Positions 1 through 64,000 of a stretch of 64,000 bases of DNA are shown here, piece by piece. The first letter of the stretch is position 1. Every line of letters starts with the position of its first letter. The stretch is taken from positions 62,001-126,000 of the forward strand of contig NZ_ATWJ01000008.1 in assembly GCF_000421185.1 (NCBI RefSeq). The letters run 5' to 3'. A program made the translations under genes and the position numbers. The DNA comes from Ornithinimicrobium pekingense DSM 21552. Its GTDB lineage: Bacteria > Actinomycetota > Actinomycetes > Actinomycetales > Dermatophilaceae. Below the pieces are notes generated by a model. It did no database searches, had not been told where the DNA came from, and was given only the letters and a program-made list of their open reading frames with translations.

Positions 1-1
1 C

Positions 2-679
2 GCCCAGCCCGATGCGGGCTGCTGCACGCTCGGCGCCCATCTCACCGACGACGACGACGTGGCGCGGGTGGCGGCCGTCGCGCAGCGCCTGGGTCCGGAC
101 GAGTGGCAGCTGCGCGACGAGGCGCTGGCCGAGGGGTGGCTGGTCGACACGGAGGACGACGACGCCGACGGCCCGCCGTCCCGGGCGACCCGCGTCGTGG
201 ACGGCGGGTGCATCTTCCTCAACCGCCCGGGCTTCCCTGCCGGTGCGGGCTGCGCCCTGCACCAGCACGCGGTCGCCGAGGGCGTGGAGCCGCTGACGAC
301 CAAGCCGGACGTGTGCTGGCAGCTGCCGCTGCGGCGGACGTACCGGGACGTCGAGCTGCCCGACGGCACGGCCTACCTGGAGATCACGATCACCGAGTAC
401 GACCGCCGCGCCTGGGGCCCCGGCGGCCACGACCTCGACTGGTACTGCACCGGCTCCCCCGAGGCGCACACCGGCGCCGAGCCGGTCTTCGTCTCGCTGC
501 GCCCCGAGCTGGTCGAGCTCGTCGGGCCCGAGGCGTATGCGGTGCTCGCCCGGCTCTGCGAGGAGCACCTCGCGGCGACGGCGGCGCAGACCCGCGCCGC
601 CGGACCGGACGGACGGCCGCTGCTCCCGCTGCTGGTCCATCCCGCCACCCGCGCCGCGGGGACCCTGCGCACGGAGTGA
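2..679 (+). CDS. YkgJ-like putative metal-chelating protein (5' end outside window)
   Basis: The reading frame is already open at base 2, so the true start lies before the window. The visible part holds a CC pair near its N-terminus (CCTLGAHL), then a GCIFLNRP segment and a Cys at [11 protein letters not shown]. This spread of cysteines around short conserved blocks resembles the YkgJ family of putative zinc- or iron-chelating proteins. An internal GTG at 59 could be mistaken for a start, but it would cut off the CC motif. The gene ends about 40 bases before radA, with a small hairpin between them. The family assignment rests on the cysteine pattern only, and no function is established. Confidence 0.6.
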
Positions 680-685
680 GGGCAC

Positions 686-700
686 GGCCCTGTCGGGGCC
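686..700 (+). terminator. small GC hairpin after first gene
   Basis: GGCCC-TGTCG-GGGCC forms a 5-bp stem with a 5-base loop just after the stop at 679. There is no T tract. It could serve as a weak terminator ahead of the radA promoter. Confidence 0.35.
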
Positions 701-706
701 ACCGCC

Positions 707-712
707 TACCCT
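707..712 (+). promoter_or_regulatory. -10 element of radA, probably leaderless
   Basis: TACCCT fits the actinobacterial TAnnnT -10 pattern and lies 7 bases before the radA GTG at 720, so transcription would begin at or next to the start codon. No clear -35 is visible. Confidence 0.5.
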
Positions 713-719
713 CGGGCTC

Positions 720-2144
720 GTGGCGTCGAAGAACGGGAACAGGCCGGCCTACCGGTGCACCGAGTGCGGCTGGACGACGGTGAAGTGGGTCGGCCGGTGC
801 GGCGAGTGCCAGACCTGGGGCACGGTCCAGGAGTCCGGGGCCCCGACGGCCGTGCGCACCAGCGCCGTCTCCCCCTCCCGGCCCGCCGTGCCGATCGGCC
901 AGGTCGACGCCCAGGTCGCCCGGGCGCGGTCGACCGGCGTCGGGGAGTTCGACCGCGTGCTGGGCGGGGGCCTCGTGCCGGGTGCGGTCGTGCTGATGGC
1001 CGGCGAGCCCGGCATCGGCAAGTCGACCCTGGCGCTCGACGTGGCCGCCCGCGCCGCGCGCACCGGCCGGTCCGTGCTCTACGTCTCCGGGGAGGAGTCC
1101 GCGGCCCAGGTCAAGCTGCGGGCCGAGCGGATCGGCGCGGTGGCCGACACGCTCTACCTCGCCTCCGAGACCGACCTGGGCAGCGTCCTGGGGCAGGTCG
1201 AGCAGACCGACCCCGACCTGCTGGTCGTCGACTCGGTGCAGACCGTGGCGTCCGCCGACGTCGACGGCGCGCCCGGCAACGTCGGGCAGGTCCGCGAGGT
1301 CGCCGGCGCCCTGATCCAGGCCGCGAAGTCGCGAGGTGGCGCCATGGCGGCGATCCTCATCGGGCACGTCACCAAGGACGGCTCGATCGCCGGGCCGCGG
1401 ATGCTCGAGCACCTCGTCGACGTGGTCGTCCAGTTCGAGGGCGACCGGCACTCCCGGCTGCGGCTGGTCCGGGCGGTGAAGAACCGCTACGGCCCTACCG
1501 ACGAGGTGGGCTGCTTCGACCTGGGCGACTCCGGGATCACCGGCCTGCCAGACCCCAGCGGGCTCTTCCTGACCAGCCGCGACCGCCCGGTGCCCGGCAC
1601 CTGCGTGACGGTGACGCTGGAGGGGCGGCGTCCTCTCGTGGCCGAGGTCCAGGCGCTGGTCAGCCCCTCCTCCGCCGGCTCCGCCCGGCGCACGACCAGC
1701 GGGCTGGACTCCTCCCGGCTGGCGATGGTGCTCGCGGTCCTCGCCCAGCGCGCGGGCGTGCCGGTGGCCGACCAGGACTGCTACGCCGCCACGGTGGGTG
1801 GCGTCCGCCTCTCCGAGCCCGCCGCCGACCTGGCGGTGGCGCTGGCGCTCACCAGCGCCAAGGCGGGCCTGGCTCTCCCGACGGGCACGATCGCGGTCGG
1901 CGAGGTGGGGCTGGCCGGTGACCTGCGGCCCGTCACCGGGCTGCCGCGCCGGCTCGCCGAGGCGGCGCGCATCGGCTTCACCGAGGCCGTGGTGCCCAGC
2001 GGCTCGCTGACCGAGGGTCCTCCGCCCGAGGGGATGCGCGTGCACGAGGTCGCGAGCCTGGCCGACGCGGTCTCGCTCGTCCTCACCGCCGCCGAGGCCA
2101 GCCGGCTGCGCGCCTCGGACGCCGTGCCGGTCACGAACGGGTAA
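720..2144 (+). CDS. radA: DNA repair protein RadA
   Basis: RadA is a RecA-like ATPase that acts in recombinational repair and branch migration. The 474-residue protein starts at GTG 720. It has an N-terminal four-Cys zinc finger (Cys13, Cys16, Cys27, Cys30), a Walker A box GEPGIGKST near residue 100, the RadA-specific KNRYG motif, and a C-terminal Lon-like domain with TGTIAVGEVGLAGDLRPV. The same frame stays open well upstream, but homologues begin directly before the zinc finger, and a TAnnnT hexamer sits 7 bases before this GTG, which argues for a leaderless start. disA follows 103 bases downstream, the usual radA-disA pairing in actinobacteria. Confidence 0.95.
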   Translation: MASKNGNRPAYRCTECGWTTVKWVGRCGECQTWGTVQESGAPTAVRTSAVSPSRPAVPIGQVDAQVARARSTGVGEFDRVLGGGLVPGAVVLMAGEPGIGKSTLALDVAARAARTGRSVLYVSGEESAAQVKLRAERIGAVADTLYLASETDLGSVLGQVEQTDPDLLVVDSVQTVASADVDGAPGNVGQVREVAGALIQAAKSRGGAMAAILIGHVTKDGSIAGPRMLEHLVDVVVQFEGDRHSRLRLVRAVKNRYGPTDEVGCFDLGDSGITGLPDPSGLFLTSRDRPVPGTCVTVTLEGRRPLVAEVQALVSPSSAGSARRTTSGLDSSRLAMVLAVLAQRAGVPVADQDCYAATVGGVRLSEPAADLAVALALTSAKAGLALPTGTIAVGEVGLAGDLRPVTGLPRRLAEAARIGFTEAVVPSGSLTEGPPPEGMRVHEVASLADAVSLVLTAAEASRLRASDAVPVTNG

Positions 2145-2161
2145 AGAAACGAGAGCGCGCC

Positions 2162-2189
2162 TGGACCTGCCCCAGCGGTCGCCTACTAT
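2162..2189 (+). promoter_or_regulatory. candidate promoter of disA
   Basis: TGGACC (2162-2167), a 16-base spacer and TACTAT (2184-2189) form a sigma-70-like promoter in the radA-disA gap. It would give a leader of about 50 bases. Confidence 0.45.
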
Positions 2190-2247
2190 CGGGCCCAGGG
2201 GATCGAGGCGGCCCGTCGACGTCCGCCCGGGAAGGGCTGAGGGAACT

Positions 2248-3330
2248 GTGGTCGAACGCACCGACGAGGACCTGCTGCGCGCGACGCTGGCGGCGGTCGC
2301 GCCCGGCACCGACCTGCGGGACGGCCTCGAGCGCATCCTGCGCGGGCGCACGGGCGCGCTGGTCGTGCTCGGCACCGACCGCACCGTGGAGTCCATCTGC
2401 ACCGGCGGGTTCGAGCTCGACGTGGACTTCTCCGCCACCCGGCTGCGCGAGCTGGCCAAGATGGACGGGGCCATCGTGCTCAACCGCGAGGGCACCCGCA
2501 TCCTGCGCGCGGCGACGCAGCTGGTGCCCGACCCCTCGATCGAGACGGTCGAGAGCGGCACCCGGCACCGGACCGCCGAGCGGGTCGCGAAGCAGACGCA
2601 CATGCCGGTGATCTCGGTGAGCCAGTCGATGGCGATCGTCGCGCTCTACGTCGGCTCGATGAGGCACGTGCTGGAGGCCCGCACCCAGATCCTGGCCCAG
2701 GCCAACCAGGCGCTCCAGACGCTGGAGCGCTACCGCGCGCGCCTGGACGAGGTGACCTCCTCGCTGTCGGCGCTGGAGATCGAGGACCTCGTCACCATCC
2801 GCGAGGTGGCCGCCGTGCTCCAGCGCCTGGAGATGGTGCGGCGCATCAGCGGCGAGATCGAGCAGTACGTCGTCGAGCTCGGCGTCGACGGGCGCCTCGT
2901 GGGCCTGCAGCTGGAGGAGCTGACCGGTGGCATCGGACGCGACCGTGAGCTGGTGATCCGCGACTACGCCGCGGCCGCCGACGCGACCCGCGACCCTGCC
3001 GACGTGCTGGAGTCGCTGGCCTCGCTCGACGGTGCCGAGCTGCTCGACCTGACCTCCGTGGCCCGCTGCCTGGGCATCACCGTCATCGGCGACGGCATGG
3101 ACCACCACAGCCTGACCCCGTCCGGCTACCGGCTGCTGCACCGCATACCTCGCCTGCCCGGAGCGATCGTCGACCGCCTCGTGGAGCACTTCGGCAACTT
3201 CCAGGCGCTGCTGTCCGCCGGGCTCGAGGACCTCATGGAGGTCGACGGCGTCGGCGAGGCGCGGGCCAAGGCGGTGCGCGAGGGGCTCTCGCGGCTGGCC
3301 GAGTCCTCGATCCTGGAGCGCTACTCCTAG
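2248..3330 (+). CDS. disA: DNA integrity scanning diadenylate cyclase DisA
   Basis: DisA makes the second messenger c-di-AMP from two ATP and scans DNA for branched structures. The 360-residue protein has the full DAC catalytic domain with DGA at residues 73-75 and RHRTAER at 106-112, a central helical spine, and a C-terminal helix-hairpin-helix domain (LMEVDGVGEARAKAVREGL). Length and motif positions match characterised DisA proteins. It starts at GTG 2248 after a purine-rich GAAGGG/GAGGGA stretch. Its stop codon TAG shares one base with the GTG of mutY, so the two are translationally coupled and DNA surveillance is linked to oxidative damage repair. Confidence 0.95.
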   Translation: MVERTDEDLLRATLAAVAPGTDLRDGLERILRGRTGALVVLGTDRTVESICTGGFELDVDFSATRLRELAKMDGAIVLNREGTRILRAATQLVPDPSIETVESGTRHRTAERVAKQTHMPVISVSQSMAIVALYVGSMRHVLEARTQILAQANQALQTLERYRARLDEVTSSLSALEIEDLVTIREVAAVLQRLEMVRRISGEIEQYVVELGVDGRLVGLQLEELTGGIGRDRELVIRDYAAAADATRDPADVLESLASLDGAELLDLTSVARCLGITVIGDGMDHHSLTPSGYRLLHRIPRLPGAIVDRLVEHFGNFQALLSAGLEDLMEVDGVGEARAKAVREGLSRLAESSILERYS

Positions 3331-4229
3331 TGCGTCCCGCCCGCCCTGCGGCCGGCGTCCTCCACGACCTGGTGCTGCCCTGGTATGCCGCGCACCAGCG
3401 CGACCTGCCCTGGCGCCGGCCCGACCGCTCCCCCTGGGGCGTGCTGGTCTCGGAGGTGATGCTCCAGCAGACCCCGGTGTCCCGGGTGCTGCCCGTCTGG
3501 CAGCGGTGGATGTCGTTGTGGCCCACCCCGTCCGCCCTGGCCGACGCCGCTGCGGGCGAGGCCGTCCGCGAGTGGGGCCGGCTGGGCTACCCGCGGCGGG
3601 CGCTGCGCCTGCACGCCGCGGCGGTGGCGGTCCGGGACGACCACGGTGGGGTGGTCCCGGCCGAGGAGGCGGTGCTGCGGACGCTGCCGGGGGTCGGTGA
3701 CTACACCGCGGCGGCCGTCGCGGCGTTCGCCTTCGGACGGCGTGCGACGGTGGTCGACACCAACGTCCGCCGCGTCCACGCCCGCGCCGTCACCGGGACC
3801 GCGCTGCCCGCCCCGTCGCTGAGCAGGGCCGAGGTGGAGCTGGCGACCGCGCTGCTGCCGGAGGACGACGCGCGTGCGGCCGTCTGGAACGTCGCGGTGA
3901 TGGAGCTGGGCGCCCTGGTCTGCACGGCCAGGGCACCGCGCTGCGGCGACTGCCCGCTCGCGACCGTGTGCGCGTGGCGGCTGGCCGGGTCGCCCGCCCA
4001 CGACGGGCCGCCCCGACGCGGGCAGGCCTGGCAGGGGACCGACCGGCAGTGCCGTGGCCGCATGGTGCAGCTGCTGCGGGACAGCACCGAACCGGTGCCT
4101 GGTGACGCCCTCCGGGCGGTGTGGCCCGAGGAGGCCCAGCGCGACCGCTGCCTCGACGCACTCGTCGCCGAAGGACTGGTCGAGCCGCTCGACGGCGGCC
4201 TCTTCCGGCTGCCCGGCCTCGCGTCCTGA
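3330..4229 (+). CDS. mutY: A/G-specific adenine glycosylase MutY
   Basis: MutY removes adenine mispaired with 8-oxoguanine. The 299-residue protein has the catalytic Glu42 (SEVMLQQT), the helix-hairpin-helix LPGVGDYTA with catalytic Asp143, and a C-terminal [4Fe-4S] ligand set Cys198-X6-Cys205-X2-Cys208-X5-Cys214. It is short for MutY because the Nudix-like 8-oxoG recognition domain is reduced to about 80 residues with little recognisable structure; short forms are common in actinobacteria. The GTG start overlaps the disA stop by one base. It converges with the femAB-like gene downstream, and I see no convincing terminator in the 107-base gap. Confidence 0.93.
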   Translation: MRPARPAAGVLHDLVLPWYAAHQRDLPWRRPDRSPWGVLVSEVMLQQTPVSRVLPVWQRWMSLWPTPSALADAAAGEAVREWGRLGYPRRALRLHAAAVAVRDDHGGVVPAEEAVLRTLPGVGDYTAAAVAAFAFGRRATVVDTNVRRVHARAVTGTALPAPSLSRAEVELATALLPEDDARAAVWNVAVMELGALVCTARAPRCGDCPLATVCAWRLAGSPAHDGPPRRGQAWQGTDRQCRGRMVQLLRDSTEPVPGDALRAVWPEEAQRDRCLDALVAEGLVEPLDGGLFRLPGLAS

Positions 4230-4336
4230 CATCGTCGCCGGTGGTGTGCCGGCACGTCGGCGGGTCGGGACACCCCCGGCCGCACCGACCCACAGGGTTC
4301 ACGTGCGCGCTGCAGGTCGACCCGGGGTGCGTGTCG

Positions 4337-5437
4337 TCAGGCCTGACGCGCCCGCCGCTTGACGGCGCGGGAGACCCGCGCGGCGAGCGCGCGACGTCCG
4401 CGCTGCACGCGTGGGACGAGCCGGGCGAGCACGGCATACAGGGCCGGGCGGTGCACGACGTCGACCTCGCCCACGAACTCCGTCGCGCCGCCGTCGCCCT
4501 TGCAGAAGGCCCGCTTGAACAGGTAGAGCCCGTCGGAGTTGTCCAGCTCGAAGACACCACCCATGTCGTAGCTCTCCGCGCCCCGCTCCAGGCCCCAGAC
4601 CATGAGCTCGTGGTTCATCACCTGGTTGGGGGCCAGGTTGCGCTTGAGGTCGTTGGACCCGGCGTAGAGGTAGTAGAGCTTGCCGAAGTAGTCGACGGTC
4701 ACCGACGCCGCCAGCACATCCTCCTCGTGGGAGGCCAGCGTCACCCGCATGCGGTCGCCGAAGGCCGCCCGGAGGCGGTGGAAGTAGGGCAGCTCGCGGG
4801 TGGTGATCTCGTTGCGACGGGCCATGTAGGAGTAGATGTCGTGGAAGGTGCGCAGCCCCTCCTCGGTGTCGGCCGCGGCGGTGACGACCCCCTTCTTGCG
4901 CCCGGTGCGGACGCGGTTGCGCGCCTTCCCGTCGTACTTGGCCATCAGCCCGTCCTCGTCCAGCTGCCGGCCGTCCTCGTCCTGGAGGCGGACGATCATG
5001 CAGTAGCGGGGCTGGACCATGTCGTCCTTGCCGGCCCCGACGTTCTTGACCACCCAGCCGTCCTGGTCGCGCAGCCAGGCGTCCAGCTCGGAGGTGAACC
5101 GCACCTCCGGGTCCAGCTTGGTCATGATCGCCCGGTGGCGTCGCACGAGGGGGGCGGCCTCGGCGAGCAGCCGGTGCAGCATCGAGGGGTCCGACCAGTC
5201 CATCAGCGGCCCGCGCGGTGCGTAGAGCACCGAGAAGCCGCCGGGCAGCCGGCGCACCAGCAGCGTCATCGCTGCGACGATGGCGCCGTCCTCCTCGACG
5301 TAGACCGCCTCCTGCCCCCAGTCGTCCTTCACGACGCCCCAGCGCAGGTCCTGGGTGAGCGCCCGGTGGGGGTGGGCGCGGACGAAGGAGCCGTAGCGGT
5401 CGACGGCGGCGGGGTCGGCGAGGTCGAGGACGGGCAC
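4337..5437 (-). CDS. FemAB-family peptidyltransferase, copy 1
   Basis: A 366-residue protein of the FemAB/FemX fold, made of tandem GNAT-like domains. The family adds amino acids from aminoacyl-tRNA to the peptidoglycan stem peptide or interpeptide bridge in the cytoplasm. Supporting segments are APRGPLMDW, the basic run KARNRVRTGRKKG and the family block ending in GAESYDMGGVFELDNSDG. A basic C-terminal tail (KRRARQA) follows. It starts at GTG 5437 with TACGGT 7 bases upstream, so it can be transcribed alone although it lies only 19 bases after the aminotransferase stop. The amino acid it transfers cannot be read from sequence. Confidence 0.8.
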   Translation of the reverse strand: MPVLDLADPAAVDRYGSFVRAHPHRALTQDLRWGVVKDDWGQEAVYVEEDGAIVAAMTLLVRRLPGGFSVLYAPRGPLMDWSDPSMLHRLLAEAAPLVRRHRAIMTKLDPEVRFTSELDAWLRDQDGWVVKNVGAGKDDMVQPRYCMIVRLQDEDGRQLDEDGLMAKYDGKARNRVRTGRKKGVVTAAADTEEGLRTFHDIYSYMARRNEITTRELPYFHRLRAAFGDRMRVTLASHEEDVLAASVTVDYFGKLYYLYAGSNDLKRNLAPNQVMNHELMVWGLERGAESYDMGGVFELDNSDGLYLFKRAFCKGDGGATEFVGEVDVVHRPALYAVLARLVPRVQRGRRALAARVSRAVKRRARQA

Positions 5438-5444
5438 GGTCGTT

Positions 5445-5450
5445 ACCGTA
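5445..5450 (-). promoter_or_regulatory. -10 element of FemAB copy 1
   Basis: TACGGT on the minus strand lies 7 bases before GTG 5437, which suggests a leaderless transcript starting between the aminotransferase stop and this gene. Confidence 0.45.
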
Positions 5451-5456
5451 CCCGGC

Positions 5457-6644
5457 TCACAGGTGGGCCCGGACCACCTCGACCGTCCTCCTGGCCGCCT
5501 CCGGCGTGACGAACTCGGCGGTCTGCAGGTTGAGCACCCGGGAGGCGACGTCCTCGGCCACGGGGCTGGCCGCGGGGTCGTAGGCGAAGTCGGCGGGGTC
5601 GACGCCGGGGAACAGGGTGGGCCGGTACCACCGGCCCGGGACCAGCCCCTCGGCCTGCAGCGCGGCGAACGCCGCCTCGGCCCTGCCCGGCGACGACAGC
5701 AGCAGCGGGTAGCGCACGAGCGTCACCCCGGGGTCGTCGAGCAGTCGTGGGACCACCACGCCCGGCACGCCGGCGAGCCCGACCCGGTAGAGCGTGGCGA
5801 TGCGGCGCCGGTGCTCGGCGGAGCGCCCCAGGGAGGGCACGGCCCGCGCCACGTCGCGCAGCGCCGGCCCGGAGAGCGCGGCCGGCTTTCCCGCGACCCG
5901 GCCCTGCCGCTCGGAGGGCATGATCGCCAGGTCGACCAGCCCGGCGGACGCGGCGAGCGCGAGCGCCCGGGCACCCGGTCCGCCCAGGCGGCCCGCCACC
6001 CGGCGCGCGGGGGTGCCGACGACGTGGGCGACGGTCTCCCGACGGCCGCCGGTCGGCAGAGCGGTGAGCGCCGCCGTGAGCAGCGGGTGCCAGGGCGTCC
6101 CGCGCAGGGCGGGGTTGACCCACACGGCACCCCCGGCGCGGGTGGGCAGCATCTTCTCGACCCCGAAGCTGTGCACCGACACGTCGGCGGCGGGCGCACC
6201 CGCGCGGTCCCGGCCCAGGTCGCCCAGGCAGTGGGCCGCGTCCTCGACGAGCAGCGCACCCTCCGGGGCCAGGTCGCGCAGGCGGGCGACCGGGGCGGCC
6301 CGGCCGAAGGTGTGCTGGGCCACGACGGCCCGGGTCTGCCCAGACACGACCCGGTGCACCGTCGCCGGGTCGATCGCCATCGTGTCGGGGTCGAGGTCGG
6401 CGTAGCGGGGGCGCAGGCCGGCGGTGACGATCGGCGCCACGGCGGTGGCGCACGTGAACGGCTGGGTGACGACCTCCCCGTGGCCGCCGGCGTGCCGGGC
6501 GACGGCCCGGAAGACCACGAGCAGGCCGTGCCGCGCCTTGCTGACGAGGTGCCAGTCAGCGGCGTCCGTGCCGGAGGCCTCGGCGAGGGCACGCCGTACC
6601 GCGGCCGTCTGGGCGGCGTCGGCGCCGGTCGTCGAAGTGGTCAC
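5457..6644 (-). CDS. DegT/DnrJ/EryC1-type PLP aminotransferase
   Basis: A 395-residue fold-type I PLP enzyme of the sugar aminotransferase family. It shows the aldehyde-pocket region QPFTCATAVAPIV, the cofactor Asp in LLVEDAAHCLGDLG and the likely Schiff-base Lys in HSFGVEKMLPTRAGG. Such enzymes usually aminate nucleotide sugars, but here it stands alone between FemAB genes, so it may prepare a substrate for cell-wall or glycan decoration (inference). Start GTG 6644: TAGACT ends 8 bases upstream and a GGAGG lies too close to work as a normal ribosome site, so a leaderless start is the simplest reading. It is divergent from FemAB copy 2. Confidence 0.8.
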   Translation of the reverse strand: MTTSTTGADAAQTAAVRRALAEASGTDAADWHLVSKARHGLLVVFRAVARHAGGHGEVVTQPFTCATAVAPIVTAGLRPRYADLDPDTMAIDPATVHRVVSGQTRAVVAQHTFGRAAPVARLRDLAPEGALLVEDAAHCLGDLGRDRAGAPAADVSVHSFGVEKMLPTRAGGAVWVNPALRGTPWHPLLTAALTALPTGGRRETVAHVVGTPARRVAGRLGGPGARALALAASAGLVDLAIMPSERQGRVAGKPAALSGPALRDVARAVPSLGRSAEHRRRIATLYRVGLAGVPGVVVPRLLDDPGVTLVRYPLLLSSPGRAEAAFAALQAEGLVPGRWYRPTLFPGVDPADFAYDPAASPVAEDVASRVLNLQTAEFVTPEAARRTVEVVRAHL

Positions 6645-6652
6645 GCCTCCGG

Positions 6653-6658
6653 AGTCTA
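6653..6658 (-). promoter_or_regulatory. -10 element of the aminotransferase gene
   Basis: TAGACT on the minus strand is 8 bases before GTG 6644. It is back to back with the TAAGGT of the divergent FemAB gene within a 58-base gap. Confidence 0.45.
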
Positions 6659-6689
6659 GGCGTCGCACGGCCGGGGCACCGGCTGACCG

Positions 6690-6695
6690 TAAGGT
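6690..6695 (+). promoter_or_regulatory. -10 element of FemAB copy 2
   Basis: TAAGGT lies 7 bases before ATG 6703, consistent with a leaderless transcript. Confidence 0.5.
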
Positions 6696-6702
6696 GAGCG
6701 CC

Positions 6703-7746
6703 ATGGCCCTGACCTTCGTGACCTCCCCCACCGCGCAGGAGTGGGACGACCGGATCGCCGCCACCCCCGCCGGCGGCAACATCTTCCAGAGCCACGAGCT
6801 CGGCGAGGTCAAGCGGATGGCCCGCTGGGAGCCCAGGTATGCCGTGGCCGACGGCGTGGCGATGACGATCCACGAGAAGCCGGCCCCCGGCTTCGGGAAG
6901 GTCTGGTACGTCCCCAAGGGCCCCTGCGTCGCCGACGTGGCCCGGCTGCGCGACGTGCTGCCCCACCTGCGCGAGAGCGCACGGGCCGAGGGCGTCCTCT
7001 TCGTCCGGATGGAGCCGGAGATCCCCGAGACGCAGGACAGCCTCGCCGGGCTCGCCTCGCTGGGTCTGGTGCGCACCGACCCGGTCCAGCCGCACTCGTC
7101 CACGGTCGTCTTCCCCCTGCCGCCGACCGAGGACGAGCTGCTGGCGGCATACCCCTCCAAGACCCGCAACATGGTGCGTCGCGCGATGCGCGACGGGGTC
7201 GAGGTGGTCCGTGCCCCGGACACCCCGCAGACCTACGAGACGATGTGGGAGCTGTGGCAGGACGTCGTGCGCGACCAGGAGCTCGGCGTCCGCGGCAAGG
7301 ACTACCACGTGCGCTCCTGGCAGATCATGGTGCGCGGCGGCAACGCGCAGGTGCTCGTCGCACGCGCCGGCGGCCAGCCGGTGGCATCGGCGCTCATCAC
7401 CTGCATCGGCGACCACGCGGAGTACAAGGAGGGCGCCAGCCTGCGCGACCGTCCCGTCCCGGGCGCCAGCCAGCTGGTGCAGTACGAGGGGATGCGCTGG
7501 GCGATCGAGCAGGGCGCCCGCACCTACGACCTCGTCGGTGTCCCGCACTCCAGCCAGCTGGACGACCCGACCAACTCGCGGCACGGCATCGGCAAGTTCA
7601 AGCGCGGGTTCACCAAGGAGGTCACCGACTGGGTCGGGGCCTGGGACCTGGTCCTGCGGCCACGCCGGTATGCCGTGTGGCAGCGGGTCGGGGAGCGCGT
7701 CGTCGCGCGGGTGCAGCGCCGCGAGCCCGGCGACGCCTTCTGGTGA
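6703..7746 (+). CDS. FemAB-family peptidyltransferase, copy 2
   Basis: A 347-residue member of the FemAB/FemX aminoacyl-tRNA-dependent transferase family. Visible marks are the N-terminal NIFQSHELGEVK, WYVPKGPC, the helix KTRNMVRRAMRDGVEV, and the family signature region QYEGMRWAIEQGARTYDLVG followed by GIGKFKRGF. It shares this layout with copy 3 (start at 11384) more than with copy 1. Start ATG 6703 follows TAAGGT by 7 bases. It converges on hrpB with a 13-base gap. The added amino acid is unknown. Confidence 0.82.
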   Translation: MALTFVTSPTAQEWDDRIAATPAGGNIFQSHELGEVKRMARWEPRYAVADGVAMTIHEKPAPGFGKVWYVPKGPCVADVARLRDVLPHLRESARAEGVLFVRMEPEIPETQDSLAGLASLGLVRTDPVQPHSSTVVFPLPPTEDELLAAYPSKTRNMVRRAMRDGVEVVRAPDTPQTYETMWELWQDVVRDQELGVRGKDYHVRSWQIMVRGGNAQVLVARAGGQPVASALITCIGDHAEYKEGASLRDRPVPGASQLVQYEGMRWAIEQGARTYDLVGVPHSSQLDDPTNSRHGIGKFKRGFTKEVTDWVGAWDLVLRPRRYAVWQRVGERVVARVQRREPGDAFW

Positions 7747-7759
7747 GTCCCCCGCTGCG

Positions 7760-10315
7760 TCAGCGCCGCCGGTTGGTGCGTGCGGTCGCGGGGGCCGACC
7801 AGGGGTCCTCCGGCCACGGGTGCCGGGGGTAGCGGCCGCGCATCTCCGCGCGGACCTGGGCGTAGGGGCCGGCCCAGAAGGACCGCAGGTCGTCGGTCAC
7901 CGCCAGCGGCCGTCCGGCCGGGCTGAGCAGGTGGAAGAGGGTCGCGACCCGCCCGTCGACGAGCCGCGGCGTGTCGGCCAGCCCGAAGCACTCCTGCAGC
8001 TTGACGGCGACGACCGGTCGGGCGTCAGGGTCGTCGTGCGGGGGGTAGGTCACCGCGACGCGTGACCCGCTGGGCACGGGGAGCCGCTCCGGGGCCAGCT
8101 CGTCCAGGCGTGCTGCCCGGGGCCAGGGCAGCAGCCGGCGCAGGGGGTCGGCCAGGTCGACGCGGTCGACGGGCGTCCCGGCCGCGAGCCGTCGCAGCTC
8201 CGGACCGAGCCACTCCTCGGCGCGGGCCGCCAGGGCCGCCTCCGAGACGTCGGGCCAGGGGTCGCCCAGCACGCGGTGGAGCAGGGCCATCCGCCGACGG
8301 AGCGCGTCGGCCGTCCCCGACCACGTCAGGATGCCGAGCCCGTCGCGGGCCAGGGCGTCGGCGACGGCGCGGGCGCCGGCCTCCTGCGACGGGCGTACCG
8401 GGGTGGCGGCCAGCTCGATCGCCCCGATCGCGTCCACCTCGCGGGCGACGACCCTGCCGTCGACGAACGCGGCCCGGACCTCCCGGGTGCGCAGCGCGCC
8501 TGTGGCGAGGTCGATGCCGTCCGCGCCCAGGCCGGCCGCGAGCCGGATCACCGCGCCCGTCCCGGCGGCGGCACGTCCCTCGGTCCGCGTGACGTCGGCG
8601 ACGGCGACCCAGTCGAAGGACTGCAGGGGGCTGCCCGGAGGCAGTGCCGCCCGGGTGCCGGAGGCCAGCAGCCAGGTGGACCCGTCCCGCCGGGCCACGC
8701 GGGAGGGGTGGGCCAGCGCGGTGACGAGGCCGGGCACGTCGTGGCCAGGCACGTCGTGGCGGGGCACCGCGTCCTCGGCCCATCGCCGGAGCCGCACGAC
8801 CTCGCCACGCCATCGCGCGGCCCCGGGCGCCCGGCCCGACCGCAGCGCGGACACGAGACCGGCGAGGTCACCGTCCGGGGCCCGGTGGTCGTCGGCGAGC
8901 GTGGCCACGACCTCGGCCGCGGCGCGGGCGCCGACGAGCGGCGCCCCGGCCAGCAGAGCCCTGGCCAGCCGGGGGTCGGCCGGCACCCTCCCGGCCCGCA
9001 CCCCGAGCTCGGTGGTCCGGCCGTCGGCGTCGACGAGGCCGAGGTCGTGCAGCACCTGCTCCGCGGCCCGGACCGCCGCGGGCGGAGGCGCCGTGAGCAA
9101 CGGCATACCCTCGCCGCGCGGCGAGCCCCAGGCCGCCAGCGTGAGCAGGGCGCCGGTGAGGTCTGAGGAGGAGATCTCGGGTGCGGCGTGTTCCGGCGCG
9201 TGCGCGAAGGTGGTCTCATCCAGACAGCGCACCACGGTCCCAGGTCCCAGCCGCGCCGCCCGCCCGGCCCGCTGCGTCATCGCCGCGCGGGACGCCTGGA
9301 CCGTGACCAGCCCCGACATGTCCCGCCGCAGGTCCCGGCGCGGCACCCGGGCCAGGCCGGCGTCCACGACCAGGCGCACGCCCGGCACGGTCAGGGACGA
9401 CTCCGCCAGCGCGGTCGCGACGACGACCCGCGGCGGGTCCCCGGGACCTCGGCCGGCGACCGCGCGGTCCTGCGCACGCAGGTCGAGCCGGCCGTGCAGG
9501 GCCAGCACCTCCGTGCCGCGCGCGAGCCGGGACACCTGCTCCACCACCCGGTCGACCTCCCGGACCCCCGGGACGAAGACCAGGGCGTCGGCACCGGAGT
9601 CGGCGGCCAGGGCCCGGGCGTGCATCTCGGTCGTCGTCCGGGAGACGTGGTCGAGGAAGGCGTCCGTGACGCCCCGTGCGTCGAGCCGTGGGACGGGCGG
9701 GGGCGTCCACACCACCTCGAGCGGGTGCTGCGCGGAGGGGTGGTCGACGACCGGTGCCGGCCCGTCGTCGCTCCCGAGGACCTCCGCGAGGGCCGGGACG
9801 TCCAGGGTCGCCGACATCGCGACCAGCACCAGGTCCGGGCGCAGTGCGCGGACCTCGGCGAGCATCCCGACCAGCAGGTCGGTGTCCAGGCCCCGCTCGT
9901 GCACCTCGTCGAGGACGACCGCACCGGTGCCGACGAGCTCGGGGTCGGACAGCAGCCGCCGCACCAGGACGCCGGCGGTGACGTGCTCGACCACCGTGTC
10001 CCGCCCGACCTGGCGCTCCCCGCGCACGGTGCTGCCCACGGGCCCCCCGACCCGCGTCCCGGTCAGCGCGGCCAGCCGGCGGGCCGCGGCCTGCACGACG
10101 ACCCGCCGCGGCCCGGTGACGACGACGCGCCGCGCGTCTGCGCCCCTCACCTCCAGCAGGTCCGCCACCGCGGGCGGGACCAGCGTGGTCTTGCCCGCCC
10201 CCGGCTCCGCGCGGACGACGGCGACGCCGCGGCCGTCCAGGGCCTCGCGCAGCTGGGGCAGCGCGGCGACGAAGGGCAGGCCCGTCCCGATGCGCGCCAG
10301 GTCGAAGGTGCTCAC
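7760..10315 (-). CDS. hrpB: ATP-dependent helicase HrpB
   Basis: An 851-residue DEAH-type helicase. It has Walker A (EPGAGKTT), the DEVH box (LDEVHERGLDTDLL), SAT (AMSATLD), the C-terminal helicase motif QRAGRAARLGPG, the HA2 and OB-like regions, and the HrpB-specific C-terminal domain (LPWPRAARLDELAPERLPVPSG, split by eye from a longer block; AVKLQECFGLADTP). Length fits the 820-850 residue family norm. The cellular role of HrpB is poorly defined. It lies 16 bases after the stop of FemAB copy 3 on the same strand, so the two are probably co-transcribed. Confidence 0.93.
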   Translation of the reverse strand: MSTFDLARIGTGLPFVAALPQLREALDGRGVAVVRAEPGAGKTTLVPPAVADLLEVRGADARRVVVTGPRRVVVQAAARRLAALTGTRVGGPVGSTVRGERQVGRDTVVEHVTAGVLVRRLLSDPELVGTGAVVLDEVHERGLDTDLLVGMLAEVRALRPDLVLVAMSATLDVPALAEVLGSDDGPAPVVDHPSAQHPLEVVWTPPPVPRLDARGVTDAFLDHVSRTTTEMHARALAADSGADALVFVPGVREVDRVVEQVSRLARGTEVLALHGRLDLRAQDRAVAGRGPGDPPRVVVATALAESSLTVPGVRLVVDAGLARVPRRDLRRDMSGLVTVQASRAAMTQRAGRAARLGPGTVVRCLDETTFAHAPEHAAPEISSSDLTGALLTLAAWGSPRGEGMPLLTAPPPAAVRAAEQVLHDLGLVDADGRTTELGVRAGRVPADPRLARALLAGAPLVGARAAAEVVATLADDHRAPDGDLAGLVSALRSGRAPGAARWRGEVVRLRRWAEDAVPRHDVPGHDVPGLVTALAHPSRVARRDGSTWLLASGTRAALPPGSPLQSFDWVAVADVTRTEGRAAAGTGAVIRLAAGLGADGIDLATGALRTREVRAAFVDGRVVAREVDAIGAIELAATPVRPSQEAGARAVADALARDGLGILTWSGTADALRRRMALLHRVLGDPWPDVSEAALAARAEEWLGPELRRLAAGTPVDRVDLADPLRRLLPWPRAARLDELAPERLPVPSGSRVAVTYPPHDDPDARPVVAVKLQECFGLADTPRLVDGRVATLFHLLSPAGRPLAVTDDLRSFWAGPYAQVRAEMRGRYPRHPWPEDPWSAPATARTNRRR

Positions 10316-10331
10316 CGGCGGTCGGGGGCGA

Positions 10332-11384
10332 TCAGTAGAAGAGCGGGTTGGCCCTCGCGGTCAGGCGCCGGTAGACCGGCATCCCGACGCGGTCCCACAC
10401 CCGGAAGACCCGCGGCTTCAGGACCAGCTGCATGGTGCCGACCTGGTCGGTGATCGGGCCGAAGGCGGTCTTGAACTGCACCAGCGGGTGCAGCTTGTGC
10501 GACTCGTCCTCGGCGGCCCACGAGGGCGGAGCGCCGTACATGTCGTAGGTGCTCGCGCCGTGCTGCTTGCACCAGCGCATGGCCTCCCACTGGACGCGGT
10601 ACTGCAGACCGTTGCTGTCGCGCGTCCGCAGCGACCCGCCGTCCTTGTAGTAGCCCAGCTCGCCGCGGTGGATGACGAAGGCCCCGGCCTCCACGTCGCC
10701 ACCCTCGCGCGGGCGGGCCAGCACGAAGTGGCCCTGCCCGGCGTCGACGTAGCGGCGCCAGATCCCCTGGTGGTAGTCCTGGGACCGGCGCTCGACACCG
10801 GCCCGCTCCATCGTCTCGGCGTAGAGCGTCCACATCGTGGCGAAGGCCTCCTCGTCGGTGCGGTGCTCCACGACGGCCTCGTCGGTCTTGCGGATGTGCC
10901 GGCGGGCCCGCTGACGGAAGGAGGCGAGGATCTCCTCCTCGTCGGGTCGCAGGTCGACCAGCACCGTGTGCTGGCCCTGCTGCAGGTCGGGGTGCTCGCG
11001 CATCCCGGGGACCGAGGCGATGAGCTGCTCGCGGTCCTGCGGCCCCTCGGCCGGCACCGACGGCTCGAGCACCACCGCGAACGGCGTGCCGATGCCCGTC
11101 GCCCGCAGGTCCTCGAAGCACGCCCGGGCGTGGTCGGCGTCGGCCACCCGCGGACCCATCGGGCAGTACCAGAGCTCGCCGAACGGCGGCACCGCCCGGT
11201 AGAGGTAGAGCGCGTGCACCGCGGGCCGGCCGTCGTGCTCGTGCACGAGGTGACGGGCACGCCATACCGGCGCCTTGATCTGCGCGTAGGAGTCGAGCTG
11301 GTAGAGCTCGGGTCCGCCCGGGTTGCCCCACACCAGGTCGTCCCAGGAGGAGCGTTCGTCGGGGGTGGCCTCGCGCAACGTCAT
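10332..11384 (-). CDS. FemAB-family peptidyltransferase, copy 3
   Basis: A 350-residue FemAB/FemX-type transferase. It shows LWYCPMGPRVAD, FRQRARRHIRKTDEA, DYHQGIWRRY, and the family segment VQWEAMRWCKQHGASTYDMYG read in two overlapping pieces. It ends in KPRVFRVWDRVGMPVYRRL. Start ATG 11384 has TAGGGT 7 bases upstream, so a leaderless transcript is likely. hrpB follows in the same direction. With two other FemAB genes and an aminotransferase within 7 kb, the likely job is building a peptidoglycan cross-bridge, but tRNA and amino-acid specificity cannot be assigned. Confidence 0.82.
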   Translation of the reverse strand: MTLREATPDERSSWDDLVWGNPGGPELYQLDSYAQIKAPVWRARHLVHEHDGRPAVHALYLYRAVPPFGELWYCPMGPRVADADHARACFEDLRATGIGTPFAVVLEPSVPAEGPQDREQLIASVPGMREHPDLQQGQHTVLVDLRPDEEEILASFRQRARRHIRKTDEAVVEHRTDEEAFATMWTLYAETMERAGVERRSQDYHQGIWRRYVDAGQGHFVLARPREGGDVEAGAFVIHRGELGYYKDGGSLRTRDSNGLQYRVQWEAMRWCKQHGASTYDMYGAPPSWAAEDESHKLHPLVQFKTAFGPITDQVGTMQLVLKPRVFRVWDRVGMPVYRRLTARANPLFY

Positions 11385-11391
11385 ACCCGCA

Positions 11392-11397
11392 ACCCTA
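11392..11397 (-). promoter_or_regulatory. -10 element of FemAB copy 3
   Basis: TAGGGT on the minus strand is 7 bases before ATG 11384, suggesting leaderless transcription. Confidence 0.5.
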
Positions 11398-11404
11398 ACG
11401 GCGA

Positions 11405-11435
11405 GGGGGCGCCCGCCTGACCGGCGGACGCCCCC
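11405..11435 (-). terminator. clpC terminator hairpin
   Basis: A 13-base arm GGGGGCGCCCGCC and its partner (one mismatch) flank a 5-base loop. It follows the clpC stop and precedes the FemAB copy 3 promoter. No T tract, as usual in high-GC actinobacteria. Confidence 0.65.
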
Positions 11436-11493
11436 TTGCAGGTGCGGTGGTGGGTATGCCGTGCGCGGACGGCACGCCCACCCGGGTCGGACG

Positions 11494-14061
11494 TCAGCCT
11501 GCCTGCTCGCCACCCTCCGGGGTGGTGGCGGTGCCGCCGACGCCGGCCTCGGCCACCGGCAGGGTGTCCGGGACCGCCGAGGGCTTGGGCTGGCCCTTGA
11601 AGGTGAAGACCTTGTCGCGGGTCTTGTCCTGGCCGCCGGTGTCCTCGACGTCGACGAGCACGATCTGGCCGGGGCCGATCTCGCCGAAGAGGATCTTCTC
11701 GGAGAGCTGGTCCTCGATCTCGCGCTGGATGGCGCGGCGCAGCGGCCGGGCGCCCAGCACCGGGTCGTAGCCCTTCTTGGCGAGCAGGTCCTTGGCCGCG
11801 GACGTGAGCTCGATGGCCATGTCCTTGTCCTTGAGGCGCTCGTCGAGGCGGGCGATCATCAGGTCCACGATCTGGACGATCTCGGACTGCGACAGCTGCG
11901 GGAAGACGATGGTGTCGTCCACGCGGTTGAGGAACTCGGGGCGGAAGTGCTGCTTGAGCTCGTCCTGCACCTTGTTCTTCATGCGCTCGTAGCTGCTCTG
12001 GGTGTCGGGCCCGGCCGAGAAGCCGAGCGAGACGCCCTTGGAGATGTCCCGGGTGCCCAGGTTGGTGGTCATGATGATGACGGTGTTCTTGAAGTCGACC
12101 ATCCGGCCCTGGGAGTCGGTCAGGCGACCGTCCTCCAGGATCTGCAGCAGGCTGTTGAAGATGTCCGGGTGCGCCTTCTCGATCTCGTCGAAGAGCACGA
12201 CCGAGAACGGCTTGCGCCGCACCTTCTCGGTCAGCTGGCCGCCCTCCTCGTAGCCGACGTAGCCGGGGGGCGAGCCGAACATCCGCGAGACGGTGTGCTT
12301 CTCGGAGAACTCCGACATGTCGAGGGTGATGAGCGCGTCCTCGTCGCCGAAGAGGAACTCCGCCAGCGTCTTGGCCAGCTCGGTCTTGCCGACGCCCGTG
12401 GGCCCGGCGAAGATGAACGAGCCGCCCGGACGGCGGGGGTCCTTCAGGCCGGCGCGGGTGCGGCGGATGGCCTGGGACAGCGCGCCGATCGCGTCGTCCA
12501 TGCCGATGATCCGCTTGTGCAGCTCGTCCTCCATGTGGAGCAGCCGGCTGGACTCCTCCTCGGTGAGCTTGAAGACCGGGATGCCCGTCGCGGCGGCGAG
12601 GACCTCGGCGATCAGCTCGTCGTCGACCTCGGCGACGACGTCCATGTCACCGTTCTTCCACTCCTTCTCCCGCTCGGCGCGCGCCTGGGTGAGCTTGTGC
12701 TCCTCGTCGCGCAGCCGGGCCGCCTTCTCGAAGTCCTGGGCGTCGATCGCCGACTCCTTCTCGCGCTTGGCGTGCGCGATCTTGTCGTCGAAGTCGCGCA
12801 GGTCCGGCGGCGCGGTCATCCGGCGGATGCGCAGTCGCGCTCCCGCCTCGTCGATGAGGTCGATCGCCTTGTCCGGCAGGAAGCGGTCGTTGATGTAGCG
12901 GTCGGCCATCGTCGCGGCGGCCACCAGGGCGCCGTCGGTGATGGAGACGCGGTGGTGGGCCTCGTAGCGGTCGCGCAGGCCCTTGAGGATCTCGATCGCG
13001 TGCGACAGCGTCGGCTCGTTGACCTGGATCGGCTGGAAACGGCGCTCCAGCGCGGCGTCCTTCTCGATGTGCTTGCGGTACTCGTCGAGGGTGGTCGCAC
13101 CGATCGTCTGCAGCTCGCCGCGCGCCAGCATCGGCTTGAGGATGCTCGCGGCGTCGATCGCGCCCTCGGCGGCTCCGGCCCCGACGAGGGTGTGGATCTC
13201 GTCGATGAACAGGATGATGTCGCCGCGGGTGCGGATCTCCTTGAGCACCTTCTTGAGGCGCTCCTCGAAGTCACCGCGGTAGCGGCTGCCGGCGACCAGC
13301 GCGCCGAGGTCGAGGGTGTAGAGCTGCTTGTCCTTGAGCGTCTCGGGCACCTCGCCGCGGACGATGTCCTGGGCCAGGCCCTCGACGACGGCGGTCTTGC
13401 CGACGCCGGGCTCGCCGATCAGCACCGGGTTGTTCTTGGTGCGGCGGGACAGCACCTGCATGACCCGCTCGATCTCCTTCTCCCGCCCGATGACCGGGTC
13501 CAGCTTGCCCTCGCGGGCGGCCTGGGTCAGGTTGCGACCGAACTGGTCGAGCACCAGCGAGCCGGCCTGCTGGCCCTCGGGGCCGCCGGAGGGGCCCACG
13601 CCCGCGCTGGCGGTCTCCTTGCCCTGGTACCCCGAGAGCAGCTGGATGACCTGCTGGCGGACCCGGTTGAGGTCGGCTCCGAGCTTGACCAGCACCTGGG
13701 CCGCGACGCCCTCGCCCTCGCGGATGAGGCCGAGCAGCAGGTGCTCGGTGCCGATGTAGTTGTGGCCCAGCTGGAGGCCCTCGCGCAGCGAGAGCTCCAG
13801 GACCTTCTTGGCCCGGGGGGTGAAGGGGATGTGGCCGGTCGGCGACTGCTGGCCCTGGCCGATGATCTCCTGGACCTGCTCGCGGACGGCGTCCAGCGAG
13901 ATCCCCAGGGACTCCAGCGCCTTGGCGGCGACGCCCTCGCCCTCGTGGATGAGCCCGAGCAGCAGGTGCTCGGTCCCGATGTAGTTGTGGTTGAGCAGCC
14001 GCGCCTCTTCCTGCGCGAGCACCACCACCCGCCTGGCGCGGTCGGTGAACCGTTCGAACAT
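11494..14061 (-). CDS. clpC: ATP-dependent Clp protease ATPase subunit ClpC
   Basis: An 855-residue Hsp100 unfoldase that feeds substrates to ClpP. It begins [20 protein letters not shown] and has two Clp-N repeats, AAA1 with GEPGVGKTA, a UVR-containing middle domain (around [12 protein letters not shown]), AAA2 with GPTGVGKTE, and the hydrophobic LGF loop (SLGFSAGPD) that docks ClpP. Start ATG 14061 is set by AAGGAG 6 bases upstream and by homologue length; the open frame continues another 27 codons without support. It is divergent from a lipoprotein gene. ClgR control would be expected from relatives, but I see only a partial ClgR-like site. Confidence 0.96.
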
Positions 14062-14237
14062 CGTCACTCCTTGACTTCCGTCGTGGCACGCGGTCGGTGG
14101 GCTAGCACTGACGTGCCCACGTGCGCGCGGGCGTGCTTCCACTCTACGTTGCGTCTGAGAGCCTCAACGTCCGCGAGCGCCCACGGTGTTCCAGGACGGT
14201 GCCGTGTTCGCCCCCGGCATAACGCCACCGCACCCTG

Positions 14238-14267
14238 TTGGCCGCCCACAGGTCGTGGACCTAGCAT
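14238..14267 (+). promoter_or_regulatory. promoter of the lipoprotein gene, leaderless
   Basis: TTGGCC (14238-14243), an 18-base spacer and TAGCAT (14262-14267) end 8 bases before ATG 14276. Confidence 0.55.
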
Positions 14268-14275
14268 GTCCCGCC

Positions 14276-14926
14276 ATGCGCACCCGCACCCTGACCCTCC
14301 CGGCGGTCCTCGCCGGGCTCGCCCTCCTGGCGGGCGCCTGCACCTCCGAGGACGCCGACCCCCGGCCCACGGCCGAGGACACCGCGAACGCCACCGACGA
14401 CGGGCTCGAGGGGCAGGCCGGCAACCAGGGATGGATGTGCCAGTACGTCAGCCCCACGGCCGTCGAGCTGGCCGCCGGCGGCGAGGCGCAGACCCCGCGC
14501 GAGCTCATCTCGGTGGACGACGAGGACTCCTGGGTGTGCGACGTGCTCGTCGGCGGCGCCGGCGAGCAGGAGCCGGTGATCCGGCTGAGCATCGAGCTCG
14601 GCGAGGAGGCGCGCACCGCCGCGCGCGCCCGGGCCGAGGGCGCGGAGGGTGTCGAGCCGGGCCCCGACCACCTGGGGGTCTCCTTCGTCTCCCCCGGGCT
14701 GGTCACCGGGCTGACGCTGTGCACCGCCCCGGACGCGACCAGCGCCACCGAGAAGATCCCCTACTCCCTGGTGGCCGAGTCGCTCGGCGAGACCGACGCC
14801 GAGGCGACCGAGCACCTGGAGCGCGCGCTGACCGAGACCGCCAAGAACCTGGACCGCACCCTGGGCTGCAGCCCGCGGCGCGCGGTCGAGGAGGAGCAGG
14901 ACGCGGCGCAGACCACCGCCCCCTGA
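14276..14926 (+). CDS. predicted lipoprotein, function unknown
   Basis: A 216-residue protein with a lipoprotein signal peptide: basic start MRTRT, hydrophobic core, then LLAGAC followed by an acidic, Thr/Glu-rich linker. The lipobox -3 residue is Ala rather than Leu, so it is slightly atypical. The mature part contains four cysteines (WMCQY, WVCDV, TLCTA, LGCSP) that may pair outside the cell. I recognise no enzyme motif. Start ATG 14276 is supported by a promoter placed 8 bases upstream; an overlapping ATG at 14266 is in another frame. It is divergent from clpC and convergent with ku. Confidence 0.7.
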   Translation: MRTRTLTLPAVLAGLALLAGACTSEDADPRPTAEDTANATDDGLEGQAGNQGWMCQYVSPTAVELAAGGEAQTPRELISVDDEDSWVCDVLVGGAGEQEPVIRLSIELGEEARTAARARAEGAEGVEPGPDHLGVSFVSPGLVTGLTLCTAPDATSATEKIPYSLVAESLGETDAEATEHLERALTETAKNLDRTLGCSPRRAVEEEQDAAQTTAP

Positions 14927-14944
14927 CCCCGGCGCCGGTCCCGT

Positions 14945-15895
14945 TCAGCCCGCCTTCTTGGCCGTGCTCTTGCGGGCCGTCGACTTCTTCGCGGCGGGCT
15001 TGGCGGTGGACTTCTTCGCCGCGGCCTTCGTGGCCGTCGACCCCTTCGAGCCCGAGCCCGTGGTCGAGCCGGCGGCCTTCTTGGCGTCGGCGTCGTCCGT
15101 CTTCTCGCCGCGCCCCTTCTTGGCGCGGTCGACCGAGCGCTGCAGCGCGGCCAGCAGGTCCACGACCTCTCCGGACTCGGCCTCCTCCTCCGACTCCGGC
15201 GCCTCGGTGACGTCGCCACCCTCGATCTTGCTCTGCACGAGCGCCTCCAACGCCTCCTTGAAGTCGTCGACGTGCCCCTCCGGCTCGAAGTCGCCGGCCA
15301 TCGAGTCGACGAGCATCCGCGCCATGGCGACCTCGGCCTCCTTGGGCTCGCTGACCTGGTCGAGGTTGTCGAGACGGGCGGAGTCACGGACCTCGTCGGG
15401 CCACAGCAGGGTCTGCAGGACGATGACGTCGTCGACGACCCGCAGCACCGCCATGGTCATCCGCGTGCGCAGCGAGACGGTCACCACGGCGACCCGGTCG
15501 GACTCGCGCAGCGCCTCTCGCAGGAGGCCGTAGGCCTTGGCCCCCATGGCGTCGGGCTCGATGAAGTAGGGCTTGTCGAACAGGATCGGGTCGATCTGGT
15601 CGATCGGCACGAACCGCTCGACCTCGATCTCCTTGCTGGAGCGGTTGGGCAGGGCGGCGAGGTCCTCGTCGGTGAGGACGACGGTCCGCCCGTCCTCCGT
15701 CTCGTAGGCCTTGGCGATCTCCTTGTAGGGGACCTCCTCGCCGTCTGCCTGCGCGACCCGCTTGTAGCGGATCCGGCTGCCGTCGCTGGCGCGCACCTGG
15801 TGCAGGCTGATGTCGTGGTTCTCGGTCGCGGAGTAGAGCCGCACGGGGACGTTGACCAGCCCGAACGAGACCGCTCCCTTCCAGATCGCTCGCAT
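14945..15895 (-). CDS. ku: non-homologous end joining protein Ku
   Basis: Ku binds DNA double-strand ends as a homodimer and recruits LigD. The 316-residue protein opens MRAIWKGAVSFGLVNVPVRL, carries the beta-barrel core (ERFVPIDQIDPILFDKPYF) and a C-terminal Lys/Ala/Thr-rich tail made of AKKST- and ARKST-like units over the last 35 residues. Such tails help terminal Ku bind and slide on DNA. The start is 17 bases from the divergent ligase start, leaving no room for separate promoters; CATCCT lies 6 bases ahead of ATG 15895 and could act as a -10 for a leaderless transcript. Confidence 0.95.
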   Translation of the reverse strand: MRAIWKGAVSFGLVNVPVRLYSATENHDISLHQVRASDGSRIRYKRVAQADGEEVPYKEIAKAYETEDGRTVVLTDEDLAALPNRSSKEIEVERFVPIDQIDPILFDKPYFIEPDAMGAKAYGLLREALRESDRVAVVTVSLRTRMTMAVLRVVDDVIVLQTLLWPDEVRDSARLDNLDQVSEPKEAEVAMARMLVDSMAGDFEPEGHVDDFKEALEALVQSKIEGGDVTEAPESEEEAESGEVVDLLAALQRSVDRAKKGRGEKTDDADAKKAAGSTTGSGSKGSTATKAAAKKSTAKPAAKKSTARKSTAKKAG

Positions 15896-15912
15896 TGGAC
15901 AAGGATGGACCC

Positions 15913-16893
15913 ATGCGCCCCATGCTCGCCACCCACGGTGACCCGCGGACCGGTCCGCCAGCGGGACCGGCCTGGGTGCACGAGGTCAAGTGGGACGGCA
16001 TCCGGCTGCTCGCCGACGTCACCGGCGGGCGGCTGCGGCTGCTCACCCGCAGCGGCCGCGACATCGCGGTCGCCCTTCCCGAGCTGCGGGCCCTGGCCGA
16101 CCTGTGCGACGACGTCCTGCTCGACGGCGAGGCGGTGACGATGATCGGCGGTCGTCCGTCGTTCAGCCACGTCGTCGACCGGGTCCACACGGCCTCCGCC
16201 GCCGCGGCCGGCCGGCTGGCCCGGACCCGCCCGGTGACCTACCTGGCCTTCGACCTGCTGCGGCTGGACGGGATGGACCTCACCGCCCTGCCGTGGTCGG
16301 CCCGCCGCGCCGCGCTGGAGGACCTGCTCGACGGCGTCCCCGGCGTGCAGGTGCCGCCCGTCTACGTCGACGGCCGCGAGCTGCTCGCGGCCACGGCCGA
16401 CCAGGGCCTGGAGGGGGTGGTGAGCAAGCGGCGGGACGCGACCTACCAGCCGGGGGTCCGCAGCACCGACTGGCTGAAGTTCCCGCACCGCGACGTCCGC
16501 AGCGTCGTCGTCGGCGGTTGGCGCCCCCAGACCGGCACCGCGGCCCGGTTGGGTGCGGTGCACGTCGGCGTGCCGGTCGACGACGGCACGGGTGCGCCCG
16601 CGGTGGATCCGTGGGGCCGGTTGCTGCTGGACTACCGCGGCCGGGTGGGCAGCGGCCTCGCCGGGCGGGCCGGGTCGACGCTCCTCGCCCGCCTGGAGGA
16701 GGTGCCGCGCGCGGCATACCCCTTCACCGCCGACATCCCGCGCCCCGAGGCGGCCGGCTCGACCTGGCTGGAGCCGCAGGTCGTCATCGACGTGGCCGCG
16801 CTGGGCGTGACCGCCGACGGCCGCCTGAGACAGCCCTCGTTCCAGGGCGTGCGCCCCGACCTGACCCCCGAGGACCTCCTGGAGGAGCCGTGA
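15913..16893 (+). CDS. ATP-dependent DNA ligase, LigD ligase-domain type
   Basis: A 326-residue NHEJ ligase corresponding to the LigD ligase domain alone. The adenylated lysine is Lys26 in HEVKWDGIR. Other nucleotidyltransferase motifs are LLDGEAV, LAFDLL, LEGVVSKRRDATYQPG and DWLKF, followed by an OB-fold region. ATG 15913 is chosen because AAGGA ends 7 bases upstream; a TTG at 15895 in the same frame would add six residues. The stop overlaps the GTG of the polymerase gene (GTGA). The LigD functions are split over two genes here, and no phosphoesterase domain is present in either. Confidence 0.9.
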   Translation: MRPMLATHGDPRTGPPAGPAWVHEVKWDGIRLLADVTGGRLRLLTRSGRDIAVALPELRALADLCDDVLLDGEAVTMIGGRPSFSHVVDRVHTASAAAAGRLARTRPVTYLAFDLLRLDGMDLTALPWSARRAALEDLLDGVPGVQVPPVYVDGRELLAATADQGLEGVVSKRRDATYQPGVRSTDWLKFPHRDVRSVVVGGWRPQTGTAARLGAVHVGVPVDDGTGAPAVDPWGRLLLDYRGRVGSGLAGRAGSTLLARLEEVPRAAYPFTADIPRPEAAGSTWLEPQVVIDVAALGVTADGRLRQPSFQGVRPDLTPEDLLEEP

Positions 16894-17738
16894 GCAGCCA
16901 GTCCGTCAGCGTCGCCGGACGCACGCTGAGGGTGAGCAACCTGGACAAGGTGCTCTACCCCTCGACCGGCACCACCAAGGGCGAGGTGCTGACCTACTAC
17001 GTCACCCACGCCGACCAGATCCTGCCCGAGCTCCAGGGGCGCCCGGTGACCCGGATCCGCTGGCCCGAGGGGGTGGCCCAGGACCACTTCTTCGAGAAGA
17101 ACCTGCCGCCGGGGGCCCCCGACTGGTTGCCGCGGGTCACCGTTCCCACCCCCGGCTCGTCGCGCGGTCGCGACACCATGACCTTCCCCCTGGTCACCGA
17201 CCTGGCCGGGCTCGTCTACCTGGTCAACCTCGGCAGCCTGGAGCTGCACGTGCCCCAGTGGCGGGTGGACGACGACGGCCGGCCCCAGCCGCCGGACCGC
17301 ATGGTGGTCGACCTCGACCCCGGTCCGGGCGCGGGGCTGGCGGAGTGCGCGCGCGTCGCGCTGCTCGTGCGTGACCGCCTCGAGGGCGTGGGTCTCGCGG
17401 CGCACCCGGTCACCAGCGGCAGCAAGGGCATGCAGCTCTACGCCGACCTCGAGGGCACCCGGTCCTCCGACGAGGTCAGCGCCGTCGCCAAGGCCCTCGC
17501 CGAGCACCTGGAGGAGGAGCACCCCGGTCTCATCACCTCACGGATGACCAAGGCGTTGCGTCCCGGCAAGGTCTTCCTGGACTGGAGCCAGAACAACGGC
17601 GCCAAGACGACGATCTGCCCGTGGTCCCTGCGCGGGCGCGAGCGTCCTCAGGTCGCCCTGCCCCGCGCCTGGGACGAGGTCGAGTCGGCCGCGGCCGGCG
17701 ACGAGCCGCTCACCCAGCGCACCCTCGACGAGGTATGA
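16890..17738 (+). CDS. LigD-type polymerase/primase domain protein
   Basis: A 282-residue archaeo-eukaryotic primase-like polymerase of the LigD PolDom family, which fills gaps and adds ribonucleotides at breaks. Motifs: AQDHFFEKNLPPG, catalytic Asp pair in VVDLDPGPG, SGSKGMQLY, and FLDWSQNNGAKTT. It starts at GTG 16890 with GGAGGAG just upstream and shares a GTGA overlap with the ligase gene, so both are made from one message. Ku is divergent. A strong hairpin follows the stop. Confidence 0.93.
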   Translation: MSSQSVSVAGRTLRVSNLDKVLYPSTGTTKGEVLTYYVTHADQILPELQGRPVTRIRWPEGVAQDHFFEKNLPPGAPDWLPRVTVPTPGSSRGRDTMTFPLVTDLAGLVYLVNLGSLELHVPQWRVDDDGRPQPPDRMVVDLDPGPGAGLAECARVALLVRDRLEGVGLAAHPVTSGSKGMQLYADLEGTRSSDEVSAVAKALAEHLEEEHPGLITSRMTKALRPGKVFLDWSQNNGAKTTICPWSLRGRERPQVALPRAWDEVESAAAGDEPLTQRTLDEV

Positions 17739-17740
17739 GG

Positions 17741-17769
17741 CCGGGCCGGCCCCGGAGCCGCCGGCCCGG
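17741..17769 (+). terminator. hairpin between convergent genes
   Basis: A perfect 10-bp stem CCGGGCCGGC / GCCGGCCCGG with a 9-base loop sits between the polymerase stop and the flippase-like gene. It can end transcription from both sides. Confidence 0.65.
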
Positions 17770-17781
17770 ACGGCGCGCCCC

Positions 17782-18762
17782 TCACAGCACCCCCGCCGAA
17801 CGCAACCGGACCGCCGCGGCCAGGCCGACCGGGACGGGCAGCCAGAGGGAGAGCAGGCGGTAGAGCAGGACCGCCGGGAGGGCGGCCGCCAGGGGCGTGC
17901 CGACCGCGACCAGCCCAGCCGTCATGGCGGCCTCGACCCCGCCCGTCCCACCGGGGGTCGGGACCGCCGACCCCACCCCGGCACCGACCAGGACCACCAC
18001 CAGCGCGTCGAGCGGGTGGACCGCGGTCCCCACGGCCATCGCGCTGGCCCACAGCGCCCCGGCCAGGGCGGTCGACAGCAGCACCGCCCCCCCGAGCGCC
18101 TGCAGCCACCGGCGCGGCGAGCGCAGGACGACGCGCAGGGCCGCACGGACGTGGGTCAGCTGCTCGACAACCTGCTGTCGTCGTGCCCGCACGGCCCAGG
18201 CCAGGCCGGCCGCCAGCGCTGCGGCGCCGACCGCGACGACCACCGTCGCGGTCGCCGTGGGCGCACCGAGCTCGGGCAACCTGCGGCCGGGGGCCAGCGC
18301 CGCGGCCACGAGCAGGACGACCGTCACCACCAGCTGGGCCGCCTGGGCGCCGGCGACCGCACCGACCGCGACCGGCGTGTCCTCGCCGCTGCGGCGCAGG
18401 AGCCGCAGGTTGACGGCGTGCGCGCCGAGCCCCGCCGGCGTGACGATCCGGGCCCCGGCGGCCACCACCTGGGCGGCGACCACGCGGCGCAGCAGGAGCC
18501 GGCCCGGCACGAACCCGGACAGGTTCCACCCGGCACCCAGGAAGGAGACGGCGGTCAGCAGCGCCGCGACGAGCACCCAGCCCCAGCCCCGTCCCGAGAC
18601 CGTGACCTGGTCGAGTGGCACGCCCTGCCGCAGCAGCACGGCGACGGCCACCGCGACGGCGACCACCGCCACGACCGCCCGCACCCAGGAGCGCCCGCCG
18701 GCGGGATCGTCGTGGGCCGCCGTCACGGTCCTCGGGTTCTGCGGACAGGTCACGGCGGACAT
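17782..18762 (-). CDS. flippase-like membrane protein (lysylphosphatidylglycerol synthase TM family)
   Basis: A 326-residue protein with about eight hydrophobic segments. It resembles the UPF0104/AglD/MprF transmembrane family: GAGWNLSGFVPGRLLLRRVV near the N-terminus, then TPAGLGAHAVNLRLLRRSG, and the late PTPGGTGGVEAAM and LLYRLLSLWLPVPVG segments typical of the family. Members are thought to move lipid or isoprenoid-linked substrates across the membrane; the substrate here is unknown. ATG 18762 is preferred over a farther in-frame ATG because AGGAG lies 5 bases upstream. It is downstream of, but separated by hairpins from, the sulfur operon. Confidence 0.78.
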   Translation of the reverse strand: MSAVTCPQNPRTVTAAHDDPAGGRSWVRAVVAVVAVAVAVAVLLRQGVPLDQVTVSGRGWGWVLVAALLTAVSFLGAGWNLSGFVPGRLLLRRVVAAQVVAAGARIVTPAGLGAHAVNLRLLRRSGEDTPVAVGAVAGAQAAQLVVTVVLLVAAALAPGRRLPELGAPTATATVVVAVGAAALAAGLAWAVRARRQQVVEQLTHVRAALRVVLRSPRRWLQALGGAVLLSTALAGALWASAMAVGTAVHPLDALVVVLVGAGVGSAVPTPGGTGGVEAAMTAGLVAVGTPLAAALPAVLLYRLLSLWLPVPVGLAAAVRLRSAGVL

Positions 18763-18876
18763 GGATGCTCCTGCTGCTGGGGTCGTCGCCCCCGGGCTCC
18801 GGGGGTCCTGCATCCAGGACACCGCGGGCGCGGCCGCAGATGAAGGGTGCTGCCCCTCCGGGTGGCGGGTGGGGCT

Positions 18877-18915
18877 CCCCCGGGCCGCCGGGGGTTGTCC
18901 CCCCGGCAGCCGGGG
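18877..18915 (-). terminator. tandem hairpins ending the sulfur operon
   Basis: Two perfect hairpins, CCCCGG-CAG-CCGGGG (18901-18915) directly after the cbiX stop and CCCCCGG-GCCG-CCGGGGG (18877-18894), separate the sulfur operon from the flippase-like gene. Confidence 0.6.
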
Positions 18916-19620
18916 TCAGGCTCCCGTGCCCGCCTCGCCGTAGCGGCGCACGACGAGCGCCGTCAGCGCCGGGTGACCCAGCAACGGGCCGGAGGCCACC
19001 GTCCCGAGCTCGCCGGCGGCGAGGCGGGCCCGCTCGACGAAGTGCCCGGGAGCGAGCAGGTGGGTCGCCACCACCACCCGCCGGTGCCCTGCCGCCCGCA
19101 GCCGGCGCACCTCCTCCTGGGGCCGGGGACCGGGACCGCTGAGGTATGCCGTGCCGGCCGCCGTGCCCAGGCGGCGCGCGAGCAGCCCCGACACCTGCAC
19201 CACCTCGGCCCGGGCGCTGTCGACGCTGGAGCCGGCCGCGGTGAGCACCACCGCGTCGGGCGGCGCCCCGGGGTCGCCGCAGGCCTCGAGCACCCGGTCC
19301 GCCAGAGCGGTCACCACCTCGGCCGCGTCCCCGAGCGCCGGAGTCACGGTCGCGTCGGGCGCCACCGCCACCGCGCCGGGCACGTCGTGCCGCACGTGGT
19401 AGCCGGAGGCCAGGAAGAGCGGCACGACGACCGGCGCGGTGCTGCGGGCCAGCACCTCCTCCAGCGTCGGACCGCAGACGTCGACGTAGCCGACCGCGTG
19501 CTCGGTGCGCAGGTCGGCGGCCGCCGCGGCGGCGCACTCCTCGACGGCGCGGCGTCCCTCGGCGCTGGCGGTCCCGTGGGCCGCGACGACAAGGGCACGG
19601 GTGCGCGCGGGACGGCTCAC
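18916..19620 (-). CDS. CbiX/SirB-type sirohydrochlorin chelatase
   Basis: A 234-residue chelatase of the CbiX family that probably inserts iron into sirohydrochlorin to give siroheme, the cofactor of SirA. It carries the metal-binding His in VVAAHGTAS, a second conserved His region FLASGYHVRHDVPG and THLLAPGHF. At this length it contains both halves of a duplicated CbiX fold. GTG 19620 overlaps the tauE stop (GTGA). It is the last gene of the sulfur operon. It completes the pathway because the upstream CysG-like protein may lack efficient chelatase function. Confidence 0.85.
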   Translation of the reverse strand: MSRPARTRALVVAAHGTASAEGRRAVEECAAAAAADLRTEHAVGYVDVCGPTLEEVLARSTAPVVVPLFLASGYHVRHDVPGAVAVAPDATVTPALGDAAEVVTALADRVLEACGDPGAPPDAVVLTAAGSSVDSARAEVVQVSGLLARRLGTAAGTAYLSGPGPRPQEEVRRLRAAGHRRVVVATHLLAPGHFVERARLAAGELGTVASGPLLGHPALTALVVRRYGEAGTGA

Positions 19621-20534
19621 CGCAGGACCGTGTCCGCCGGCTCGGGAGCCGCCGAGGGGGCCGCCCGCCGCGCCCGCAGCAGCCGGCGCGAGACCACGCC
19701 TGCGACGAGCAGGAGCGAGACCGCCAGCACCGCGAGGCGCAGGGCGACGCCGGCCAGCTCCCCCGCGCCCGCGACCGCCAGCACGGGGCCCAGGTTGAGG
19801 TTGACGATCATCACCCCGACGGCCACGCCGAGCACCTCCGGGGGCATCCGGCCGGCCAGCAGCGCGGCGGCCGGGGCCGCCAGCACGCCCCCGGCCATGA
19901 GCGCCAGGATGGTCCCCGCGTGCAGACCGGACAGTCCCAGACCGACGAGGAACCCGACGCTGGCGCACACCGTCACCACGAGCTCGGAGGCGGACACCGA
20001 GCCGATGACCCGGCGCGGGCTGGCCGGACCGGTGGTCAGCAGCGTGGACGTGACCACCGGCCCCCATCCCCCGCCCCCGGTGGCGTTGACGATGCCGCCG
20101 ACCAGTCCCAGGGGTCCGAGGAACCGCCGCCGCCGGGCCCAGGCCGTGGCGCCCGCCACCGCCGCCGGGGGCCGGGTGAGGAAGCGCACGACGACCGCGA
20201 CCCCGAGCAGCAGCAGCAGGACCGCCATGACCGGGCGGGCGACGGTCGCGGGCAGGGAGGTGAGCAGGGTCGCCCCGAGCAGACCACCGAGGCCGCCCGG
20301 CAGCGCCAGGCGCCGCACGATCGTCCAGTCGACGTTGCCGGCCCGCCAGTGGCTGGCGCCCGAGGCCAGCGTGGTGCCCAGCTGCGCCAGGTTGACCGAG
20401 GCGCTCACCAGAGCCGGAGTGAGCCCCGTGGCCAGCAGCAGGGAGGCGGAGGTGACGCCGTACCCCATCCCGAGGGACCCGTCGACGAGCTGCGCGCCGA
20501 AGCCGGCGAGGGCGATGAGGAGCAGAGTGGTCAC
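19617..20534 (-). CDS. TauE/SafE-family anion exporter
   Basis: A 305-residue membrane protein with two repeats of about four hydrophobic segments, the TauE/SafE (DUF81) layout. Family marks are GFGAQLVDGSLGMGYGVTSA near the N-terminus and LVGGIVNATGGGGWGPVVTS at the start of the second half. Members move sulfite, sulfoacetate or similar anions. Placed inside the sulfate-reduction operon with GTGA overlaps on both sides, it may export excess sulfite or take up a sulfur anion (inference). No ABC sulfate transporter is present in the window. Confidence 0.87.
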   Translation of the reverse strand: MTTLLLIALAGFGAQLVDGSLGMGYGVTSASLLLATGLTPALVSASVNLAQLGTTLASGASHWRAGNVDWTIVRRLALPGGLGGLLGATLLTSLPATVARPVMAVLLLLLGVAVVVRFLTRPPAAVAGATAWARRRRFLGPLGLVGGIVNATGGGGWGPVVTSTLLTTGPASPRRVIGSVSASELVVTVCASVGFLVGLGLSGLHAGTILALMAGGVLAAPAAALLAGRMPPEVLGVAVGVMIVNLNLGPVLAVAGAGELAGVALRLAVLAVSLLLVAGVVSRRLLRARRAAPSAAPEPADTVLR

Positions 20535-21757
20535 GCGACCGCCTCGGCACGGACGGCCGCGGGCCAGGCGTGCGCCAGGCGCACGACGTCCCCGACGACG
20601 ACCACGGCGGGGGACGCCACGCCCACCCGCTCGGCCAGGTCGGCGATGTCGGCGAGGGTCCCGAGCGTCACGCGCTGCTCCGGGGTCCAGCCGCGCTCGA
20701 CGATCCCCACCGGGCACCCGGCCGGCCGGCCGCGGGCCACCAGGCGGGCGGCGGTCTCGCGCAGGGTGGCGACGCCCATCAGCAGCACGAGCGTGTGGTC
20801 CGCACCTGGCGGCACCGCCGCGATCTGCTCGTGACCGGTCACCACCGTGAAGCCGCGGGCGACGCCCCGGTGCGTGACGGGGATCCCTGCGGCGGCCGGC
20901 ACCGACACCGCGCTGGTCACCCCGGGGACGACCTCGACGGGCACGCCTGCCCGCTCGCAGGCCAGCCGCTCCTCCCCGCCGCGGCCCAGCACATAGGGGT
21001 CTCCGCCCTTGAGCCGCACGACCCCGCGCCCGGCCGAGCCGTGCTCGACCAGGATCCGGTTGATCTCGTCCTGGGGGACCAGATGGTGTCCCGGCGTCTT
21101 GCCCACGTCCACGACGGTCACGGTCCCGGGCAGCGCCTCCAGGACCCCTTGAGGGACCAGCCGGTCGGTCACGACGACGTCGGCCGAGGCCAGCAGCTGG
21201 GCGGCGCGCCGGGTCAGCAGGCCGTCGTCACCCGGGCCGGCGCCGACGAGCGCGACCCACCCCCGCCGCGGACGACGTGCCCGCAGGTCCACGGCACCGG
21301 AGCGGAGGTGGTCGGTGACCGCGTCCCGGACCGCCACGGCCCGGCGGGGGTCGCCGCCGGCGTGCACCGCGACCCGCACCGTGCCGTCGGGCAGGGCCAC
21401 CTCGCCCCGGGCCGGGACCTGCGCCGTCCCCAGGGAAGCCTCGCCCGCCGTCACGCAGAAGACGCGCCGTTCCTCGGCGTCGGTCGCGACACGGGCGTCC
21501 ACGGCCGGGTCGCCGGTGGCGGTGTGCACCAGCCAGGCCCCCCGGAGGTCGGCCGGGCCCGCATAGCGGCGGGGGACCCACAGCAGGGCGCCACGGCCGG
21601 CCAGGTCGGCGAGCAGGCTGCACAGCGAGGGCGAGACCACGGTCACCTCCGCGCCGTCGGCAAGCAGGTCCTGCACCCGGCGCGCCGACACCGGCCCTCC
21701 GCCGACGGCCACGACCCGGCGGCCCTCGAGCGAGAGCCCGAGCAGGGTGGTGGCCAC
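20531..21757 (-). CDS. siroheme synthase: precorrin-2 dehydrogenase fused to uroporphyrinogen-III methyltransferase
   Basis: A 408-residue CysG-like fusion. The N-terminal 150 residues form a Met8-type NAD-binding domain (VVAVGGGPVSARRVQDL). The C-terminal part is a SAM-dependent SUMT with VGAGPGDDGLLT, VRLKGGDPYVLGRGGEE and GIPVTHRG. It should turn uroporphyrinogen III into sirohydrochlorin. In the N-terminal domain, the Asp-rich site following the sheet reads HTATGDPAVD, with one of the usual acidic pair replaced by Gly. This could weaken the dehydrogenase/chelatase step and would explain the separate CbiX gene. Start GTG 21757; the end overlaps tauE. Confidence 0.88.
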   Translation of the reverse strand: MATTLLGLSLEGRRVVAVGGGPVSARRVQDLLADGAEVTVVSPSLCSLLADLAGRGALLWVPRRYAGPADLRGAWLVHTATGDPAVDARVATDAEERRVFCVTAGEASLGTAQVPARGEVALPDGTVRVAVHAGGDPRRAVAVRDAVTDHLRSGAVDLRARRPRRGWVALVGAGPGDDGLLTRRAAQLLASADVVVTDRLVPQGVLEALPGTVTVVDVGKTPGHHLVPQDEINRILVEHGSAGRGVVRLKGGDPYVLGRGGEERLACERAGVPVEVVPGVTSAVSVPAAAGIPVTHRGVARGFTVVTGHEQIAAVPPGADHTLVLLMGVATLRETAARLVARGRPAGCPVGIVERGWTPEQRVTLGTLADIADLAERVGVASPAVVVVGDVVRLAHAWPAAVRAEAVA

Positions 21758-21758
21758 G

Positions 21759-23126
21759 TCAGGTCCTCAGCCCGGCGCCGACGAGGCCGGCAGCCAGCGT
21801 GGTGCCGTCGTGCGGGTCGACGACCAGCAGGCTGCCCAGCTCGCGCGACACGGCGTAGTCCTCCAGCGGCAACGGCTCGGCGAGCGCCAGGCCGACGCGC
21901 ACGAGGTCGTTGAGCCCGGCGCCCTCGCCCCCGACGTCCTCCACGTGCATGGCCGCGACGTCGAGCCGCTCGTGCAGGGTCGTCACCCGCGCGCGCACCG
22001 TGCGCGTGCCGTGCTTGACCAGCACGCGGGCACCGGGGAACAGGGGCTGCTCGGTGAGCCAGCACAGCACCGCGTCGGCCTGCCGCACGGGCACCGGCAC
22101 CGCCTCCGCACCGACGACCAGGTCGCCGCGCGAGATGTCCAGCTGGTCGGCCAGCCGGAGGGTCACCGACAGCGGGGCCACGGCCCGCTCGACGCTGACA
22201 CCGCCGCGGTCGATGCCCACCACGGTCGTGCGCCGGCCCGAGGGCGACACCACGACGTCGTCGCCGACGCGGACCACCCCCGACGCGACGTGCCCGGCAT
22301 ACCCGCGGTAGTCCACGAACGCCGGGTCGACCGCGCCGTGCTGGGGGCGCAGCACCAGCTGGACCGGCATCCGGAACGGCTGGCCCGTCTCCTCCCCCGT
22401 GGGCAGGGCCTCGAGGAGCTGCAGCAGCGTGGGCCCGGGATACCACGGCGTCCGGGTGGAGGGTTCCACGACGTTGTCGCCGTGCAGCGCCGAGACCGGC
22501 ACCACCGAGACGTCCACCAGGCCGAGGGCCTCGGCCAGGGAGGCCACGTCGGCGGAGACGGCGGCGTGGACGGCCTGCGCGTCGGGCACGAGGTCGATCT
22601 TGTTGAGCGCGACGACGACGTGCGGGGCGCGGAGCAGCCCGACGACGGCCAGGTGCCGGCGGGTCTGCTCGACGACACCGTGCCGGGCGTCGACGAGGAC
22701 GACGACGACGTCGGCGGTGCTGGCGCCGGTGACGGTGTTGCGCGTGTACTGCACGTGGCCGGGGCAGTCGGCGAGGATGAACGAGCGGGTCGCGGTGGCG
22801 AAGTAGCGGTAGGCCACGTCGATCGTGATGCCCTGCTCGCGCTCGGCGCGCAGGCCGTCGGTGAGCAGGGCCAGGTCGGCGAGCTCACCCACCCAGCCGC
22901 GCCGCCGCGACGCCTGCTCGACGGCCGCCATCTGGTCGGCGAGCACCGACCTGGTGTCGTGCAGGAGACGGCCGACGAGCGTGGACTTGCCGTCGTCCAC
23001 CGACCCGGCGGTCGCCAGCCGCAGCAGGGTGGGCGCCGTGGTGGGCACGGTGTCGGTGTCGTTGTCGTTGTCGGTGTCGTTGTCGTTGTCGGTGTCGTTG
23101 TCGTTGTCGTTGACCAGGGTGCTCAT
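21759..23126 (-). CDS. cysN: sulfate adenylyltransferase subunit 1 (CysN)
   Basis: A 455-residue GTPase subunit that drives APS formation with CysD. It has GSVDDGKST (P-loop), DCPGH and NKID, followed by EF-Tu-like domains 2 and 3. No APS kinase domain is fused. The N-terminus is odd: residues 6-25 are a low-complexity Asn-Asp-Thr tract encoded by three exact 18-bp repeats. The ATG at 23126 shares one base with the cysD stop (TGATG). Without this tract the protein would begin at the usual position just before TLLRLATAGSVD. Confidence 0.94.
   Translation of the reverse strand: MSTLVNDNDNDTDNDNDTDNDNDTDTVPTTAPTLLRLATAGSVDDGKSTLVGRLLHDTRSVLADQMAAVEQASRRRGWVGELADLALLTDGLRAEREQGITIDVAYRYFATATRSFILADCPGHVQYTRNTVTGASTADVVVVLVDARHGVVEQTRRHLAVVGLLRAPHVVVALNKIDLVPDAQAVHAAVSADVASLAEALGLVDVSVVPVSALHGDNVVEPSTRTPWYPGPTLLQLLEALPTGEETGQPFRMPVQLVLRPQHGAVDPAFVDYRGYAGHVASGVVRVGDDVVVSPSGRRTTVVGIDRGGVSVERAVAPLSVTLRLADQLDISRGDLVVGAEAVPVPVRQADAVLCWLTEQPLFPGARVLVKHGTRTVRARVTTLHERLDVAAMHVEDVGGEGAGLNDLVRVGLALAEPLPLEDYAVSRELGSLLVVDPHDGTTLAAGLVGAGLRT
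23051..23111 (-). repeat. 18-bp tandem repeat in cysN 5' end
   Basis: Three perfect copies of TGTCGGTGTCGTTGTCGT (23051-23104) plus a partial copy. It is in frame and encodes the NDNDTD tract of CysN. Confidence 0.9.
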
Positions 23127-24070
23127 CAGAAGTACCCCTCCTTCTTGCGGTCCTCCATGGCGGCCTCGGAGAGGCGGTCGTCGGCGCGGGTGGCGCCGCG
23201 CTCGGTGACGGTCGTCGTGGCGACCTCGGTGATCACGGCCTGCACGTCGCGGGCCTGCGAGGGGACGGCCCCCGTGCACGACATGTCGCCGACCGTGCGG
23301 TAGCGCACGGTGCGGGTGCCGACGGGCTCGCCCGCCCGCGGAGCCGTCCACGGCGACGGGGTGAGCAGCATGCCGTCACGCTCGAAGACCTCGCGCTCGT
23401 GGGCGTAGTAGAGCGGCGGCAGCTCGATGCCCTCCCGGGCGACGTAGCGCCACACGTCCAGCTCGGTCCAGTTGGACAGCGGGAAGACGCGCACGTGCTC
23501 GCCGGGTCGGTGGCGGGTGTTGTAGAGGCGCCACAGCTCGGGCCGCTGGTTCTTGGGGTCCCACTGCCCGAAGGAGTCGCGCAGGCTCACCACCCGTTCC
23601 TTGGCCCGGGCCTTGTCCTCGTCGCGGCGGCCGCCGCCGAAGACCCCGTCGAAGCGGCGCTCCTCGATGGCGTCGAGCAGGGGCAGCGTCTGCAGCGGGT
23701 TGCGGGTGCCGTCGGCGCGCTCGCGCAGCCGCCCGTCGTCGAGGTAGTCCTGGACGCGGGCGACCACGAGGTCGACGCCGAACCGCTCGACGGTGGCGTC
23801 GCGGAAGGCCAGCACCTCGGGGAAGTTGTGCCCGGTGTCGACGTGCACGACGGGGAAGGGCAGCCGGGTCGGCCACAGCGCCTTGGCGGCGAGGTGCAGC
23901 ATCACCACGGAGTCCTTGCCGCCGGAGAACAGCAGCGCGGGCCGCTCCAGCTCGGCGACCACCTCACGGATGATGTGGATCGCCTCGCTCTCGAGGGCGT
24001 CGAGCAGGTCCGGCGCGGAGCCGGCGTGCGGGTCCAGCTCGCGCGCGAGCTCGACGCGGTATGTCGTCAC
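23126..24070 (-). CDS. cysD: sulfate adenylyltransferase subunit 2 (CysD)
   Basis: A 314-residue PP-loop ATP sulfurylase subunit, which joins sulfate to AMP from ATP. The PP-loop is FSGGKDSVVMLHLA; other family blocks are VDTGHNFPEVLAFRD, GGGRRDEDKARAKER, FPLSNWTELDVW and VGDMSCTG. Length is as expected. GTG 24070 follows GAGGAG by 5 bases, and overlaps the cysH stop by 4 bases. It works as a complex with CysN, encoded next. Confidence 0.95.
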   Translation of the reverse strand: MTTYRVELARELDPHAGSAPDLLDALESEAIHIIREVVAELERPALLFSGGKDSVVMLHLAAKALWPTRLPFPVVHVDTGHNFPEVLAFRDATVERFGVDLVVARVQDYLDDGRLRERADGTRNPLQTLPLLDAIEERRFDGVFGGGRRDEDKARAKERVVSLRDSFGQWDPKNQRPELWRLYNTRHRPGEHVRVFPLSNWTELDVWRYVAREGIELPPLYYAHEREVFERDGMLLTPSPWTAPRAGEPVGTRTVRYRTVGDMSCTGAVPSQARDVQAVITEVATTTVTERGATRADDRLSEAAMEDRKKEGYF

Positions 24071-24843
24071 GAGGTCTCCTCGGTCGTGGTGGCAGCGGCC
24101 GTGCCCGGGTGCAGTCCGCACTCGGTCTTGGCGAACCCGGCCCAGCGGCCCGCCCGCGGGTCATCGCCGTCCACCACCGGGCGGGTGCAGGGGGCGCAGC
24201 CGATGGAGGGGTAGCCCTGTGCCAGGAGCGGGTTCGCCGGGAGCAGGTGGCGCTCGGCGTGGGCCCGCACCTGCTCGGAGGTCCACGCCGCCAGCGGGTT
24301 GACCTTCACCAGGCCGAAGGCCTCGTCCCACGTCACCAGCGGGGTGTCGGCCCGCGTCGGGCCCTCCTCGCGGCGGACGCCGGTGACCCAGGCGTCGTAG
24401 CCGGCGAGGGCACGTCGCAGCGGCTCCACCTTGCGCAGGCGGCAGCAGGCGCCGGGGTCGCGGGCGAAGAGGTCCTTGCCCAGCCTGGCGTCCTGCGCGG
24501 CCACCGTCAGCTCCGGCCGCACGTCGACGACCGTGACGTCGAGCAGGTCGGCGACCCGGTCTCGTGTGGCCACCGTCTCCGGGAAGTGGTAGCCGGTGTC
24601 GAGGAAGAGGACGTCCACCCCGGGCAGGTGCTCGGCCACGACGTGCGGCAGGACCGTGTCCTGCATGCTGCACGCCACGGCGACCCGGCCGCGGAAGTGC
24701 GCGGCGGCCCAGGCGAGGACGCCGTCCGTGTCCTCGGCACCTCCGTCGGCGAACCGCTCCTGCGCCTCCTGGGCGAGGGCGCGCAGCCGCTCCGTCCGCG
24801 CGTCGACCCGTCGCGGCTGTGCCGGGTGGGTGGTGGCGGTCAT
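24067..24843 (-). CDS. cysH: APS reductase (CysH, iron-sulfur type)
   Basis: A 258-residue adenylylsulfate reductase that gives sulfite. The paired cysteines of the [4Fe-4S] form are present: CC in GACCRLRKVEPL and CxxC in GCAPCTRPV, with the catalytic Cys in the C-terminal TECGLH. The nucleotide-binding region is VACSMQDTVLPHVV. The absence of an APS kinase gene in the operon agrees with use of APS rather than PAPS. ATG 24843 overlaps the sirA stop (ATGA) and its own end overlaps cysD. Confidence 0.94.
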   Translation of the reverse strand: MTATTHPAQPRRVDARTERLRALAQEAQERFADGGAEDTDGVLAWAAAHFRGRVAVACSMQDTVLPHVVAEHLPGVDVLFLDTGYHFPETVATRDRVADLLDVTVVDVRPELTVAAQDARLGKDLFARDPGACCRLRKVEPLRRALAGYDAWVTGVRREEGPTRADTPLVTWDEAFGLVKVNPLAAWTSEQVRAHAERHLLPANPLLAQGYPSIGCAPCTRPVVDGDDPRAGRWAGFAKTECGLHPGTAAATTTEETS

Positions 24844-26549
24844 GTCAGGTCCTCCTCCTCGGCACGGTGCGCCCAGGACGCGAACGCCTCCCCCGGCCGG
24901 CGGGTGGCGGCGTAGCGGCGGACCACGCGCTCGACATACCCCGGCAGGTCCTGGGCCGGGACCTTCAGGCCGCGCACGGTCCGGCCCAGGCCGGGCTCGC
25001 CGTCCCGGTCGACCGAGGCCAGGCCGCCCCCCAGGTGCACCTGGAAGCCCGGGACCTGCTGCCCGTCGACGGTGACGATCTGGCCCTTGAGCCCGATGTC
25101 GGCGGTCTGGATGCGGGCGCAGGAGTTGGGGCAGCCGTTGACGTTGAGGGTGATCGGGTGCTCGAGCAGCGGCTCGACGTCCGCGAGGCGCCGTTCGAGC
25201 TCGGAGACCGCGTGGGCGGCGGTGTCCTTGGTGTCGACGATCGCCAGCTTGCAGAACTCGATGCCGGTGCAGGCCATGGTGCTGCGGCGGAACAGGCTCG
25301 GGCGGGCGGTGAGGCCGAGCGGCTCGAGCGCCTCGACCAGCTCCTCGACCCGCTCGGCGGGCACGCCGAGGACGACCAGCTTCTGGAAGGCGGTGAGCCG
25401 CACGGACCGGGCACCGACCCGCTCGACCAGGTCAGCCAGCCCGCGCAGCGTGCTCCCGCCCACGCGGCCGACCGTCGGTGCGGCGCCGACGTAGAAGCGC
25501 CCGTCCTTCTGGCGGTGCACCCCGACGTGGTCACCCGGCGCCGTCGGCGCCGCGGGCGCGGGGCCGTCCGGGAGCCGGTAGCCGAGGTACTCGGTCTCCA
25601 GGACCTCGCGGAAGCGCTCGGTGCCCCACTCGGCCAGCAGGAACTTCAGGCGTGCCTTCGTGCGCAGCCGCCGGTAGCCGTAGTCGCGGAAGATGCGGAT
25701 GACGCCGTGCCACACCTCCGCCGCCCGCTCCTCGGACACGAAGACCCCCAGCCGCTCGGCCAGCCTCGGCGCGGTGGACAGCGCGCCGCCCACCCACAGG
25801 TCGTAGCCAGGCCCCAGCTCGGGATGGACCACCCCCACCAGCGACACGTCGTTGATCTCGTGGACGACGTCCAGGCTGGGGTGCCCGGTGATCGCGGACT
25901 TGAACTTGCGCGGCAGGTTGGCCAGATCGGGGTCACCGACGAAGCGCCGCTTGATCTCGGCGATGACGGGCGTGGGGTCGATGATCTCGTCGGCCGCGAC
26001 GCCGGCGACCGGGCTGCCGAGGAACCCGCGGGGGGTGTCGCCGCAGGCGGTGGTCGTCTCCAGCCCGACCGCCTCCAGCCGGCGCCAGATCTCCGGGACG
26101 TCCTCGATCCGTACCCAGTGGTACTGGATGTTCTGCCGGTCGCTGATGTCGGCCGTCCCCCGGGCGAGGTCGGTGGAGATGTCGCCGAGCACGCGCAGCA
26201 TCGTCGGAGTCAGCTCGGCCCCGTCCGAGCGCACGCGCAGCATGAAGTAGCGGTCCTCGAGCTCGTGCGGCTCGAGCTGGGCGGTGCGGCCGCCGTCGAT
26301 GCCGGGCCGGCGCTGGGTGTAGAGGCCCCACCAGCGGAAGCGTCCGTGCAGGTCCTCCGTCGGGATCGAGTCGAAGCCCTCGAGGGCGTAGACCTTCTCG
26401 ATCCGCTCGCGCACGTTCAGGCCGTTGTCCTCGGCCTTGACGCGCTCGTTGTCGTTCAGGGGGGTGGTGCCGTCGACCGCCCACTGGCCCTGCGGGCCGG
26501 TGGATCGGGACGGGCGGACGCGCGAGCGCGCCGGGGCATGGGTGGTCAT
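24840..26549 (-). CDS. sirA: ferredoxin-dependent sulfite reductase
   Basis: A 569-residue siroheme and [4Fe-4S] reductase that makes sulfide from sulfite. Cofactor cysteines appear as ACTGIEFCKLA and NGCPNSCAR. Duplicated nitrite/sulfite reductase half-domains are visible, with DISDRQNIQYHWVR in the first. Nitrite reductases share this fold, but the cys neighbours favour sulfite. Start ATG 26549 has GGAGAG 4 bases upstream. It is the first enzyme gene of a seven-gene overlapped operon and lies 78 bases after a short leader peptide gene that probably controls it. Confidence 0.93.
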   Translation of the reverse strand: MTTHAPARSRVRPSRSTGPQGQWAVDGTTPLNDNERVKAEDNGLNVRERIEKVYALEGFDSIPTEDLHGRFRWWGLYTQRRPGIDGGRTAQLEPHELEDRYFMLRVRSDGAELTPTMLRVLGDISTDLARGTADISDRQNIQYHWVRIEDVPEIWRRLEAVGLETTTACGDTPRGFLGSPVAGVAADEIIDPTPVIAEIKRRFVGDPDLANLPRKFKSAITGHPSLDVVHEINDVSLVGVVHPELGPGYDLWVGGALSTAPRLAERLGVFVSEERAAEVWHGVIRIFRDYGYRRLRTKARLKFLLAEWGTERFREVLETEYLGYRLPDGPAPAAPTAPGDHVGVHRQKDGRFYVGAAPTVGRVGGSTLRGLADLVERVGARSVRLTAFQKLVVLGVPAERVEELVEALEPLGLTARPSLFRRSTMACTGIEFCKLAIVDTKDTAAHAVSELERRLADVEPLLEHPITLNVNGCPNSCARIQTADIGLKGQIVTVDGQQVPGFQVHLGGGLASVDRDGEPGLGRTVRGLKVPAQDLPGYVERVVRRYAATRRPGEAFASWAHRAEEEDLT

Positions 26550-26576
26550 GGGTCTCTCCGGTCGGGTGGGGGCGGG

Positions 26577-26605
26577 GGCGCCGCTGCCGGACGGGTGCCG
26601 GCGCC
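26577..26605 (-). promoter_or_regulatory. hairpin between leader peptide and sirA, possible attenuator
   Basis: GGCGCCG and CGGCGCC form a 7-bp stem around a 15-base loop, just after the leader stop and 28 bases before the sirA start. It could be a terminator or a ribosome-site masking stem whose folding depends on ribosome position. No T tract is present. Confidence 0.4.
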
Positions 26606-26627
26606 GGGGCGCGGGACGGGGCGGAGG

Positions 26628-26717
26628 TCAGCGACACGGGCGCATCAGCATGCTGCTGACGCGCTGGAGGTCGAGCTCGTGACACCTCGTCAGGAGGAGC
26701 CCATCCGGAAAAGCCAT
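26628..26717 (-). CDS. 29-residue leader peptide of the sulfur operon
   Basis: The peptide contains LLLTRCHELDLQRVSS and ends MRPCR. It resembles the short leader peptides of pattern LTxRxHxDLxRVxS found ahead of sulfur genes in many actinobacteria. Both Cys codons (positions 12 and 28) are TGT, a rare choice in this GC-rich DNA; TTT and AGG also occur. A promoter with TTGTTA, a 17-base spacer and CATGAT ends 6 bases before ATG 26717, so the message is probably leaderless and the peptide is its first product. Ribosome stalling at Cys codons would report cysteine supply to sirA downstream (inference from known mycobacterial cases). Confidence 0.72.
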   Translation of the reverse strand: MAFPDGLLLTRCHELDLQRVSSMLMRPCR

Positions 26718-26723
26718 GCGGGC

Positions 26724-26752
26724 ATCATGCACGCTTATCCGTTCGATAACAA
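26724..26752 (-). promoter_or_regulatory. promoter of the sulfur operon
   Basis: On the minus strand TTGTTA (26752-26747), 17-base spacer, CATGAT (26729-26724). The predicted start point coincides with the leader peptide ATG. Confidence 0.55.
26735..26749. promoter_or_regulatory. inverted repeat over the sulfur operon promoter
   Basis: TTATC-N5-GATAA is a perfect AT-rich dyad lying in the spacer and touching the -35. Its position suits a repressor operator. The regulator is unknown. Confidence 0.45.
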
Positions 26753-26831
26753 GTCGAGTCAGGTCGTGCTGGAGCGGCGGAGGCGCGCGACGCCCGCGCG
26801 ACGGAGCCAGCGCGAGCAGGCCGGGTTCCGG

Positions 26832-26837
26832 TAGCGT
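26832..26837 (+). promoter_or_regulatory. possible -10 of the Mau-like operon
   Basis: TAGCGT fits TAnnnT. Transcription would begin near 26844, so that the message opens with the hairpin at 26843-26867. No clear -35. Confidence 0.35.
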
Positions 26838-26842
26838 CTGCG

Positions 26843-26867
26843 CCAGTGCGGTGCAGGGCCGCACTGG
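26843..26867 (+). promoter_or_regulatory. perfect dyad ahead of the cell-wall-binding gene
   Basis: CCAGTGCGG and CCGCACTGG (9 bp each) flank a 7-base loop, 14 bases before ATG 26881. It may be an operator or a stabilising 5' stem in the mRNA. Confidence 0.55.
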
Positions 26868-26880
26868 TCGATGGGGATCG

Positions 26881-28401
26881 ATGATGGGCAGGATCGGACG
26901 TACCGCACGGCCGGGGGCCGCAGCTCTCGCCGCGGTCGCTGCTGCCGCGGCATGGGGCGCGGGACCGGCGAGCACCTCCACGCCCGCGACCGGGCTGGCC
27001 CCGCAGGCGACCGCCCAGGCCGTCCGGTGGACCGAGGCCCTGGCCGGGCCGGCCCCGTGCCCCGAGGGAAGCACCCGCAGCGCGACCCTGCTCGAGGAGG
27101 ACTTCACCGCAGCCATCCCGCAGGCGAGCTTCAACGACGGCTGGGGCGTGGTGACCGGCGCCGTCGACGGGCGCGCCGCCCGGTCGACGGTGGGGTCCAC
27201 CGACGCCGAGGACTGGTTCTTCACCTCCTGGGCCTCGGCCCCCGTGGGAGCCCGCACCATGCTGGGCTTCGCCACCCGCGGCTCGGTGCCCGACCCGGCG
27301 TGGTCCCGGGCCGACGTCAACTCCGTCTCGGCGACGGTCACCACCGGCGCGACCTGGCAGGGCCGGGTCTACGACGTCACGGCCGCGACCGACGACGAGC
27401 AGGGCCGCCTCGGACCGTGGTTCCAGCACCGGTCGGCCGCGGGGGCGAGCCAGTGGTGGGAGGTCGACAACGTCCAGATCTACACCTGCCGCCCGGCGCC
27501 CGTCAGCCGGCTGCGCGGCACCGACCGCTACGACACCTCCGCGGCCGTGGCCTCCCAGTACCCCGCCGGCCAGGACGTCGTCTACCTCGCCCAGGGCCTG
27601 GACTTCGCCGACGCCCTCGCCGGGGCCGCCCTCGCCGGCAGGGACGGAGCACCGGTGCTGCTCGTCCGCAAGGACACGATCCCCAGCCGGGTGGCCGCCC
27701 AGCTCGACCGGCTCGACCCCTCACGTGTCGTGGTCCTCGGCGGGCCCGAGGTGGTCAGCGACGCGGTCGTCGCCGCCGCTGCCGCCCGGACGACCACCGG
27801 GGAGGTGACCCGGCTCGCCGGGACGAGCCGGTGGGGGACGGCCGCGGCGATCGCGTCCACCTATCCCTCCGGGGTCGGCACGGTCTATGTCGCCAGTGGC
27901 CTGGACTACCCGGACGGGCTCTCCGGAGGGGCGGCCGCCGGCCGCCTCGGCAGCCCGCTCCTGCTCACCCGCCCGGACGTGCTGCCGCTGGAGACGCAGG
28001 CGGCGCTGGACCGGCTGGCGCCCGGCGCTGTCGTCATCGTCGGTGGCCCCGGGGCGGTGTCCTCGGCGGTGATGACCCAGCTGCGCGACCACACCTCCGG
28101 CACGGTGAGCCGCATCGCCGGCGTCGACCGCTACGAGACCGCCGCCCGGGTCGCGGCGACCTTCCCGGCGGGCCCGCGGCGCACCTTCGTCGCGACGGGC
28201 ACCGCCTTCCCCGACGCCCTGTCCGCCTCGGCCCTGGCCGGGGCGGAGGCGACCCCGGTGCTGCTGACCAAGCCGCAGGCCCTGCCGGCCACCGCCCGGA
28301 CCGCCCTCGACCGCCTCGGCGCCGGGGCCGGCGTGGTGCTGGGCGGCTACAACGCGGTCCAGTCCACCGTCCTCGACCAGCTCGGCCAGCGGGTCGGCTG
28401 A
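26881..28401 (+). CDS. secreted protein with three cell-wall-binding repeats (CWB2)
   Basis: A 506-residue exported protein. A signal peptide covers about residues 1-30 (basic start, Ala-rich core). Residues 65-203 form a beta-rich domain of unknown role with two Cys at its borders (Cys60, Cys203) and motifs such as FNDGWGVVTGAVDG and WWEVDNVQIYTC. Residues 208-506 hold three CWB2 repeats, each beginning V(S/T)RL.G..R(Y/W).TAA and containing a VVxxGGP-type strand. CWB2 repeats anchor proteins to cell-wall polymers. It lies 10 bases before the next gene and heads an operon with Mau-like maturation genes, so it may anchor or present the system on the wall (inference). Confidence 0.83.
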   Translation: MMGRIGRTARPGAAALAAVAAAAAWGAGPASTSTPATGLAPQATAQAVRWTEALAGPAPCPEGSTRSATLLEEDFTAAIPQASFNDGWGVVTGAVDGRAARSTVGSTDAEDWFFTSWASAPVGARTMLGFATRGSVPDPAWSRADVNSVSATVTTGATWQGRVYDVTAATDDEQGRLGPWFQHRSAAGASQWWEVDNVQIYTCRPAPVSRLRGTDRYDTSAAVASQYPAGQDVVYLAQGLDFADALAGAALAGRDGAPVLLVRKDTIPSRVAAQLDRLDPSRVVVLGGPEVVSDAVVAAAAARTTTGEVTRLAGTSRWGTAAAIASTYPSGVGTVYVASGLDYPDGLSGGAAAGRLGSPLLLTRPDVLPLETQAALDRLAPGAVVIVGGPGAVSSAVMTQLRDHTSGTVSRIAGVDRYETAARVAATFPAGPRRTFVATGTAFPDALSASALAGAEATPVLLTKPQALPATARTALDRLGAGAGVVLGGYNAVQSTVLDQLGQRVG

Positions 28402-28411
28402 CAGGAGCGCC

Positions 28412-29092
28412 ATGCGGACCACCCGGAACCTGCTCAACGGCGAGACGCTGGTCCTCGACGTGCCGGACGCCGACGCACTGCCGGAGGCCGCCGCGGTGAG
28501 CGTGCTCGCCGTCGACGGCACCGAGATCGAGGTGACCAGCGGCGGGTCGGCCTACCTGGAGCACTACCTGTCCGCCAGCGGGAGCAGGCTCACCGGCGAG
28601 GTCCGGCTGCGCACGGGCCGCACGCTGCGTCACGGGCGCTACGGCGACGACCCGGCGCGCGGACTCGCCTTCGCCGTCCGGGCCGGGGAGCACGAGATCT
28701 ACGGCTTCACCCTGCCCACCCTGGACCTGGAGGGGCTCAGCAGCCTGCTGTCCCACGTCGAGGTCGAGGCCGGCACCCTGGGGCCGGTGCTTCGGCCGGG
28801 CGGCCCCGTGGGCTGGTCGGACCACCGCACCCACGACGTCGCCCAGGTGGCGCACCTCGGGGACACCCGGCTGCTGCTGGACGTCCGCCGCACGCGCAAC
28901 GGCGTCACCCGCCCCTCGGGTCCGGGGCTGGACGTGCGTGGCGGGCGGCTCAGCCGGTCCGCCGAGGACGAACGCGTCCACTACGCCGTGCTGGAGACGA
29001 CCGCGTTCGTCGTCTACGGCATACCCGGCGTCGAGGCGGACGTGGACGCCGTGGCCACCACGCTCAGCGGCGTCACCGCGGAGCTGGGATGA
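28412..29092 (+). CDS. unknown 226-residue protein in the Mau-like operon
   Basis: I do not recognise a family. The protein has no signal peptide, membrane segment or cysteine. It is rich in short beta-like stretches (LVLDVPDADAL, GFTLPTLDLEGLSSLL) and contains DPARGLAFAVRAGEHEIYGF and a late WS-DHRTHDVAQVAHLGDTR stretch. It occupies the position that the large dehydrogenase subunit gene mauB has before mauE in methylotroph clusters, but it is far too short and shows no propeller repeats. Its stop overlaps the mauE-like ATG (ATGA). It is probably a cytoplasmic partner of the operon's product. Confidence 0.7.
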   Translation: MRTTRNLLNGETLVLDVPDADALPEAAAVSVLAVDGTEIEVTSGGSAYLEHYLSASGSRLTGEVRLRTGRTLRHGRYGDDPARGLAFAVRAGEHEIYGFTLPTLDLEGLSSLLSHVEVEAGTLGPVLRPGGPVGWSDHRTHDVAQVAHLGDTRLLLDVRRTRNGVTRPSGPGLDVRGGRLSRSAEDERVHYAVLETTAFVVYGIPGVEADVDAVATTLSGVTAELG

Positions 29093-29685
29093 GCGTCCTG
29101 TCCCCCGCCCTGCTCGCCGCCGTCGGACTGGTGCTGGCGGTAGCCGGGGTGGGCCACGTGCGGGCGCCGGCGGAGCTGCGCTCGGGCCTGCACGCCCACG
29201 GGGTGCTGCCCGGGGCGACCCACCGCGCGGTCGCGCTGCTCCTGGGCCCGGCCGAGCTGGCTCTGGGCCTCGCCGTCCTGGTCGTGGCGGCCGCCGGACC
29301 CGTCCCGGGCACGGCGCTCGCGACGGGCGGGGCGGCCGCGGCCCTGCTCCTGGCGCTGACCGCCTACCTGCGGCGTGTGCTGGCGGTGTCGCGGTCAGCC
29401 GGGCGACCCGTGCCCTGCGCGTGCGGACTGGGCGAGGCGCCGGTGGGCCCGTCCACGGTGGCTCGTGCCGCGATCCTCACGCTGATGGCGACCGTCGGGG
29501 GCCTCACCGCGAACGGGTGGTCGGCCCCCGCCGCCCCGCTGCCGGAGGTCCTCGTCGTCCTGGCCGCGGCGCTCGTCCTCGCCGTCGGGACCTCGCTGCT
29601 GCCCGCCGCCCGAGCCGTGCCCGAGCCGGCCGTCCGTACCCGTCCCCCGGCCCCGACGCCCGTCTCGACGAGGAGAACCTCATGA
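29089..29685 (+). CDS. MauE-like membrane protein
   Basis: A 198-residue protein with about four membrane segments and a Cys110-Ala-Cys112 pair in PVPCACGLG placed after a loop, the arrangement of the MauE/DoxX-type family. MauE is needed with MauD to mature the disulfide-rich small subunit of methylamine dehydrogenase. The first segments carry VAGVGHVRAP and LLGPAELALG, typical of this family. The C-terminal 30 residues are Pro/Arg-rich and cytoplasmic. It overlaps its neighbours by 4 bases on each side. Confidence 0.78.
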   Translation: MSVLSPALLAAVGLVLAVAGVGHVRAPAELRSGLHAHGVLPGATHRAVALLLGPAELALGLAVLVVAAAGPVPGTALATGGAAAALLLALTAYLRRVLAVSRSAGRPVPCACGLGEAPVGPSTVARAAILTLMATVGGLTANGWSAPAAPLPEVLVVLAAALVLAVGTSLLPAARAVPEPAVRTRPPAPTPVSTRRTS

Positions 29686-30251
29686 GCTTCATCGAGTCCG
29701 CCGTCCTGCTCGCCTGGGTGGCCCTGGTGCTCCTGGCCCTCGGGCTGGCCGGGCTGCTCCGGCAGGTGACCCTGCTCACCCGGGGTCAGACGGGCCCGCG
29801 CGGGTCCGGCGCGACGCCCGGTGACGCCCCCCGCAGCCCCCGCGACCTGGTCGGCTTCCGACTGCCGCTCACGGGTGACCTCGCCGACCTGGTCGAGCCG
29901 GGCGCCCACCGGACGGTCGTCGCCTTCATCTCGCCGGGCTGCCCGTCGTGCGCCCTGACCCTGCGTGGGCTGGCCGGGGTCCCTGACGTCGACGCCGGCT
30001 CGGTCGCCCTGGTGGCCGTCTCCTCCGGCTCCTGCGACCCGGCCCTGGAGGAGCTGGGCGGCACGGGCCGCTGCGTGGGCCAGGGACGCGACCTCCTGGA
30101 CCGGCTGCAGGTGCCCGCCACCCCCTACCTGATGGCGGTGGACGGCGCCGGGACCATCGTCGCGGCCACGCTCCCCGACCCGGACACCGACCTGACCGGC
30201 TGGGTCCGCCGGGCCCGTGGCCCCGTCCCGCTGGCCGAGGAGCAGGCATGA
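29682..30251 (+). CDS. MauD-like membrane-anchored thioredoxin-fold protein
   Basis: A 189-residue protein with one N-terminal membrane anchor (about residues 6-26) and an extracytoplasmic thioredoxin-like domain. The active site is Cys87-Pro-Ser-Cys90 in SPGCPSCALT, with the cis-Pro loop QVPATPYLM later. This is the MauD plan: an exported oxidoreductase or isomerase acting on a disulfide-rich client. ATG 29682 overlaps the mauE-like stop and is preceded by AGGAGAA. The natural client is likely the Cys-rich protein encoded next. Confidence 0.8.
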   Translation: MSFIESAVLLAWVALVLLALGLAGLLRQVTLLTRGQTGPRGSGATPGDAPRSPRDLVGFRLPLTGDLADLVEPGAHRTVVAFISPGCPSCALTLRGLAGVPDVDAGSVALVAVSSGSCDPALEELGGTGRCVGQGRDLLDRLQVPATPYLMAVDGAGTIVAATLPDPDTDLTGWVRRARGPVPLAEEQA

Positions 30252-30775
30252 ACGGTCCGGCCGCCACGCCCGTCCGCTTCGCCGACCTGCCGGTGGCCGA
30301 CGCCGGTCACCTGCGCCGTCGGCTGCGGCCCCGGCCGACCCGGCGCACCTTCCTCGGCTCGGTGCTGGGGGCGGGCACGGCCGTGGGCCTGGGTTCCCTC
30401 TTCCTCCTCAACCGGGCGGCCGAGACCGCCCGGGCCGCGTACTGGCTGGACTGGACCAGCACGACGACCGGGCCGTGCGCGTCCTACGCGCGGGACCACA
30501 CAGAGAACGGCATCCAGTGCGGGGTCTCCCAGATGTGCCTGACCCTCTCGTGCTGCTGGAAGTACCGCAACGGGGCCGGCAACGTCGTGGGGTGGCACAA
30601 GAACGCCCCCGGCTCGGCCGGCTACTACGTCCACCGGCCCGACGAGTGCTGGAACGGCACCTACGACTCCTGGCACTGGCGCTTCAGCGACGGCCGCACC
30701 TACCGCTGCTCCGACGGCTGGACCTGCAGCCCCTCGGGGTCGTGCTTCAAGTCGATCTGCCCGTGGGTGGTGTGA
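30248..30775 (+). CDS. Tat-exported Cys/Trp-rich small protein
   Basis: A 175-residue protein with a twin-arginine signal (TRRTFLG at 31-37, hydrophobic stretch to about 54). The mature part of about 112 residues contains ten cysteines (77, 91, 97, 102, 103, 134, 154, 160, 166, 171) and nine tryptophans, including CCW, ECW and CPW. Size, Tat export, position after mauE and mauD and Cys content recall MauA, the methylamine dehydrogenase small subunit with its Trp-derived TTQ cofactor, but I cannot align it convincingly. No mauG or mauB is present. It is probably the client of the maturation proteins in this operon. Function unknown. Confidence 0.7.
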   Translation: MNGPAATPVRFADLPVADAGHLRRRLRPRPTRRTFLGSVLGAGTAVGLGSLFLLNRAAETARAAYWLDWTSTTTGPCASYARDHTENGIQCGVSQMCLTLSCCWKYRNGAGNVVGWHKNAPGSAGYYVHRPDECWNGTYDSWHWRFSDGRTYRCSDGWTCSPSGSCFKSICPWVV

Positions 30776-31548
30776 GGTCCGTGACCGCCGCGGTCCCTGC
30801 CACCCGCCGATGGACCGCCGACCCTCTGCTCCTGCTCGCGCTGCTGGCGGCGACCGCGGTCACGCTCACACTGGTGCCGCGCTCCGGTGCGGCCGCCGCG
30901 ACCTGGCAGGTGCCCGCCCTGCTGGGCGTCGTGGCGTCCGGGCTGGCGCTGTCGGGATCCACCTGAGGCCTGAACAGCGCCTGGGCGCTGGTGGCCTCGG
31001 TCCGGGGCCGGTCGACGCAGCTGGGCCTGTGGTCCGCCTTCCTGGCGGGCTGCACGGTGGGTGGTGCCGCCACGGGAGCCGTCCTCGGGGTGCTCTCCGG
31101 GCTGCTGTCCCCCGTGCCCGACCTGTGGCGGGCCGGGCTGCTGTGCGTGCTCGTGCCGGGGCTCGTGCTGCTCGACCTGGCCCAACCGGTGCTGCGCCTG
31201 CCGCAGCGCACCGAGCTCATCCCCCGCTCGGTCTTCGCCCGGGGCCTGGCGCGCGGCGGGTTCCGCTTCGGCGTCGAGTACGGCTGCGGCGTGCGGACCC
31301 TGGTGCCCTCCGCCGCCTCCTACGTCTCCGCGCTCTTCGTCCTGGTGGCCGTCGTCCCCCTCGGGTGGGCGGTCCTCCTCGGGGCGGTGTTCGGGGCCGC
31401 CCGCACGCTGGCGGTGCTGCAGTACATCCTTCTCGGCCGGCCCGGCTGGCAGCACTTCCTCTCCGGCCACACGCGGGCGCTCGAACGCAGCGGCACCGTG
31501 GTCACCGCCGCGCTCGTCACCTGGGCGACGGTCCTGCTCGTCTCCTGA
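30772..31548 (+). pseudogene. membrane protein of the Mau-like operon, interrupted by in-frame TGA
   Basis: One reading frame runs from GTG 30772 (GTGA overlap with the previous gene) to TGA 31546-31548 with a single internal TGA at 30964-30966. Before it lie 64 codons (two hydrophobic segments, ending ASGLALSGST); after it the frame continues with GLNSAWALVASVRG and about four more membrane segments. One Cys each sits in AGCTVGGAATG and YGCGVRTL, as in CcdA/DsbD-type thiol carriers, so it might serve as the electron carrier of this system. It could be a recent nonsense mutation, a sequencing error, read-through, or two genes with a restart at GTG 30991. Confidence 0.6.
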
Positions 31549-31593
31549 GCGGTCGGGCGCGGCAGCGGCCGGCAGGGCCGTCCGGGGACGCAG

Positions 31594-31628
31594 ACGGGCC
31601 GGCCTCCCCCGCGGGGAGACCGGCCCGT
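31594..31628. terminator. bidirectional terminator between the Mau-like operon and lsr2
   Basis: Arms ACGGGCCGG / CCGGCCCGT and CTCCCC / GGGGAG stack into one long hairpin with a 3-base loop and one mismatch. Both operons end here. Confidence 0.75.
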
Positions 31629-31647
31629 GAGACTGTGACGTCGACCG

Positions 31648-31998
31648 TCAGTGGGCCGCGGCGTAGGCGTCCTGCAGCTCCTGCGACACCCGGCCGCGCG
31701 AGCTGACCTTGAAGCCGTTGGCCCGGCCCCACTCACGCATCTTCGCCAGCTCGTCGGACTTGGCCGGGCCGTTGCCCGAGGCACCGGCTCCCGCGGCACC
31801 ACGCCGGCGGGTCTGGCGACGGCCGCCGGAGCGCCGGGCCTCGGCGATCCACGGCGCGAACGCCTCGCGCAGCTGCGCGGCGTTCTCGTCGTTGAGGTCG
31901 ATCTCGTAGCTCACGCCGTCGAGGGCGAACTCGACGGTCTCGCTGGCCTCACCACCGGTCATGTCATCCTCGAGGATCACCTGTACACGCTGAACCAT
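31648..31998 (-). CDS. lsr2: nucleoid-associated protein Lsr2
   Basis: A 116-residue H-NS-like protein that bridges DNA and silences AT-rich, often foreign, genes. The N-terminal dimerisation domain (VQVILEDDMTGGEA, TVEFALDGVSYEIDL) and the C-terminal DNA-binding domain with the RGR AT-hook-like loop (residues 101-103 in KVSSRGRVSQEL) are complete. ATG 31998 has GGAGG 4 bases upstream. Its upstream region of about 160 bases is AT-richer than the rest of the window and holds a dyad, a direct repeat and a DnaA-box-like site, suggesting special control. Confidence 0.95.
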   Translation of the reverse strand: MVQRVQVILEDDMTGGEASETVEFALDGVSYEIDLNDENAAQLREAFAPWIAEARRSGGRRQTRRRGAAGAGASGNGPAKSDELAKMREWGRANGFKVSSRGRVSQELQDAYAAAH

Positions 31999-32025
31999 GT
32001 TGCCTCCACATTCTTATGTCCCGTA

Positions 32026-32115
32026 CACGACCACACACGAAATGGTCGTGCTGCGGAACAGCAAACCACAGGAATGGGTCGAACGCATAGATGGCTGTGG
32101 ACAACAATGGTCGTG
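32026..32115. promoter_or_regulatory. lsr2 upstream region with dyad, direct repeat and DnaA-box-like site
   Basis: CACGACCA-N9-TGGTCGTG (32026-32050) is a perfect dyad. AATGGTCGTG occurs at 32041-32050 and again at 32106-32115. TGTGGACAA (32096-32104) is an exact actinobacterial DnaA box on the minus strand. The 31999-32159 gap contains no supported gene. Confidence 0.5.
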
Positions 32116-32159
32116 GATGAAGAATCAACTGGCTGCGGACCGGTGTTTTCAGGCTTTCC

Positions 32160-32426
32160 TCAGGAAGATCCGGAAGGGTCGGTGCGCCCGGAACTGTCCT
32201 TCCTCTGCATCTCGGACATTTCTGCGGCATTACCAGGGCCGTCCGCCGCGGAGGCCGCCTCGGCCCGCGCGGCGTCCTGCTCCTCCTCCCACCGACGGAT
32301 AGCCGCACGCTCGCGGCGGTCTCCTTCGAGAAGGTGCTTGAGGATCACCCAGAAGAGGAACAGCAGCCCGATCGAGGGAATCAGTGCGGCCAGGATCAAC
32401 CAGCCCTCGCGCAGGAGGTCCATCAT
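32160..32426 (-). CDS. small membrane protein downstream of lysS
   Basis: An 88-residue protein with one strong membrane segment (ILAALIPSIGLLFLFWVILK, about residues 11-30) followed by a charged cytoplasmic tail beginning DRRERAAIRRWEEEQDAARA that is probably helical or coiled coil. ATG 32426 overlaps the lysS stop by 4 bases, so expression is coupled to lysS. I know no function. Small single-pass proteins of this kind are often found next to lysS and lsr2 in Micrococcales. Confidence 0.72.
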   Translation of the reverse strand: MMDLLREGWLILAALIPSIGLLFLFWVILKHLLEGDRRERAAIRRWEEEQDAARAEAASAADGPGNAAEMSEMQRKDSSGRTDPSGSS

Positions 32427-33949
32427 GCCTCCGGCTTCAGGAACGGAAAGAGGATGGTCTCGCGGATCCCGGTGCCCGTCAGCAGCATCAGCAGACGGTC
32501 CAGGCCCAGCCCGAGCCCACCCATCGGCGGGGCCGCGTACTCCAGCGCCCGGAGGAAGTCCTCGTCCAGGACCATCGCCTCCGGGTCACCCCCCGCGGCG
32601 AGCAGGGACTGCTCGACGAGGCGCGCGCGCTGGATCTCGGGGTCGATGAGCTCGCTGAAGGCCGTGCCCCGCTCGACCCCGGCGATGATGAGGTCCCACG
32701 CCTCGACCAGGCCTTCGTGCGTGCGGTGCGTCCGGGCCAGCGGCTGGGCGATCTCGGGGTAGTCGCACACGAAGGTGGGCTGCAGCAGCGTCGGCTCGAC
32801 CACGTCGCCGAAGATCTCCATCGCGATCTTCCCGGCATTCCATTCCGCCCTGACGGGCACGTCGTGGGCAGCGGCCAGCTCGACCAGCACCTGGCGGTCG
32901 GTGGTCACGTCAATCTTCTGCCCGACACCACGCGAAAGGCCCTCGTAGAAAGGAAGCCACGTCCATTCACCGTCGAGGTCCACCACGCCCATCGGCGTCT
33001 GGACCTGCCGGTTTCCGACCGCGTCCGCGGCCGCCAGGATCATCCGTCGGATCAGCTCGGCCATGGTGTGCTGGTCGCCATAGGCCTGATAGCACTCGAG
33101 CATGGTGAATTCTGGGCTGTGCGAGGAGTCGATACCCTCGTTGCGGAAGATCCGACCGATCTCGTAGACCCGCTCGATACCGCCCACGACCGCGCGCTTG
33201 AGATGCAGCTCGAGCGCGATCCGCAGCGTCATCGGCAGGTCGAAGGCATTGAGGTGGGTGATGAAGGGGCGGGCGGCCGCGCCACCGTGGACCGCCTGCA
33301 GCACCGGGGTCTCGATCTCGACGTAACCGTCGTCCTCGAGCACCCTCCGGACCGCCCTGGTCACCTCCGCCCGGTCGACGACCATGCGCCGGGCGTCCTC
33401 GCGCACGATGAGGTCGACGTAGCGCTGGCGGACCCGCTGCTCCTCCGACATCTCCTTGTGCAGCACGGGCAGCGGCCGCAGCGCCTTGGAGGCCATCTGC
33501 CAGGAGTCGGCCATGACGGACAGCTCACCCCGGCGGGAGGAGATGACCCGGCCACGCACGAAGACGTGGTCGCCGAGGTCCACCCAGGCCTTCCACCGTG
33601 CCAGCGCCTCCTCACCGACCTCGGCCAGCGACAGCATCGCCTGCAGCCGGCTGCCGTCGCCGCCCTGGAGGGTCGCGAAGCACAGCTTGCCGGTGTTGCG
33701 GACGAAGACCACCCGGCCGGCCACCCCGACGACGTCCTGGGTCTCCTCCCCGGTGGCCAGGGACCCCCAGCCCTCGCGCACCTCGCCCAACGTGTGCGTG
33801 ACGGGCACGGTGACCGGGTAGGGGTCGACCCCGGCGGCAAGCATCGCCTCGCGCTTGCCCTGCCGCACGCGGACCTGCTCGGGCAGGTCGGCCTCGTGGA
33901 TGTCGGGCTCCGCGGGGTCGGGAACGGCGTTCTGGGGGGTCTGGCTCAC
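32423..33949 (-). CDS. lysS: lysine--tRNA ligase, class II
   Basis: A 508-residue class II lysyl-tRNA synthetase. An OB-fold anticodon-binding domain (VGVAGRVVFVRNTGKLCFATL read in parts) precedes the catalytic core with motif 2 (RNEGIDSSHSPEFTMLE, split by eye) and motif 3 (GGLGLGLDRLLMLL). It charges tRNA-Lys in the cytoplasm. GTG 33949 is supported by TACCCT 6 bases upstream, so the transcript is probably leaderless. A small membrane protein gene is coupled to its 3' end. Confidence 0.95.
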   Translation of the reverse strand: MSQTPQNAVPDPAEPDIHEADLPEQVRVRQGKREAMLAAGVDPYPVTVPVTHTLGEVREGWGSLATGEETQDVVGVAGRVVFVRNTGKLCFATLQGGDGSRLQAMLSLAEVGEEALARWKAWVDLGDHVFVRGRVISSRRGELSVMADSWQMASKALRPLPVLHKEMSEEQRVRQRYVDLIVREDARRMVVDRAEVTRAVRRVLEDDGYVEIETPVLQAVHGGAAARPFITHLNAFDLPMTLRIALELHLKRAVVGGIERVYEIGRIFRNEGIDSSHSPEFTMLECYQAYGDQHTMAELIRRMILAAADAVGNRQVQTPMGVVDLDGEWTWLPFYEGLSRGVGQKIDVTTDRQVLVELAAAHDVPVRAEWNAGKIAMEIFGDVVEPTLLQPTFVCDYPEIAQPLARTHRTHEGLVEAWDLIIAGVERGTAFSELIDPEIQRARLVEQSLLAAGGDPEAMVLDEDFLRALEYAAPPMGGLGLGLDRLLMLLTGTGIRETILFPFLKPEA

Positions 33950-33955
33950 CCCGAC

Positions 33956-33961
33956 AGGGTA
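33956..33961 (-). promoter_or_regulatory. -10 element of lysS
   Basis: TACCCT on the minus strand, 6 bases before GTG 33949. Leaderless transcription likely. Confidence 0.5.
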
Positions 33962-34044
33962 TCCGTCACCCCGCGGGGCGCCCGCATCGGCGGTGCGGGA
34001 CGACGGCCTCCCTGGAGCACCCCTGCCCTCGTCCGGTGCGCCGG

Positions 34045-34593
34045 TCAGAACAGCGCGTCGGAGGTCGCCCGCCGCTCCAGGTCGAGCAGCAGCTGCTTGC
34101 GCTCCACCCCGCCGCCGTACCCGGTGATCGCCCCCGTGGAGCCCACGACCCGGTGGCAGGGCACCACGATCGACACGGGGTTGCGCCCGTTAGCCAGCCC
34201 GACCGCCCGGGAGGCCCCGGGCTGGCCGAGCCGCGCGGCCAGCTGACCGTAGGACCAGGTCTGACCGTAGGGGATCTGGCGCAGCAGCGCCCACACCCGT
34301 CGTTGGAAGTCGGTGCCGGCGGGGGCGACGGGAAGGTCGAACTCGGTGCGGGTGCCCGCGAAGTACTCGCCCAGCTGCTCCGCGGCCGCACGCAGGACGG
34401 CAGGGGCCTCCTCGACCGCCACCTCCGTCCCCAGGTCGGCGGGCGCGTGCCGGTGCCCGGTGAAGTAGACACCCGCCAGGTGCGTGCCGTCGCTGACGAG
34501 GGTCAGGGGCCCGGCAGGTGAGTCGACAACGACGTGCGTCCGCTGATCGGTGGGCGCGGCGCCGTGGGTGGTGGTCGGGATGTCGTCGGTCAT
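34045..34593 (-). CDS. ogt: methylated-DNA--protein-cysteine methyltransferase
   Basis: A 182-residue suicide repair protein that takes alkyl groups from O6-alkylguanine. The acceptor is Cys146 in the PCHRV motif, after the conserved [13 protein letters not shown] strand; the DNA-binding helix-turn-helix ([18 protein letters not shown]) is present. ATG 34593 overlaps the stop of the Ada-AlkA gene (ATGA), so both are made together as an alkylation response unit. It is separated from lysS by 95 bases. Confidence 0.94.
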
Positions 34594-36221
34594 GAGGCCT
34601 CCTGGGGCCAGGCCGGTCCGGCCCGGTCGTGGTCGGTGTGCGGGCGTGTCCCACGCCCGGGGGTGTCTGGGTCGGGCAGCCGGGCTGCCGCGTGGTCGCT
34701 CGAGGCCCAGAGCAGCTGGACGGCGTAGGAGCGCCACGGCCGCCAGGCGTCGGCCCGCTGCTGCAGGGCGCGCGTGCTGTCGTCGAGGCCGGCCGCGCGG
34801 GCGGCCGTCCGCAGTCCGAGGTCCGTGGACGGGAACGCGTCCGGGTCGCCGAGACCGCGCAGGGCGATGATCTCCGTGGTCCACGGGCCGATGCCGGGAA
34901 GGGCCAGCAGGGCCAGACGGGCCATCTTCCACGAGGCCCCGGGCGAGAGGTCCAGGTCCCCCGTCGCGAGGGCGGTCGCCAGCCCGCGCAGCGCACCACG
35001 CCGCGCCCCGGGCATCCCCGGGTAGGCGTCGTCCGGGGCGTCGGCCAGGGCGGAGGGGCTGGGGAAGAGATGCGTCGGGCCACCCTGGTCCGTCAGCGCC
35101 GTGGGCAGGGGACGGCCGAGGACCTCGACCAGCCGCGCCGCCAACCCTGCGGCCCGGGTGGTCGAGATCTGCTGACCGAGCACCGCCCGCAGCGCGAGCT
35201 CTGCCGCGTCGACGCTGCCCGGCAGCCTGACCCCGGGCGTGCGGGCGGCCAGCGGCGCGAGGGCGCGGTCGCCGGCGAGGTGGTCGTCGACGGCGTGCGG
35301 GTCCGCGTCGAGGTCGAGCAGCCGTCGGCACCGGTCGATGGCAGCCGCGAGGTCACGGACGTCGAGCAGCCGCAGGACCACGTGGACATGGCGGTCGCTG
35401 GGCCCGGGCGGCCGGACCGTGACGACGGCAGCTCCGTGCGGCAGGGCGAGGGCGCGCTCGAGCGCACCGTCGCGCCACACCTCCACCCCGGGCGCCAGCG
35501 TGGCGGCGAGGTGGCCGAACAGGCTGGGTGTGTGCAGCGGCGTCCGGAACGGCAGGCGCAGGTGGAGACGTGCCGCCCGGGTCGCGCCACCGTCTCCGCC
35601 GGCGCGCGGGCTGTCCTGCCCCACGGCTGCACCGCTGCGGCTGCGGGCGACGGACCGCAGCTCGCGGGGCGCCGTGGCGTAGACGGCCCGCACGGTGTCG
35701 TTGAACGAGCGGATGCTGGAGAAGCCCGCCGCGAACGCGACCTCCGCCATCGACAGGTCGGTCCCCTCGATGAGCAGCCTGGCCGTCTGCGCGCGCTGCG
35801 CCCGCGCCAGGGCCAGGGGGCCGGCCCCGAGCTCGGAGGTGACCAGCCGCTCGACCTGACGCACGGAGTAGCCGAGCCGGGACGCCAGCCCCGAGACGCC
35901 CTCGCGGTCGACGACGCCGTCGGCGACCAGCCGCACCGCCCGGGCCGCCACGTCGCTGCGCGTGCGCCATTCCGGCGACCCCGGTGTCGCGTCCGGGCGG
36001 CAGCGTTTGCACGCGCGGAACCCGGCGCCCTGCGCCGCCGCGGCGGAGGGGAAGAAGCGCATGTTGACGACCCGGGGGGTGATGGCCGGGCAGCTGGGCC
36101 GGCAGTAGATGCCGGTGCTGAGCACACCGGTGACGAACCACCCGTCGAAGCGGGGGTCCTTGCTGCGGACCGCGGTGGCGCAGCGGTCGTGGTCGAGGTG
36201 CACACCACCATGCTGGGTCAT
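34590..36221 (-). CDS. Ada-type regulator fused to AlkA 3-methyladenine glycosylase
   Basis: A 543-residue fusion. Residues 1-80 form the Ada zinc domain (Cys40, Cys44, Cys71, Cys74), where one Cys accepts methyl from phosphotriesters. An AraC-type DNA-binding domain follows (about 85-190, [28 protein letters not shown]). The rest is AlkA: an N-terminal beta domain and an HhH-GPD domain ([13 protein letters not shown]) with the catalytic Asp in FPSTDLGLR. The O6-alkylguanine transferase domain of classical Ada is absent and is supplied by ogt downstream. The ATG at 36221 has no good ribosome site; the frame is open far upstream, but the zinc domain sets the start. Confidence 0.9.
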
Positions 36222-36281
36222 CGACCGACGGCCGTCTAGCAGGAATCCGACATCTCGGTGCCATGCAGCAGAATCGGCACC

Positions 36282-37298
36282 GTGGAACCACCGCCGAGCA
36301 CCGTCGCGCCTCGCCCGAGGACCTGGGAACGCGCGTGGCAGGAGGCGCTCTACGGGCCGGCCGGCTTCTACCGGTCCTCCTCCCCCGGCGGCCACTTCGC
36401 CACGTCGGCCCAGGGCATCCCGGGGGGCGGGGAGCTCCTGGCGAGGGCCCTGGTGGCCCTGGCGGGGCGGCACGGCTGCACGCAGGTCGTGGATGTCGGC
36501 GCCGGGGGCGGCGAGCTGCTGGCCGCGGTCGCCGCGCTCGCCCCCGACCTCACGCTGACCGGGGTGGACGTCGTCGACCGACGAGGCGCCCGCTCCGTCG
36601 ACTGCTGGCTCCTCGCCCCCGGGGGTGCGGTGCTGCCGCAGGGGCTCGTCGGCCTGGAGGACGCCCTGGTGGTGGGTCATGAGTGGCTCGACGTGGTGCC
36701 GTGCCCGGTCGTGGCGCGGGGCCGCGACCGGGTCTGGCGGGAGGTCGCGGTCCTCCCGGACGGCACGGAGACCGAGGGGCCACCGGTCGGGGGCGAGCAC
36801 CTGGCCTGGCTGGAGCGCTGGGTCGGCCAGGACGTCGAGCGCGCCGAGGTCGGCCTGCCGCGCGACCGCGCCGCCGCCGACCTGCTCGGCCGGATCAGCA
36901 GCGGGGTCCTGCTCCTCGTCGACTACGGCCACGTCCGCGGCGACCGCCCCCGGCACGGCACCCTGACCGGCTTCCGGAGCGGGCGGGAGGTCGCCCCCGT
37001 GCCTGACGGCACCTGCGACCTCACCGCCCACGTGGCGGTGGACAGCCTCACCGACCACCTCGCACTCACCCGCCCCCGGGCGCGGCCCCGGGTCCTCACC
37101 CAGCGGGCCGCCCTGGCCGACCTGCTGCCCGGCGCCGACGCGCCGGTGCCCCACGGGCTCGCCCGGTCCGCGCCCACGGCATACCTGCGCGCACTGGCGA
37201 GCCGGGCCGCGCTGCAGACGCTCACCGCACCCGGTGGGCTCGGCGACTTCGCGTGGGTCACCGTCCAGGTGCCCCGCGAGCCCGGAGGCCGTCAGTAG
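36282..37298 (+). CDS. MidA/NDUFAF7-type SAM-dependent methyltransferase
   Basis: A 338-residue methyltransferase of the DUF185 family, whose mitochondrial member NDUFAF7 methylates an arginine of the complex I subunit NDUFS2. It has [21 protein letters not shown] (family N-terminus, in two parts), the SAM loop [24 protein letters not shown] and [12 protein letters not shown]. It is short because the central lid is reduced. GTG 36282 is chosen; GTG 36258 is an alternative. It lies 10 bases before a nuoD paralogue, the homologue of NDUFS2, so enzyme and substrate appear to be neighbours (inference). Confidence 0.83.
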
Positions 37299-37301
37299 GG
37301 T
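37296..37301 (+). promoter_or_regulatory. -10 element of the nuoD paralogue
   Basis: TAGGGT starts in the stop codon of the methyltransferase gene and ends 7 bases before GTG 37309. nuoD may therefore also be transcribed alone without a leader. Confidence 0.45.
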
Positions 37302-37308
37302 AGGCCGG

Positions 37309-38481
37309 GTGAGCACCCGCGACCTCGACGTCTCCCTCGGCGCCGGCACCGGCGTGAGCGGCCTGAGCACGACCGAGATGGTGCTCAACATCGGCCCGCA
37401 GCACCCCGCGACCCACGGCGTGCTGCGCCTGCGCATCACCGTCGACGGAGAACGGATCGTGGCCGCCGAACCGGTCATCGGCTACATGCACCGGGGGGCG
37501 GAGAAGCTGTTCGAGGTGCGCGACTACCGACAGATCCTCGTGCTGGCCAACCGGCACGACTGGCTGTCGGCCTTCAACAACGAGGTCGGGGTCGCGCTGA
37601 CGGTCGAGCACCTGCTGGGCATGGAGGTGCCCGAGCGGGCGACGTGGACCAGGACGCTGCTCTCCGAGCTGGGCCGGGCCCTCAACCACCTGATGTTCCT
37701 CGGCTCCTACCCGCTGGAGCTGGGGGCGATCACCCCGATGTTCTACTCCTTCCGCGAGCGCGAGGAGCTGCAGGCGGTGATGGAGGAGTTCTCCGGCGGG
37801 CGGATGCACTACATGTGCACACGGGTGGGCGGGCTCCTGCACGACCTGCCCGAGGGATGGCTCGACCGCGTCGACGCGGCGGTCGAGAAGGTCCGTGGCC
37901 GGATGCCGGAGCTGGAGTCGCTGCTCCTGGGCAACGAGATCGTCGACGCCCGCACGAGGGGGATCGGGGTGCTCGACCTCGACCGGGTCATCGCCTACGG
38001 CGTCAGCGGTCCCATCGCGCGCGCCTCCGGGCTCGACCTGGACCTGCGCCGGGACGACCCCTACCTCGCCTACGGCGAGCTGTTCGCCGAGGGTGGCCCC
38101 GGCCGGGTCGTCACCCGGGACGCGGGCGACTGCCACGCCCGGCTGGAGGTGCTGGCGGAGCAGGTCCACGTCTCGCTCGACCTCGCCCGCGCCTGCACCG
38201 CGCGCCTGCGCGAGCTGGGCGCGGGGCCCTACGACACCAAGCTGCCCAAGGTGCTCAAGGTGCCCGAGGGCGCGCACTACCTGCAGACCGAGAACCCCCT
38301 GGGGCACAACGGCTACTACCTCGTCAGCCGCGGCGACAAGGCGCCCCACCGGCTCAAGCTGCGCTCGGCGTCGTTCAACAACGTCCAGGTGCTGCGCGAG
38401 ATGCTGCCGGGCACGGTGGTCGCGGACATGGTCGCGATCCTGGGCTCGATGTTCTTCGTGGTCGGTGACGTCGACAAGTAG
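37309..38481 (+). CDS. standalone NADH-quinone oxidoreductase subunit D paralogue
   Basis: A 390-residue NuoD-family protein (NDUFS2/49-kDa type) without any other nuo gene beside it. [12 protein letters not shown] (His32, His36) and [11 protein letters not shown] (Arg62) are conserved. Two differences matter: the position equal to mammalian Tyr108, which binds quinone, is Trp85 (NRHDWLSAF), and the C-terminus reads [12 protein letters not shown] instead of the usual DPVMGEVDR type. It is also about 50 residues shorter than canonical actinobacterial NuoD. It may belong to a variant complex or have changed quinone handling. Start GTG 37309 is 10 bases after the methyltransferase stop. Confidence 0.87.
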
Positions 38482-38503
38482 ACCCACGGGGGCTTCGCCT
38501 TCG

Positions 38504-38524
38504 CACGGGGGCTCCGCCCCCGTG
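38504..38524 (+). terminator. terminator after the nuoD paralogue
   Basis: Perfect 9-bp stem CACGGGGGC / GCCCCCGTG with a TCC loop, 23 bases after the stop. Confidence 0.65.
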
Positions 38525-38574
38525 AGCCCCCCCCGGACGGCGGCGAGCTCGCTGCGCTCGCGCCTCCTCTTGTT

Positions 38575-38632
38575 CCGCCGAAGCAGGCTCCTCCGTCGCG
38601 CTTCGGCGGGCTCCTACGTCGCGCTTCGGCGG
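38575..38632. repeat. REP-like extragenic palindrome and 23-bp tandem repeat
   Basis: CCGCCGAAGC (38575-38584) and GCTTCGGCGG (38600-38609) make a 10-bp stem. CGTCGCGCTTCGGCGG occurs at 38594-38609 and 38617-38632, within a 23-base unit repeated twice. The second copy runs into the 3' end of the methyltransferase gene. Confidence 0.75.
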
Positions 38633-39285
38633 CGCAGGACGCTGACGCAGAAGTCTGAGTCCGCCGTCCAGGGCCGCAGGTCCCAGGTCGCGAACCGCTG
38701 CTCCAGGCGCAGCCCCGCCGCGGGGCTCGCCTCGTCCAGGTCCCGGGGCGTGAACCCCCGGCCCACGCGGCAGCCGATGACCACGAAGCCGTCGGGCACC
38801 AGGTGGGCGGCCACCCGGCGGACGGCCTCGGCCTGGTGCTCGGCGGGGATGAAGTCCATCACGTTGCCGGCGAGCAGGGCGCCGTCGAAGGGCTCCGGCT
38901 CACCCTGCGCAGGCAGGTCGAGGCTGACGAGGTCGCCGACCAGCCAGGTCGCCCCGGGGTGGTCCTCGGCAGCGGCGGCGACCAGCTCGGGGTCGATGTC
39001 GACACCGACCACCGTGTGGCCCAGGCGGGACAGGTGCCCGCCGTGCCGGCCGGGGCCGCACCCGGCGTCCAGCAGGCGCGCCCCGCGCGGTGCCAGCGCG
39101 TCGACGAGCCGGGACTCACCCAGCAGGTCGCGACCGGTGCGGGCCATCGCCCGGAAGCGCTCGGCATACCAGCGCGAGTGCTCCGGGTCGTCCAGGCCGG
39201 GCCACAGGCTCGTCGGCACCGAGGAGGGGGCGGGCTCGACCGGCGCCCGCCGCGAGCCCCCGCGGTCGTGGTCGTGGTGGGTCAT
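38614..39285 (-). CDS. class I SAM-dependent methyltransferase
   Basis: A 223-residue methyltransferase with the SAM-binding loop LLDAGCGPGRHGGHL, the acidic strand end VVGVDIDPELV and GALLAGNVMDF at motif IV. Substrate unknown; small-molecule methylation is likely from the family. ATG 39285 has TATCGT 6 bases upstream, pointing to a leaderless transcript. Its last codons (RRRSAT) lie within a tandem repeat, so the C-terminus may have been altered by repeat insertion. It is convergent with the nuoD paralogue. Confidence 0.8.
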   Translation of the reverse strand: MTHHDHDRGGSRRAPVEPAPSSVPTSLWPGLDDPEHSRWYAERFRAMARTGRDLLGESRLVDALAPRGARLLDAGCGPGRHGGHLSRLGHTVVGVDIDPELVAAAAEDHPGATWLVGDLVSLDLPAQGEPEPFDGALLAGNVMDFIPAEHQAEAVRRVAAHLVPDGFVVIGCRVGRGFTPRDLDEASPAAGLRLEQRFATWDLRPWTADSDFCVSVLRRRSAT

Positions 39286-39291
39286 CCCGCC

Positions 39292-39297
39292 ACGATA
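39292..39297 (-). promoter_or_regulatory. -10 element of the methyltransferase gene
   Basis: TATCGT on the minus strand, 6 bases before ATG 39285. Confidence 0.45.
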
Positions 39298-39318
39298 GGC
39301 CAGCGCGGCGCGGCCGCC

Positions 39319-39828
39319 TCAGCCGTAGGCGAGGTCCCCGTCGGCCACCGTGCCGTCGTCGTCATCGTCGTGCTCGGTCGGGGGGATCCGGCACCACGCC
39401 TGACCGACGTAGCCGCTCACCGACAGGGCCAGCGCGGTGGCCGCGTGCACCAGCCCCCACACGAGCTGCACGCGCTCGCTGGCCACGTCGGCGTTGGGCA
39501 GGTGCGTCAGGGCGTTGGCGGCGTACCACCCCAGCAGCGCCGCACCTCCGAGCGCCGCGGCCTGCGCACCCACCAGGGTCCCCCGGGCGCGCTGCGGCGT
39601 CGGCCGCACGGTGCCCCGACCTCGCGTGTACCGGCGGATCTGCCAGCCCATCACCAGCACGAGCAGCGTCACCGCCACCAGCGGCACGAGGCCGATCCAG
39701 GAGATGACCGGGTAGGTGCCGCCCCACGAGCGGACGAGCTCCAGCAGCAGCCAGCTCGCCATACCCGTCAGCAGGGCCGTGATGACGCCGGCGGAGATCC
39801 TGATGCCCTGGGCCGGAGGCGGCGTCAT
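39319..39828 (-). CDS. DUF3180 membrane protein
   Basis: A 169-residue protein with four membrane segments (around residues 12-32, 43-62, 85-105, 123-145) and an acidic C-terminal tail containing five successive Asp residues. It matches the DUF3180 family, regularly found after folK in actinobacteria. Function unknown. ATG 39828 overlaps the folBK stop by 4 bases, so it is translationally coupled to folate synthesis. Confidence 0.85.
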   Translation of the reverse strand: MTPPPAQGIRISAGVITALLTGMASWLLLELVRSWGGTYPVISWIGLVPLVAVTLLVLVMGWQIRRYTRGRGTVRPTPQRARGTLVGAQAAALGGAALLGWYAANALTHLPNADVASERVQLVWGLVHAATALALSVSGYVGQAWCRIPPTEHDDDDDGTVADGDLAYG

Positions 39829-40727
39829 GCGAGCCCCTCCAGCGGGTGCACGTCCTGGTCGGCGACCCGCGGTATGAGGTCGCGCACCGCCCGGACCTCC
39901 TCGCCGATGCGCAGGACGGCGTCGGGGTCGACGTCCAGCCAGGGCACCAGGACGAACGCCCGCTCGTGGGCGCGCGGGTGCGGCAGCAGGAGCGACTCGT
40001 CGTCGTTGACGACGTCGGTGCCCGCGGACGGGTCGCCGTACTGGACGAGGTCGAGGTCGAGGGTGCGCGCCCCCCACCGCACCTCCCGCGTGCGGCCGAA
40101 GTCCTCCTCGACGCGGTGCAGGGCCGCGAGCAGCCGGCCGGGGGCCAGGCGGGTGCGCGCCACGGCGACCGCGTTGACGTAGTCCGGTTGGGCCGGCCCG
40201 CCGACCGGGGCCGTGGCGTAGAGCCCCGAGAGGCGCACGCGGCCCAGCCCGCGCACCCGGTGCAGCCGTCGGGCCGCGGCGGCGACCGTCCCCGCCGGGC
40301 CGGAGCCCTCGGCCCCCTCGAGGTTGGCACCCAGGGCGATGACGACGGGGACGTCGCGCTCCCGGCGGACGACCACCTCCACGTCGTCGAAGGGCACCCC
40401 GACCGGCGCGGAGGGCTTGTGCACGGTGACCTCGACCGCCTCGACGAGCGGCCGGGCGAGGGCGCGGGCGGCGATCTCCTCGGCCACCGTCTCGATCAGG
40501 TCGCGCGGGGGCCCGGTCACGACCGCCACGACGTCGGTCGCCACCTCGGCGTAGTTGACCGTCCGCCGCAGGTCGTCGCTCGCACCGGCGGCAGCCAGGT
40601 CGACGGCCAGGGTCACGTCGACGACGAAGTCCTGACCGTCGCGTCTCTCGTGCTCGAGCACGCCGTGGTGGCCGAAGGCGCGCACCCCGCTCAGCCGGAT
40701 GAGGTCCCCCCGCAGCGGTCCGGTCAC
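39825..40727 (-). CDS. fused dihydroneopterin aldolase and HPPK (FolB-FolK)
   Basis: A 300-residue bifunctional folate enzyme. Residues 1-125 are FolB (IRLSGVRAFGHHGVLEHE, NYAEV, HKPSAPVG), which cleaves dihydroneopterin. Residues 127-300 are FolK (VVIALGANLEG, GARTLDLDLVQYGD, LLLPHPRAHERAFVLVP), which pyrophosphorylates 6-hydroxymethyl-dihydropterin. Many actinobacteria carry these as separate genes; here one chain does both steps. GTG 40727 overlaps the folP stop (GTGA); the frame extends a further 11 codons upstream without support. Confidence 0.93.
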   Translation of the reverse strand: MTGPLRGDLIRLSGVRAFGHHGVLEHERRDGQDFVVDVTLAVDLAAAGASDDLRRTVNYAEVATDVVAVVTGPPRDLIETVAEEIAARALARPLVEAVEVTVHKPSAPVGVPFDDVEVVVRRERDVPVVIALGANLEGAEGSGPAGTVAAAARRLHRVRGLGRVRLSGLYATAPVGGPAQPDYVNAVAVARTRLAPGRLLAALHRVEEDFGRTREVRWGARTLDLDLVQYGDPSAGTDVVNDDESLLLPHPRAHERAFVLVPWLDVDPDAVLRIGEEVRAVRDLIPRVADQDVHPLEGLA

Positions 40728-41593
40728 GGCGCCTCTCCTGCCTGTCGGGTCAGCTGCCACACCCCGAGCGCGTCGCGGGTCGGCGCGACCTCGTGGACGC
40801 GCACCGCGAAGGCGCCGGCCTGGGCCGCGAGCAGGCAGGTCGCGGCCGTGGCGGCGTCGCGCAGGGTGGGGCCGGTGGGCTCGGTGCCAGGCTCGACCGC
40901 CGCCCCCGGGCGCTGCGGCAGCCGCCCCAGGAACCGCTTGCGCGAGGTGCCGACCAGCACCGGCAGCCCCAGCGCCATCACCTGCGGCAGGCCGGCGAGC
41001 AGCTGCCAGTTGTGCTGAGCGTCCTTGGAGAAGCCGAAGCCGGGGTCGAGCACGAGCTGCCCCGGGTCGACACCGGCGTCGACGAGCGCGTCCACCCGAC
41101 CGGTGAGCTCACGGCATACCTCGGCCGTGACGTCCTCGTAGCGCGGGCGCGCGGCGGGGTCGGTGAGCAGGCCGCGCCAGTGCATGACGACGAAGGGGAC
41201 GCCGGAGGCGGCCACGAAGGACGGCATGTGGGGGTCGGCGAGCCCGCCGGAGACGTCGTTGACCAGGGCTGCGCCGGCGTCCACGGCGGCCTCCGCGACA
41301 CCGGCCCGCATGGTGTCGACGGACACCAGGTGACCCTCCGCGGCGAGGGCGCGCACGACCGGCAGCACGCGCGCCAGCTCCTCCTCCTCGGAGGGGCGGG
41401 CGCTGCCCGGACGGGTCGACTCGCCGCCGACGTCGAGCAGGTCGGCCCCCTCGGCGGCCATCGACAGCCCGTGCCGCACGGCAGCGTGCGGGTCGAGCCA
41501 CCGTCCGCCGTCGCTGAAGGAGTCCGGCGTCACGTTGACGATGCCCATGACCCGGGTCACGCCCGGGACCACGAGGTCGGCGAGGGGACGCAC
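40724..41593 (-). CDS. folP: dihydropteroate synthase
   Basis: A 289-residue TIM-barrel enzyme that joins p-aminobenzoate to the pterin pyrophosphate; it is the sulfonamide target. It has MGIVNVTPDSFSDGG, LLDVGGESTRPGS, VNDVSGG, LVLDPGFGFSK and the late VGTSRKRFLG segment. GTG 41593 lies 2 bases after the folE stop and is the only good start near the conserved N-terminus. It belongs to the folE-folP-folBK-DUF3180 run. Confidence 0.95.
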   Translation of the reverse strand: MRPLADLVVPGVTRVMGIVNVTPDSFSDGGRWLDPHAAVRHGLSMAAEGADLLDVGGESTRPGSARPSEEEELARVLPVVRALAAEGHLVSVDTMRAGVAEAAVDAGAALVNDVSGGLADPHMPSFVAASGVPFVVMHWRGLLTDPAARPRYEDVTAEVCRELTGRVDALVDAGVDPGQLVLDPGFGFSKDAQHNWQLLAGLPQVMALGLPVLVGTSRKRFLGRLPQRPGAAVEPGTEPTGPTLRDAATAATCLLAAQAGAFAVRVHEVAPTRDALGVWQLTRQAGEAP

Positions 41594-41595
41594 GG

Positions 41596-42237
41596 TCAGC
41601 GGTTCCTGCCCATCACCAGGCTCATGGCCTCGGCCCGGGTGGCGGGATCGCGCAGCTGCCCCCGCACCGCCGAGGTGATCGTGCGCGCGCCGGGGCGGCG
41701 GATGCCGCGCATGGACATGCACAGGTGCTCGGCCTCGACGACGACGAGCACGCCGGCAGGGTCGAGGTGCTCGACCAGGGCCTCGGCCACCTGCGTGGTG
41801 AGCCGCTCCTGGACCTGCGGCCGCCGGGCGTAGACGTCGACGAGGCGGGCGAGCTTGGACAGCCCCACCACGCGGCCGTCGGCCCCGGGGATGTAGCCGA
41901 CGTGCGCCGTGCCGTGGAAGGGCACCAGGTGGTGCTCGCAGACGCTGTGCAGCTCGATGTCGCGCACGAGGATCATCTCGTCGTGCTCGACGTCGAAGGT
42001 GGTGCCCAGGACCTCGGCCGGGTCCTGGGCCAGGCCCGAGAAGACCTCGGCGTAGGCACGTGCCACCCGCGCCGGGGTGTCGCGCAGCCCGTCGCGGGCC
42101 GGGTCCTCCCCGATCGCGGCGAGGATCTCGCGGACCGCCGCCTCGATCCGGCCGTGGTCGACCTGTGCGGTGACGGGTGCGCCGGGGGCGTCACCCTCGT
42201 CCACGCTCGTCAGGTCAGTGCTGCCCCGGGTCGACAT
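41596..42237 (-). CDS. folE: GTP cyclohydrolase I
   Basis: A 213-residue enzyme that makes dihydroneopterin triphosphate from GTP. Zinc ligands are the Cys and His of [13 protein letters not shown] and the Cys of EHLCMSMRG. Other family blocks are [13 protein letters not shown] and [20 protein letters not shown] (two parts). ATG 42237 is preferred because GGAGG lies 6 bases upstream; a GTG two codons earlier is possible. The start lies 23 bases inside the end of ftsH, so the genes are coupled. Confidence 0.95.
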
Positions 42238-44257
42238 ACCCACCCTCCGGCACCTCGATCACCTTCTCCGGCGGGTGCTCCTCCCCGGCGTCTCCCGGCG
42301 GGCGGTGCCCGTTGGCCATCGCCCGCTTCTCGGCCTCGGTGAGGACCGGGCCCTCGGTGTGGATGGTGCGGGCGTCCGAGGACAGCCACACCGGCCGGAC
42401 CGGCCGCCTGCGCACGTCCTGGAAGATCTCGGCGATGGCGGCCGCGTTGAGCGTCTCCTTCTCGAGCAGCTCGAGCACCAGCGCGTCGAGGATGTCCCGG
42501 TTGTCGTTCAGGGCGTGCCAGGCCTCGTCGTGCGCGGCCTCGATGAGGCGACGCACCTCCTGGTCGACGACGCCGGCGAGGTTCTCGGAGTAGTCGCGCT
42601 CGTGGCCCATGTCCCTGCCGAGGAAGACCTCGCCGCCGGCGGAGCCGAGCTTGACCGCCCCGACGCGCTCGCTCATCCCGAACTGGGTGACCATCTTGCG
42701 GGCCAGCCCGGTGGCCTTCTCGATGTCGTTGGCCGCACCGGTGGTCGGGTCGTGGAAGACCAGCTCCTCGGCCACGCGCCCACCGAGGGCGTAGGCCAGC
42801 TGGTCGAGCAGCTCGTTGCGCGTCGTGGAGTACTTGTCGTCGGCGGGCAGGACCATGGTGTAGCCCAGCGCCCGGCCACGCGGCAGGATCGTCACCTTGC
42901 TCACCGGGTCGGTGTGGTTCATCGCCGCGGCCACCAGGGCGTGGCCGCCCTCGTGGTAGGCGGTGATCTTCTTCTCCTTGGCGCTCATCACGCGGGTCCG
43001 CTTCTGCGGGCCGGCCATGACGCGGTCGATCGCCTCGTCCAGGTCCTTGTCGGTGACGACCTTCTCGTCCTGGCGGGCGGCCAGCAGGGCGGCCTCGTTG
43101 AGCACGTTGGCCAGGTCGGCGCCGGAGAAGCCCGGGGTGCGGCGCGCGATCGCCATCAGGTCCACGCCCTCGGCCAGCGGCTTGCCCTTGCCGTGCACCT
43201 GCAGGATGTGCAGGCGGCCGAGCATGTCCGGGGCCTCGACGGCGATCTGCCGGTCGAAGCGTCCGGGGCGCAGCAGCGCCGGGTCGAGGATGTCGGGACG
43301 GTTGGTGGCGGCGATGAGGATGACGTTGGTCTTGACGTCGAAGCCGTCCATCTCCACCAGCAGCTGGTTGAGCGTCTGCTCCCGCTCGTCGTGCCCGCCG
43401 CCCATGCCGGCTCCGCGGTGGCGGCCGACGGCGTCGATCTCGTCGACGAAGATGATCGCCGGGGCGTTCTCCTTGGCCTGCTCGAAGAGGTCGCGGACCC
43501 GCGAGGCGCCGACACCGACGAACATCTCGACGAAGTCCGAGCCGGAGATCGAGTAGAACGGCACCCCCGCCTCACCGGCGACGGCGCGGGCGAGGAGGGT
43601 CTTGCCGGTGCCGGGCGGGCCGTAGAGCAGCACGCCCTTGGGGATCTTCGCGCCGACCTCGAGGAACTTGCGCGGCTCGGAGAGGAACTCCTTGATCTCG
43701 TGCAGCTCCTCGACCGCCTCGTCGGCGCCCGCGACGTCGGCGAAGGTCACCTTGGGCATGTCCTTGGTGGCCAGCTTGGCCTTCGACTTGCCGAACTGCA
43801 TGACCCCGCGGCCGCCGCCCTGCATCCTCGTCATCAGCCACAGGAACAGGCCGAGGATGAGCAGCAGCGGCAGGAAGTTGGCCAGCATCGAGACGAACAC
43901 GTTGGGCCGCGCCGGGTCGTCGGTCCAGGAGCCGCTCGGCGGGGTCTCCTCCAGCGCGGCGATGACCTGCTCACCCCGGGCCTCCACGTAGAAGGCCTGC
44001 ACCTGGCTCGTCTCGTTGACGTCCTCGTTCGAGAAGGTCTCACCCTCCTCCAGCGTCAGGTCCAGACGCTCGGGGGTGATCGTGGCCTCGGCAACCTTGC
44101 CGTCCCGGATCAGCTCGAGGGCGTCGGCGGTGTCGATGCGGGTGTAGGCGCTGGGGGACAGCACCGAGAACCACAGGATCCCCAGGCCGAGGAAGAGGAA
44201 GATCCACATCCACGGACTGGGCTTGGGGCGGGGCCGCCGCTGGGTGGCGTTGCTCAT
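42215..44257 (-). CDS. ftsH: ATP-dependent zinc metalloprotease FtsH
   Basis: A 680-residue membrane-bound AAA protease. Two membrane segments (about 17-36 and 132-153) flank a periplasm-side domain. The AAA module has GPPGTGKT, the pore loop [10 protein letters not shown] and the second region of homology [16 protein letters not shown]. The zinc site is HEGGH with a distal Asp. It degrades damaged and some regulatory membrane and cytosolic proteins. Its 3' end overlaps folE. A hairpin terminator of hpt and a dyad lie in its 150-base upstream region. Confidence 0.96.
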
Positions 44258-44318
44258 GTCTGGCGCGTTCGGGCGGCTCCCGCGTCCACGGCGGCCGGCC
44301 CGGTCCTCCTGATCGTGA

Positions 44319-44345
44319 TGTCGGCACGGGGTCTTCCTGCCGACA
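44319..44345. promoter_or_regulatory. dyad upstream of ftsH
   Basis: TGTCGGCA-N11-TGCCGACA, perfect 8-bp arms, centred about 75 bases before the ftsH start. Operator or mRNA stem. Confidence 0.4.
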
Positions 44346-44373
44346 ACGCGCGGCAGGGGGTCAGTGTTCCACG

Positions 44374-44398
44374 TCCCCGGGCGCTGCGCCCTCGGGGA
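44374..44398 (-). terminator. hpt terminator
   Basis: TCCCC and GGGCG pair with GGGGA and CGCCC around a CTG loop, with a 2-base bulge. It begins 9 bases after the hpt stop. Confidence 0.55.
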
Positions 44399-44407
44399 AC
44401 CTCCCGG

Positions 44408-44959
44408 TCAGGAGTAGACGTGCTCGGCGAGGGTGCCGATGACCCGCAGGTTGCGGTACTTCTCGGCGTAGTCCAGGCCGTAGCCGACGACGAAGGCGTT
44501 GGGGATCTCAAAGCCGACGTACTTGACGTCGATCTGGACCTTGGCGGCCTCGGGCTTGCGCAGCAAGGTGCAGATCTCCACCGACGCCGGGCCCCGCGAC
44601 TCCAGGTTGGTGCGGATCCAGCTGAGCGTGAGGCCGGAGTCGATGATGTCCTCGACGATGAGGACGTGACGGCCCGAGATGTCGGTGTCGAGGTCCTTGA
44701 GGATGCGCACGACGCCGCTGGACTTGGTGCCCGAGCCGTAGCTGCTCACCGCCATCCAGTCCATCTCGGCCGAGCCCGGCAGCGCCCGCGAGAAGTCGGC
44801 CATCACCATGACCGCGCCCCGCAGCACCCCGACCAGCAGGACGTCCTTGTCGTGGTAGTCCTCCCAGACCTGGGCGGCCAGCTCGGCGAGCCGCTCGCGG
44901 ATCTGCTCCTCGGTGAAGAGGACGTTCTCCAGGTCCGCTCCCATGTGCTCGGCGTCCAC
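44408..44959 (-). CDS. hpt: hypoxanthine phosphoribosyltransferase
   Basis: A 183-residue purine salvage enzyme. The PRPP-binding motif is VLIVEDIIDSGLTLSW, with VGVLRGAVMVMADF and GYGLDYAEKYRNL also typical. GTG 44959 (start VDAEHMGADLE) is chosen because AAGGAG lies 7 bases upstream and the length matches relatives; in-frame TTG and GTG codons farther up lack support. It is 47 bases downstream of tilS, the widespread tilS-hpt-ftsH order. Confidence 0.94.
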   Translation of the reverse strand: MDAEHMGADLENVLFTEEQIRERLAELAAQVWEDYHDKDVLLVGVLRGAVMVMADFSRALPGSAEMDWMAVSSYGSGTKSSGVVRILKDLDTDISGRHVLIVEDIIDSGLTLSWIRTNLESRGPASVEICTLLRKPEAAKVQIDVKYVGFEIPNAFVVGYGLDYAEKYRNLRVIGTLAEHVYS

Positions 44960-45006
44960 GCGCTGCTCCTTCTCGTCGGTCGACGTGCTGTGCTGCACCG
45001 GCCCAT

Positions 45007-46059
45007 TCAACTACGTGGGCCGCGGACCGCGACCCGCTCCCCCGTCCGGGAGGCGCGCACCCCGCCGGGCAGGTGCAGCGGTCCCTGCCCCCGCCAGGCG
45101 GTGACGAGCCCGTCCACCGCGAGCAGGTGGTCCGAGGTCAGGTCGGTGCCGGGGCTGCCCGCGTCCAGGGCCAGGCGCCGCCAGAGCCGGGTGCGCACCG
45201 CACGTGGGTGCTGACGCAGGTCCGTCACGGCCCACGGCGGCGGGCCCAGAGCCAGGTATGCCGTGCCCGCCGTCGTGTCGAGCGCGTCGGCGTCGTCCTG
45301 CAGCAGCGAGGCGGTGCGGGCCAGGCCGGCGACGACCCCCGGGCCGAGGTCCCGCTCGAGGTCGGCGAGCCCGCGGCGCGCCCGCACCCGGGTGAAGCGG
45401 TGGTCCTCGTTGTGCGGGTCCTGCCACGGCTCGAGCCCGAGCTCGGCGCACGCCTGCGCGGTCTGGGCGCGCGAGACCCCCAGCAACGGTCGGACGAGCA
45501 GCATGTGCGGTGCCCCGTCCCCCGCACCCCCGCGGACGACGCGGTGGGTGCGCATCCCGGCGAGGGACCTCGCCCCCGAGCCGCGCACCAGCCCCAGCAG
45601 CACCTGCTCGGCCTGGTCGTCCAGGGTGTGCCCGAGCAGCACCGCCCGGGCGCCGACGCGGTCCGCGCAGGAGGCGAGCGCCGCATACCTGGCCCGACGC
45701 GCGTCGCCCTCCGGTCCCGCCCCGCTCGCGCCCACCACGACCCGCACCACCTCGACCGGGTCCAGGCCGAGGTCGCGGCACCGGGCGGCGGCGGCCTCGG
45801 CGACCTCGGCCGAGCCCGCCTGCAGCCCGTGGTCGACGACGACCGCTCCGGCGGCCCAGCCCAGGCGGGGGGCGACGAAGGCGGTGCCCGCCGCAAGCGC
45901 CAGCGAGTCCGCCCCGCCGGAGCAGGCCACGAGGAGCAGCGGGGCACCGGGCTGCGGCCCGGGCCGCGGGGGCACGCGCTCGGCCCGGAGGGGTCCGCCC
46001 GTCAGCGCCTGCCGGACGGCGACGCGGACGGCGGCGACGGCGGGAGGCGGGCCGGGCAC
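45007..46059 (-). CDS. tilS: tRNA(Ile)-lysidine synthetase
   Basis: A 350-residue PP-loop enzyme that converts C34 of tRNA-Ile(CAU) to lysidine, switching its codon from AUG to AUA. The PP-loop is VACSGGADSLALAA; LGHTLDDQAEQVLLGLVRG follows. A TilS-type C-terminal region is present but short. GTG 46059 lies 3 bases after the DUF2342 stop. Though ATA codons are rare in this DNA, a few occur inside the GGCATACC word. Confidence 0.93.
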   Translation of the reverse strand: MPGPPPAVAAVRVAVRQALTGGPLRAERVPPRPGPQPGAPLLLVACSGGADSLALAAGTAFVAPRLGWAAGAVVVDHGLQAGSAEVAEAAAARCRDLGLDPVEVVRVVVGASGAGPEGDARRARYAALASCADRVGARAVLLGHTLDDQAEQVLLGLVRGSGARSLAGMRTHRVVRGGAGDGAPHMLLVRPLLGVSRAQTAQACAELGLEPWQDPHNEDHRFTRVRARRGLADLERDLGPGVVAGLARTASLLQDDADALDTTAGTAYLALGPPPWAVTDLRQHPRAVRTRLWRRLALDAGSPGTDLTSDHLLAVDGLVTAWRGQGPLHLPGGVRASRTGERVAVRGPRS

Positions 46060-46062
46060 GGC

Positions 46063-47214
46063 TCAGCCGTGGACGCGCGCGATCCAGGCGCGGGGGTCGG
46101 CGATCTCGGTCGGCAGCGGCAGCGTGTCGGGGCTGGTCCACACCTGGTTGAAGCCGTCGACGCCCACCTCGTCGACGACCCCGCGGACGAAGGCGGCACC
46201 GTCGCGGTACTGCCGCATCTTGGCCTCCATGCCCAGCAGCCGGCGCAGGACCTTGTCGACGTTGCCGGCGCCCTTGCGCCGCTGGTCGAACCTGCGGCGG
46301 ATGTCCGCGACGGTGGGGATGACCTGCGGCCCGACCTCGTCCATGACGACGTCGGCGTGCCCCTCCAGCAGCGACATCACGGCGGTGATCTCGGCGAGGC
46401 GCTCGCGCTGGGCCGGGGTGGCCAGGACCTGCGTGACGTCGGTCTCCCCGCGCAGCACCCCGGGCAGCTGGGTCAGGACCTCGCCCAGCCGCTGCGACAT
46501 CTGGTCGGGCTCGGGCATCATCTCCGCACCGATCGACCGGGCGCGGCCGACCACGTGGTCGCGCAGCCAGGGCACCGCGGTGAACTGCACCCGGTGGGTC
46601 TCCTCGTGCATGGCCACCCACAGCCGGAAGTCCGTAGGCTCGACCCCGAGCTCGCGCTCGGCCCCGAGGATGTTGGGCGCCACGAACATCAGCCGGGGGG
46701 TGCCCTGGGGCGCCAGGTCGTACTGCCCGAGGACCTTCGTCGAGATCCAGGAGAGGATGCCGGCGACCTCGGTGCCGGTGACCGTCGCCCCCACCTTCTG
46801 CGCCGTGTCCCCCACCTGGGGCAGGCTGCGCCCTGCGGACCGCGCCTTGTGGCGGTCGCTCTCCCGCTTGCGGGCGACCACCTCGTCCAGGACCGGCGCG
46901 AGCATGGCCCCCATCGAGCGGGCGTTCGCGCGGATCCAGCCGGGCCGGTCGACCACCAGCGCCGGCGGCGTGCCCGCGGGGGTCTGCATCCGCGCCGTGG
47001 TCGCCACCGGGTCGACCGCCCGCTCGCCCGCGACCCGGAGCTCGGCCACCAGGTCCTCGATCTCGCCCCGGCCGGCGCGGGGCCCGGGCCGCACGAGCCG
47101 GCTGGCGGCCGCCGCCGCGAAGTCCCAGTCGACCAGGTCGCTGCCCTGGACGTCGCGGTCGGTCCCCGACGGGGTCGGGTCCGTGGGCAGGGAGGAGGAC
47201 GGGGTGGAGGTCAT
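46063..47214 (-). CDS. DUF2342 zinc-dependent metalloprotease-like protein
   Basis: A 383-residue protein of the DUF2342 family, sometimes labelled coenzyme F420 biosynthesis associated. It has a zincin-like HEETH motif (VAMHEETHRVQF) and a downstream LLEGHADVVMDEVG block that may give the third ligand. Substrate unknown. ATG 47214 has TACGGT 6 bases upstream, so its transcript is probably leaderless; the open frame upstream of it is not supported. It precedes tilS in the conserved dacB-DUF2342-tilS order. Confidence 0.85.
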   Translation of the reverse strand: MTSTPSSSLPTDPTPSGTDRDVQGSDLVDWDFAAAAASRLVRPGPRAGRGEIEDLVAELRVAGERAVDPVATTARMQTPAGTPPALVVDRPGWIRANARSMGAMLAPVLDEVVARKRESDRHKARSAGRSLPQVGDTAQKVGATVTGTEVAGILSWISTKVLGQYDLAPQGTPRLMFVAPNILGAERELGVEPTDFRLWVAMHEETHRVQFTAVPWLRDHVVGRARSIGAEMMPEPDQMSQRLGEVLTQLPGVLRGETDVTQVLATPAQRERLAEITAVMSLLEGHADVVMDEVGPQVIPTVADIRRRFDQRRKGAGNVDKVLRRLLGMEAKMRQYRDGAAFVRGVVDEVGVDGFNQVWTSPDTLPLPTEIADPRAWIARVHG

Positions 47215-47220
47215 GCCCCG

Positions 47221-47226
47221 ACCGTA
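47221..47226 (-). promoter_or_regulatory. -10 element of the DUF2342 gene
   Basis: TACGGT on the minus strand, 6 bases before ATG 47214. Confidence 0.5.
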
Positions 47227-47288
47227 TGCGGTGGCGCCGGGCGGGCGCGACCCCGGCAGCCGGGCGGTCGGCGCGGTCGGGACCGCGG

Positions 47289-48890
47289 TCAGCAGCCGCA
47301 GCGTGCGAGCTGGGCGACGACCTCGTCCAGGCTGGAGCGGGCCTCCAGCACGGCGGCGTCCTCGCCGATGTCGTCGGCGGTCAGCGAGTAGACGAGCAGG
47401 CGCCCGTCGGCGGAGACGACCGTGCCGGCGAGCGAGGTCACCCCCGGCAGCGAACCGGTCTTGGCCCGGGCGTTGCCGACCCCCGCCTCGTGCACCGGCA
47501 GGTGGAACCGGGAGGACAACGTGCCGGTGTAGCCGGCGATGGGCAGCCCGCCGGCCGCCAGCACCGTCTGCAGGTCGGGGCGGGACCCGTCGGCCGCCGC
47601 CACCAGCAGGTCGGCGACGACGTCGACCGTCAGCAGGGTGCCGTCGGACAGCCCGCTGGCGTCGGCCAGCTCGAGCCCGGTCAGGTCGACGCCGTAGTCC
47701 TCCTCGACCGAGCGCCGGATCCATGCCGTCACCGCCTCCCGGTCGGCGCTCCCGCCGTCGGTCACCGCCGCCTGCCTGGCCAGCTGCTCCACCATGGCGT
47801 TGTCGCTCGCGGCGAGCGCCAGGGCCAGGACGTCGCGGAGCGCGGCCGACTCCACCTGGGCGAGGACCTCGGCACCGGCGATCTCCCCGCCGGGCTCCTC
47901 GGTGGCGGGAGCGCCGTCGGGTGCCTGGGTCACCGTGCCCCGCTCCTGGGCGGCCGGGTCCGCGGCCGGCCGGGTCAGCCCCACGGTGCCCGCGGGTGTC
48001 TCCACGAGCTCGGCGGTCCAGTCCTGCGCCTCGTCCTCGCCCTCCCAGCCGACGACCTCCACCCCGGCGTCCTCGAGCGCGGCGGCGAACGCCCTGGCGA
48101 CCTCCTGCTCCGGGTCGGTGGGCGAGGGGTAGAAGGGCAGGGCGAGGTCTTCGGCGAGGCCGAGCTGGACGATGCGTCCGGCGTAGCCCTCGGAGACCCA
48201 GAAGTCTGACCAGGTGTCGAGCTGGTGGGGACCGGCCACGTGCTGCAGGTCGAGGCCGACCGACACCGGTCCCGGGACGCCGCCGGCCTCCAGCGCGTCC
48301 GCGGTCTGCGCGGCGAGGTCGGCGACCCCGGCGTGCCCGGCGACGGCCCCCGGGTCACCCGCGCCGCGGGCCAGCAGCATGTCTCCCCCGGCGACAAGCA
48401 CGACCTCGTCCGCGGCCGCTCCGGTGACGACGCGGGTGGTGAACGTCTGCTGGACCGGCAGGCCGGTCACGATCGCGGCGGCGGACAGGATCTTGGTGGT
48501 CGAGGCCGGGGTCACGGGTCGGCCGGCGTTGCTCTCGGTGAGGACCTGCCCCGTGAGGGCGTCGCGCACGGTGATGGCCCGGCGGTCCTCGGGGCCCAGC
48601 CAGTCGGTCTCGAGCTCGTCGGACAGCGCCCTGCTCACCGTGTCGGGGTCGGGCACCGGCCCGTCGGCGACCGCGCCGAGGGGGCGGTCGAGGGGCATCA
48701 GCCTGGGTCGCGCCTCGGCCTGGGTCTGCGGGCGGGCGGTCGCGGCAGGACCGGCCGGGCCGGTCGTCACGGCCTCGTCGTCGACCGCCGCGACGGCCGG
48801 CGAGCCCGCCGCGAGCAGGGCGGCGAGCAGTGCGGGGGCGACGGCATACCGGAGGCGCCGGTGCGTGCAGTGCACGCTGTCGCTGACCAC
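47289..48890 (-). CDS. dacB: D-alanyl-D-alanine carboxypeptidase/endopeptidase (PBP4 type)
   Basis: A 533-residue penicillin-binding protein that trims peptidoglycan peptides. It has a signal peptide (residues about 8-35, ending AVAAVDD), a disordered Pro/Thr linker, then the three active-site motifs: PASTTK (SxxK), AASDN (SxN) and AKTGS (KTG). A large insertion between SxxK and SxN is the PBP4 mark. GTG 48890 is the best start (GGAGG 10 bases upstream); GTG 48875 is an alternative. It is divergent from ppa. Confidence 0.9.
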   Translation of the reverse strand: MVSDSVHCTHRRLRYAVAPALLAALLAAGSPAVAAVDDEAVTTGPAGPAATARPQTQAEARPRLMPLDRPLGAVADGPVPDPDTVSRALSDELETDWLGPEDRRAITVRDALTGQVLTESNAGRPVTPASTTKILSAAAIVTGLPVQQTFTTRVVTGAAADEVVLVAGGDMLLARGAGDPGAVAGHAGVADLAAQTADALEAGGVPGPVSVGLDLQHVAGPHQLDTWSDFWVSEGYAGRIVQLGLAEDLALPFYPSPTDPEQEVARAFAAALEDAGVEVVGWEGEDEAQDWTAELVETPAGTVGLTRPAADPAAQERGTVTQAPDGAPATEEPGGEIAGAEVLAQVESAALRDVLALALAASDNAMVEQLARQAAVTDGGSADREAVTAWIRRSVEEDYGVDLTGLELADASGLSDGTLLTVDVVADLLVAAADGSRPDLQTVLAAGGLPIAGYTGTLSSRFHLPVHEAGVGNARAKTGSLPGVTSLAGTVVSADGRLLVYSLTADDIGEDAAVLEARSSLDEVVAQLARCGC

Positions 48891-48982
48891 CTGTGACTGC
48901 CCTCCGTCGGGATCCTGGGCGCGGATAGGGAACACTGGACCCCAGAGCCTAACCGTCAGCGACGCGAGAGAGAGCACCGCAC

Positions 48983-49507
48983 ATGCAGTTCGACGTGACG
49001 ATCGAGATCCCGCAGGGCAGCCGCAACAAGTACGAGGTCGACCACGCGACCGGGCGCATCCGCCTGGACCGCATGCTCTTCACCGCCACCCGCTACCCGG
49101 CCGACTACGGCTACATCGAGGAGACGCTGGGCGAGGACGGCGACCCGCTCGACGCGCTCGTGCTGCTCGACGAGCCGACGTGGCCCGGCTGCCTGGTCGC
49201 GGCACGCCCGATCGGCATGTTCCACATGCGTGACGAGGCCGGCGGCGACGACAAGATCATCTGCGTCCCGGCCGACGACCCGCGCAAGGCCGGCATCACC
49301 GAGCTGGAGCACATCGGCGAGCACACGCGCCTGGAGATCCAGCACTTCTTCGAGGTCTACAAGGACCTGGAGCCCGGCAAGTCGGTCGAGGGTGCCCACT
49401 GGGCCGGCCGCGAGGAGGCCGAGCGGGTCTACCACGAGGCCGTGCAGCGCGCCAAGGACGCCGGGCTGACCACCGCCCGCTGGCCGATGCCGCACCAGGG
49501 CCACTGA
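48983..49507 (+). CDS. ppa: inorganic pyrophosphatase
   Basis: A 174-residue family I pyrophosphatase that hydrolyses pyrophosphate from biosynthesis. The metal site is [33 protein letters not shown] is the PROSITE-like region, and EHFF-type helix residues appear as [19 protein letters not shown] 48983 has GAGAGAG upstream. It is divergent from dacB with 92 bases between, and ends in a strong hairpin. Confidence 0.96.
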
Positions 49508-49530
49508 GCCCCACCCCTTCCCGCCGACCG

Positions 49531-49562
49531 TGACGCCCCGGACCTCCTGGTCCGGGGCGTCA
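49531..49562 (+). terminator. ppa terminator
   Basis: A perfect 14-bp stem TGACGCCCCGGACC / GGTCCGGGGCGTCA with a TCCT loop, 23 bases after the ppa stop. The remaining gap to 49752 holds only the promoter region of the next gene (TAGTCT at 49677). Confidence 0.85.
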
Positions 49563-49752
49563 TCTCGTCGTGGCAGGTCAGCGGCCCGCCACGTCGATGG
49601 AACCGACCGGCACGCCCATCCGTCAGTCTCCACGGACAGGCCCGTGGGCGGCCCGGGACCTGCCAGGAACACGGACTAGTCTGGCCGCAGCACCGTCGCC
49701 GACGACGGGCACGACAACGGGGCGGCAGGACGCCCCCGGGAAGTGGGGACGG

Positions 49753-51318
49753 ATGAGCACGGTGATGGAGCACCCGGGCGGGGACGTGACCGAGACCGGT
49801 CGCGGCGGCCGGGGCCTGGTGATGGCGGGGGCGGCGCTCGGCGCCGTCGTGCTCGTGGGTGGCGGCGCGTACGCGGCGACCCAGCTGCTGGCCGGCGGCG
49901 GGGAGCAGCCCGACACCGTCCTGCCCGCGTCGGCGGCGTTCTACGCCAGCGTCGACGTCAACCCCTCGGTCGGCCAGAAGGTCGCCGCGGTGCGGTTCTT
50001 CCAGGGACTGGACGAGGAGACCAAGGCCCGGCTCGACGACGGCGAGTGGCGCGAGTGGGTCTGGGAGCAGGTCCAGGACGAGGGCGACGTGCCCGCCGAC
50101 ATGGACTTCGCGACCGACATCGAGCCCTGGCTCGGCGACCGGCTGGGCGTCGCCGTGGTGCCGCGCGGAGCCGACCAGGAGCCCATCGTGGCGGTCGCGC
50201 TGCAGGTCAAGGACGGCGAGGCGGCCCTGGAGACCCTCGAGCGGCTCAAGGCCCAGCACGAGGACGCGCCGGCGGAGGAGCAGGTCGACTACTACCTCGA
50301 CGACGACTACGTCGTGCTGACCGGCGCGCAGATGGTCAGCGACCTGCGGGCCGCGACGGAGCAGGGCACGCTGGACGGGCACGAGGCCTACACCGACGAC
50401 ATGGACGAGCTCGGTGACGCCGGGGTCGCCTCGATGTGGGCCGACGCCGCCCGGCTCGGCGACCTCGACCCCGCAGCCCTCGCAAACCCCGCCCTCGGGG
50501 CCGCGGGCATGCTCGACGGGATGGGTGAGGACCTCGGCGACGAGGCCGACCTGATGGCCGGCCGCATGGCCGCGACCGTGCGCCTGTCCGCCGACTCCGT
50601 GGAGGTCCACGGGGTCAGCCGCGGCGTCGACGGCCTCGCCATGCCCACCGGCGACGACACCGCACGCCTGGTCGACGACCTGCCGGCCGACACCGCCGTG
50701 GCGCTGTCGCTGGAGAACGGTGCCGGCTGGGTGCAGGCGGCGTGGGACTACTACGCCGCGACCTTCCCCGAGCAGGTGGAGGAGGCCACGGCCGCCGCGG
50801 AGGAGCAGGGCTTCAGCCTGCCCGACGACCTCAAGACCGTCCTCGGCGACTCCCTGGCGCTCTCGGTCGGCCCCGACATCGTCTCCGCCTTCCAGGGCAT
50901 GAGCGAGACCAGCACCGAGATGCCGCCGCTGCCGGTCGGCTACCGTGTCGCCACCGACGCCGAGGCCATGGTCGCGATGCTCAGCGACGCCGGCGTCCCG
51001 CCGACGATGCTGGCGCAGCGCACCGACGACGGCGTGCTCACCATCGGCCTGCACCAGCCCTACGTCGACGCGCTGGCCGCCCCCGAGGGCACGCTGGGTC
51101 AGGACGCCACCTACCGGGCGGCCGTCGCCGACAGCGACGAGGCCGACTCGGTCCTCTACGTCAACGTCAACCCCTTCGAGGAGCTCTACCTGGCGCAGGT
51201 GACCGACGAGCGCGCCCGCACCTCCCTGGAGGCGCTGGCCGCGGTCGGCCTGTCCACCACGGTCGACGACGCCGACCAGAGCCGCTTCACGATGAGGTTC
51301 GTCGCCGACGAGGAGTGA
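49753..51318 (+). CDS. DUF3352 membrane-anchored protein
   Basis: A 521-residue protein with one N-terminal membrane segment (about residues 22-46, GLVMAGAALGAVVLVGGG) and a large, acidic extracytoplasmic part. The block TVLPASAAFYASVDVNPSVGQKVAA, read in pieces, and later YVNVNPFEELYL fit the DUF3352 family. No catalytic motif is visible and there are no cysteines. The protein is strongly acidic. ATG 49753 follows GGGGACGG. Function unknown. Confidence 0.82.
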   Translation: MSTVMEHPGGDVTETGRGGRGLVMAGAALGAVVLVGGGAYAATQLLAGGGEQPDTVLPASAAFYASVDVNPSVGQKVAAVRFFQGLDEETKARLDDGEWREWVWEQVQDEGDVPADMDFATDIEPWLGDRLGVAVVPRGADQEPIVAVALQVKDGEAALETLERLKAQHEDAPAEEQVDYYLDDDYVVLTGAQMVSDLRAATEQGTLDGHEAYTDDMDELGDAGVASMWADAARLGDLDPAALANPALGAAGMLDGMGEDLGDEADLMAGRMAATVRLSADSVEVHGVSRGVDGLAMPTGDDTARLVDDLPADTAVALSLENGAGWVQAAWDYYAATFPEQVEEATAAAEEQGFSLPDDLKTVLGDSLALSVGPDIVSAFQGMSETSTEMPPLPVGYRVATDAEAMVAMLSDAGVPPTMLAQRTDDGVLTIGLHQPYVDALAAPEGTLGQDATYRAAVADSDEADSVLYVNVNPFEELYLAQVTDERARTSLEALAAVGLSTTVDDADQSRFTMRFVADEE

Positions 51319-51360
51319 CCTGCGGCTCCCGCCCGTGAAAGCCGGGACGCCGTGACGGAC

Positions 51361-51392
51361 AGCACCCCCGGGCCTCGTGGCCCGGGGGTGCT
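51361..51392 (+). terminator. terminator after the DUF3352 gene
   Basis: Perfect 14-bp stem AGCACCCCCGGGCC / GGCCCGGGGGTGCT with a TCGT loop. Confidence 0.8.
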
Positions 51393-51411
51393 GCCGGTCG
51401 GTGGGGACACG

Positions 51412-51444
51412 ACGGCGCCCCCGGCCGAGGGCCGGGGGCGCCGT
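51412..51444 (-). terminator. terminator after tRNA-Thr
   Basis: Perfect 15-bp stem ACGGCGCCCCCGGCC / GGCCGGGGGCGCCGT with a GAG loop, directly downstream of the minus-strand tRNA gene. It stands back to back with the previous hairpin. Confidence 0.75.
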
Positions 51445-51446
51445 GG

Positions 51447-51523
51447 TGGAGCCGCCTAAGGGAATCGAACCCTTGACCTATTCATTACGAGTGAATCGCT
51501 CTGGCCGACTGAGCTAAGGCGGC
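51447..51523 (-). tRNA. tRNA-Thr (anticodon CGT)
   Basis: The minus strand folds into a full cloverleaf: acceptor stem GCCGCCT / AGGCGGC, D-loop region AGCTCAGTCGGCCAGAGC, anticodon stem ATTCA / TGAAT with loop CTCGTAA (anticodon CGT, reading ACG), T-arm with GGTTCGATTCC, discriminator T and an encoded CCA (51449-51447). ACG is one of the two preferred Thr codons in GC-rich DNA. The gene stands alone. Confidence 0.96.
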
Positions 51524-51642
51524 GTGTCGCCGGTGACGGACAACCCGAGGAAGGATACCCGACCGTCGCGGGTCGCCCCAAACCGCCGGGTTTGCCACGG
51601 GCGCCCCGTCGGCGGGGACCGCGGCACACCCGGCAGGTGCCC

Positions 51643-53274
51643 TCAGCAGGTGAGGCCGCCCTCGGGCACGGCGCCCTCGAGCAGGTAGGCGTCCACCGCG
51701 TCGTCGACGCAGTCGTTGGACCGGCCGTAGGCGGTGTGACCGTCCCCGTCGAAGGAGATCAGCACCCCTGAGTCCAGGGTCTCGGCGAGCTGCACCGCCC
51801 ACTCGTGCGGGGTCGCGGGGTCGCGCGTGGTGCCGATGACCAGGATCGGCGCGGCGCCCTGCGCGGAGTAGTCCTCGACCGTCTCGGTGGCCTCCGCGGG
51901 CCAGTACTCGCAGGCGCCGTCCCCGGCCAGGTAGCGACCCCACGTCGGCGAGGCCTGCTCGAACCGCTCCTGGACGGCGTCGGTGTCGAGGTCGACCTCC
52001 GCGTCGGCGGGGCGGTCCAGGCAGTTGACGGCGTAGATGGCCTGCATGCCGTTGCCGGTGTACTCCCCGTCGCTGCCGCGCGAGGCGTAGGTGTTGGCCA
52101 GGAACATCAGCAGGGTCCCGTCCCCCTGCTCGGCCCGCTGGAACGCCTGGGTCAGGATCGGCCAGAAGTCCTGGGCGTACATCGCGACGATGATGCCGTA
52201 CATCGCCCAGCCCTCGGTGAGCTCGGTCACGGTGTCGCCGCTGACCGGCAGCGGGTCGGCGTCGACCTCGTCGAGGAACACCGGGATCGCGGCCATCGCC
52301 GTCTCCACGTCGTCCCCGAGCGGGCAGTCACCGGAGGCGACGCAGTCCTCGACGTAGGCCCGGGTGGCCCGCTCGAAGCCGGCGGCCTGGCCCAGGCCCA
52401 TCTCCAGCCCCGTGAGGTCGGGGTCGATGGCGCCGTCGAGGACGAACCGGCCGACGCGCTCGGGGAACAGGGTGGCGTAGGTGGTGCCGAGGAAGGTGCC
52501 GTAGGAGGCGCCGAGGTAGTCCAGCTGCTCCTGGCCGAGCGCCGCGCGCAGCACGTCCATGTCCTTGGCGGCCTCGACCGTGGACACGTGCCCGAGCAGG
52601 TCGCCGGCGTTGGCCGCGCAGGCCTGCGCGAAGTCCTCCTGGCCCTCCCGGGCGGCCTCCTCCTCGGCGGGGTCGTCGGGCGAGGGGTCGGCGCCCAGGA
52701 GCTGGTCCATCTGCTCGTCGGAGTAGCAGGTGACCGGCGCCGAGCGCGCGACCCCCCGTGGGTCGAAGCCGACGATGTCGTAGACCTCGCGCACCGGCGG
52801 GGAGACGACGGCACCCGCTGCCGTGGCGTAGTCGACGCCCGAGGCCCCCGGCCCGCCGGGGTTGACCACGAGCGCCCCCCGGGCCTGGCCCGTCGCCGGC
52901 GCGCGCAGGAGGGCGAGCTCGATGCTGCCCCCGGCGGGGTCGGCGTAGTCGACGGGCACCTCCAGCGAGGCGCACTCGAAGGCGGTCTGGCACTCGGCCC
53001 ACTCGAGCTGCTGGCCGTAGAAGGGCTCCAGCCCGTCAGGAGCACCCTCGACCAGGGGGGTCGACGTGCGGTCCGCCCCGTCCGCCGACGGCGTGGCAGG
53101 GCCGCCGGAGCTGGCGGCGCCGTCGGTGCTGCCGTCGAGCAGCGAGCAGCCGCTGAGCAGCGCCAGCGCGCTCACGGCGGCGACCAGCCGGACGACCGGC
53201 CCCCGTCGCCCGGGAGCGGGACGGTCGGTCGCCACGCGCCCGCGCGACCCCCCGGGGGTATGCAGTCCTGCCAC
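51643..53274 (-). CDS. secreted lipoprotein alpha/beta hydrolase, tripeptidyl-aminopeptidase type
   Basis: A 543-residue lipoprotein. The signal ends with LALLSGC (lipobox LSGC). The catalytic domain has the oxyanion region VVNPGGPGASG, the nucleophile Ser in LGASYGTFLG, a late Asp (TTRDPATPHEWA) and the final His (DGDGHTAYGRSNDCVDDAV, in parts), the pattern of Streptomyces SlpD/SlpE and tripeptidyl aminopeptidases. It probably trims peptides outside the membrane. The C-terminal cysteines likely form disulfides. GTG 53274 has AGAGGA 6 bases upstream. It lies 19 bases after the holB stop and may share its message. Confidence 0.88.
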   Translation of the reverse strand: MAGLHTPGGSRGRVATDRPAPGRRGPVVRLVAAVSALALLSGCSLLDGSTDGAASSGGPATPSADGADRTSTPLVEGAPDGLEPFYGQQLEWAECQTAFECASLEVPVDYADPAGGSIELALLRAPATGQARGALVVNPGGPGASGVDYATAAGAVVSPPVREVYDIVGFDPRGVARSAPVTCYSDEQMDQLLGADPSPDDPAEEEAAREGQEDFAQACAANAGDLLGHVSTVEAAKDMDVLRAALGQEQLDYLGASYGTFLGTTYATLFPERVGRFVLDGAIDPDLTGLEMGLGQAAGFERATRAYVEDCVASGDCPLGDDVETAMAAIPVFLDEVDADPLPVSGDTVTELTEGWAMYGIIVAMYAQDFWPILTQAFQRAEQGDGTLLMFLANTYASRGSDGEYTGNGMQAIYAVNCLDRPADAEVDLDTDAVQERFEQASPTWGRYLAGDGACEYWPAEATETVEDYSAQGAAPILVIGTTRDPATPHEWAVQLAETLDSGVLISFDGDGHTAYGRSNDCVDDAVDAYLLEGAVPEGGLTC

Positions 53275-53293
53275 GTCGGTCCTCTCGCTCGGC

Positions 53294-54508
53294 TCAGCCG
53301 GTCGCCACAGTAGCCCGGCGCCCTGTGCCCGACGTCTGCCGGGACCCCGAGCCTGCCGGACCGGACGGCACCGTCAGCCCGATCATCATCGCCTCGAGGA
53401 CGAGCAGCGGTGCACCGTTGGCGATCAGCCGCTGCCGGGCCAGACCGATCGTCTCCAGCGCCCGCAGCAGACCCTCGGCGGAGAAGGAACGCGCGAGCTG
53501 CTGGACCTGGTCCGGCTCCGTGGCGTTGACGAGCTCGACCTGGCTCCTGGTCGACACGACGAGCGCGTCGCGGTAGACCGAGGCCAGGTCGGTCAGCGCG
53601 GCGTCGATGCTGTCGTGCTGCTGGCGTCGCGCCTGCCGTTTCTGGCGGGCCTCGAGGTCGCGCAGGTGGGCACGCACCGCCGGCGGCTGCGTGCGGGCCG
53701 AGGGGTCGGCCCCCAGCTGGGCCAGCAGCTGGCGACGCTCCTGGTCCGCCCGGTCGGCCGAGACGGCCTCGGCCCCCGCACCCGCCTCGTCCACGAGGTC
53801 CTGGGCCGCGCGCAGGGCGGCCCCCAGCCCGGTCAGGGTGAGCGGGATGGAGATGATCTCGCGTCGCCGGGCCCGGGCGTGCTCGTCGGTGGCCAGCCGG
53901 CGGGCGATGCCGATGTGGCTCTGCGCCGCCCGTGCCGCGTAGTGCGCCATGGCCGGGTCGATACCGTCACGCTCGACGAGCAGGTCGGCCACCGCGTCGA
54001 CGGGCGGGGTGCCCAGGCGAAGGTGCCGGCACCGGGACCGGACGGTGACGATGAGGTCCTCCTGGGAGGGCGCGCACAGCACCCAGACCGTGCGCGGCGG
54101 GGGCTCCTCCAGCGACTTCAGCAGCGCATCGGCGGCCGGCTCGTTGAGCCGGTCGGCGTCCTCGACGACGATGATGCGCCAGGGCCCCGCCGAGGGGCGG
54201 GTCTGCGCCAGGAGCGCGAGGTCACGGGCCTCGGCGACCTTGATGAAGGTCTCGCTGGTCGCGACGATCGTGACGTCGGGGTGGGTGCCCGCCGTGGCGG
54301 TGCGGCAGGCCTGGCACTCCCCGCAGCCGGGGTCACCGGGGGCCTGGCACTGGAGCGCGGCCGCGAAGGCCCGCGCCGCGACGCTGCGGCCCGACCCGGG
54401 AGGCCCGGTGACCAGCCACGCGTGGGTCATCGCCCTCGGCGTCGAGACGGTATGGCGCAGGGTCGCCACCGCACGGTCCTGGCCGACGAGCTGGTCGAAG
54501 ACGCTCAC
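53294..54508 (-). CDS. holB: DNA polymerase III subunit delta'
   Basis: A 404-residue clamp-loader subunit. It has the AAA fold with a P-loop variant GPPGSGRS, in which Arg replaces the catalytic Lys, so it is not expected to hydrolyse ATP; this is normal for delta'. A four-Cys zinc module (CQAPGDPGCGECQAC) and the SRC motif (RSRCRHLRL) are present. GTG 54508 overlaps the tmk stop (GTGA). The tmk-holB pair is conserved. Confidence 0.93.
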   Translation of the reverse strand: MSVFDQLVGQDRAVATLRHTVSTPRAMTHAWLVTGPPGSGRSVAARAFAAALQCQAPGDPGCGECQACRTATAGTHPDVTIVATSETFIKVAEARDLALLAQTRPSAGPWRIIVVEDADRLNEPAADALLKSLEEPPPRTVWVLCAPSQEDLIVTVRSRCRHLRLGTPPVDAVADLLVERDGIDPAMAHYAARAAQSHIGIARRLATDEHARARRREIISIPLTLTGLGAALRAAQDLVDEAGAGAEAVSADRADQERRQLLAQLGADPSARTQPPAVRAHLRDLEARQKRQARRQQHDSIDAALTDLASVYRDALVVSTRSQVELVNATEPDQVQQLARSFSAEGLLRALETIGLARQRLIANGAPLLVLEAMMIGLTVPSGPAGSGSRQTSGTGRRATVATG

Positions 54509-55194
54509 CGTGGCTCCTGCCCCGCCCGGCCGGCCGAGCGGTGAAGGAGCGGGCTCACGCGCCGGCGCACGGCGGCGGCCAGCTCATCCGCGGGCAGCGT
54601 CGCGTCCAGGACCAGGTAGCGGTCCGGGGCCAGGGCCGCCAGGTCGAGGAAGCCCTGGCGCACGCGGTCGTGGAAGTCGTCGGCCTCCCGCTCGAGCCGG
54701 TCGTGCACGGCTCCCCGACGGGCACGCCCCTCGGCGGACGGGACGTCGAGCAGCACGGTCAGGTCGGGCACGAGGTCCTCGACGGCCCACAGCGACAGGC
54801 GGCGCACCTCGTCGTGACCGAGCTGGCGGGCCGCTCCCTGGTAGGCGACGGAGGAGTCGAGGTAGCGGTCGGTCAGCACCACGGCTCCGCGGCTCAGCGC
54901 GGGTCGCACGACGGTGGCCACGTGATGGGCGCGGTCGGCCGCGAAGATCAGTGCCTCGGCCCGCGGGCTGACCGACCCGTCCCGGCCGTGCAGGACGAGC
55001 TCGCGCAGGGTCCGGCCCAGCGTCGTGCCCCCGGGCTCGCGGGTCTGCACGACCTGCGCACCGTGCTCGGTCAGCCACTGCGCCAGCAGCCCCGACTGGG
55101 TGGACTTGCCCGCCCCGTCACCGCCCTCGAACGCGACGAACAGACCCGGTCCGTGACCGCATACCTGGGTCCCGGACGGGGTCTGCTCGCTCAC
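54505..55194 (-). CDS. tmk: thymidylate kinase
   Basis: A 229-residue enzyme that phosphorylates dTMP. It shows the P-loop FEGGDGAGKST, the DR(Y/F) motif TDRYLDSSVAYQG and a LID-like Arg-rich region around AEGRARRG. The N-terminus has about 18 extra residues before the P-loop strand. It starts with GTG 55194 in a 79-base gap after the TipAL-type gene. It forms a unit with holB. Confidence 0.94.
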   Translation of the reverse strand: MSEQTPSGTQVCGHGPGLFVAFEGGDGAGKSTQSGLLAQWLTEHGAQVVQTREPGGTTLGRTLRELVLHGRDGSVSPRAEALIFAADRAHHVATVVRPALSRGAVVLTDRYLDSSVAYQGAARQLGHDEVRRLSLWAVEDLVPDLTVLLDVPSAEGRARRGAVHDRLEREADDFHDRVRQGFLDLAALAPDRYLVLDATLPADELAAAVRRRVSPLLHRSAGRAGQEPR

Positions 55195-55273
55195 GTGGGC
55201 AGCCTACGTGACCCGCCCGACAGCGCTCCTGACCGTCCACAACGGCCGGGACACCGACGTCGGGCAGCGGGGC

Positions 55274-56062
55274 TCAGCCCCGCGCCGCGTTGGCCACGAC
55301 CGCGTCGCGGACGTAGCGCGCCAGCCCGGGCGCGACGTCCTCGTAGGTCTTGGTGAACCGCGGGTCGGCGACATACATCTCGGCGATACCGGCGTGCATC
55401 TGGCGCGGGCAGTCGTAGAACCACGTGCAGATCTGCTGCCGCGCCGCCTCCGCCACCTCCATGGCCTGCTCGGAGTCGGCCGGCACGCCCTCGTGCATCA
55501 GCTGCACGTAGCGGGCGTTGATCTCCTCGCCCTCGTCCTTGATCTGCTGCCACTGCTCCTTGCTGTAGGACCTCGCCCGCTGCTGCGACTGCGTCCAGGC
55601 GTCGGTGTCGCCCCAGCGCTGCTCGGCCTCCTGGGCGTAGCTCTCGTCGAAGGAGTCGCCGAAGAGCTCACGCTGCTCCTCGCGGGTGATCCGGTAGTCG
55701 TTCATCTCGGCCTCCAGAGCCTTGTCGATCGCTGTCACGAGCCGGGCGAGCCCGGCCATCTGGTCCGTGAGCGCCTCCCGCTGCCGCCGCAGGTGGGTCA
55801 GCACCGTGTCCCTGCCGGTGCCGTCGGACAGGATGTCCCCGATCTGCTCGAGGGGGAACCCCAGCCGCCGGTAGACGACGACGTGCTGCAGCCTCCGCAG
55901 GTCCGCCTCGGTGTAGAGGCGGTAGCCGGCCGGGCTGCGCTCCGAGGGCACCACCAGGCCGATCTCGTCGTAGTGGTGCAGGGTGCGCACCGTCACGCCG
56001 AGAGCCTCGGCCACCTGGCCCACGGTCAGCACCTCGTCGGTCATCAGCTGGTCTGCGCTCAC
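55274..56062 (-). CDS. MerR-family regulator with TipAS domain
   Basis: A 262-residue TipAL-like activator. Residues 12-80 are a MerR winged helix (VGQVAEALGVTVRTLHHYDE), then a coiled coil, then a TipAS ligand-binding domain (about 140-260) with YSKEQWQQI and FYDCPRQMHAGIAEMYVADP. TipA proteins sense thiopeptides and other multidrugs; the conserved TipAS Cys (WFYDC) is present and could bond covalently to a ligand. The promoter upstream has a 19-base spacer with a dyad, so the gene likely activates itself. GTG 56062 (or ATG 56044). Confidence 0.88.
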   Translation of the reverse strand: MSADQLMTDEVLTVGQVAEALGVTVRTLHHYDEIGLVVPSERSPAGYRLYTEADLRRLQHVVVYRRLGFPLEQIGDILSDGTGRDTVLTHLRRQREALTDQMAGLARLVTAIDKALEAEMNDYRITREEQRELFGDSFDESYAQEAEQRWGDTDAWTQSQQRARSYSKEQWQQIKDEGEEINARYVQLMHEGVPADSEQAMEVAEAARQQICTWFYDCPRQMHAGIAEMYVADPRFTKTYEDVAPGLARYVRDAVVANAARG

Positions 56063-56069
56063 GTCCTCG

Positions 56070-56100
56070 ACTCTGGGGCCTCACGCCGCGTGAGGGTCAA
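56070..56100 (-). promoter_or_regulatory. MerR-type promoter and operator of the TipAL-like gene
   Basis: TTGACC (56100-56095), a 19-base spacer and CAGAGT (56075-56070). The spacer contains the dyad CCTCACG-N3-CGTGAGG (56079-56095). Long spacers with a dyad are the hallmark of MerR activation by DNA twisting. The -10 ends 7 bases before GTG 56062, so the message is probably leaderless. Confidence 0.75.
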
Positions 56101-56621
56101 GCCGGATCCTCCGAGGCCGTCTCCGCCGCCGTGTCGGGGTGGGTCATCGTGCCCCGGCCGCGCAGCGACTCGAAGATCAGGGAGGTCTCGGCGTGGAGCA
56201 CGCCCGGGCGGTTGGTGAGGTGGTCGAGGACGAAGTCGCGCAGCGCGTCGGCGGACTCGGTGGCGACATGCACGAAGTAGTCGATGGCCCCGGAGACGTG
56301 GAAGGCCCCCAGCACACCCGGCAGCTCGGGGACCTCCTGGGTGAACTGCTCGAAGTGGCTGCGCCGGTGACCTCCGAAGCGGACGGCGATCATCGCCTCG
56401 ACGGGCCGTCCGACCGCGACCGGGTCGATGTCGGCGTGGATCCCGCGCACCACCCCCCGCTCGCGCAGGGAGCGGACGCGCACCAGGCACGTCGACTCGG
56501 CGATCCCCACCTCGCGGGCGAGCATGGCGTTGGACATGCGGCCGTCCTGCTCGAGGAGGCGCACCAGCGCCAGGTCGGTCGCGTCGAGGGGCTTGGCGGG
56601 AGGCTGAGGATTCTTCGGCAC
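56097..56621 (-). CDS. Lrp/AsnC-family transcriptional regulator
   Basis: A 174-residue regulator with an N-terminal helix-turn-helix (LDATDLALVRLLEQDGR, MLAREVGIAESTCLVRVRSL in parts) and a C-terminal RAM domain (FGGHRRSHFEQFTQEV, VLGAFHVSGAIDYFVHV). Such proteins sense amino acids. It is divergent from a transsulfuration enzyme and probably controls it. GTG 56621 has CATACT ending 8 bases upstream, consistent with a leaderless start. Its C-terminus ends near the TipAL-like promoter (stop at 56097). Confidence 0.9.
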   Translation of the reverse strand: MPKNPQPPAKPLDATDLALVRLLEQDGRMSNAMLAREVGIAESTCLVRVRSLRERGVVRGIHADIDPVAVGRPVEAMIAVRFGGHRRSHFEQFTQEVPELPGVLGAFHVSGAIDYFVHVATESADALRDFVLDHLTNRPGVLHAETSLIFESLRGRGTMTHPDTAAETASEDPA

Positions 56622-56698
56622 GACAGGAGAGTATGCCGTGCAGCGAGGCGCCGTCGCGGTAGCAGACCGCACGATCATCCGGCTCGTGCGCTGTGACC

Positions 56699-56725
56699 AG
56701 ATCAATACTTCGGAGAACTTGATCT
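56699..56725. promoter_or_regulatory. dyad in the Lrp/transsulfuration intergenic region
   Basis: AGATCAA-N13-TTGATCT is a perfect 7-bp inverted repeat, AT-rich against its surroundings, 23 bases before ATG 56748. It is a good candidate for the Lrp operator. Confidence 0.6.
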
Positions 56726-56747
56726 AGCGACGCAGTATCTGCACCAT

Positions 56748-57923
56748 ATGGGCATGACCGCCGAAAACCTGGGCTTCGACAGCCGCGCCGTCCACGCCGG
56801 GCGTGGTGACCTCACCGCGATGGGCGTGCACGTCCCGCCCATCGACCTGTCCACCACCTACCCGCTGCCGACCGTGGACGAGGGCGGGCAGGCCTACGAG
56901 GACATGGCCGGCGGGGACGCCTGCGGCGACGGGCAGACGCCGGTCTACCAGCGCCTCTGGAGCCCCGGGGTGGCACGGTTCGAGGAGGCGCTCGCGGGCC
57001 TGGAGGGCGCGGAGGCCGCCGTGGCCTTCGGCTCTGGGATGGCGGCCCTGACCGCGACCCTGCTGGCCAGCGTGTCAGCCGGCCGGCCGCACGTGGTCGC
57101 GGTCCGGCCGCTCTACGGTGGCAGCGACCACCTGCTGGCCAGCGGTCTGCTCGGCACGCGCGTCACCTGGACCACAGCGGAGGGGGTCGGCGAGGCGGTC
57201 GAGGAGGACACCGGACTGGTCGTGGTGGAGACCCCGGCCAACCCGACCCTGGACCTCGTCGACCTGCGCGCCCTGTGCGACCGGGCCGGTGAGGTGCCCG
57301 TGCTGGTGGACAACACCTTCGCGACGCCGGTGCTGCAGCGCCCGCTCGAGCACGGCGCGAGCATGGTGCTGCACTCCGTGACCAAGTTCCTGGCCGGGCA
57401 CGGCGACGTGCTCGGCGGCGTCGTCGCCTGCAGCGAGGAACACGCCCGGCGCATCCGTCCGGTCCGGGCCATCACCGGCGCGATCATGCACCCGCTGTCG
57501 GGCTACCTGGCGCACCGCGGCCTGCAGACGCTGCCGGTCCGGGTGCGGGCACAGCAGGACACCGCGCAGGTGGTCGCCCACTGGCTGGCGGCGCACGCCG
57601 ACGTCGAGCGGGTGCACTACCCCGGCCTCGACGGCACCGACCCCTCCGGGCTGGTCGGGACCCAGATGACCGGGCCGGGCGCGGTGCTGTCGATCGACCT
57701 GGGCACCTTCGAGCGCGCCTGCCGGGTCGCGGAGAACGTGCGGATGATCGTGCACGCCGTCTCCCTGGGCGGGGTCGACACCCTGCTCCAGCACCCGGCC
57801 GCCGTCACCCACCGGCCGGTGTCCGGCGAGGCCAAGCCGGGCGAGGGCGTGCTGCGGCTCTCGGTCGGCCTTGAGACGCCGGAGGACATCATCGCCGACC
57901 TGGCCAGGGCGCTGACCGCCTGA
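56748..57923 (+). CDS. Cys/Met-metabolism PLP enzyme (gamma-lyase or synthase type)
   Basis: A 391-residue PLP enzyme of the cystathionine gamma-synthase/methionine gamma-lyase family. It has the phosphate-binding GSGMAALTA, the cofactor Asp in LVDNTFATPV, the Schiff-base Lys in HSVTKFLAGHGD, and SLGGVDTLLQHPA with the family Ser/Gly tail. Sequence alone does not settle whether it cleaves methionine, cystathionine or homocysteine. Pairing with an Lrp regulator suits an amino-acid catabolic lyase. Start ATG 56748, or ATG 56754 two codons later; neither has a good ribosome site. Confidence 0.87.
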   Translation: MGMTAENLGFDSRAVHAGRGDLTAMGVHVPPIDLSTTYPLPTVDEGGQAYEDMAGGDACGDGQTPVYQRLWSPGVARFEEALAGLEGAEAAVAFGSGMAALTATLLASVSAGRPHVVAVRPLYGGSDHLLASGLLGTRVTWTTAEGVGEAVEEDTGLVVVETPANPTLDLVDLRALCDRAGEVPVLVDNTFATPVLQRPLEHGASMVLHSVTKFLAGHGDVLGGVVACSEEHARRIRPVRAITGAIMHPLSGYLAHRGLQTLPVRVRAQQDTAQVVAHWLAAHADVERVHYPGLDGTDPSGLVGTQMTGPGAVLSIDLGTFERACRVAENVRMIVHAVSLGGVDTLLQHPAAVTHRPVSGEAKPGEGVLRLSVGLETPEDIIADLARALTA

Positions 57924-57968
57924 CACCGGCCGGCTGCCGCCGACCACCTGAGCGCCGCCTCCCGGGTC

Positions 57969-58574
57969 TCAGGCAGCAACCCACGACCCCGGGGCACAGG
58001 ACAGGCACAGGCAGCCGGGGTCGAGCGGCTCCGGCGGCTCCCGGTCCAGGCACGCGAGGATGTCGGCGCGCAGGTGCAGCAGGCCGCGCAGCGTCACGCC
58101 GCCGACGCCGAGCTCCTCGGCGAGGAGCAGCCCCCGCTGGCACCATCCCCAGGCGTAGACGTGGTCGTCGCGGTCCGCCCAGATCTGGGCGATCCGGCCG
58201 TGGTCCCGCACGCTGCAGGAGCGGTCGCGGCGCCAGGCCTCGCTGAGCTGCCGCGCCTCCTCCTGCCCGTCCAGGTCGAGCGTGCGCCGCAGCAGGTGCG
58301 CACGCGCCGACAGCACACGGTCCTCCTCGAAGGCGCACGCCAGGGCCAGGAGGCCACCGGCCAGCCCCCGGTGCCCCAGGTCGTCGGCCCGTCCCGCCGC
58401 CATGACGAGCAGGTCGCTGCGCCCGTAGGCGTCCTGAGGGTGGGCCGAGGCGGCGAGCCGAAGCAGGTGCCGCAGCTGCGCGGCCCAGGCCCCGCGCGTC
58501 CGTTCGCGCCACCTCGGCAGCTGCTCGGGAAAGCTGTCGAGGGTGAGCGCCTCGCGTCCTGGTCCTGGCTCCAT
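57969..58574 (-). CDS. unknown 201-residue protein
   Basis: I recognise no family. The protein is helical and Arg/Leu-rich, reminiscent of TPR-like repeats (LRHLLRLAASAHPQDAYG, GGLLALACAFEEDRVLSARAHLL in parts), and ends with a Cys cluster CLCLSCAPGSW. There is no signal peptide. ATG 58574 lacks a ribosome site (the bases upstream read CCTCC). It stands alone between the transsulfuration gene and topA. A DnaA-box-like site lies 40 bases upstream. Confidence 0.6.
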   Translation of the reverse strand: MEPGPGREALTLDSFPEQLPRWRERTRGAWAAQLRHLLRLAASAHPQDAYGRSDLLVMAAGRADDLGHRGLAGGLLALACAFEEDRVLSARAHLLRRTLDLDGQEEARQLSEAWRRDRSCSVRDHGRIAQIWADRDDHVYAWGWCQRGLLLAEELGVGGVTLRGLLHLRADILACLDREPPEPLDPGCLCLSCAPGSWVAA

Positions 58575-58613
58575 GACAGGAGGGTGGCAGCCCTCCGCGC
58601 GGGGGCGCCGGAG

Positions 58614-58622
58614 TTATCCACA
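58614..58622 (+). promoter_or_regulatory. DnaA-box-like site
   Basis: TTATCCACA is an exact consensus DnaA box, flanked on both sides by GGCGCC (58604-58609, 58623-58628). It is single; this is not an origin. Confidence 0.45.
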
Positions 58623-58722
58623 GGCGCCGTGACACGGCCGAAGGGGCCCGCGCCCTGGAGCGGTACGACTCCTGGCCCCGAGCAGGCGGTCAGGTCCTCA
58701 GGACGGGCACCCGGACCGCAGC

Positions 58723-58792
58723 CACTCGCGACGCCCAGGTGCACTGCTCGCACGATGCATCATGTGAACTCTGCTCCTGGGCGTCGCGAGTG
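58723..58792. repeat. 17-bp perfect inverted repeat downstream of topA
   Basis: CACTCGCGACGCCCAGG (58723-58739) and its exact complement (58776-58792) enclose 36 bases that contain the small palindrome GATGCATC. It lies in the 265-base gap between topA and the unknown gene, which contains no other supported gene. It may be the topA terminator or a structured RNA. Confidence 0.75.
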
Positions 58793-58839
58793 CGCCTGAC
58801 CGGTCGGCGGGCAGACCGGCGAGCGGCGCCGGCCGCGGC

Positions 58840-61602
58840 TCAGGCCTTCTTGGTCGACGTCTTCCGGGCGGTCGTCGTCTTCTTCGCGGCCGTCTTCTTG
58901 GCAGCGGTCTTCTTGGTGGTCGTCTTCTTCGCGGCCCGCTTGCGAGTGGTCGGGCCCTTGGCCCGCTTCTCCTCCAGCAGCTCGAAGGCGCGCTCCTGCG
59001 TCAGCGACTCGGGCTCGTCGCCCTTGCGCAGCGTCGCGTTGGTCTCCCCGTCGGTGACGTAGGGCCCGAACCGGCCCTCCTTGACCACGACCTTCTTGCC
59101 GGAGACCGGGTCCTCGGCGAACTCGGCCAGGGGCGGCTTCGCCGCGGCCCGACCGCGCTGCTTGGGCTGGGCGTAGATCGCCAGCGCCTGCTCGAGGGTG
59201 ATGTCGAAGATCTGCGCCTCGGTCTCCAGCGACCGCGAGTCCGTGCCCTTCTTCAGGTAGGGCCCGTAGCGGCCGTTCTGGGCGGTGATCTCCTCGCCCG
59301 ACTCCGGGTCGGCGCCGACGACGCGGGGCAGCGACAGCAGCCGCAGCGCGGTCTCCAGGTCGATGGAGGCCAGGTCCATGTCCTGGAACAGCGACCCGGT
59401 GCGCGGCTTGGCCTTCTTCGCTCCGCGCTTGGGCGGCTCGTCGGCCTCCGGCAGCACCTCGGTCACGTAGGGGCCGTAGCGACCTGCACGCGCGACGATC
59501 TCGTGCCCCGTCTGCGGGTCGGTGCCCAGGACGCGCCCATCGTCGGCCGCGGCCGCGAGCAGCTCGTGCGCCTTCTCCACCGACATCTCGTCGGGGGCGA
59601 TGTCGTCGGAGACCGTGGCCCGCCGCGGCTGCGCGCCCTCGGCCGTCGCGTCCTCGCCGACGAGCTCGACGTAGGGACCGTAGCGACCGACGCGCACGAC
59701 CACGCCGTCCCCGATCTCCACCGTGGACACCCCACGGGCGTCGATGTCACCGAGGTCCTGGACCAGGTCGCGCAGGCCTGCCCCGCTGCTGCCCTCGGCG
59801 CCGAAGTAGAACCGGCGCAGCCACGCCACCCGCTGCTCGTCCCCGCGGGAGATCCGGTCGAGGTCCTCCTCCATCGAGGCTGTGAAGTCGTAGTCCACGA
59901 GCGTGGGGAAGTGTCGCTCCAGCAGCTGGGTCACCGCGAACGCCAACCAGGTGGGGATCAGCGCCGACCCGCGGGTGCGGACGTACCCCCGGTCCTGGAT
60001 GGTGCCGACCGTCGCGGCGTAGGTGGACGGGCGACCGATGCCCTTCTCCTCCAGCGCCTTGACCAGCGTCGCCTCGGTGTAACGGGCGGGCGGGACCGTC
60101 TGGTGGCCCTCCGCCTCGGCCCGCAGCGTCTCCAGGGCAACGCCCTCGGACAGCTTGGGCAGCCGCGTGCCGACGGCCTCGTCGTCGCCGCCGTAGCGGG
60201 CCTCGTCCCGGCCCTCCTCGTAGGCCGCGAGGAACCCGCGGAAGGTGATCACGGTGCCCGACGCGGAGAACTCCGCAGACCGGTATGCCGTGCCGTCACC
60301 GCCGCGGGTCCCCTCCGGCAGCGCGGCCCGCAGGCGCACGGTGGCGGTGGAACCCTTGGCGTCGGCCATCTGAGAGGCGACCGTGCGCTTCCAGATCAGC
60401 TCGTAGAGGGCGTACTCCTGGCCGCGCAGCTCACCGGCGACCTGCGCCGGCGTCCGGAAGCGGTCTCCTGCCGGGCGGATGGCCTCGTGCGCCTCCTGGG
60501 CGTTCTTGGCCTTCTTGCCGTAGACGCGCGGGGTCTCCGGCACGTAGTCGGCGCCGTACATGTCGCGGGCCTGCGAGCGCGCGGCGCTGACGGCCGAGCT
60601 CGACAGCGTCGTCGAGTCCGTCCGCATGTAGGTGATGTAGCCGCCCTCGTAGAGCCGCTGGGCGGTGCGCATGGTCGTCTGGCTGTTCATCCGCAGCTTG
60701 CGCGAGGCCTCCTGCTGCAGCGTCGACGTGGTGAACGGCGCGGACGGCCGGCGCGTGTAGGGCTTCTCGGCGACCTCGCTGACGGCGACGTCAGCCTCCC
60801 GGGTGCCCTCGGCGACCGACTGGGCGCCGGCGGCGTCCAGGTGCACGGCCCTGGCCGTGCGCAGGGTGCCGTCGTCGGCGAAGTCGCGTCCGGTGGCGAC
60901 CTTGCGGCCGTCGACGGAGGTGAGCCGGGCGGTGAAGGCGTTGCTCGCGGACGGCCCGCCGCCCGCGGGGGCGAAGTCGCCCTCGACGTCCCAGTAGGAG
61001 GCGGAGCGGAACGCCATACGCTCCCGCTCCCGCTCGACCACCATGCGGGTGGCGACGGACTGCACGCGTCCCGCCGAGAGCCCCTGCTTGACCTTGCGCC
61101 ACAGCACCGGCGAGACCTCGTAGCCGTAGAGGCGGTCGAGGACGCGACGCGTCTCCTGGGCGTCGACCAGGTGCATGTCCATCTCGCGCGTCTCGTTGAC
61201 GGCGCGCCGGATGGCCTCCTTGGTGATCTCGTGGAAGACCATGCGGCGGACAGGGACCTTGGGCTTGAGGACCTCGAGCAGGTGCCAGGCGATCGCCTCG
61301 CCCTCGCGGTCCTCATCGGTGGCCAGGTAGAGCTCGTCGGCGTCCTTGAGCTGGCGCCGCAGCTCGGCGACCTTCTTCTTCTTGTCGGCGTCGACGACGT
61401 AGTAGGGCTCGAAGTCCTCGTCGACGTTGATCGCGAACCTGCCGTAGGGGCCCTTCTTGAGGTCGGCGGGCAGCTCGGAGGGGTTGGGCAGGTCGCGGAT
61501 GTGGCCGATGCTGGCGTTCACCGTGTAGTCGGGGCCGAGGTACTCCCCGATGCTCTTCACCTTGCCTGGGGACTCGACGATCACCAGCTTGCGTCCTGCT
61601 GC
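58840..61602 (-). CDS. topA: DNA topoisomerase I
   Basis: A 920-residue type IA topoisomerase that relaxes negative supercoils. It has the Toprim domain (VIVESPGKVKSIGEYLG), DEDREGEAIAWHL, the catalytic Tyr in GYITYMRTDST, and several C-terminal Topo_C repeats of the type G.YGPY(V/L), without zinc fingers, as in other actinobacteria. The chain ends in a 35-residue Lys/Thr/Ala tail (KKTTTKKTAAKKTAAKKT) that helps DNA binding. GTG 61602 is chosen with AAGGAG 9 bases upstream; GTG 61650 would add 16 residues. Confidence 0.95.
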   Translation of the reverse strand, partial: AAGRKLVIVESPGKVKSIGEYLGPDYTVNASIGHIRDLPNPSELPADLKKGPYGRFAINVDEDFEPYYVVDADKKKKVAELRRQLKDADELYLATDEDREGEAIAWHLLEVLKPKVPVRRMVFHEITKEAIRRAVNETREMDMHLVDAQETRRVLDRLYGYEVSPVLWRKVKQGLSAGRVQSVATRMVVERERERMAFRSASYWDVEGDFAPAGGGPSASNAFTARLTSVDGRKVATGRDFADDGTLRTARAVHLDAAGAQSVAEGTREADVAVSEVAEKPYTRRPSAPFTTSTLQQEASRKLRMNSQTTMRTAQRLYEGGYITYMRTDSTTLSSSAVSAARSQARDMYGADYVPETPRVYGKKAKNAQEAHEAIRPAGDRFRTPAQVAGELRGQEYALYELIWKRTVASQMADAKGSTATVRLRAALPEGTRGGDGTAYRSAEFSASGTVITFRGFLAAYEEGRDEARYGGDDEAVGTRLPKLSEGVALETLRAEAEGHQTVPPARYTEATLVKALEEKGIGRPSTYAATVGTIQDRGYVRTRGSALIPTWLAFAVTQLLERHFPTLVDYDFTASMEEDLDRISRGDEQRVAWLRRFYFGAEGSSGAGLRDLVQDLGDIDARGVSTVEIGDGVVVRVGRYGPYVELVGEDATAEGAQPRRATVSDDIAPDEMSVEKAHELLAAAADDGRVLGTDPQTGHEIVARAGRYGPYVTEVLPEADEPPKRGAKKAKPRTGSLFQDMDLASIDLETALRLLSLPRVVGADPESGEEITAQNGRYGPYLKKGTDSRSLETEAQIFDITLEQALAIYAQPKQRGRAAAKPPLAEFAEDPVSGKKVVVKEGRFGPYVTDGETNATLRKGDEPESLTQERAFELLEEKRAKGPTTRKRAAKKTTTKKTAAKKTAAKKTTTARKTSTKKA

Positions 61603-61676
61603 CACGGGCGTTGCTCCTTCTCGGGGCTCCGTGTGCCGTGGATTCGTCACGGCTCCGACACGGGTCCTCGGCCGTC

Positions 61677-61682
61677 ACCGTA
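61677..61682 (-). promoter_or_regulatory. possible -10 element of topA
   Basis: TACGGT on the minus strand about 75 bases before GTG 61602, allowing a leader with a ribosome site. It is back to back with a TACGCT (61703-61708) for the divergent lipoprotein gene. Confidence 0.4.
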
Positions 61683-61740
61683 GCCCATGGCCCTGCACCG
61701 ACTACGCTGCATCCCTATGACGACGCTGGCAGGAGCAGGT

Positions 61741-62439
61741 ATGCCGTCGCGGCGCCGGAGCAGGGTGTCCCGGCTGGCTGCGCTCACGCTGGCCGGTGCC
61801 CTGGCCCTCGCCGGGTGCAGCGGCGACGAGGACGGCGGCACGCCCGACGGGTCCCCTACCGGCGGTGACACCGCGGTCGGGACCGGCGGGGCCGACGGCG
61901 CCCCCCAGACCGGCGGCGAGCCGGTGGCGGCTCCCACGGCACCGGCCGACATCCCGGCGGCGCTGGGCGAGCGGTCCGCGAGCGGCGGCGGCACCTCGGT
62001 GACGGTCGACGCCGACCAGGCCGGCTTCGTGCTGCCCTCGGGCAACATCGCCTGCTCGGTGACCGCTGGGGGCGCGGTGTGCCAGATCGCCGACAAGAAC
62101 TTCACGCCCCTGGCCGACCACCTGTCCGAGGCCAACCTCGCCGGGTGCACGGCCGAGGAGGCCGACGTCATGCGGCTGGCGGCCGGGCGCGGCGCGTGGA
62201 CCTGCGTGGCCGAGCCGCTCACCGGTGCGGCGCGGGTCGGCACCGGCGGCTGGTGGGCCGAGCAGGTCGGAGGGGAGACCCTCGACCTCGACGGGGCGAC
62301 CCTGGCGGTGCTGCCCTACGGCTCGACGCTGACCGTCGGTCCGACCTCGTGCACCTCCGCCGAGTCCGGTGTCTCCTGCACCAGCAGCGAGCTCGGCCGC
62401 AGCTTCAGCCTGGCCCGCACGACGTACAACTACGGCTGA
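61741..62439 (+). CDS. predicted lipoprotein, function unknown
   Basis: A 232-residue lipoprotein: basic MPSRRRSRVSR, hydrophobic core, lipobox LAGC in ALALAGCSGD, then a Gly/Asp/Thr linker. The mature domain has three probable Cys pairs (IACSV/AVCQI, AGCTA/WTCVA, TSCTS/VSCTS) and VLPSGNIACSVTAGGAVCQI-like repeats seen in small secreted actinobacterial proteins. No enzyme motif. ATG 61741 has AGGAG 5 bases upstream and is preferred to ATG 61717. The start codon lies in a copy of the GGTATGCC word. Confidence 0.72.
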   Translation: MPSRRRSRVSRLAALTLAGALALAGCSGDEDGGTPDGSPTGGDTAVGTGGADGAPQTGGEPVAAPTAPADIPAALGERSASGGGTSVTVDADQAGFVLPSGNIACSVTAGGAVCQIADKNFTPLADHLSEANLAGCTAEEADVMRLAAGRGAWTCVAEPLTGAARVGTGGWWAEQVGGETLDLDGATLAVLPYGSTLTVGPTSCTSAESGVSCTSSELGRSFSLARTTYNYG

Positions 62440-62493
62440 CCACCGACGGCGCCGTCCCGTCCCCGGCCTCACCGACGACTCCGGAGCGCGCCC

Positions 62494-64000
62494 TCAGCGC
62501 AGCAGCCCGTCTTTGACGAGCTCGCGCAGGACCGGCACGACCGCGGTCTCCACCGCGGCGGGCGGTGTGTCCGTCAGCACCGCGAGACCGGCGCACAGCT
62601 GACGGGCGGTCAGGTCACCGTCGCACGCACCCACGACCCCCGCGGCGAGGGTGTCCAGCTGCAGCACCCTGCCCAGCCCACCGCCCTGCCGCACCTGGAT
62701 CACCGCAGGGTCGGGGGCACCGGGCCGGCCGACCCGTTCCTCGGTGACGTCGTCGGCGACCTGCCAGGCGACGTCGAGCACGTCGTCGTCCCCGTGCTCG
62801 GCCAGCCACGTCCGTGCCCTCAGCCCGGCGAGCACGGTCGGCCCCATCGGTGAGGAGACCGGCGTCCGGACGTCCACGAGGTCCCGCCACGGTGCACGAG
62901 GCGTCGTCGGCCGGTGCAGCGTGACGACACCGAAGCCCACGCTCTCCACCCCCCGGCTCGCGAAGTCCGCCAGCCACGCCCCGTAGAGCCGCTCGAAGGC
63001 CACGGACCCGGAGCGGTGCCCGCCGTCGCGCACCCAGGTCTCGGCATACTCCGCGACGTCCTGCACCTCGCGCTGGACGACCCAGGCGTCCAGGCCGGTG
63101 CCCTCCAGCCAGGCCTCGACGTGCTCGTGCCAGTCCTCGCCCTCGCGCAGCTCCCAGTTGGCCAGGAGCTGGGCGATCCCTCCGGGGCGCAGGTGGGCGG
63201 CCAGGCTGTCGACGAGCCCGCCGACGAGGGCGTCCCCCGCCGCACCTCCGTCGCGGTACTCGTACAGCGGGACCCCCGCGAGCCGCGGCGTGATGACGAA
63301 AGGCGGGTTGGACACGACGAGGTCGAAGGTCTGCCCCGCCACCGGCTCGAGCAGGCTGCCCTGCCGCACGTCGAGCGTGAGGTCGTTGAGGGCCGCGGTG
63401 AGGCGGGCGTAGGCGAGTGCTCGGGTCGACAGGTCGGTGGCGACGACGTGCCCGGCGTGCGTCGACAGGTGGAGGGCCTGGACCCCGCCGCCGGTCCCCA
63501 GGTCGAGCGCCCGGTCGACCTGGGGGCGCGGTGTCCACGAGCTGAGGGTGGTCGACGCCCCGCCGACGCCGAGGACGTGGTCGGTCGGCAACGGCCCGTC
63601 GGTCGCCGCCTCGCCCAGGTCGGAGGCGAGCCACCAGGTATGCCGTTCGTCACCGTAGGGGCGCAGGTCGCAGGTCGCGCGCAGCGCTCCGTCGGGCAGG
63701 GCCCGGTCCGCCAGTCCACTGTGCAGCAGGCCGGCCGCGCCCGTGCGCGGGAGGGCGGTGTCGACGGCGGCCGCGTCGACCGGCCGGGCGAGGACGAACA
63801 GGCGGGCCAGGACCGCCGCGGGGTCCGCACTCCCTGCCGTGGCGAGGTCGGCGGGCAGGACCTGTCCACGGTGCAGCGCGGCCGAGGCGCGGTCACCGAG
63901 GAGCTCGGCCAGGTGGTCGACGGTGTAGCCGGCGTCGAGGAGGTCGGCACGCAGCAGGCCGGCGGCCTCGTCGTCGAGGACCGGCGGGGGCGTGGGGGCG
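62494..64000 (-). CDS. SAM-dependent methyltransferase with DUF7059-like N-terminus (5' end outside window)
   Basis: The minus-strand frame is open through base 64000, so the true start lies beyond the window. At least 501 codons are visible. The N-terminal 150 residues (ADLLDAGYTVDHLAELLGDR, CDLRPYGDERHTWWLASDL in parts) resemble a DUF7059-type domain. The methyltransferase core has LDLGTGGGVQALHL and the NPPF motif (VVSNPPFVITPR), typical of N-methylation of adenine or glutamine. A C-terminal domain of about 100 residues follows, ending VLRELVKDGLLR, winged-helix-like. Substrate unknown. Confidence 0.85.
   Translation of the reverse strand, partial: APTPPPVLDDEAAGLLRADLLDAGYTVDHLAELLGDRASAALHRGQVLPADLATAGSADPAAVLARLFVLARPVDAAAVDTALPRTGAAGLLHSGLADRALPDGALRATCDLRPYGDERHTWWLASDLGEAATDGPLPTDHVLGVGGASTTLSSWTPRPQVDRALDLGTGGGVQALHLSTHAGHVVATDLSTRALAYARLTAALNDLTLDVRQGSLLEPVAGQTFDLVVSNPPFVITPRLAGVPLYEYRDGGAAGDALVGGLVDSLAAHLRPGGIAQLLANWELREGEDWHEHVEAWLEGTGLDAWVVQREVQDVAEYAETWVRDGGHRSGSVAFERLYGAWLADFASRGVESVGFGVVTLHRPTTPRAPWRDLVDVRTPVSSPMGPTVLAGLRARTWLAEHGDDDVLDVAWQVADDVTEERVGRPGAPDPAVIQVRQGGGLGRVLQLDTLAAGVVGACDGDLTARQLCAGLAVLTDTPPAAVETAVVPVLRELVKDGLLR

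Follow-up and report, generated by a model that had tools for sequence, protein, structure and literature searches.

The window analysed here, a stretch of 64,000 nucleotides (G000:C8:62001-126000, where G000 is the window's own genome), carries on its minus strand an operon of genes for sulfate assimilation. Its first structural gene, sirA, encodes a sulfite reductase of the sirA/nirA type (24840-26549) and is followed by cysH, the gene for an APS/PAPS reductase (24067-24843), and by cysD, cysN and a siroheme gene of the cysG type (20531-24121), the latter three being named by eye and their starts approximate. At the head of this sirA-cysH-cysD-cysN-cysG operon, and separated from sirA by a gap of 78 nt, lies a minus-strand open reading frame of 29 codons plus TGA that runs from 26717 to 26628, as an initial annotation based on the letters of the sequence had described it. 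The encoded peptide, MAFPDGLLLTRCHELDLQRVSSMLMRPCR, contains cysteine only at codons 12 (26682-26684) and 28 (26634-26636), and both of these codons are indeed TGT. A divergent gene on the plus strand (approximately 26871-28401), which by eye resembles cell-wall-binding repeat proteins, starts some 150-170 nt from the leader start, and the intergenic region is common to both.

We then asked how far the leader is retained in relatives. In a scan upstream of sirA relatives that comprised 142 regions (62 of the 63 long matches and 80 further genomes, with 450-500 nt each and two regions of only 24 nt), the leader was recovered at E < 1e-6 in 14 regions, two of which repeat another row; none was found in the 450-500 nt upstream of sirA in the remaining 128, the two regions of 24 nt among them. 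Within the genus, an ortholog of sirA at E<=1e-150 is present in 4 of 31 genomes and the leader accompanies it in all four, and seven further genomes of the genus that are devoid of such an ortholog carry the leader directly before cysH, the latter being 66-71% identical to cysH of the window. Both groups support the earlier proposal of a cysteine-linked, probably leaderless leader ahead of sulfate-reduction genes. With ten leaders as queries, matches at E<=0.001 were obtained in 56 of 186 family genomes. For all further comparisons we refer to a clade of 14 members, consisting of the window, the seven cysH-type relatives and the sirA-type members G016, G002, G050, G465, G466 and G510; leader and promoter are found throughout these 14 genomes from three genera, and the first gene is sirA in seven cases and cysH in the other seven. 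Long open frames do exist on both strands in this region, as expected at 74% G+C, and could suggest that the leader is just a chance ORF in GC-rich DNA, but the reading frame is kept in the 14 genomes together with start spacing and core motif, and we consider this explanation hardly credible.

The assignment of the peptide to an LTxRxHxDLxRVxS type of leader fits in part, as the core is recognizable but a cysteine replaces the arginine that is found seven residues before the DLxR arginine in 82 of 85 leaders. The curated model for such putative leader peptides, NF042934 (cis_reg_atten, with a cut-off of 27 bits), gave no match to the window peptide at E<=1, and the leader is not among the nine matches at E<=10 that the model finds in the window genome. 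Leaders from five of seven relatives do match NF042934, three of them above 27 bits and the best, from G022 of the same genus, with 31.2 bits, while those of G002 and G016 yielded no match at E<=10. The model for mycobacterial Ms4527A matches four of seven relatives' leaders, in all cases below its cut-off. A further model was made of 81 leaders from outside the clade, some of which had initially come from searches whose models were seeded with the window leader, and in a search with this model the segment containing the ORF ranked best of 1030 window segments, with an E value of 5e-4 compared to 0.51 for the next; the same model also recovered polycysteine leaders of the mycobacterial type. 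The matches of the relatives and the model of 81 other leaders together form the basis of the family link, and judged by its sequence the window leader is a diverged relative of the actinobacterial cysteine leaders (NF042934, mycobacterial Ms4527A), with homology to NF042934 members through intermediates. It shares with the latter the core motif, again via intermediates, and the presence of sulfur genes downstream, and differs in that the window peptide itself goes undetected by the model. A Pfam match to the leader of one relative was below the cut-off of that family and was taken as chance.

Downstream of 50 leaders, where one ORF per leader was chosen by coding score and one ORF may match several families, Pfam matches were obtained to NIR_SIR_ferr (12), SDF symporter (8), rhodanese (7), sulfatase (3), PAPS reductase (2), PALP (2), TauD (1) and other sulfur-linked families. 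SDF proteins can carry cystine. Scores above the NF042934 cut-off were reached by family leaders in 228 of the 394 genomes sampled from the class, as opposed to 41 of 396 from the window's own order.

The promoter suggested for the leader, TTGTTA-17-CATGAT, was verified in the sequence of the minus strand, with the -35 hexamer at 26747-26752 and the -10 hexamer at 26724-26729, ending 6 nt before the ATG. A generic promoter scan reported 0 promoter-like sites at the leader, because the scan requires agreement with sigma-70 at 9 of 12 positions and the two hexamers reach 8; the predicted promoter is backed by positional conservation, as all 14 members of the clade have an upstream -10-like hexamer whose distance to the ATG is 6-7 nt. 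In Streptomyces lividans, the accessible text of PMC8079986 gives a mean distance of 6.3 nt from the -10 hexamer to the transcript start, and the spacing observed here thus predicts a start at or beside the A of the ATG, placing the 5' end of the transcript at or within one base of 26717. Its retention in 14 of 14 members favours a leaderless start, and the clade leader is probably leaderless. Extending this to the whole family was rejected: among 84 family leaders, 33 have a -10-like hexamer only, 33 a Shine-Dalgarno sequence only, 11 have both and 7 neither, and due to these mixed signals we confine the leaderless start to the clade. Counted per start codon, the -10-like hexamer was found for 53 of 203 codons in frame and 24 of 146 out of frame, and the Shine-Dalgarno sequence for 50 of 203 and 18 of 146, respectively.

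The spacer of the promoter contains a dyad, TTATC-N5-GATAA (26735-26749), that is a candidate repressor operator. In its exact form it occurs at a single site in the 3.85-Mb genome, with approximately 0.04 expected from base composition, and at up to one mismatch it was found 0 times in 100 shuffles of the window. Perfect 5-base arms are seen in three of the 14 clade members (G000, G050, G466), and the GATAA half is kept in 12, with AATAA in G016 and CATAA in G026. The left arm drifts, and the 6-base arms agree at only 3 to 6 positions, with a mean of 4.4 out of 6. Over the promoter spacer the palindrome is GTTATC-N5-GATAAC, and the last base in the window is a G; exact palindromes in G050 (G050:C11:468698-468714) and G466 (G466:C35:4033-4049), both located at the leader, are the only rows with 0 mismatches among the matches listed for these two genomes, while a degenerate pattern of the dyad yields many 1-mismatch matches among those listed. 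The initial annotation had proposed a repressor at this site as one of two layers of control, and from the sequence such a second layer may plausibly exist: the dyad is real and its right half is well kept, but the left half drifts. It is conceivable that control is exerted mainly by such a repressor and that the leader is minor or vestigial, as might be argued from the uniqueness of the dyad in the window genome and from the exact palindromes at the same place in G050 and G466. In most of the 14 members, however, the left arm drifts while the ORF persists, with TGT as the last cysteine codon in 11, and with no regulator found for the dyad we regard this account as quite improbable.

For an analysis of codon usage, leaders were aligned on the arginine of the DLxR motif (R), and a set of 145, mostly the best-scoring matches of the underlying searches, was reduced to 85 with less than 80% identity over the last 60 nt. 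Six residues after this arginine, at R+6, a cysteine is found in 76 of the 85 leaders, and its codon is TGT in 72 cases and TGC in 4. The other cysteine codons of the same leaders comprise 19 TGT and 58 TGC (Fisher 1.8e-20 versus R+6), the most mixed position being R+7 with 7 TGT and 8 TGC. Stricter filters retained TGT at R+6 in 49/52, 20/21, 11/12 and 5/6 leaders, and the frequency of T as a third base is 0.87 at R+6 but 0.01-0.16 at the other aligned codons. In sirA genes, 9 TGT and 405 TGC were counted, but these come from 80 genomes close to the order of the window, whereas the leaders are drawn from across the class, and the other cysteine codons of the same leaders are the fairer control. 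A crude background from flanking ORFs contains 13-28% TGT, and the five operon genes of the window hold 0 TGT and 18 TGC, with cysN contributing 0 and 2. Note that the search models read amino acids only and thus cannot create a codon bias, although they do favour the peptide motif. The distance from the R+6 cysteine to the stop varies from 1 to 24 codons and the codon following it is variable, so that this preference seems anchored to neither the stop codon nor an extended DNA motif. By eye, TGT is also seen at R+6 in the polycysteine leaders L218, L220 and L226, which are of the mycobacterial type and mix TGT with TGC at the neighbouring positions. A single tRNA-Cys with anticodon GCA is encoded among the 45 tRNAs of G000, which rules out a separate tRNA for UGU and implies that UGU and UGC are read by the same one.

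Within the clade, the cysteine at codon -2 is TGT in 11 and TGC in 2 of the 13 genomes with a cysteine there, G026 having arginine, while at codon -18 it is TGC in seven of eight cases and TGT in one. The emphasis placed earlier on two rare TGT codons thus holds for the last one, a candidate sensor codon that is conserved in the clade and corresponds to the R+6 preference across the family, but not for the first, for which relatives have TGC or arginine. The family-wide UGU rule, in genomes that as a rule favour UGC, is not one that a specialist would have expected, and it is new relative to the literature searched, in which subscription journals were covered only in part; the nearest published hint, in the accessible text of PMC9094748, is a lower G/C skew associated with the cysteine codons of mycobacterial leaders. 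An attenuator that simply counts codons would not be expected to fix one UGU at a constant spacing from a conserved peptide when the other cysteine codons of these leaders are mostly UGC, and the pattern points to a defined position of stalling.

The ORF itself contains a structure that the initial annotation does not list, a hairpin of 11 bp with a 3-nt loop (26640-26664, minus strand), located one codon upstream of the last cysteine codon. It is more stable than 500 of 500 shuffles (z -4.33), and in an alignment of 12 clade members with 10 distinct sequences 97.3% of the cells pair, with one compensatory change in G050; this alignment omitted G465 and G466, both of which by eye seem not to keep the hairpin. 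Since covariation of this degree also arises in 54 of 500 shuffles, the structure is backed by stability and retention rather than by covariation, and its signal may in part be due to the codons. A hairpin previously placed between leader and sirA did not rise above chance (z 0.27; 59% of 500 shuffles equalled or exceeded its stability). With 0 terminator-like sites in 26400-26900, the region does not resemble a classical transcription attenuator, and no Rfam family was found at the leader.

Two long-range pairings on the minus strand were considered as well. Leader codons 2-5, UUUUCCGG (26705-26712), can pair with the Shine-Dalgarno region of sirA, CCGGAGAG (26554-26561), with a duplex null of 0.054, and the last codons, GUGUCGCUG (26629-26637), can pair with CAGCGGCGC at 26578-26586, with a duplex null of 0.082. 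In the window, the mean probability of the sirA Shine-Dalgarno sequence being unpaired is 0.11, compared to 0.34 in shuffles of which 0/100 were as low, and it becomes 0.52 with the leader covered. A single ribosome stalled at the last cysteine is calculated to leave this sequence closed in G000 (0.11 to 0.10) and to decrease its accessibility in G511. As a general principle, masking of the Shine-Dalgarno sequence fails in 10 of 12 loci, with accessibility falling below 0.05 of shuffles only in G000 and G026 (0.04). For the seven cysH-type relatives, RNAalifold predicts that leader codons 2-6 are joined to the Shine-Dalgarno region and the last codons to a sequence upstream of it; a two-sided change is seen in 5 of 62 pairs, yet with +2.85 the covariation term speaks against the fold, and we therefore treat this two-helix fold as a hypothesis.

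These pairings raise the question of whether UGU is kept for the sake of an RNA stem, in which a CAGCGACA-like sequence preceding the Shine-Dalgarno sequence of the next gene would be the partner of UGU-CGC-UGA in a fold-switching translational attenuator. The pairing extends over 8 bp in five and 7 bp in two of the seven cysH-type relatives, the window holds a 9-bp version with two G-U pairs, and in G026 a U-A pair is replaced by a C-G pair. Set against this are the lack of any last-codon pairing of at least 6 bp in G016, the duplex null of the window and the unfavourable covariation term despite the two-sided changes. Across the family, the pairing of a leader with its own UTR is no better than with those of other loci (mean rank 0.50, KS p 0.71, n=56), and base pairing was rejected as the family-wide cause of TGT. 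We consider the stem an unlikely reason for the retention of UGU. In G026 (L199), the last cysteine codon is now CGT for arginine and its putative downstream partner is CAGCGACG instead of CAGCGACA, whereby the pair is kept.

The precedent cited initially, Cys-rich uORFs at sulfur genes in mycobacteria, is borne out by the accessible text of Shell et al. 2015 (PMC4633059), where conserved Cys-rich leaderless uORFs precede nirA, of the sulfite-reductase type, and cysA2, and where the cysA2-type leader of M. smegmatis is ribosome-occupied. According to the available parts of PMC9031893, citing Canestrari 2020, such Cys-codon uORFs control the downstream genes in response to cysteine via the speed of the ribosome, and this control is termed translation attenuation in that of PMC13236596. 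Experiments on this leader family were exclusively mycobacterial in the literature searched. Like Ms4527A (before nirA) and Ms5788A (before cysA2), the window leader precedes sulfur assimilation genes, with the same sulfite-reductase type of gene downstream, and it has a predicted leaderless start, a related VDLxRV core and cysteine codons near the stop. Unlike them it has no consecutive cysteine codons but two separated ones, a diverged core (CHELDL), a tail longer by three residues and the in-ORF hairpin. In the accessible text of Seliverstov et al. 2005 (PMC1262725), cys leader ORFs are also located ahead of cys operons in actinobacteria, where conserved terminators are absent and Rho was suggested; they differ in stemming from other species and in their runs of cysteine codons near the stop. 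The uORFC-8-2 motif before cysS in Rhodobacterales, as far as described in the accessible text of PMC8632094, likewise consists of a short uORF that contains cysteine codons and is accompanied by RNA stems, but its cysteine codons are in tandem and predominantly UGC, one stem is a terminator with a U run, and the genes downstream are others.

The ORF, its conservation ahead of a first gene that changes between sirA and cysH, the spacing of promoter and ATG, the last UGU and the in-ORF hairpin can all be read from the sequence directly, and we assign a probability of roughly 80% to the ORF working in cis as a cysteine-responsive leader, located where a leaderless mRNA for sulfate assimilation would begin. 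In the scheme that we infer, from transcript start and translation through to stalling and the direction of control, a 70S ribosome would start at the 5' AUG and, when Cys-tRNA is short, dwell while codon 28, the last cysteine codon (UGU), occupies its A site, so that the operon would be expressed. With cysteine plentiful it would finish the leader and leave, the leader RNA would refold, and expression of sirA-cysH-cysDN would fall. We extend this by analogy to mycobacteria, where the speed of the ribosome through the cysteine codons is reported to set downstream expression. A possible output step is the masking of the sirA Shine-Dalgarno sequence by leader codons 2-5, for which the calculations predict opening only when ribosomes cover the whole leader, and a Rho-dependent loss of the transcript would be equally possible; a repressor at the promoter dyad may add a second layer. 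Against a cysteine-responsive leader stand the absence of an NF042934 match to the window peptide, of an intrinsic terminator and of any leader upstream of most sirA relatives scanned, the failure of Shine-Dalgarno masking as a general feature, the presence of only two cysteine codons in the window peptide and the fact that G026 keeps the leader although its last cysteine has become arginine.

How the ribosome would be halted may lie in the peptide itself. As a nascent-peptide sensor, RRxVDLxRVxSx in the upper exit tunnel and the G:U wobble in the reading of UGU by tRNA-Cys(GCA) would together stop the ribosome at this codon, such that sensing would be done by the peptide and not by a run of cysteine codons. 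Such a sensor would fit with the cysteine-responsive leader and supply its mechanism. It is consistent with the preference for TGT at R+6 over both the other cysteine codons of the leaders and the third bases of other aligned codons, and with the single tRNA-Cys. The synonymous codons of conserved residues vary, those of the R-7 arginine being CGC in 36, CGG in 22, CGT in 12, CGA in 11 and AGG in 1, so that it is the peptide that seems selected, and the variable distance of the R+6 cysteine to the stop leaves the peptide as the fixed reference. On the other hand, the leaders were found with protein models and peptide conservation is thus partly built in, TGT in 7 of 15 cysteines at R+7 indicates some spill-over, and the cysteine of the window clade is at R+7 or R+9, so that the spacing is not absolute. 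We put this mechanism forward tentatively, as a serious candidate that falls short of even odds, and with marginally more reserve the generalization that the whole leader superfamily might be a nascent-peptide cysteine sensor, in which the tunnel sequence RRxVDLxRVxSx and a near-obligatory, wobble-read UGU set one stall point. If this were true, the use of UGU over UGC would sensitise the stop to the charging of tRNA-Cys or to a sulfur-dependent modification, the latter being our own suggestion, and the window clade would be a variant in which the stop is shifted by up to three residues and the in-ORF hairpin has been added.

A leader-like sequence is also found in a different context in the window genome. 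A second CysN (L069, approximately 1500-1551; G000:C13:22588-22638) begins with MTRRHVDLLRVATAGSVDDGKST, and this N-terminus is the best match of the genome to NF042934, with 26.3 bits and thus below the cut-off. In the family's 29 other best-matching CysN loci the protein starts with a DLLRF- or DMLR-type sequence and is devoid of RRHV there, and the N-terminus of the second CysN may represent either a fused leader-like start or a case of convergence.
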